From: a virus
Virus record (IMG/VR): IMGVR_UViG_3300023180_000477
Coordinates: 1 to 21,312 of that record
Direction: 5' to 3' (one strand)
Length of the DNA: 21,312 nucleotides
This document shows positions 1-21,312 of the stretch, piece after piece (within the stretch, counting starts at the first letter, position 1; each line of letters begins with the position of its first letter). The notes under the pieces were generated by a model. That model did no database searches. It saw only the letters and a program-made list of their open reading frames with translations, and was not told the origin of the DNA. Made by a program: the position numbers and the translations under genes.

Positions 1-1
1 C

Positions 2-334
2 GGTAATACTGCATATACATGTGCAAGTCACGGATACACAGGAAACAATCCAACATTTTATGCTATAGGCGGAATGACCATAGCATTTGATTTAGATCAA
101 ATTGGCGGGCATCCATTTGAAATACAAGACGGAACTGGCACACCATATAACACTGGCTTGACTCATGTTGACGTAATTGGTAATGTTTCTACCGGGGCAA
201 ATGCTCAAGGCAAAGACGGTGGAACTTTATATTGGGAAGTACCTGAAACTATTTCAGGAAACTATAGATATCAATGTACTTTACATGCTGCAATGGTAGG
301 ACCAATAACAATTAAACGAATTTCAGTTATCTAA
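2..334 (+). CDS. Virion/tail-fibre protein, C-terminal part with cupredoxin-like domain (5' truncated)
   Basis: The reading frame is open from base 2 to the TAA at 332-334, so only the C-terminus is present. An internal ATG at 74 is not a credible start because the frame continues upstream without a stop. The visible part reads like a type I copper (plastocyanin/amicyanin) fold. It has a His in HPFEIQ and, near the end, YQCTLHAAM, which is Cys-x2-His-x2-Met, the short ligand loop of amicyanin. A second Cys-x2-His (YTCASHGY) lies at the left edge and looks like the end of a preceding copy, with Tyr where a Met ligand would sit. Cupredoxin-like repeats occur in marine T4-like phage structural proteins, so a fibre or virion surface protein is inferred. 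Actual copper binding is not shown. Its last 12 bases overlap the convergent gene on the other strand. Confidence 0.55.
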   Translation, partial: GNTAYTCASHGYTGNNPTFYAIGGMTIAFDLDQIGGHPFEIQDGTGTPYNTGLTHVDVIGNVSTGANAQGKDGGTLYWEVPETISGNYRYQCTLHAAMVGPITIKRISVI

Positions 335-583
335 TTGTTTTATTAATTTTTCTATTTGTTCTCTGGTATGCGTTAGATTGGTTTTTACATCTCTAACTAA
401 TCTCGGATCAACTCTAGTTGTATATTGAGAACTGTGTGCTACTTCAATTTGATTAGCAAAGTTTGTGTAAGTTTCTATTAATAAATCTAGTTTTTCTTTG
501 TATCTACCTTGTAAGGTTTGAGAAATTTTTTTATATTTGTTTAGATCTTTTTTAAACTTATCTGATTGAATTAGTGTAATCAT
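323..583 (-). CDS. Hypothetical protein, 86 aa, basic and helical
   Basis: I do not recognise this protein. It is short, rich in Lys, Gln, Leu and Thr, and looks largely alpha-helical, with possible coiled coil at both ends (residues about 7-40 and 60-86). It has no signal peptide, membrane segment or Cys/His cluster. Its ATG overlaps the stop of the cupin-like gene upstream (ATGA), so it is the last gene of the leftward operon gp14-gp15-NUDIX-cupin and is probably translated by coupling. Its 3' end overlaps the convergent virion gene by 12 bases and I see no terminator hairpin between them. The tight overlap and intact frame support a real gene; function unknown. Confidence 0.6.
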   Translation of the reverse strand: MITLIQSDKFKKDLNKYKKISQTLQGRYKEKLDLLIETYTNFANQIEVAHSSQYTTRVDPRLVRDVKTNLTHTREQIEKLIKQLDN

Positions 584-945
584 TCAACTATCTCCGGTCT
601 AATTATAAGACAAAAATCATCATCAAATTCGCCATTACTTACTTCTGTTATACTACTATTTGCAACTAAACTTTGTAAAAAACAAGGCTTGTGTTGCGGG
701 ACGTGATATGTATCACCTTCTTTTATTTCAGATTGATAAATTTTACCGTCTGATGTGTCTATCCATTTGTATAAAAACTTGCCACTATTTACAAACCAAG
801 TTTTATCTTTTTGTTTATGAAAAAAGAACCCTGTTTTTTTATTTGCTTCTTGAAATACTAAAAGTTTACCACAGTAATTTTGGGAATTTGTCCATAAGAT
901 TTCAAATCCCCAATCTTGCTTTTTTACATTATTTTGTTTATTCAT
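580..945 (-). CDS. Cupin, mannose-6-phosphate-isomerase type II-like, degenerate metal site
   Basis: This 121-aa single-domain protein follows the pattern of the small mannose-6-phosphate-isomerase-like cupins: WGFEILWTN at the start, YCGKLLVFQ, a KxKDKTWFVNSGK strand, EGDTYHVPQHKP and a final EVS...DDDF. The usual metal ligands are mostly gone. The family H-x-H pair is F41-x-H43, the following Glu is K48, and the late His of the P-x-x-x-P-H motif is C88. The fold is therefore clear but sugar-phosphate isomerase activity is doubtful; a binding or regulatory role is as likely. It starts one base inside the stop of the NUDIX gene (TAATG) and ends in an ATGA overlap with the 86-aa gene, so it is expressed as part of the leftward operon. 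Confidence 0.65.
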   Translation of the reverse strand: MNKQNNVKKQDWGFEILWTNSQNYCGKLLVFQEANKKTGFFFHKQKDKTWFVNSGKFLYKWIDTSDGKIYQSEIKEGDTYHVPQHKPCFLQSLVANSSITEVSNGEFDDDFCLIIRPEIVE

Positions 946-1373
946 TACAGTAACTCTATAAGTTTAAAGACAGTTTCAAGTTTGGTTTGATTTGTTTTGT
1001 TTGTAAGTGTGTTTCTTAAACCATGATGCAAAGGTTTTGGCCATTTAGTAAATGTAACCCATGCATACCCGTCATGTTCTTTATTTAATTTAGGTATAAA
1101 TTCCTGTTCTACCACGCATAGATATGTATGGAAATGAAATTTACTGTCATTAGAAATAAACGTTTCTAACGGTATAGTTTTTTTAATATCTATTTTACCT
1201 ATTTCTTCAGAAATTTCACGCTTGAGACTCTCCCAAGGAGTTTCCTTATCCTCAGCAGTACCACCAACTAAACCCCAAAGATTGCTTTGTTTTCCCTGCG
1301 TACGATGTAAAAAGAGAAAACGTTTAGTATCTAGAGTGTAAAATAATGCTCCGCTGCAAATAATATTATTCAT
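945..1373 (-). CDS. NUDIX hydrolase
   Basis: The 142-aa protein contains a nearly complete Nudix box: G38-x5-E44-x7-R52-E53-I54-S55-E56-E57-I58-G59, with Lys at the last hydrophobic position. These residues bind the divalent metal and carry out hydrolysis of a nucleoside diphosphate linked to another moiety. The rest matches a minimal single Nudix domain (WGLVGG before the box). The substrate cannot be read from the sequence; nucleotide-sugar, dinucleotide or oxidised-nucleotide hydrolysis are all possible. It begins 13 bases after the gp15 stop with no clear Shine-Dalgarno and ends in a TAATG overlap with the cupin gene. It looks like an accessory metabolic gene riding downstream of structural genes. 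Confidence 0.85.
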   Translation of the reverse strand: MNNIICSGALFYTLDTKRFLFLHRTQGKQSNLWGLVGGTAEDKETPWESLKREISEEIGKIDIKKTIPLETFISNDSKFHFHTYLCVVEQEFIPKLNKEHDGYAWVTFTKWPKPLHHGLRNTLTNKTNQTKLETVFKLIELL

Positions 1374-1386
1374 ACTAGTAATTATA

Positions 1387-2859
1387 CTAATACTTTAGAC
1401 GCCATGCTCCATGTGGATATTCCCCTTCAAACGAAAGAATCCACTCTCCTTCATCCCATTTGTATTGAATACCAGTATTTAAATTAGTTGTGTAAATGTT
1501 ATCAGTTGCTTCACTTGCGTCAAAAACTACATGCCATTTAGATCCATCCCACTCTACAATATCATTTTCACCAGCAATAAAGTCAGTACCATCAGCATTT
1601 TTCCAATCATCAGCGCCGTCAACATTTATAGAATCACCTATGCCTGTGCCTAGCAACAATATTCTAGTCCCAGTAGTCCTTAGAGATACAGGACTTGTTT
1701 TTGTAGGATCTATTATATAACTAATTTTATTTGCATCACCCGTTGGTCCTGTTATAATAGTATCACTAGGAATAGTATCACTGTCCCAATTTATAATTAA
1801 TTCACTTGGATCTGTTGCATTAATTGCAACTGTACCTGCTATTTCGTTTTCTACATCTTTTCTCTTAAGTCTTAATTCTGTCAATCCTGGTTCAAATATA
1901 TCAGGGAACGCTTCGACATATGCTTCCCAGGAAACACTACCCACAACACCGCGTCTAATAATTTTAGCAGTATTGGTCATTACAAGCAATCCATAATCTT
2001 TGTAGGTATTACTAACAACTGTTGTTGCATCTTCTTTGAATACATCTTTTTTGTTTTTTGTTGTTGCTATAGTACCTGTTGGCGTTATAGAAACTGTGGT
2101 TTTTACATCAGCGTTAGGAACTGCTGCACCTTCACCTGCACTACTTAATGCTCCTTGCGGCCTACTTAGATCTAATTCTATTGTACCTTTGGTTTCGTCG
2201 TAAATGCTTTGAACAATGGCTTGCACTACTCCTAGTCGTTTTACTTTGGTAGGTGGTGATATGAAAATAGGAGTTTTGAACCCCATAGTTGCAACATCTA
2301 TTTCACTTTCAGTTCCTATCGGAATAGATCTTGAACTAAAATTAATTGTGTCAAGATTTACCACACTAAGACTGGTCCAGTCTACATAATTATCTGTTGT
2401 TTGTATTTCCAAACTAGGATTAAACAGCATCAAAATTTGTTCCATTAATTGCAATTTTTGATCTGTATTTGAAGTCCACATATCAACGTTTACACTTAAA
2501 GTGTAAGGTGTAGGCATAAGTCTTTCAACTGTGTAGTTCTTACCTTGTGTGTTTAGATATTCATTACCATCTTCATCATAGGCACGTTCTCTTATGTTTA
2601 ATTTGTTAACATAACTTGCATCACTTAATCGTGTTGTATCCATTTCTAATCCTGTGATGTATACAGCCATTCTAGGAGCACTAGGAATTTTATTTTCGGA
2701 ATTATCTCTTAGTATATGACCAACTTGTCGTGTAATATCTCCATACATAACAGGAACTTGTGTTAAATTTCCACTTCCGTCTTTGTAAGAAAAATTACTC
2801 ATTAATCTGACTATTTGAGTTATATATCTTCTTATTTGTCCGTCATAAAAATGTTGCAT
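1387..2859 (-). CDS. 15: Tail sheath stabilizer / tail completion protein gp15
   Basis: The N-terminus MQHFYDGQIRRYITQ resembles T4 gp15 (YFYNSSFRRYATL) and is typical of marine T4-like gp15. The region around residues 110-215 (PTPYTLSVNVDMWTS, EQILMLFNPSLE, FISPPTKVKR) fits the conserved core. T4 gp15 forms the hexameric ring that caps the tail tube and sheath and joins the tail to the neck. At 490 aa it is much longer than T4 gp15 (272 aa), and the excess is a C-terminal extension. The last 67 residues hold two short W/Y-rich units (ENDIVEWDGSKW and IQYKWDEGEW) like ones in gp14 and gp18 here. The ATG overlaps the gp14 stop (TAATG), giving translational coupling of the two connector proteins. 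Confidence 0.88.
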   Translation of the reverse strand: MQHFYDGQIRRYITQIVRLMSNFSYKDGSGNLTQVPVMYGDITRQVGHILRDNSENKIPSAPRMAVYITGLEMDTTRLSDASYVNKLNIRERAYDEDGNEYLNTQGKNYTVERLMPTPYTLSVNVDMWTSNTDQKLQLMEQILMLFNPSLEIQTTDNYVDWTSLSVVNLDTINFSSRSIPIGTESEIDVATMGFKTPIFISPPTKVKRLGVVQAIVQSIYDETKGTIELDLSRPQGALSSAGEGAAVPNADVKTTVSITPTGTIATTKNKKDVFKEDATTVVSNTYKDYGLLVMTNTAKIIRRGVVGSVSWEAYVEAFPDIFEPGLTELRLKRKDVENEIAGTVAINATDPSELIINWDSDTIPSDTIITGPTGDANKISYIIDPTKTSPVSLRTTGTRILLLGTGIGDSINVDGADDWKNADGTDFIAGENDIVEWDGSKWHVVFDASEATDNIYTTNLNTGIQYKWDEGEWILSFEGEYPHGAWRLKY

Positions 2860-4022
2860 TAGTTATCTGCCTTAGGTCTAAGTGCTTTTGATAAACTCTG
2901 TCTTTCTTCAACAACCTCACCACCAATCGTGTCTGTATTTGTGTTGTTTACAAATGTTCCTTTTTGGTGTGATCTTGTGTCAGTGTTTGTCAATGTCATG
3001 CGTACTGAATCTTCTTGTTTAACCCAACGTCTACCGTCATATCTAAATAATCTATTTGGCATAAAATCTGTCCTTAAGAAGAAATCTCCTTCTGCACTGC
3101 CTGAAGGAAATCCTATACCGTGTCCAAATACTTCACCATTGCTAGGAATACCATCACCTAGCAAGTACCCTTGATAACCTTCTCTTTCAGGTGTTTGCAT
3201 AACCCTGTCTGCAAGTTCGTTCTGTGTACTAGCATCTAAGTCAGTTGTATCTGTAGTTACAAGTTCAACTTCACCGTTATCGTCTGTTTGTAGTGTGAAG
3301 AAATGACTTGTGTCATAGCCAGATTTGGCTGCATCGGCTTCTGCTTGTTGCACAACAGCGTTATTAATTTGCATTTCTTTTTCATATGTTGATAAAAGAT
3401 CTCGCAATGTTCCACTACCTGGATTATCCTCTTCCATAGGTAAATCTAATATTTCTTTGAATTCTTGACTATCTACTATTTGCTTTAATTTAATTCTATA
3501 CAAGTGCGGATACCAAGTAGGGCTAAATCCTTCTGCGGCTCTGTTTACGTCTTCTACAACGTAATACCTTTTAAGAGCTACACTGTAGTCATTTAGAGCA
3601 TATTCATCTTTAAGATGCGGTAACTCTATAACATCGCCTGGCATTATTTTTCTACCAAGAGTTTTTACACTTGAATTTATATGAATGGTCATAAACAGTG
3701 TATCATTAGATAAGAACAATCCAAACTGACTCATATTAAAGTCTATATCTTGTACATTGTAAATACCACGCATTGTGTAGATATCTGGATCGTATTTTCG
3801 ATCTCTGTTTTCCATAAACAACATATCTTGTATGTTAGTTTCTTTAACAGCATCATAACGAGGCTGATCTGCTGTAGCATCAGCTTCATTTGGATTTTTC
3901 GGACCCAAATATTTGTGAACAAAGACGTCTGTGCCACCCACAGTGAACATCTCATAGATCCGTTTGTCTATGAATTCGTAATCTTTGCCTTTCTCTGGTT
4001 TGTATAAAGATAATCTTGGCAT
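2859..4022 (-). CDS. 14: Neck protein gp14
   Basis: The 387-aa product starting MPRLSLYKPEKGKDYEF is the form found next to gp15 in marine T4-like phages. The stretch from GIYNVQDIDF through FGLFLSNDTLFMTIH to PGDVIELP and the WYPHLYRIKL segment matches the layout of T4 gp14 (FGMQVQDEVTLSI, EGDLIYFP). gp13 and gp14 complete the head-tail neck. The identification rests on this similarity and on synteny with gp15 and gp13; T4 gp14 is shorter (256 aa). I chose the ATG at 4022. Longer frames to 4076 would cross the divergent promoters, and this ATG lies 5 bases after a late-promoter box. Residues about 308-334 (EGDFFLRTDFMPNRLFRYDG, then RRWVK) form a W/Y-rich module shared with gp15 and gp18. 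There is no Shine-Dalgarno sequence. Confidence 0.68.
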   Translation of the reverse strand: MPRLSLYKPEKGKDYEFIDKRIYEMFTVGGTDVFVHKYLGPKNPNEADATADQPRYDAVKETNIQDMLFMENRDRKYDPDIYTMRGIYNVQDIDFNMSQFGLFLSNDTLFMTIHINSSVKTLGRKIMPGDVIELPHLKDEYALNDYSVALKRYYVVEDVNRAAEGFSPTWYPHLYRIKLKQIVDSQEFKEILDLPMEEDNPGSGTLRDLLSTYEKEMQINNAVVQQAEADAAKSGYDTSHFFTLQTDDNGEVELVTTDTTDLDASTQNELADRVMQTPEREGYQGYLLGDGIPSNGEVFGHGIGFPSGSAEGDFFLRTDFMPNRLFRYDGRRWVKQEDSVRMTLTNTDTRSHQKGTFVNNTNTDTIGGEVVEERQSLSKALRPKADN

Positions 4023-4027
4023 ATACA

Positions 4028-4035
4028 TATTTATC
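4028..4035 (-). promoter_or_regulatory. T4-type late promoter GATAAATA for gp14 operon
   Basis: Read on the minus strand the box is GATAAATA followed by TGTAT and the gp14 ATG. In T4 late promoters the octamer spans about -13 to -6, which would put +1 on the A of the ATG at 4022 and give a leaderless mRNA. It forms one arm of a perfect inverted repeat with the gp13 promoter. Confidence 0.7.
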
Positions 4036-4039
4036 GAAC

Positions 4040-4047
4040 GATAAATA
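4040..4047 (+). promoter_or_regulatory. T4-type late promoter GATAAATA for gp13
   Basis: GATAAATACTTGTGGAG precedes gp13. By T4 geometry transcription starts near 4053, so the mRNA would begin directly with the Shine-Dalgarno GGAG (4053-4056), 10 bases before the ATG. It faces the gp14 promoter with only four bases between the two boxes. Confidence 0.72.
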
Positions 4048-4066
4048 CTTGTGGAGAACTTTTCGT

Positions 4067-4825
4067 ATGGCAACACTTACAACTAAAAAACAAGAAATAT
4101 TTGACTATGTTAATGCTATGTTAGGCGGAGGTATGGTTGATGTTGAACTTGATCCAGTACACTACGAAACAGCATTAGGAAAAGCACTGGCAAGATTTCG
4201 TCAAAGATCAGACAATTCAGTAGAAGAAAGTTACTTCTTTATGCCTACTGTTATTGATCAAAATGAATATACACTACCAAATGAAATAGTTGAAGTTCGT
4301 AGAATATTTCGCAGATCAATTGGATCACGCACTGGCGGAGGAGATGGTGGTACACTGTTTGAACCGTTTAACCTTGCATACACAAACACATATTTGTTAG
4401 CCAGTTCTAACATGGGCGGACTTGCTACATACGATTTCTTCTCACAATACCAAGAATTAGTAGGTAGAATGTTTGGATCATTTATTGAATTTAAATGGAA
4501 TACAGCAAACAAAAAATTAACAATATTACAGCGTTCACGTACAGAAGAAACGCTACTACTTTTATGCTATAACTACAGACCAGATGAGCAATTACTAGAT
4601 GATTATCTTGCAAAGCAATGGATAAAAGATTACACTGTTGCTACTTGTAAATATATGCTGGGTGAAGCACGTAGTAAATTTGCTACTATTGCAGGCCCAC
4701 AAGGTGGAGGCCAATTAAACGGCGATGCACTAAAAGCAGAGGCACAAGCAGAAATGGAAAAACTTGAACAAGAAGTCAGCACTGCTGTTCCAGGCGGCGT
4801 TGGCTACGGATTTACCATAGGATAA
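4067..4825 (+). CDS. 13: Neck protein gp13
   Basis: The 252-aa product (MATLTTKKQEIFDYVNAMLG, then VDVELDPVHYETALGKALARFRQRS and NSVEESYFFM) has the N-terminal signature of marine T4-like gp13. gp13 forms the portal-proximal neck ring that seals the packaged head and receives the tail. The conserved early helix with RxRxS and the Arg-rich EVRRIFRRS segment are visible, and a Gly-rich tail ends the protein. An upstream in-frame ATG at 4016 would overlap gp14 and its promoter. The ATG at 4067 has GGAG at a proper distance and a late promoter in front, so it is preferred. It is transcribed divergently from gp14-gp15 and its stop overlaps the next ATG (TAATG). Confidence 0.85.
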   Translation: MATLTTKKQEIFDYVNAMLGGGMVDVELDPVHYETALGKALARFRQRSDNSVEESYFFMPTVIDQNEYTLPNEIVEVRRIFRRSIGSRTGGGDGGTLFEPFNLAYTNTYLLASSNMGGLATYDFFSQYQELVGRMFGSFIEFKWNTANKKLTILQRSRTEETLLLLCYNYRPDEQLLDDYLAKQWIKDYTVATCKYMLGEARSKFATIAGPQGGGQLNGDALKAEAQAEMEKLEQEVSTAVPGGVGYGFTIG

Positions 4826-5016
4826 TGGCAGAGTTTAGCCACAAAGAAGCCCACAGGCTTTTTTGGATGGTTAAAGGTCACTTTGGCGCAAGCGAACAAA
4901 CTATATTAGAATCAGCACCTGGATATTTTAAACGTATGTGGAATAACAATGAAGCATATCTGCATGAAGAAGGATTTGCAGAAGCCTACCAAAAACTACT
5001 TGACAAACACAAATAA
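4825..5016 (+). CDS. Hypothetical protein, 63 aa
   Basis: This small protein is rich in aromatic, His and Glu residues (HKEAHRLFWMVKGHFG, APGYFKRMW). It looks helical and has no Cys, signal peptide or membrane span. I do not recognise a domain. It overlaps the gp13 stop by one base (TAATG), which argues for coupled translation and for a real gene rather than a chance frame. The sigma70-type promoter of the dNMP kinase begins inside its last codons (TTGACA at 5000). Position next to gp13 hints at a late role, but no function can be assigned. Confidence 0.6.
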   Translation: MAEFSHKEAHRLFWMVKGHFGASEQTILESAPGYFKRMWNNNEAYLHEEGFAEAYQKLLDKHK

Positions 5017-5028
5017 TTTGTATATACT
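5000..5028 (+). promoter_or_regulatory. Sigma70-type (early) promoter for dNMP kinase
   Basis: TTGACA (5000-5005) is a perfect -35 element, followed by exactly 17 bases and TATACT (5023-5028), a 5/6 match to the -10 consensus. Transcription should start near 5035, just before the Shine-Dalgarno AAGGA at 5041-5045. No late box lies in this gap, so the kinase is probably made early by the host sigma factor. Confidence 0.7.
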
Positions 5029-5051
5029 ATATATTATTTGAAGGATTTCTT

Positions 5052-5663
5052 ATGATTATAGGTATTTGTGGTTTAATAGGAAGTGGCAAAGGCACTGTTG
5101 CCGACATGCTTGTCAGTGATTTTGGATTTACAAAAATATCATTTGCTGACAAACTCAAAGACGGTGTTGCAGAAGTATTTGGTTGGGATAGACAAATGCT
5201 TGAAGGCGATACTGACGAAAGTAGAGAATGGCGTGAAAAGCGTGATAGTTTTTGGAGTGCGGAAACAGGCAGAACTATTACTCCTAGGTTAGTACTTCAA
5301 GAATTTGGTACAGAATGTATGCGCAAAGGATTTGATGACAGTATTTGGGTAAGTTTAGTTAAAAAGAAAATAATGCAAAATCCAGGTGTAAATTTTGTAA
5401 TACCTGATGTACGTTTTCCTAACGAAGCAAATATGTTAAAAAGCGTACACGGTGAAGTATGGCGTGTGCGTAGAGGTCCTGATCCTGTATGGTTTAGAAT
5501 GTACCAAGATATTGGTGTAGAACCTAAAGAAGTGCATCAATCAGAGTGGGCTTGGGCAAATGTAAACTTTAATCATATTATTGACAATGGTGGTACGTTA
5601 GACATGCTTAAAAGTCTGGTAAAAGATCGCCTTGCTTCCACCGAACTCCTTGCTTCTGCATAA
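5052..5663 (+). CDS. 1: Deoxynucleoside monophosphate kinase (T4 gp1-like)
   Basis: The product phosphorylates dNMPs to dNDPs for phage DNA synthesis. A P-loop is at the N-terminus (G7-LIGSGKGT15), followed by ISFADKLKDGV, the region that in this family holds the NMP-binding part, a WREKRD segment, LQEFGTE and the strand-plus-acid FVIPDVRFPNEA typical of phage dNMP kinases. Length 203 aa compares with 241 in T4. The ATG has AAGGA six bases upstream and a clear sigma70-type promoter. The last 56 bases of the gene are antisense to the 3' end of the HNH gene, so its C-terminal tail (LASTELLASA) is overprinted and may have been altered when that gene arrived. Confidence 0.85.
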   Translation: MIIGICGLIGSGKGTVADMLVSDFGFTKISFADKLKDGVAEVFGWDRQMLEGDTDESREWREKRDSFWSAETGRTITPRLVLQEFGTECMRKGFDDSIWVSLVKKKIMQNPGVNFVIPDVRFPNEANMLKSVHGEVWRVRRGPDPVWFRMYQDIGVEPKEVHQSEWAWANVNFNHIIDNGGTLDMLKSLVKDRLASTELLASA

Positions 5664-5943
5664 TACGTTGACAATTAGCGCAAACAGTTTTTAAATTACT
5701 CGGCCTGCAATTTTGTAAATCACCGTCAATATGATATACATTAAATTGTTCAGGATACTTACTTGTGTAACTACACTTTTCACAAATATCTTTCTTTTCA
5801 TACCCTCGTTGCTTCCATAAAGGTACTCCGTGATTTAATCCGTTGCGCAAACATCTTTCGCAAAGTTTTCTATAATAAATTTTTTTACCTTTGCGGTAAT
5901 TAATTGCACACGGACGCTGTCCACATCTACATAACGGTCTCAT
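5608..5943 (-). CDS. HNH endonuclease, zinc-finger type
   Basis: The 111-aa protein has two Cys pairs, C54-x2-C57 and C88-x2-C91, bracketing YHIDGD (H71) and SNLKT (N83), which is the layout of a small zinc-stabilised HNH nuclease. An N-terminal CRCGQRPC (C5, C7, C12) and C28-x2-C31 add a second metal-binding segment. Such free-standing HNH proteins are frequent in T4-like marine phages and may act as homing endonucleases. The gene points against its neighbours, between dNMP kinase and gp18, and overlaps the end of the kinase gene by 56 bases, which fits an insertion. A late-type box GCTAAATA ends 4 bases before the ATG; AGGTGA further up (12 bases from the ATG) is a possible but distant Shine-Dalgarno. 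Confidence 0.8.
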   Translation of the reverse strand: MRPLCRCGQRPCAINYRKGKKIYYRKLCERCLRNGLNHGVPLWKQRGYEKKDICEKCSYTSKYPEQFNVYHIDGDLQNCRPSNLKTVCANCQRIMQKQGVRWKQGDLLPDF

Positions 5944-5947
5944 ACTG

Positions 5948-5955
5948 TATTTAGC
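5948..5955 (-). promoter_or_regulatory. Late-type promoter box GCTAAATA for HNH gene
   Basis: On the minus strand GCTAAATA is followed by CAGT and the ATG. The spacing is one base shorter than at the four 5-base cases in this window, so a leaderless start would need initiation one base early. Confidence 0.45.
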
Positions 5956-6010
5956 TCACCTTTTTGGTCCCTTTTTTATGTGTTTTGATACACTAATTTT
6001 GATTTTGTTT

Positions 6011-6018
6011 GCTAAATA
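6011..6018 (+). promoter_or_regulatory. Late-type promoter box GCTAAATA for tail sheath
   Basis: GCTAAATA lies 37 bases before the gp18 ATG. The predicted start near 6024 leaves a leader of about 32 bases carrying AGGAG at 6044-6048, seven bases from the ATG. The rest of the 5944-6055 gap is T-rich with no convincing hairpin. Confidence 0.55.
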
Positions 6019-6055
6019 ATAGTAATAAACATATGTCCACAATAGGAGAATTATA

Positions 6056-9000
6056 ATGGCACTAGTATCACCAGGAGTACAGGTCAGCGTTATAGACGAA
6101 AGTTTTTATACCCCAGCTGAGCCAGGTACAACCCCAATGATTTTTGTCGCTACGGCGGCTAATAAAACAAATGCTGCAGGCACAGGTACAGCACCTGGAA
6201 CATTGGCAGCTAATGCAGGAACACCTTATCTACTTACTTCACAAAGAGATCTAGCAGATACATTTGGTGATCCGATTTTCAAAACAGATGTAAACAACAA
6301 TCCGATACATGGCGGAGAATTAAACGAATATGGATTACAAGCAGCTTATTCATATCTAGGTGTTGCAAACAGAGCTTGGGTAGTAAGGGCAGATGTTGAT
6401 CTAGGAGAACTAGAAGCAACTTCTACTGCACCAGCAGCTAATCCAGCAGACGGAACTTATTGGTTAGACACAGCAAATACTCTATGGGGAATCCAAGAAT
6501 GGAACGGAGCATCTGTGTTAAACGGTGGACAAAGTTTTACTAATAAAGTACCTTATGTTATTACAGATGATACTGAAGTATCAAACACAGGCAGTGTAAA
6601 CACTAATGGTTTTGCAGGAAATATCCCAACAGGTGCCGTTGGAGAAATTGGTTCTTATGCAGTTGTTGCTACTACTACCTTAATTAGAATATTCTACAAA
6701 AACTCAGCTGGTACTTGGGTATTAGTAGGTTCTGATCCTTGGGCAAAAAGTTGGCCTACAATCAGAGGTACAGCGGCTAATCCTTCATTTGCAGGAACAG
6801 CAGCAATTACTATTAATGGTACTAGCGTAACTGTAAATAGTTCAGATGCAGTAGCAGATGTTGCTACAACAATCAACGGATTACTTATTACTGGAGTTAC
6901 AGCTGCAGCAGTAGACGGAAGATTAGAGATTTACAGTGATGGAACAGGAAGTGCGTCAGAAGACTCAACTACTGGCGGAGATATACTAATTGGCGGAGAT
7001 ACTGATAGACTTGGAGAACTTGGTATTGATGCAGGTACATATTATCCACCAGCATTACAAATTTCAAAACACACAAACGTACCTGAATGGAAAACAGCAG
7101 ATACATACAACAGACCATCTGGTAGTGTTTGGTTGAAAACAACTACTCCAAACCTTGGAGCAAAATATGTTGTTAAAAAATGGAACAACAGTACTGAGCT
7201 ATGGGAAACTGTAAGTGCTCCTTTATATTCAAGCAATGAAGAAGCAATTTATGAATTAGATCGTTCAGGTGGCGGAACAGGTTTATCTGCAGGTGATTTA
7301 TATGTCGAAACAAACCTTGCAGGAGATCAACCTCCATTAGCTACATTTAAACTAAAGCGCAGAAGAAGTGCTGCACCTACAGTTATTACTGGAAACAAAA
7401 TTATTGCAGGATCAATTAGTTCAGGAAGTCAATCATTTACTGTACAAACTACAGATAATGGTTCTTCGGCTTTTGAAGCAGCTATAACAGTAACAGCATC
7501 GTACACAGGTGCAGTTAGTGATTCAACTGTACTAGCAACAGCAATTAACTCTGCAGGAATTACAAATGTTACTGCTAGTGTAGATGCTACAAATAAAGTA
7601 AGTATTTCACACTCACTTGGTGGAGAAATTAAATTTGTTGATACAGATGGTGTGTTAGCGGCAGCAGGATTTACTCCTTTTGTTGACGGAAACAACGGCA
7701 TACCAAACTTATACTATGCACCAGGGTCATATGCAGGTACACGTTTTGACGAAGCAGGTACTACTGAAGACGATGCAACAGCAAGTCCAGCAGTTTACCT
7801 AGCAAGTTTATGGAGTCCTGTTAACGATTCAGGATCAGGATTCTACACAGCAAAAGATACAGAAGTTACAGCAACAACAGCAGATGGTACACTTTGGTAC
7901 AATTCAATTGTTGATGAAGTAGATATTCTTGTACACAACGGAAGTGAGTTTGTTGGTTATCAATATGACGGCGCAAGTGGACAAAGTTCTACAGCAAGTC
8001 CATACTACAATGTTGATTCCACAAAAGCAACTGATCCAGCAGGACCAAGAGTAAGTGCAAGCGCACCATCAACACAAAGTGATGGTACAGCTCTTGTAAC
8101 AGGTGACCTTTGGGTTGACACAAGCGACTTAGAAAATTATCCAAAGTTATACAAATATAACTCAGCACTAGGAAATGCTAATGCTGTAGATAATTGGGTA
8201 CTTGTTGATACTGGTGATCAAACTTCTGAAGAAGGTATTATTTTTGCAGATGCTCGTTATAACACAGCAGGCGCAAACAGTGATACAGCAGGAGACATTG
8301 AAGATCTACTAGCAAGTGATTACATGGACCCAGATGCTCCAGATCCAGCATTATATCCAAAAGGTATGTTACTTTGGAACCTACGTAGAAGTGGATTCAA
8401 TGTTAAGAAATATGTAAAAAATTACATAAACACAGCAGGTAACAACGATAGATATAATGATGAATCAATGGCAGCGTATGACGCAGATCGTTGGGTAACA
8501 GAGTCAGGAAACCAACAAGACGGTTCAGGTACATTTGGACGTAAGGCACAACGTAAAGTTGTTGTACAAGCTCTACAAGCACTAGTTAACTCTAATGAAG
8601 ATATTAGAGACAACGAGTCACGTATCTTTAACTTAATGTCTTGCCCAGGTTATCCAGAACTAATTGGTGAAATGAAATCACTAAACTATGACAGAGGTTT
8701 AACAGCATTTGTACTTGGTGATTCTCCATTCAGATTAGAATCTAATGCAACTGCACTTAACAATTGGGCAACAAATGTTAATCTTGCAGTAGAGGATAAT
8801 GATAACGGTTTAACTACAACTGATCCTTATCTAGCAGTTTACTATCCAAGTGGATTTACAAGTGACAACTTTGGTAACAATGTTGTTGTTCCACCAAGTC
8901 ATATGATGATGAGAACTATTGCACTAAGCGATCAAGTATCGTTTCCATGGTTTGCACCAGCAGGTACAAGACGTGGTGGTATTACAAATGCAAGTTCAAC

Positions 9001-9478
9001 TGGTTACATTACATCAGAAGGCGAATTTAAATCTATAGCACTTAATGAAGGTCAAAGAGATACACTGTATGCAAATGCAGTTAACCCAATTACATTCATT
9101 ACTGGTGCAGGTTTGGTTGCTTTTGGACAGAAAACAAGACAACTAGCAGCAAGTTCTTTAGATAGAATTAACGTTGCACGTTTGGTAATTTACCTACGTT
9201 CACAGTTAAATCAACTTGCTAAGCCATACTTGTTTGAACCAAATGACAAGATTACACGTGATGAGATAAAACAAGCCGCTGAAAGTTTAATGTTAGAACT
9301 AGTAGGTCAAAGAGCATTGTATGATTTCTTAGTAGTGTGTGATGAGTCAAACAACACTCCAGCAAGGATTGATAGAAATGAACTATACTTAGACATTGCT
9401 ATCGAACCTGTTAAAGCAGTTGAATTTATTTACATTCCACTAAGACTTAAAAATACTGGAGAAATAGCAGGACTGTAA
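6056..9478 (+). CDS. 18: Tail sheath protein gp18, enlarged
   Basis: The N-terminus (MALVSPGVQVSVIDESFYTP) and the C-terminal part from about residue 766 to the end (ending in ELYLDIAIEPVKAVEFIYIP and a short Gly/Leu tail) are conserved in T4-like contractile sheath proteins. Sheath subunits surround the tube and contract to drive it through the envelope. At 1140 aa it is far longer than T4 gp18 (659 aa). The extra length sits between about residues 125 and 760. It contains repeated G-x-LW-x-(D/T)T ... Y-x-x-NG-x-W units (about 130-150, 353-386, 410-437, 608-641, 681-722) and two Thr/Ala-rich beta segments with flagellin/hook-like ITINGTSVTVNSSDAVADV (from about 250) and a similar one at about 449-545. 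These probably decorate the tail surface. AGGAG precedes the ATG. Confidence 0.92.
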   Translation: MALVSPGVQVSVIDESFYTPAEPGTTPMIFVATAANKTNAAGTGTAPGTLAANAGTPYLLTSQRDLADTFGDPIFKTDVNNNPIHGGELNEYGLQAAYSYLGVANRAWVVRADVDLGELEATSTAPAANPADGTYWLDTANTLWGIQEWNGASVLNGGQSFTNKVPYVITDDTEVSNTGSVNTNGFAGNIPTGAVGEIGSYAVVATTTLIRIFYKNSAGTWVLVGSDPWAKSWPTIRGTAANPSFAGTAAITINGTSVTVNSSDAVADVATTINGLLITGVTAAAVDGRLEIYSDGTGSASEDSTTGGDILIGGDTDRLGELGIDAGTYYPPALQISKHTNVPEWKTADTYNRPSGSVWLKTTTPNLGAKYVVKKWNNSTELWETVSAPLYSSNEEAIYELDRSGGGTGLSAGDLYVETNLAGDQPPLATFKLKRRRSAAPTVITGNKIIAGSISSGSQSFTVQTTDNGSSAFEAAITVTASYTGAVSDSTVLATAINSAGITNVTASVDATNKVSISHSLGGEIKFVDTDGVLAAAGFTPFVDGNNGIPNLYYAPGSYAGTRFDEAGTTEDDATASPAVYLASLWSPVNDSGSGFYTAKDTEVTATTADGTLWYNSIVDEVDILVHNGSEFVGYQYDGASGQSSTASPYYNVDSTKATDPAGPRVSASAPSTQSDGTALVTGDLWVDTSDLENYPKLYKYNSALGNANAVDNWVLVDTGDQTSEEGIIFADARYNTAGANSDTAGDIEDLLASDYMDPDAPDPALYPKGMLLWNLRRSGFNVKKYVKNYINTAGNNDRYNDESMAAYDADRWVTESGNQQDGSGTFGRKAQRKVVVQALQALVNSNEDIRDNESRIFNLMSCPGYPELIGEMKSLNYDRGLTAFVLGDSPFRLESNATALNNWATNVNLAVEDNDNGLTTTDPYLAVYYPSGFTSDNFGNNVVVPPSHMMMRTIALSDQVSFPWFAPAGTRRGGITNASSTGYITSEGEFKSIALNEGQRDTLYANAVNPITFITGAGLVAFGQKTRQLAASSLDRINVARLVIYLRSQLNQLAKPYLFEPNDKITRDEIKQAAESLMLELVGQRALYDFLVVCDESNNTPARIDRNELYLDIAIEPVKAVEFIYIPLRLKNTGEIAGL

Positions 9479-9482
9479 GATT

Positions 9483-9490
9483 GATAAATA
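9483..9490 (+). promoter_or_regulatory. Late promoter GATAAATA for tail tube
   Basis: GATAAATACTTATAG lies in the 35-base gap after gp18. Predicted +1 near 9496 gives an 18-base leader with AGGAG at 9501-9505, eight bases before the gp19 ATG. It allows the tube to be made in excess of the sheath. Confidence 0.7.
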
Positions 9491-9513
9491 CTTATAGATT
9501 AGGAGCAAATTAA

Positions 9514-10140
9514 ATGGCAATATCAACACTATCAAAAATTACAGTACCTTTGGCAAGCGGCGATTCAGCTTCAAACCAAGGTCTGTTGATGCCCAAACTA
9601 CAATATCGTTTTAGGGTATCTTTGGAAAACTTCGGAACATCAACTCCGACAACAGAATTAACCAAGCAAGTTGTTGATGTAACTAGACCAAACGTATCCT
9701 TTGAGCAAATGACATTAGACATTTACAACTCAAAAGTATACTTGGCAGGTAAACATACTTGGGAACCAATTACACTTAACTTACGTGAAGATGTAAACAA
9801 CAATGTGCAAAAACTTGTTGGTGAACAACTTCAGAAACAATTCGATTTCTTTGAACAGTCGAGTGCGGCATCAGGACTTGATTACAAGTTCACAACTAGA
9901 ATTGAAATTCTAGATGGTGGTAATGGTGCAAACACACCAAACGTGCTTGAAACATTTGAACTATATGGATGTTATTGTGAAAGTGCAAACTACAACACAC
10001 TAGCATACGCAACTTCAGATGCAGTAACAGTTACGCTAAACATACGTTACGACAATGCTATCCAGACACCACAAGGTACAGGTATAGGTACAGCAGTTGG
10101 GCGTACAGTGAATACACTAGTCACTGGCGGCGGCGCTTAA
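9514..10140 (+). CDS. 19: Tail tube protein gp19
   Basis: The 208-aa protein matches the T4 gp19 family, which stacks as hexamers to form the inner tail tube. LQYRFRVSLENFG near residue 30, VVDVTRPNVSFEQM, the HTWEPITLNLRED strand, FELYGCYCE and AVTVTLNIRYDNA follow the beta-barrel order of tube proteins. T4 gp19 is 163 aa, so this copy has modest insertions, including the Asp/Gly-rich LDGGNGANTPN. It follows gp18 as in T4 and has its own late promoter and AGGAG. A strong terminator lies directly downstream and should end sheath/tube transcription. Confidence 0.9.
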   Translation: MAISTLSKITVPLASGDSASNQGLLMPKLQYRFRVSLENFGTSTPTTELTKQVVDVTRPNVSFEQMTLDIYNSKVYLAGKHTWEPITLNLREDVNNNVQKLVGEQLQKQFDFFEQSSAASGLDYKFTTRIEILDGGNGANTPNVLETFELYGCYCESANYNTLAYATSDAVTVTLNIRYDNAIQTPQGTGIGTAVGRTVNTLVTGGGA

Positions 10141-10164
10141 TAAAAACAAAGTTCCTAGTCTTTC

Positions 10165-10193
10165 AAGGGGTACTATTGCAGTACCCCTTTTTT
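10165..10193 (+). terminator. Rho-independent terminator after tail tube gene
   Basis: A perfect 10-bp stem (AAGGGGTACT at 10165-10174 with AGTACCCCTT at 10180-10189), loop ATTGC, ends in six Ts (10188-10193). It separates gp19 from the next gene. Confidence 0.9.
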
Positions 10194-10218
10194 ATTATAT
10201 ACGTAGATAATTTCCAAA

Positions 10219-10226
10219 GATAAATA
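10219..10226 (+). promoter_or_regulatory. Late promoter GATAAATA, 5 nt before an ATG
   Basis: GATAAATA, then TTAGT, then the ATG at 10232. T4 spacing puts +1 on the ATG. There is no Shine-Dalgarno sequence and the terminator just upstream blocks read-through, so the gene should depend on this promoter. Confidence 0.7.
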
Positions 10227-10231
10227 TTAGT

Positions 10232-11578
10232 ATGGGAAAGTTCACAGGTTTTTTAGACAACTTAGCAAGAGGCGCTTTATCTCCAAAAGGTAACCTTGGA
10301 GACTTCCGTCACGCCAGTAGAACATTTGTTGACGATGCATTTAGGTTAGCTCCTAAATCTAAATTTCTTTATCATGTTCACTTTCAGTTTAATCCAGTTG
10401 CATTTGACAATATTAAAGAACTGGGCGAGAAACACAAGCAAGAAATAGGACTTTTAGTAAAAGCAGCCGATTTACCAAAATATTCAGCAACTGTTGATAC
10501 CAAAAAGAAATACAATAGAGTTAAACATGTTCAAACTAGTATTAGTTATGATCCAGTTAATATTACATTTCATGATGATAACTTTGGCGTAACCACAGCA
10601 ATTCTAGAAGCATACTATAGATATTATTTTGCAGACGGTAACTATGGAAGTTATCCTGGTGCATATAACAAAACCTATACAAGAGCAACAGCAAATGATC
10701 CTGTTAACACTGAACTAAGGAGATTTGCTGCACAAGAAAAAGCACAACCTGGTGATAACACATATCTTGGAACTAACTATAACAAGTATGCATATGGTTT
10801 AGATAACAATGTAACAGTACCATTTATTAATAATATTCAAATTAGTCAATTGAGTAGAAAGACTTATACTACATATACACTTGTAAATCCAATTATAACT
10901 AATTGGTCACATGACAATGTAGATGCAAGTGATGGTTCAGGTGTAATGGAAAATAGTATTACTGTAGCATATGAAGCAGTTTGGTATGATAGAGGGTCTG
11001 TTGAAGCCGGTGCAAATGGTAATCCTGTCGGATTTGGAGATCCTTCACACTACGACACTACACCTAGTCCTGGCAGTTTGTTAGGTGGAGGCCAACTAGG
11101 CTTAGGTGGAATATTTGGTGCAGGTATAGATTTGTACGATTACATTACAAAAGGTGGAGGTAAATTTAACAATCCTTTTGCAGCAGGATTAGCGGCTGCA
11201 AATCTAATTGGTAACGTGAGAAATCTCAGCAAAGAAGGCTTACGAGAAGAAGGATTTAGTTTACTTAAAGGAGCAATTGGAGCAGCGGCAGGTGTAGATG
11301 TTAGCGGAGTTAGCAACACAGTATTTCCAAAGAATGGAGGTAGTGGCGGTGCAACTGATTTAATTTTAGGTACAGCCGCAATCGCAGGACTATCTGCTTT
11401 AAGCAGTGTAAATAGAAACAGCAGTGCAGCTGCTATCGAAAGTGCGGCAAAGCAAGCATTTGGAAAAGATTTTCAATCTCAAGGAAATGCAGGTGGAGTC
11501 AACGAAAGAAATGCAGCTTATGAAGCATTACCAGATAGTCAAAAGCAAAATTACAGGAATCAAGTAACAGGTACATAA
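10232..11578 (+). CDS. Tail-tube-related baseplate protein, gp54-like candidate
   Basis: The first ~250 residues look like a tube-type beta domain: FLYHVHFQFNP, GLLVKAADLPKYSA, SYDPVNITFHDDN, then INNIQISQLSR and SITVAYEAVWYD near residue 245. T4 gp54 (tail tube initiator) has the same order of elements (VKMPENRL..., LDPLVISFRMD, IPISVSAPELSYD, FDVTFAYRV). I therefore suggest a gp54-type protein that nucleates the tube on the baseplate; gp48-type or another tube-like protein is possible. The C-terminal ~190 residues are Gly/Ala-rich and hydrophobic (GQLGLGGIFGAG, LLKGAIGAAAGVDV) with no counterpart in T4 gp54. It follows gp19 after a terminator, has a late promoter 5 bases from the ATG, and the next gene starts one base after its stop. 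Confidence 0.55.
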   Translation: MGKFTGFLDNLARGALSPKGNLGDFRHASRTFVDDAFRLAPKSKFLYHVHFQFNPVAFDNIKELGEKHKQEIGLLVKAADLPKYSATVDTKKKYNRVKHVQTSISYDPVNITFHDDNFGVTTAILEAYYRYYFADGNYGSYPGAYNKTYTRATANDPVNTELRRFAAQEKAQPGDNTYLGTNYNKYAYGLDNNVTVPFINNIQISQLSRKTYTTYTLVNPIITNWSHDNVDASDGSGVMENSITVAYEAVWYDRGSVEAGANGNPVGFGDPSHYDTTPSPGSLLGGGQLGLGGIFGAGIDLYDYITKGGGKFNNPFAAGLAAANLIGNVRNLSKEGLREEGFSLLKGAIGAAAGVDVSGVSNTVFPKNGGSGGATDLILGTAAIAGLSALSSVNRNSSAAAIESAAKQAFGKDFQSQGNAGGVNERNAAYEALPDSQKQNYRNQVTGT

Positions 11579-11579
11579 T

Positions 11580-11942
11580 ATGAGCGACTTACCACAAACT
11601 ACAAAAAAATCCGATCAAAAAGTTGTAGAATTCTTTGATACATATTTTGACCAAAAATTAAGTTTTCCAAGCAACCAAGTTGATGCTGTAGTTGGATTTT
11701 TTACCAAAAGAGGATTTGATAATGAAGCAGCAATCAGTGTTGGTAGTGTGCTATTACAACAAGCAAAAATTGACAGTGTAAATGTTTTCCAATTATTAGA
11801 TACGCTAAAAGGGTTAGACGATGTTCAATTAAGTAGTATTGTTACAGAAGTTTTAAATTACAATAGACCTAAAACAAGCACTCTTGGATTCAAACGCACA
11901 GAGCAGGTTGAAAAATTAGAAAAACGCAACATAGTGGTATAA
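11580..11942 (+). CDS. Conserved-looking hypothetical protein, 120 aa
   Basis: No domain is recognised. The protein is soluble and helical, with VVEFFDTYFDQKLSFPSNQVDAVVGFFTKRGF and VFQLLDTLKGLDD suggesting packed amphipathic helices. There is no Cys, signal or membrane segment. It is wedged between the gp54-like gene (one base gap) and gp4 (four bases), so it is co-transcribed with tail and head-completion genes. That supports a small structural or assembly protein, such as a baseplate or hub component, as an inference only. Confidence 0.55.
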   Translation: MSDLPQTTKKSDQKVVEFFDTYFDQKLSFPSNQVDAVVGFFTKRGFDNEAAISVGSVLLQQAKIDSVNVFQLLDTLKGLDDVQLSSIVTEVLNYNRPKTSTLGFKRTEQVEKLEKRNIVV

Positions 11943-11946
11943 TACT

Positions 11947-12384
11947 ATGGCTCGTTTTGCGCAAGGTAAATTTAACTGTAAAAATCCACAAAAATACGTA
12001 GGAAGAAAAACGCCTACATATAGAAGCAGTTGGGAATTTGCATTCATGCGGTTTTGCGACGAACATCCTAATGTAGCCCAATGGGCCAGCGAAGCAGTAC
12101 GCATTCCTTATAAAAACCCTCTTACTGGTAAACATACAATTTATGTACCAGATTTTTTTATTGCATATGCTGATAAAAACGGTAAACAGCGTGTTGAAAT
12201 TATTGAAGTTAAACCTGCTAATCAAACTATTAAAGAAAAAGTTGGACGTAGCAGACATAATCAAGCCAGCTATATATTAAATCAAGCCAAATGGGAAGCA
12301 GCCAATAGATGGTGTAAACAACAAGGTTTACATTTCCGTGTAGTAAACGAAACAGATATATTCCACCAAGGTACAAGAACTTAA
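11947..12384 (+). CDS. 4: Head completion protein gp4 (PD-(D/E)xK nuclease-like)
   Basis: The 145-aa protein matches T4 gp4 (also called gp50/4): YRSSWEFAFMRFCDEHPNVA corresponds to T4 YRSLWERQVMKYFDENSNVV, and AQWASEAVRIPY and YVPDFFI follow. It has the residues of a TnsA/restriction-endonuclease-like fold: E30, D69 in VPDF and E87-V-K89 in IIEVKPANQ. T4 gp4 is required to complete filled heads before tail joining; its nuclease role is inferred from the fold. The start is the ATG four bases after the preceding stop. The gene lies in a late tail/head run and is followed after three bases by the sulfotransferase-like gene. Confidence 0.85.
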   Translation: MARFAQGKFNCKNPQKYVGRKTPTYRSSWEFAFMRFCDEHPNVAQWASEAVRIPYKNPLTGKHTIYVPDFFIAYADKNGKQRVEIIEVKPANQTIKEKVGRSRHNQASYILNQAKWEAANRWCKQQGLHFRVVNETDIFHQGTRT

Positions 12385-12387
12385 TAA

Positions 12388-13023
12388 ATGACCTGTACAA
12401 TTCAGTCTCCTATAAAAGCAACCTTTTTACATAATCCCAAAGCAGCAGGAATTAGTATCAGCCGTTGGTTAGAAAGAAATGTCGCCGGAAAAATTATTCA
12501 ACCTAAGCATGCTATCTATAAAGATTTAAAAAATCAAATAGACTTAGGATATACATTTTGTGTTGTTCGTAACCCTTGGGATGTAATTGTAAGCAGATAC
12601 GAATTTATCCTTGCTCGTACAAAAAAAGTCATAGAGTATCTAAAAGATCCGCCGTATGATACACCAGTTGAAATTGAGATGGGATTGTTGTCTGGTTATT
12701 TAAATGATGATAATTTTAATATTGAAACACAAACAAAAATTTTACAAAAGTTAGAAAAAGGTTTTAAAGAGTTTTGTATAGATCATGACATAATTAATCA
12801 AACTGATTTTTCTAACGGATGTGATTATGTTATGAGATATGAAAATTTAGTAGAAGATTTTAAAATTATCCAACAAAAATTAAAATGCAATAAAGATCTA
12901 ATGTGCTTAAACAAGACTGCAAACAAAAAAAATTACAAAGATTATTACAAAGATTTTGAGTGTATTGAAATAATAGCTGAAAAGTATCAAACCGACATAG
13001 AAACCTTAGGATATAGTTATTAA
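12388..13023 (+). CDS. Sulfotransferase-family protein
   Basis: Two PAPS-binding signatures are visible. TFLHNPKAAGISISRWLE (residues 12-29) is the 5'-phosphosulfate loop, with K18. YTFCVVRNPWDVIVSRYEF (55-73) is the 3'-phosphate motif, with R61 and S69. The family transfers sulfate from PAPS to carbohydrate or other hydroxyl acceptors; the acceptor here is unknown. At 211 aa it is a compact member, and the second half is Lys/Asn/Asp-rich and less typical. Its composition is clearly more AT-rich than the flanking head and packaging genes. It sits between gp4 and gp16 with no promoter of its own, three bases after gp4. That fits an acquired accessory gene, perhaps for modifying host surface or virion glycans (inference). 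Confidence 0.7.
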   Translation: MTCTIQSPIKATFLHNPKAAGISISRWLERNVAGKIIQPKHAIYKDLKNQIDLGYTFCVVRNPWDVIVSRYEFILARTKKVIEYLKDPPYDTPVEIEMGLLSGYLNDDNFNIETQTKILQKLEKGFKEFCIDHDIINQTDFSNGCDYVMRYENLVEDFKIIQQKLKCNKDLMCLNKTANKKNYKDYYKDFECIEIIAEKYQTDIETLGYSY

Positions 13024-13030
13024 CTAAATA
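13023..13030 (+). promoter_or_regulatory. Late-type promoter box ACTAAATA for gp16
   Basis: The box follows the sulfotransferase stop directly. Predicted +1 near 13036 gives an 18-base leader with GGTGA at 13045-13049 before the ATG at 13054. Confidence 0.5.
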
Positions 13031-13053
13031 TAATAGTAGTTAACGGTGAACAC

Positions 13054-13542
13054 ATGACTAAAAAACTTGAAGAATTATTAAATATGCCAGATTCTAAAGA
13101 GCTTATCGAAGAGTCTAGAAATGCTGACAAAGCACAACAAGCGGTAGTTGAACAAGAAGAAACAGCTCGCACTATACAAGAGCTTGACAAAATTACAGCA
13201 GCTTTGCCTCAGGTTAAAGGCCTAGGAGAAATGGCAGACAATGAGCTCAACGAAGTTTCTCAAAAATCTATGCAGGCATACGAAGATCTAATGGATTTAG
13301 GAATGAATGTTGAAAGCCGTTATTCAGGTAGAATTTTTGAAGTTGCAGGGAACATGTTAAAAACCAATTTAGATGCAAAAGTAGCTAAATTAGATAAAAA
13401 ATTAAAAATGGTTGAGTTGCAACTTAAAAAAGAAAAGCAAGACAAAGACGGATCTGTTGATGGTGATATAGTACAAGGTGAAGGTTACGTGGTTACAGAT
13501 CGTAATAGTTTGCTAGAGAAACTGAAGAATATGGATAAATAA
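13054..13542 (+). CDS. 16: Small terminase subunit gp16
   Basis: The 162-aa protein has the size of T4 gp16 (164 aa) and the sequence layout of marine T4-like gp16: an N-terminal KKLEELLNMPDSKEL, DKITAALPQVK, YEDLMDLGMNVESRY, then a Lys-rich helix LDKKLKMVELQLKKEKQ (about 113-129) suitable for the coiled-coil core. A C-terminal SLLEKLKNMDK may contact the large subunit. The small terminase recognises phage DNA and regulates gp17 during packaging. Unlike T4, two other genes separate it from gp17. It has its own late box and GGTGA Shine-Dalgarno. Confidence 0.8.
   Translation: MTKKLEELLNMPDSKELIEESRNADKAQQAVVEQEETARTIQELDKITAALPQVKGLGEMADNELNEVSQKSMQAYEDLMDLGMNVESRYSGRIFEVAGNMLKTNLDAKVAKLDKKLKMVELQLKKEKQDKDGSVDGDIVQGEGYVVTDRNSLLEKLKNMDK
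13534..13541 (+). promoter_or_regulatory. Late promoter GATAAATA overlapping the gp16 stop
   Basis: The octamer is made by the last codons of gp16 (GAT AAA TAA). Predicted +1 near 13547 gives a 17-base leader with AGGAT at 13551-13555 ahead of the ATG at 13564. Confidence 0.6.
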
Positions 13543-13563
13543 CATATAATAGGATCACACGAT

Positions 13564-14121
13564 ATGAGAAAATTTGTAGAATACTTAACAGAAGCACAAA
13601 AAACTTACAAGTTTAAAGTAAGAATTGCTGGCGAACTTCCAGAAGGGTATGCTGATAAACTAGAATCAGCACTGACAAAATACGACATAGTGTCTATTAG
13701 CGCAGGCAAAAAGACACCAATTTCAGAAAAACCTTTAGATTTCCCCCAGTTACAAAACATGGAAGTAACGCATTATGACGTAGAAGTTAATTATCCTGCA
13801 ACAGCATTTGTATTAGAACAATACTTAACAACAGAAACAGGTGTTAGCCATAGCCATATTATAGTACGTGGCGAAGGAGATCCTATAGAACGCTATCAAG
13901 AACCTTTAGATGATGCACCTTATGAAGCATTGTTAAACACAGAAGACATGGGCGGTGAATCTGCTCAGACTGAAGTTGGTTCAAACAGAGTAATGGATTT
14001 ATTAAAGGAATTAGAAGTAGCACGTAAAGAAAGAGCTATTGATCCTGTAGAAGGTGTGAAACCAGGAGAGTCCAAGGACATATCAGACAAACAACAAACA
14101 AAAAGCCCGATAGGAAGTTAA
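13564..14121 (+). CDS. Conserved-looking unknown protein, 185 aa, possible prohead-protease substrate
   Basis: I recognise this as a type of protein found between gp16 and gp17 in marine T4-like phages, but know no function. Residues 14-120 look like an alpha/beta fold (YKFKVRIAGELPEGYADKLE, THYDVEVNYPATAFVLEQYL, SHIIVRGEGDP). The last ~60 residues are charged and probably disordered. The N-terminus MRKFVEYLTE-AQ contains L8-T9-E10 before Ala. T4 gp21 prohead protease cuts after (L/I)-x-E, and T4 gp23 is cut at FLTE-AEI, so this could be a cleavable propeptide that directs the protein into the prohead. The next gene starts two bases after the stop. Confidence 0.6.
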   Translation: MRKFVEYLTEAQKTYKFKVRIAGELPEGYADKLESALTKYDIVSISAGKKTPISEKPLDFPQLQNMEVTHYDVEVNYPATAFVLEQYLTTETGVSHSHIIVRGEGDPIERYQEPLDDAPYEALLNTEDMGGESAQTEVGSNRVMDLLKELEVARKERAIDPVEGVKPGESKDISDKQQTKSPIGS

Positions 14122-14123
14122 TT

Positions 14124-16115
14124 ATGGATATCAAAGATCTTATACAAAAAGCAGACGCTTACGGAAAAGAAAGTCAAGCACAACAACAGCAAATCGAAGA
14201 AGGTTTGTGGGATGACTTTGTTGCAGGTGCAGCAGACCTTGCTAAAAAATTAGGAATACCACCTGAAACAGCAGACAAAGTTGCAAATGCTATTTCTACT
14301 CAGCCAGAAGCAGAACAAGAAGTAAATGCAGTTGATCCAGCGGCTGGTGGAACAGCAGCAAGCGGTTCGGGTGTATCACCAGATGCGGCAGGCGAAACAC
14401 AAGATCTTATGACACGTTACAATGCAGGCGGCAAAAAAGCAATGCCTGAGATTGAAAAACTACAACAAGACCTTAAGGATCTGGGCTTTGATCCTAATGG
14501 TGTTGACGGTAAGTATGGAAATGGAACATTCAAAGCAGTTCAGGAATTTCAAAAAGCAAACGGACTACAAGCTGACGGACAAGCTGGTAAAGACACACTT
14601 GCTAAAATAGAACAAGTTAAATCGGGTGGCGGCGACAACACATCAGGAAGTCCAACTCCTACTGATGTACAAGATCGTACAAGAGGCAGCGATACTGCTG
14701 CACCAGATGCAGAAACACAAGCAATCATTGATGAACTAAACGCACTGTTACAACAAATGGGACAACCAGCAGGACCAGCAACCGGTGGCGGTGATCCGGA
14801 AGTTATAAGCACTAGCGTTGACTTTAGCGGATATACAAGTATCCAAGAAGCAATGCGCAGAACAATGAATCTTTACAGTCTATACGAAGCTACACAAGAA
14901 CAAAATGCCAAAGTAGATGAGCTTTTAGCAAAACTACAAGGTACACAGTGGGCAAAAGATAATGCAGATGCATTGCAACAATATGTTGACAGAGTAGGTC
15001 GTGCAAAAAATGCTAATGCTGGCACAGACGGACCAGGAGACACTACACCAAATGCAACAACAGCAGCGGCAGCTGGAAGAGCTGATGCAGCTGATGCAGG
15101 CGCCGCAAAAGCAGGTGTAGACGGACCAGCAGATGCCACAGCAGCTGCGGTACAGGGTGGAGATGCGGCAGCAACAAGTACTCCAAATGCTTCAACAGCA
15201 GCCGCTGCAGGTAGAGCAGATGCTGCAGACGCAGGTGGTGCTACTGATGCCGAAAAAGCTGCAGGAGCAGGCCAAGCACAAGCGGCGGCACCTAAAGTGG
15301 GCAAAGAAGTTTATGTACAAATGGGGTCCAACGGTCCAAGCACAGCAAACTTCAACGTAGCACAAATGAAGAAAAAATATCCTAAACCATATGTAGATAT
15401 TCCAGCCGAAGACGGAACAGTTACAAGAGGTTATGGAGCACCAGAAACACTACAAGCATATGTTAAAAAGAATCCACAAGCAAAAATTGTAGGAGCAGCA
15501 GGTGATGCAGGAGGACAAACTGTTGTTACAAGCAGACAGTTTGATCAAGATGCAATACAAGAAGCTGCAAGCATGAACGTTTCAGCAGATAATGCAGCAG
15601 AACTAGCAGAACTATTAGGAATCCTAAGAAATGCAGGCATGCCAGACGCAGCCCCTGTAGCAGATATGCACGTAGATATGCCAATGGCACACGATGCAAT
15701 GCATACAGATATAGACAGCCACAAACAAGGTCCAATGCCATGTGCAACATGTGGTGCAGATCATGAACCTGGTCCATGCGGTGGAGGAGAAGATTGGGAC
15801 AATTCGCCAGACGAAGGTTACAGTGACATGATGGATATTATAAAACTATCAGGCGGTCCAAACTCAAACAAAAATCCAGGTGATATAAGAGTAAAAGATC
15901 CTAGACAAAACGACGAAGCAGTTGACGAAGATGGTTGGGACAACTCACCAGAAGAAGAATACAAAGATGATGATTACATGTATCAATCAGGTGGTATTCA
16001 CAAAAAGAAAAAAGCCTACGCTAAAGCACAAGACGGCGATAATGCAATGGCAGTAGAAAACAGCATTAAAGCACAACTGTACAAAGCACTAGAAGAAAAA
16101 TTTCAAAACAAATAA
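14124..16115 (+). CDS. Large probable virion protein with peptidoglycan-binding domain and Cys/His-rich segment
   Basis: Domains in order: an N-terminal helix ending in QQIEE-GLWDD (possible (I)-x-E protease site at E26); a peptidoglycan-binding-type repeat at about 105-166 (EIEKLQQDLKDLGF, NGVDGKYGNGTFKAVQEFQ, GLQADGQAG); an acidic linker; an Ala-rich zone at about 305-385 with two copies of TPNA(T/S)TAAAAGRADAADAG; a small mixed region (340s DNA-independent, about 390-470); a Met/His-rich stretch leading to C-A-T-C-G-A-D-H-E-P-G-P-C at about 540-553 (C-x2-C-x3-H-x4-C); and two WDNSP(D/E)E units (about 558 and 605). The C-terminus DNAMAVENSIKAQLYKALEEK is typical of marine T4-like proteins upstream of gp17. 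No catalytic domain is seen, so cell-wall binding is more likely than hydrolysis. A terminator follows. Confidence 0.65.
   Translation: MDIKDLIQKADAYGKESQAQQQQIEEGLWDDFVAGAADLAKKLGIPPETADKVANAISTQPEAEQEVNAVDPAAGGTAASGSGVSPDAAGETQDLMTRYNAGGKKAMPEIEKLQQDLKDLGFDPNGVDGKYGNGTFKAVQEFQKANGLQADGQAGKDTLAKIEQVKSGGGDNTSGSPTPTDVQDRTRGSDTAAPDAETQAIIDELNALLQQMGQPAGPATGGGDPEVISTSVDFSGYTSIQEAMRRTMNLYSLYEATQEQNAKVDELLAKLQGTQWAKDNADALQQYVDRVGRAKNANAGTDGPGDTTPNATTAAAAGRADAADAGAAKAGVDGPADATAAAVQGGDAAATSTPNASTAAAAGRADAADAGGATDAEKAAGAGQAQAAAPKVGKEVYVQMGSNGPSTANFNVAQMKKKYPKPYVDIPAEDGTVTRGYGAPETLQAYVKKNPQAKIVGAAGDAGGQTVVTSRQFDQDAIQEAASMNVSADNAAELAELLGILRNAGMPDAAPVADMHVDMPMAHDAMHTDIDSHKQGPMPCATCGADHEPGPCGGGEDWDNSPDEGYSDMMDIIKLSGGPNSNKNPGDIRVKDPRQNDEAVDEDGWDNSPEEEYKDDDYMYQSGGIHKKKKAYAKAQDGDNAMAVENSIKAQLYKALEEKFQNK
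15045..15101 (+). repeat. Ala-rich coding repeat, copy A
   Basis: Encodes TPNATTAAAAGRADAADAG (residues 308-326). The second copy starts 135 bases later. The copies differ mostly at synonymous positions, so the duplication is old and kept at the protein level. Confidence 0.8.
15180..15236 (+). repeat. Ala-rich coding repeat, copy B
   Basis: Encodes TPNASTAAAAGRADAADAG (residues 353-371), one residue different from copy A, in the same frame of the 663-aa gene. Confidence 0.8.
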
Positions 16116-16118
16116 TTC

Positions 16119-16145
16119 AATAGCGTCGAAAGGCGCTATTTTTTT
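16119..16145 (+). terminator. Rho-independent terminator with GAAA tetraloop before gp17
   Basis: A 9-bp stem (AATAGCGTC at 16119-16127 with GGCGCTATT at 16132-16140, one G-T pair) closed by a C-GAAA-G tetraloop and a T run through 16145. It should stop transcription coming from gp16 and the 663-aa gene. Confidence 0.9.
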
Positions 16146-16146
16146 G

Positions 16147-16154
16147 GTTAAATA
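16147..16154 (+). promoter_or_regulatory. Late-type promoter GTTAAATA, 5 nt before gp17 ATG
   Basis: GTTAAATA, then CTTTC, then ATG at 16160. The box begins one base after the terminator T run. There is no Shine-Dalgarno sequence, so gp17 mRNA is predicted to start at the AUG. Confidence 0.65.
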
Positions 16155-16159
16155 CTTTC

Positions 16160-17740
16160 ATGAGTAAAAGTTTAGATGGTGTTCTTACCAAGAAAGCAAA
16201 TCAACGAGAAACCTATACTGAAGAACAGATCAATGATCTAATGCAGTGTATGAATCCTGACGCAGGTTATCTATATTTTGCAGAAAAATTTGCATACATA
16301 CAACATCCTGTCAAGGGCAAACTTTTATTCGATCCTTTCACATATCAAGAACGACTGTTAAAAAGTTATCATAATTATAGATTTAATATTAATATGTTAC
16401 CACGCCAAACAGGAAAAACTACCTGTGCGGCAATATATTTGCTTTGGTATGCTATGTTTAATCCAGATCAAACTGTGCTGATTGCTGCACACAAGTACAC
16501 AGGCGCACAAGAAATTATGCAACGAGTAAGATATGCATACGAACTATGTCCTGATCATATACGAGCAGGTGTTGTAAACTACAACAAAGGATCTATGGAA
16601 TTTGAAAATGGCAGTAGAATAGTAAGTGCAACAACAACAGGCAATACAGGACGTGGTATGTCCATATCACTATTATACTGTGACGAGTTTGCATTTGTTA
16701 GTCCTACTATTGCAGATGAATTTTGGACTTCAATATCACCTACACTAGCAACAGGTGGTCGTGCTATTATTACTTCAACACCTAACTCAGATGAAGATAC
16801 ATTTGCTGTGATTTGGAAACAAGCAGAACAAAAATATGATGAACACGGAAATGAACAAGACGTTGGTGTAAATGGTTTTCATTCTTTTACCTGTCATTGG
16901 AGTGAACATCCTGATAGAGATGAAAAGTGGAAAGAAGAAGAACTTGGTCGTATAGGTGAAGAACGTTTCCGCCGTGAATACGAATGTGAGTTCTTGGTAT
17001 TTGATGAAACACTTATAAATGCTATAAAACTTGCATCACTTGAACCAACTTCACCTTTAATGAACATGGGTCAAACACGTTGGTATCAAAAATTACAAAA
17101 AGACAAAACTTATATTATAGCACTTGATCCTTCAATGGGTACAGGAGGCGACTATGCCGCTATACAGGTATTTGAACTGCCTACATACAAACAGGTAGCA
17201 GAGTGGCGTCACAATACAACACCTATTACAGGACAAATACGTATCCTTGCCGACATATGTAATCATATTGCAAGCGAAACACAAAACCCTCAAGGCATAT
17301 ATTGGAGTGTTGAAAACAATGCGATTGGCGAAGCTGCATTAATTGTTATTAACGACTTTGGTGAAGAAAACATACCGGGATTATTTGTTAGTGAACCTAT
17401 GCGCAAAGGACATGTACGCAAGTTCCGCAAAGGGTTTAATACAACTCATTCAACAAAAATCAGTGCTTGCAGTAGATTAAAAACTATGATCGAAAATGAC
17501 AAGATGCAGATCTATTCAGGTGCTATGATAAGTGAACTCAAAGGATTTGTAGCAACAGGCAGTACATACAAAGCAAAAGTAGGAGAAACTGACGATTTAA
17601 TTAGTGCTACACTACTTGTGATTAGAATAATGAGTGTGTTGAGAGATTGGGATCCTAGGGTGTACAATACATTCAAAAGCATGGAATCAGAGGAAGATTA
17701 TGAACCACCAATGCCTATCTTCATTAGCACCAACTATTGA
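16160..17740 (+). CDS. 17: Terminase large subunit gp17 (ATPase-nuclease)
   Basis: The DNA-packaging motor and headful nuclease. ATPase: Walker A L80-PRQTGKTT88, Walker B with acid pair LLYCDEF (D175, E176) and coupling motif ITSTPNS near 213. Nuclease (RNase H-like): D323 in ALDPSMGTGGD, E385 in VENNAIGE and D478/D479 in TDDLISATLL, equivalent to the T4 D401/E458/D542 set. At 526 aa it is shorter than T4 gp17 (610 aa), mainly at the N-terminus, which starts close to the adenine-binding YQERLL segment. The gene is insulated by a terminator upstream, has its own late promoter and lacks a Shine-Dalgarno. Its stop TGA lies within the promoter of the next gene. Confidence 0.95.
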   Translation: MSKSLDGVLTKKANQRETYTEEQINDLMQCMNPDAGYLYFAEKFAYIQHPVKGKLLFDPFTYQERLLKSYHNYRFNINMLPRQTGKTTCAAIYLLWYAMFNPDQTVLIAAHKYTGAQEIMQRVRYAYELCPDHIRAGVVNYNKGSMEFENGSRIVSATTTGNTGRGMSISLLYCDEFAFVSPTIADEFWTSISPTLATGGRAIITSTPNSDEDTFAVIWKQAEQKYDEHGNEQDVGVNGFHSFTCHWSEHPDRDEKWKEEELGRIGEERFRREYECEFLVFDETLINAIKLASLEPTSPLMNMGQTRWYQKLQKDKTYIIALDPSMGTGGDYAAIQVFELPTYKQVAEWRHNTTPITGQIRILADICNHIASETQNPQGIYWSVENNAIGEAALIVINDFGEENIPGLFVSEPMRKGHVRKFRKGFNTTHSTKISACSRLKTMIENDKMQIYSGAMISELKGFVATGSTYKAKVGETDDLISATLLVIRIMSVLRDWDPRVYNTFKSMESEEDYEPPMPIFISTNY

Positions 17741-17746
17741 TAAATA
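17739..17746 (+). promoter_or_regulatory. Late promoter GATAAATA, 5 nt before an ATG
   Basis: The gp17 stop codon TGA is part of TGATAAATA; CTAAT then leads to the ATG at 17752. The spacing is identical to those of gp14, the gp54-like gene and gp17, and there is no Shine-Dalgarno. Confidence 0.7.
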
Positions 17747-17751
17747 CTAAT

Positions 17752-19950
17752 ATGAAAAACTTGGATTTAATAGGCGAAGAGCTGTTTAACAAAATTAGAG
17801 GAAGATTCCCTTCGGTTACTATAGGTAATCAAGAGGGAGTTGTTACTAATGTGCCATCCGAAGCACGTTTCTTTGACTTTGACTTCAAAGAAGGTGATAA
17901 CAACCTAGGCAAAGTCAGCGTAAGTGTTGATGATCAAAGCCTAAGTGTTATGTACAGCAACAATTTTGTTGAAGGACAAGACGCATTTACAAGAGAAAAA
18001 TGGTATGGCTTTTTAAAAGAACTACGTTACTTTGCAAAGAAAAGACTATTAAATTTTGACACAAGAGATATTACTAAATCAAATCTCAACCGCAGAGATT
18101 ATAAATTTTTAGCGAATAATACTGGAGACACAACAATGAGCGAATCAAAGATGTATGGTACAAGCAAGACCAGTTATCAGGATGTTGGCAGTGCAAGACT
18201 TGCACTTAGACACAGCAAGCCTGTCAATCAAGAACTTGCACATGGTAGAACACAACATGTAGAAGCAATCTACATAGAAAGTGATCAAGGAGAAAGATTT
18301 AAATATCCTTACAGACATTTGAATGGTGCAAGAGCAATGGCACGTCACGTAAGCGAAGGCGGTAATGCTTATGATGACTTCGGCAAATACATTGTTAGTC
18401 TTTCAGAAGAATTAAACAAACTACGTAAATTCAAAAATTACATGGGTCGCTCAAGTGTAATGGCTGAAGGTTTACAAGGTTACATGGATGTGGTATATGA
18501 AAGAATTGATACAGTAAAGAAAACTGTTGAACAACTACAACGTTCTGCATACTACAAAGAAGCATTTGAAAATTTTGAAGTTACAACTTTAGAAGAAGTT
18601 CCAGAAGATGTTTCAAGTAATTGGATTGATCAACTTACTATTAAACAATTCAATGAAGAATTAAAAGACGTATTTCCTTACATCTATAAATTAGTTAACG
18701 AAAAAACTAAAGCATCGGAGCTAGGACCTGAAGATTTACTAGGTGAGTTTAACATCGGCGACAAGGTTCGCGGCGCACTTGGTATTAACCAGGTAAGACC
18801 TAACGACTTTGTTAAAAGGTCAATTGAAATTTCCGACAGATATTCAGATCTTGTAAAAAACGGAACAGTATCAAATGCTGAAGAAGCTAGTAAACAGTTG
18901 CACGAACTTTATATGGAATTAATCAACATGAGCAGAGAAATCCAAAAAGCAGGCGGCGGCAACAAAACAATGGTAAACGCTCAACAGCAGTTGAAAGTAA
19001 TTAAGGCAGCGGCAAGAGGTGAAGAAAGTGCCGCAAGTAAATTAATAACAGCCGCACAATCCGAACCTAAATTTATAGTAGATTTTGTAAAACAAGACGT
19101 ACAATCTATTGGCGAATCAACAGTTGATGAAGGTCCAATTGACTGGCTCAAAGACAAATATGCTGATTTCAAACAAGGTCGTGAAGACAGCATGAAAGAT
19201 TACAAACAAGATTTACATATTCTAAAAACTGTTCTATCACATGGTGGAATGGACGATTCGACTATCAGACGAATTGAAGATGGATGCCTTAATGATCCTA
19301 GAGTTTGCTTGTACAACACCATTAGGAAAAATGGTATTCCTGCAGGCGATATGGACATGGAAGTTCAACGTATAGGTGATGATCTGAATTCAGGTTGGAC
19401 AACACGAGCAGGAACTACAGATGAAGCAGTTGATGATTTTGATACATTTGAATCATGGGCAGACGAGGTAGTTGAATCAGGCGTAGTTTCAGAAATGCAT
19501 GATGATCCAAAATACAAGGCATGGCTAAAAATTTACAAGAAAAGTCCAGATGCTGCAGAAGCAGTACCAAATCATTCAGAATTTTTAAAATACTATCAAA
19601 GCACACAAGACGACAAGAAAGACACAAAAGAAGGCATGGAAGACGAAGGTCCAAGCATTCCTGTAACAGAATTTGTTCTTTCTTTGTTTGATAGAGAAAA
19701 AGGTACTTTTCCAAAAGGTGAAACAGCAGTGCTAACAGCAATAGAAAAAGATTACGGCGAGCAGTACATTAATCCTGCAAAACAATTTATAGAACGGATC
19801 ATGTCAACATATGAACGCTATGCTGCACCAAAGCAGGATGATATTGTACTAGATGCAGAACCTGAAGGTACTGTAATGGAACCAACAGTAGGACAAGAAG
19901 AAGCAAAAGAATTAGAAGATATGAAGAGAATGGCAGGAATTTCCATTTAA
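17752..19950 (+). CDS. Large probable virion protein, 732 aa, function unknown
   Basis: No known enzymatic domain is seen. The N-terminal ~130 residues look like a mixed alpha/beta domain (RFFDFDFKEGDNN, KVSVSVDDQSLSVMY, EKWYGFLKELRYFAKKR). Residues about 145-225 (QDVGSARLALRHSKPVN, AIYIESDQGERFKYPYRHLN, GARAMARHV) read as a second fold, and the remainder is mostly helical, acidic and low in Cys. The last residues LEDMKRMAGISI resemble the C-terminal motif of several marine T4-like virion proteins. (I)-G-E sites (IGE-E at residue 9, SIGE-S near 464) could be prohead-protease sites. I chose the ATG at 17752; a TTG at 17737 lies upstream of the promoter's predicted start. The position after gp17 under a late promoter supports a structural role (inference). 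Confidence 0.65.
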   Translation: MKNLDLIGEELFNKIRGRFPSVTIGNQEGVVTNVPSEARFFDFDFKEGDNNLGKVSVSVDDQSLSVMYSNNFVEGQDAFTREKWYGFLKELRYFAKKRLLNFDTRDITKSNLNRRDYKFLANNTGDTTMSESKMYGTSKTSYQDVGSARLALRHSKPVNQELAHGRTQHVEAIYIESDQGERFKYPYRHLNGARAMARHVSEGGNAYDDFGKYIVSLSEELNKLRKFKNYMGRSSVMAEGLQGYMDVVYERIDTVKKTVEQLQRSAYYKEAFENFEVTTLEEVPEDVSSNWIDQLTIKQFNEELKDVFPYIYKLVNEKTKASELGPEDLLGEFNIGDKVRGALGINQVRPNDFVKRSIEISDRYSDLVKNGTVSNAEEASKQLHELYMELINMSREIQKAGGGNKTMVNAQQQLKVIKAAARGEESAASKLITAAQSEPKFIVDFVKQDVQSIGESTVDEGPIDWLKDKYADFKQGREDSMKDYKQDLHILKTVLSHGGMDDSTIRRIEDGCLNDPRVCLYNTIRKNGIPAGDMDMEVQRIGDDLNSGWTTRAGTTDEAVDDFDTFESWADEVVESGVVSEMHDDPKYKAWLKIYKKSPDAAEAVPNHSEFLKYYQSTQDDKKDTKEGMEDEGPSIPVTEFVLSLFDREKGTFPKGETAVLTAIEKDYGEQYINPAKQFIERIMSTYERYAAPKQDDIVLDAEPEGTVMEPTVGQEEAKELEDMKRMAGISI

Positions 19951-19973
19951 TTCAAAAAAATAGCAGAAAACAC

Positions 19974-20002
19974 TTGACTTCTGCTAAATATTATTGTATA
20001 GT
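19974..20002 (+). promoter_or_regulatory. Sigma70-type (early) promoter for gp32
   Basis: TTGACT (19974-19979), a 17-base spacer and TATAGT (19997-20002), each a 5/6 match. Expected +1 is near 20009, giving a leader of about 56 bases. It matches the dNMP-kinase promoter in design. Confidence 0.65.
19983..19990 (+). promoter_or_regulatory. Late-type box GCTAAATA nested in the gp32 early promoter
   Basis: The box lies inside the 17-base spacer of the sigma70-type promoter. Late initiation would fall near 19996, about 13 bases upstream of the early start, so gp32 could be made in both phases. A chance match is possible. Confidence 0.4.
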
Positions 20003-20008
20003 ATGTAA

Positions 20009-20050
20009 TGTGCTATATGATATTAAGGCACAATGCAATAGGCAATATAT
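20009..20050 (+). promoter_or_regulatory. Possible pseudoknot in gp32 mRNA leader
   Basis: TGTGC (20009-20013) can pair with GCACA (20028-20032). The loop sequence TATAT (20014-20018) is complementary to ATATA (20045-20049), just before the Shine-Dalgarno AAGGAGG (20051-20057). T4 gp32 represses its own translation through a leader pseudoknot; this is a weak, AT-rich candidate for the same device. Confidence 0.3.
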
Positions 20051-20064
20051 AAGGAGGCAAAACT

Positions 20065-21069
20065 ATGGCATCATTAGCTGAAATTAGAGCAAAACTAAAA
20101 GAGCAAGAATCACGCACAAGCGGTGGTTCACAAAGCGGCGGCGACAACGCAATTTTCCCATTTTGGAATATGAAAGAAGGCGAGACAAGTGTTCTACGCT
20201 TTTTACCTGATGGCGATGAGTCAAACACTTTCTTTTGGAAAGAACGTTTGATGATCAAACTTCCATTTGCAGGAGTAAAAGGTGAAACTGATTCACGTCC
20301 TGTGCAGGTACAGATTCCATGTATGGAAATGTATGGCGAGACATGCGATATCTTAAATGAGGTACGTGGTTGGTTTAAAGATCCAAGTCTAGAAGACATG
20401 GGTCGTAAGTATTGGAAGAAGCGTTCATACGTATTCCAAGGCTTTGTAACTGATAGTCCGTTACAAGAAGATAGAACTCCGGAAAATCCAATCCGTAGAT
20501 TTATCATTGGTCCACAAATTTTCCAAATTATCAAAGCGGCATTAATGGATCCAGACATGGAAGAACTACCAACAGATTATACTGCTGGTGTAGACTTCCG
20601 TCTTGCAAAAACAACCAAAGGTGGTTATGCAGACTACTCAACATCAAATTGGGCTCGTAGAGAGCGTCCACTTGGTGATAGTGAAATGCAAGCAGTAAAC
20701 ACACACGGTTTGTTTAACTTGAGCGACTTTTTACCTAAGAAGCCTACTGATGTAGAACTTAAGGTAATGAAGGAGATGTTTGAAGCATCTGTTGATGGCG
20801 AGGCTTATGATGCTGATCGTTTTGGTCAGTATTTCCGTCCAGCGGGTATGGCAGCACGTACAGGTGATCCAAATGTATCATCAACTAACGGTACTGCAAC
20901 TTCAAGAACAGAGGCGCCAGCAGCAACTCCAGCACCAGCTGTAGAAACTGCACCAGCACCACAAGCAGAAGCAACTCCAGCACCAGCGGCTGAAGCGGCT
21001 CCTGCAGACAGTGGTGACGGTAAGGCACAAGACATTCTTGCAATGATCCGTTCAAGACAACAAAACTAA
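20065..21069 (+). CDS. 32: Single-stranded DNA-binding protein gp32
   Basis: Matches the marine T4-like gp32 family. The basic N-terminus MASLAEIRAKLKEQE serves cooperative binding. The core (FPFWNMKEGETSVLRFLPDG, KYWKKRSYVFQGFV, PENPIRRFIIGPQIF, KTTKGGYADYSTSNWARRER) is the OB-fold that coats ssDNA at replication forks. The T4 zinc site (His and three Cys) is reduced here to C86 and C94 in CMEMYGETC, so zinc binding is doubtful. Length is 334 aa against 301 in T4. The C-terminal ~60 residues are Pro/Ala/Glu-rich low-complexity, taking the place of the acidic tail that recruits replication partners. A perfect AAGGAGG sits seven bases before the ATG, behind a sigma70-type promoter, and uvsX follows. 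Confidence 0.92.
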   Translation: MASLAEIRAKLKEQESRTSGGSQSGGDNAIFPFWNMKEGETSVLRFLPDGDESNTFFWKERLMIKLPFAGVKGETDSRPVQVQIPCMEMYGETCDILNEVRGWFKDPSLEDMGRKYWKKRSYVFQGFVTDSPLQEDRTPENPIRRFIIGPQIFQIIKAALMDPDMEELPTDYTAGVDFRLAKTTKGGYADYSTSNWARRERPLGDSEMQAVNTHGLFNLSDFLPKKPTDVELKVMKEMFEASVDGEAYDADRFGQYFRPAGMAARTGDPNVSSTNGTATSRTEAPAATPAPAVETAPAPQAEATPAPAAEAAPADSGDGKAQDILAMIRSRQQN

Positions 21070-21076
21070 TAGCACA

Positions 21077-21096
21077 GGGAGGGAGCAATCCCTCCC
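21077..21096 (+). other. GC-rich hairpin with GCAA tetraloop between gp32 and uvsX
   Basis: GGGAGGGA (21077-21084) pairs perfectly with TCCCTCCC (21089-21096) around a GNRA-type GCAA loop. No T run follows, so it is not a standard terminator. It may stabilise the gp32 mRNA 3' end or reduce read-through into uvsX. Confidence 0.75.
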
Positions 21097-21119
21097 ATTA
21101 ACTTGGTAAAGGAGATATA

Positions 21120-21312
21120 ATGGCCAAATCATTTGACCCGAGCAAGTTTAGAACTGCTCTTACAAAATCTATTTCAGGCATGAGTGCAGGATTTAATGAT
21201 CCTACTGATTGGATTTCAACAGGTAACTTTGCACTCAACTATCTTATCTCAGGTGACTTCCACAAAGGTGTACCTATGGGTAAGGTGACTGTGTTTGCAG
21301 GTGAGTCAGGCG
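21120..21312 (+). CDS. uvsX: UvsX recombinase, RecA-like (3' truncated by window)
   Basis: The first 64 residues are present: an N-terminal helix (MAKSFDPSKFRTALTKSI), TDWISTGNFALNYLISGDFH and GKVTVFAGESG, where the window cuts off inside the Walker A motif. The pattern S/T-G-N-F-A-L-N-Y-L-I-S-G-D followed by G-K-V-T-V-F-A-G-E-S-G is that of UvsX, the strand-exchange protein that works with gp32 in recombination-dependent replication. AAAGGAG at 21108-21114 precedes the ATG by five bases. The GCAA hairpin separates it from gp32, and no separate promoter is visible. Confidence 0.93.
   Translation, partial: MAKSFDPSKFRTALTKSISGMSAGFNDPTDWISTGNFALNYLISGDFHKGVPMGKVTVFAGESG

Follow-up and report, generated by a model that had tools for sequence, protein, structure and literature searches.

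Two back-to-back T4-type late promoters with unequal leaders as the probable basis of a palindrome between divergent phage neck genes

The window analyzed here is an entire virus record of 21,312 bases, in which a gp14-like gene on the minus strand and a gp13-like gene on the plus strand diverge from a spacer of 44 bp. The spacer contains an inverted repeat made of two late boxes. The genes and sites on which our analysis is based, including two further late boxes of the window, are as follows.

1387..2859, minus strand: gp15-like tail sheath stabiliser gene, downstream of gp14 (PF16724, E 1.7e-21; phrog_227)
2859..4022, minus strand: gp14-like neck (head closure) gene, 387 aa, ATG at 4022 (phrog_11591; adjoins gp15; fold match to T4 gp14)
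4028..4035, minus strand (read from 4035 to 4028): late box GATAAATA of gp14-gp15, predicted start at 4022; TATTTA kept in 187 of 187 distinct junctions
4036..4039, no strand: spacer GAAC separating the 8-mer boxes, of varying length among relatives
4040..4047, plus strand: late box GATAAATA of gp13, predicted start at 4053
4053..4056, plus strand: GGAG Shine-Dalgarno, the predicted 5' end of the gp13 mRNA, with a 14-nt leader
4067..4825, plus strand: gp13-like head-tail adaptor (Ad2) gene, 252 aa, ATG at 4067 (phrog_211, E 8.8e-35)
10219..10234, plus strand: late box with an ATG exactly 5 nt on (10232), tail-tube-like gene, predicted leaderless
17739..17754, plus strand: late box with an ATG exactly 5 nt on (17752), ORF after the terminase, predicted leaderless

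T4 gp13 matches phrog_211, the same family as the plus-strand gene of the window. The minus-strand gene matched none of the T4 gp14 family profiles searched (PF11649, phrog_679 and phrog_460), and hhalign gave an E of 0.052. A Foldseek search with its predicted structure, however, ranked T4 gp14 neck structures first (9mkb, E 3.2e-05; 9lu5, E 9.2e-05), in both cases at a probability of 1.00 with a model whose mean pLDDT of 59 means only moderate confidence. Because of the phrog_211 match, the adjacency of gp15 and this fold match, the labels gp13 and gp14 stand, the minus-strand gene being considered gp14-like by its modeled fold and its position beside gp13 and gp15, not by sequence profile. 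The first-pass annotation had stated that genes 13, 14 and 15 are co-directional in T4 and that the strand switch is derived; the T4 gene order agrees, all three genes having a single direction, and the switch is real relative to T4. The same switch was found in Agrobacterium phage Atu_ph07 and Sinorhizobium phage Phosso, the jumbo phages that are the nearest cultured phages by protein. The relatives of the window reach several hundred kb and are not classical cyanophages. Cargo genes were also noticed amid the late genes of the window (945-1373, 580-945 and 12388-13023), encoding nudix hydrolase, cysteine-dioxygenase-like and sulfotransferase-like proteins.

Positions 4028-4047 read TATTTATC, GAAC and GATAAATA, with perfect 9-bp arms flanking a central AA, which confirmed the earlier description of one late box per strand, four bases apart, within a perfect 9-bp inverted repeat. 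The 20-mer is single-copy in the window and appeared in none of 100 shuffles. The 9-bp inverted repeat in itself is unremarkable: the window had one with a loop no longer than 4, against 0.35 expected for its composition. A TATTTAT..ATAAATA pair, on the other hand, would occur by chance in a random 60-bp spacer of the same composition with a p of about 3e-5. An inverted repeat located in a spacer could work in RNA, as a terminator or a processing hairpin. But the site lies between gene starts and upstream of both predicted 5' ends, its A+T-rich stem would enclose a 2-nt loop and is followed by no T run, and many relatives are without a usable stem. We rejected this explanation on position and composition, and regard it as improbable in the extreme.

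In seven large relative contigs, 152 of 245 ATAAATA sites (62%) had an ORF ATG 0-40 nt downstream, whereas the figure was 8% for the pool of the 20 other words made by permuting these letters. These data suggest that ATAAATA is a real late-promoter word in the clade. In the window, GATAAATA was found on both strands upstream of structural genes, as expected of a T4-type late promoter box. T4 late promoters (gp55/gp33/gp45) likewise have an 8-bp -10-like box and no -35 element, and they share the box word, TATAAATA in T4 and mostly GATAAATA in the window clade; the late promoter of cyanophages and marine T4-like phages, NATAAATA (S-PM2, Syn9), belongs to the same box family as that of the window (PMC2984593). 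Six of the seven large relative contigs encode a late sigma factor of the gp55 type (phrog_12791 or phrog_234), as do Atu_ph07 and Phosso, the window being a 21-kb fragment for which relatives were used to judge this point. The T4 late system has a gp45 clamp, whereas a family search of the clade for a T4-type clamp (phrog_223), done without a positive control, found none, so that full T4-style activation of the window boxes remains putative.

We then collected 404 loci, in fragments of related aquatic phages, where gp14 and gp13 are direct neighbors and diverge, corresponding to 187 distinct junction sequences. TATTTA ... TAAATA was present in all 187, with both full 7-mers in 156, and the sequence between and around the boxes was far more variable than the boxes themselves. 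Of 13 relative contigs with lengths of 50-268 kb, 12 had the strict pair once only, at the gp14/gp13 junction; the thirteenth carried a one-base variant of it. Atu_ph07 and Phosso retained divergent variant boxes. Thus, no distinct side-by-side junction lacks the late box of either arm, as the first-pass annotation had anticipated. The contrary case that it had named, one box kept and the other lost, was confined to L397/L398, where gp13 no longer adjoins gp14 and the plus box is gone. The genes around the site were repeatedly rearranged among phages, yet the box pair persists. In L347, L348, L349 and L570, a different gene is inserted on the plus side and both boxes are still present. Two close junction relatives (L589 and L590) were binned in a Red Sea Neomarinimicrobiota MAG; these two matches in one MAG, from a scan of bacterial genomes, raised Neomarinimicrobiota as a host, which was set aside because they are probably mis-binned phage contigs.

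A comparable site exists in T4. The sequence TATTTATCATATTTATAAATA at 116441-116461 lies between gene 26 (minus strand, ATG at 116428) and gene 51 (plus strand, ATG at 116479), and its 7-mers are separated by 7 bases, the commonest gap among the relatives of the window. Since this T4 pair exists, back-to-back late promoters are not new as a device, and by analogy the window architecture can be regarded as a variant of one known from T4. The two sites differ in that genes 26 and 51 are baseplate hub genes, whereas those of the window are neck genes, and in that both T4 genes are Shine-Dalgarno-led, whereas gp14 of the window is predicted to be leaderless. No back-to-back pair was found in S-PM2, Syn9 or HTVC008M.

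The expectation that the 4-base gap would be conserved failed. Across the 187 distinct junctions, some 7-mers overlapped and others stood up to 25 bases apart; most gaps were 6-8, that of the window being 6, and a second group clustered at 16-19. On the gp14 tree, gap length changed about 65 times, suggesting that the exact geometry of the site is not essential. Matching inside the arms beyond the 7-mers was 0 in 66 of 155 junctions. Such freedom of spacing, with arms that drift separately, and the equally compact 26/51 site of T4 are what one would expect of two independent late promoters that are close merely through divergence over a compact spacer, the symmetry and any exclusion having no regulatory role. 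This explanation is a serious one, to which we give somewhat less than an even chance, because two features of the junctions do not fit it. First, CG occurs directly upstream of the box in 74% of the gp14-side and 56% of the gp13-side junction boxes, against 6% of the other late boxes. Second, the distances between boxes are clustered rather than spread: in the 187 junctions, the box centers lie near 10, 15, 20.5 and 25.5 bp from one another, and changes are mostly of about 5 or 10-11 bp. About 34 larger jumps in this distance on the tree were mostly of 4-6 or 9-12 bp, with a Rayleigh R of about 0.47 at 5.5 bp, a value obtained by scanning periods after inspection of the data on a single FastTree topology. 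We therefore treat half-turn phasing of the box distance as exploratory.

The perfect 9-bp inverted repeat of the window and the junction-specific symmetry of the CG also bring to mind an operator bound by a regulator in dimeric form, acting instead of or besides the promoters. However, the spacing of the arms shifts by whole and half helical turns, many junctions are asymmetric beyond the boxes, and each arm is the late box that recurs throughout the genome. Moreover, at gaps of at least 12, the CG remains attached to its own box, suggesting that it is a junction-specific extension of the box and not part of a fixed dimer operator. A fixed operator is disfavored by the variable spacing, and we consider an operator function at this palindrome very unlikely.

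We next considered where transcripts from the two boxes would begin. T4 late boxes start at -13 (PMC2988020); therefore, 5 bases separate the box from +1, and an ATG that follows the box after 5 nt is itself +1. The +1 positions given for the clade are carried over from this T4 promoter geometry. Among the 152 box-ORF pairs, the box-to-ATG distance was sharply bimodal: it was at most 8 nt, without room for a Shine-Dalgarno, in 40 pairs, 9-14 nt in only 3, and at least 15 nt in 109, of which 98 had a Shine-Dalgarno. In 25 of the 152 pairs, the distance was exactly 5 nt (p of about 7e-14 against a uniform distribution), a spike that agrees with a T4-type start 6 nt past the end of the box. Three genes of the window fall into this exact-5 class, namely gp14 (4022), the tube-like gene (10232) and the ORF at 17752, whereas gp13 belongs to the class of at least 15 nt. 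The gp14 ATG at 4022 coincides with the predicted +1, and the gp13 mRNA is predicted to begin at the GGAG of 4053-4056. Hence the earlier proposal of a leaderless gp14 mRNA and a gp13 mRNA starting with GGAG is also what the T4 geometry and the distance classes of the clade predict.

The junctions of the relatives divided in the same manner. The gp14 start was 4-8 nt from the box in 160 of the 187 junctions, and the start codon was ATG in all 160. In the remaining 27, the distance was 18-28 nt, almost always with a purine-rich AGGAG-like Shine-Dalgarno, and the start was ATC, ATT or GTG in 22. For instance, led gp14 homologues at L118:9938, L147:5341 and L532-L584 start with ATC or ATT, rare start codons for a structural gene, with a Shine-Dalgarno about 7 nt upstream. 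The association between leader type and gp14 start codon was strong when relatedness was ignored (Fisher 3e-24); on the gp14 tree, leader type changed about 8 times, and the supported independent pairs, 5 to 0 and so all of one direction (p = 0.0625), were too few to be conclusive. A strict AUG when leaderless and a relaxed start when led is as leaderless translation predicts. On the gp13 side, an SD-like motif was present 4-10 nt past the box in 84 of 87 junctions. Taken together, these sequence data lend good support, generally across the clade, to the prediction that gp14 is leaderless and gp13 GGAG-led.

The explanation that we favor, and consider highly likely, is that the palindrome represents two back-to-back T4-type late promoters, one for gp14-gp15 and the other for gp13, which would fire one way at a time and have unequal leaders. 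A late sigma factor of the gp55 type would recognize both minimal boxes, and since nothing beyond the -10-like box is needed for a late promoter, two of them could be placed nearly head to head. The predicted starts at 4022 and 4053 are 31 bp apart, so that a polymerase on one box would cover the other and initiation would occur in one direction at a time; this geometry suggests mutually exclusive occupancy of the two boxes. Such exclusive firing may, as the first-pass annotation proposed, balance gp13 against gp14-gp15. The gp13 mRNA would begin with GGAGAAC... and carry a Shine-Dalgarno, whereas the gp14 mRNA would begin at its own AUG. The shared site would keep the neck genes on one late switch, and we propose that the unequal translation starts may help to set the gp13:gp14 ratio. 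The T4 neck contains more copies of gp13 than of gp14, and a weaker gp14 start would be in keeping with this.

In cells, Warman, Grainger and colleagues have described bidirectional promoters whose -10 elements are symmetric and which give divergent mRNAs (PMC12825309). At the symmetric promoters of E. coli, RNA polymerase occupies a single orientation at any one time; steric competition was seen only at high activity, with little at basal activity, and bidirectional promoters reduce noise (PMC12825309). The small competition at basal activity counts against the exclusion step of our favored explanation. The cellular promoters share or overlap their -10 element, and their starts are commonly 18, 10 or 23 bp apart (PMC12825309). 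The window, in contrast, has separate boxes, a putative late sigma and predicted starts 31 bp apart; a shared or overlapping -10 element with starts 10-23 bp apart is absent from it, although the boxes of a few relatives nearly overlap. The persistence of the box pair among rearranged genes makes the site a clean natural system in which to ask whether face-to-face late promoters compete, assist each other via supercoiling, or ignore each other.

A more elaborate form of the favored explanation would make the site a compact stoichiometry device, in which one-at-a-time firing, a deliberately weak gp14 start, half-turn spacing and a shared leaderless class act together. The weak gp14 start would mostly be the leaderless AUG and, in the leader-bearing side branch, an SD-led AUC or AUU; box distances near half-turn multiples would let the two initiation complexes sense each other; and the exact +1 AUG would represent a leaderless class of late genes that a SAR11 phage also has. 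We regard this combination as rather unlikely.

The predicted leaderless late class is more informative than the architecture of the box pair. In the SAR11 T4-like phage HTVC008M (L253-L260), 8 of 15 late boxes are of the exact-5 class, which predicts a leaderless late class there as well. The class had no site in T4 or Syn9, one site in S-PM2, and none in Atu_ph07 or Phosso with the ATAAATA box. Bacterial leaderless mRNAs, such as those of alphaproteobacteria, resemble the predicted gp14 mRNA in having AUG at the 5' end, no Shine-Dalgarno and a strict ATG; the class described here differs in consisting of phage late genes under a T4-type late box, as predicted from sequence. The literature that we searched contained no report of leaderless late mRNAs in T4-like phages, although one may exist elsewhere. 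The class predicts that a gp14-type 5' end falls at the A of the ATG. It also suggests that abundant aquatic phages have late structural genes whose mRNAs are translated with no Shine-Dalgarno, which would matter for host range, for gene calling and for expression in laboratory hosts. Among the orthologous late genes compared (G001-G007), members of the same family could be either leaderless, by prediction, or Shine-Dalgarno-led; in one family of 379-454 aa, the distances were 5, 6, 19 and 30.
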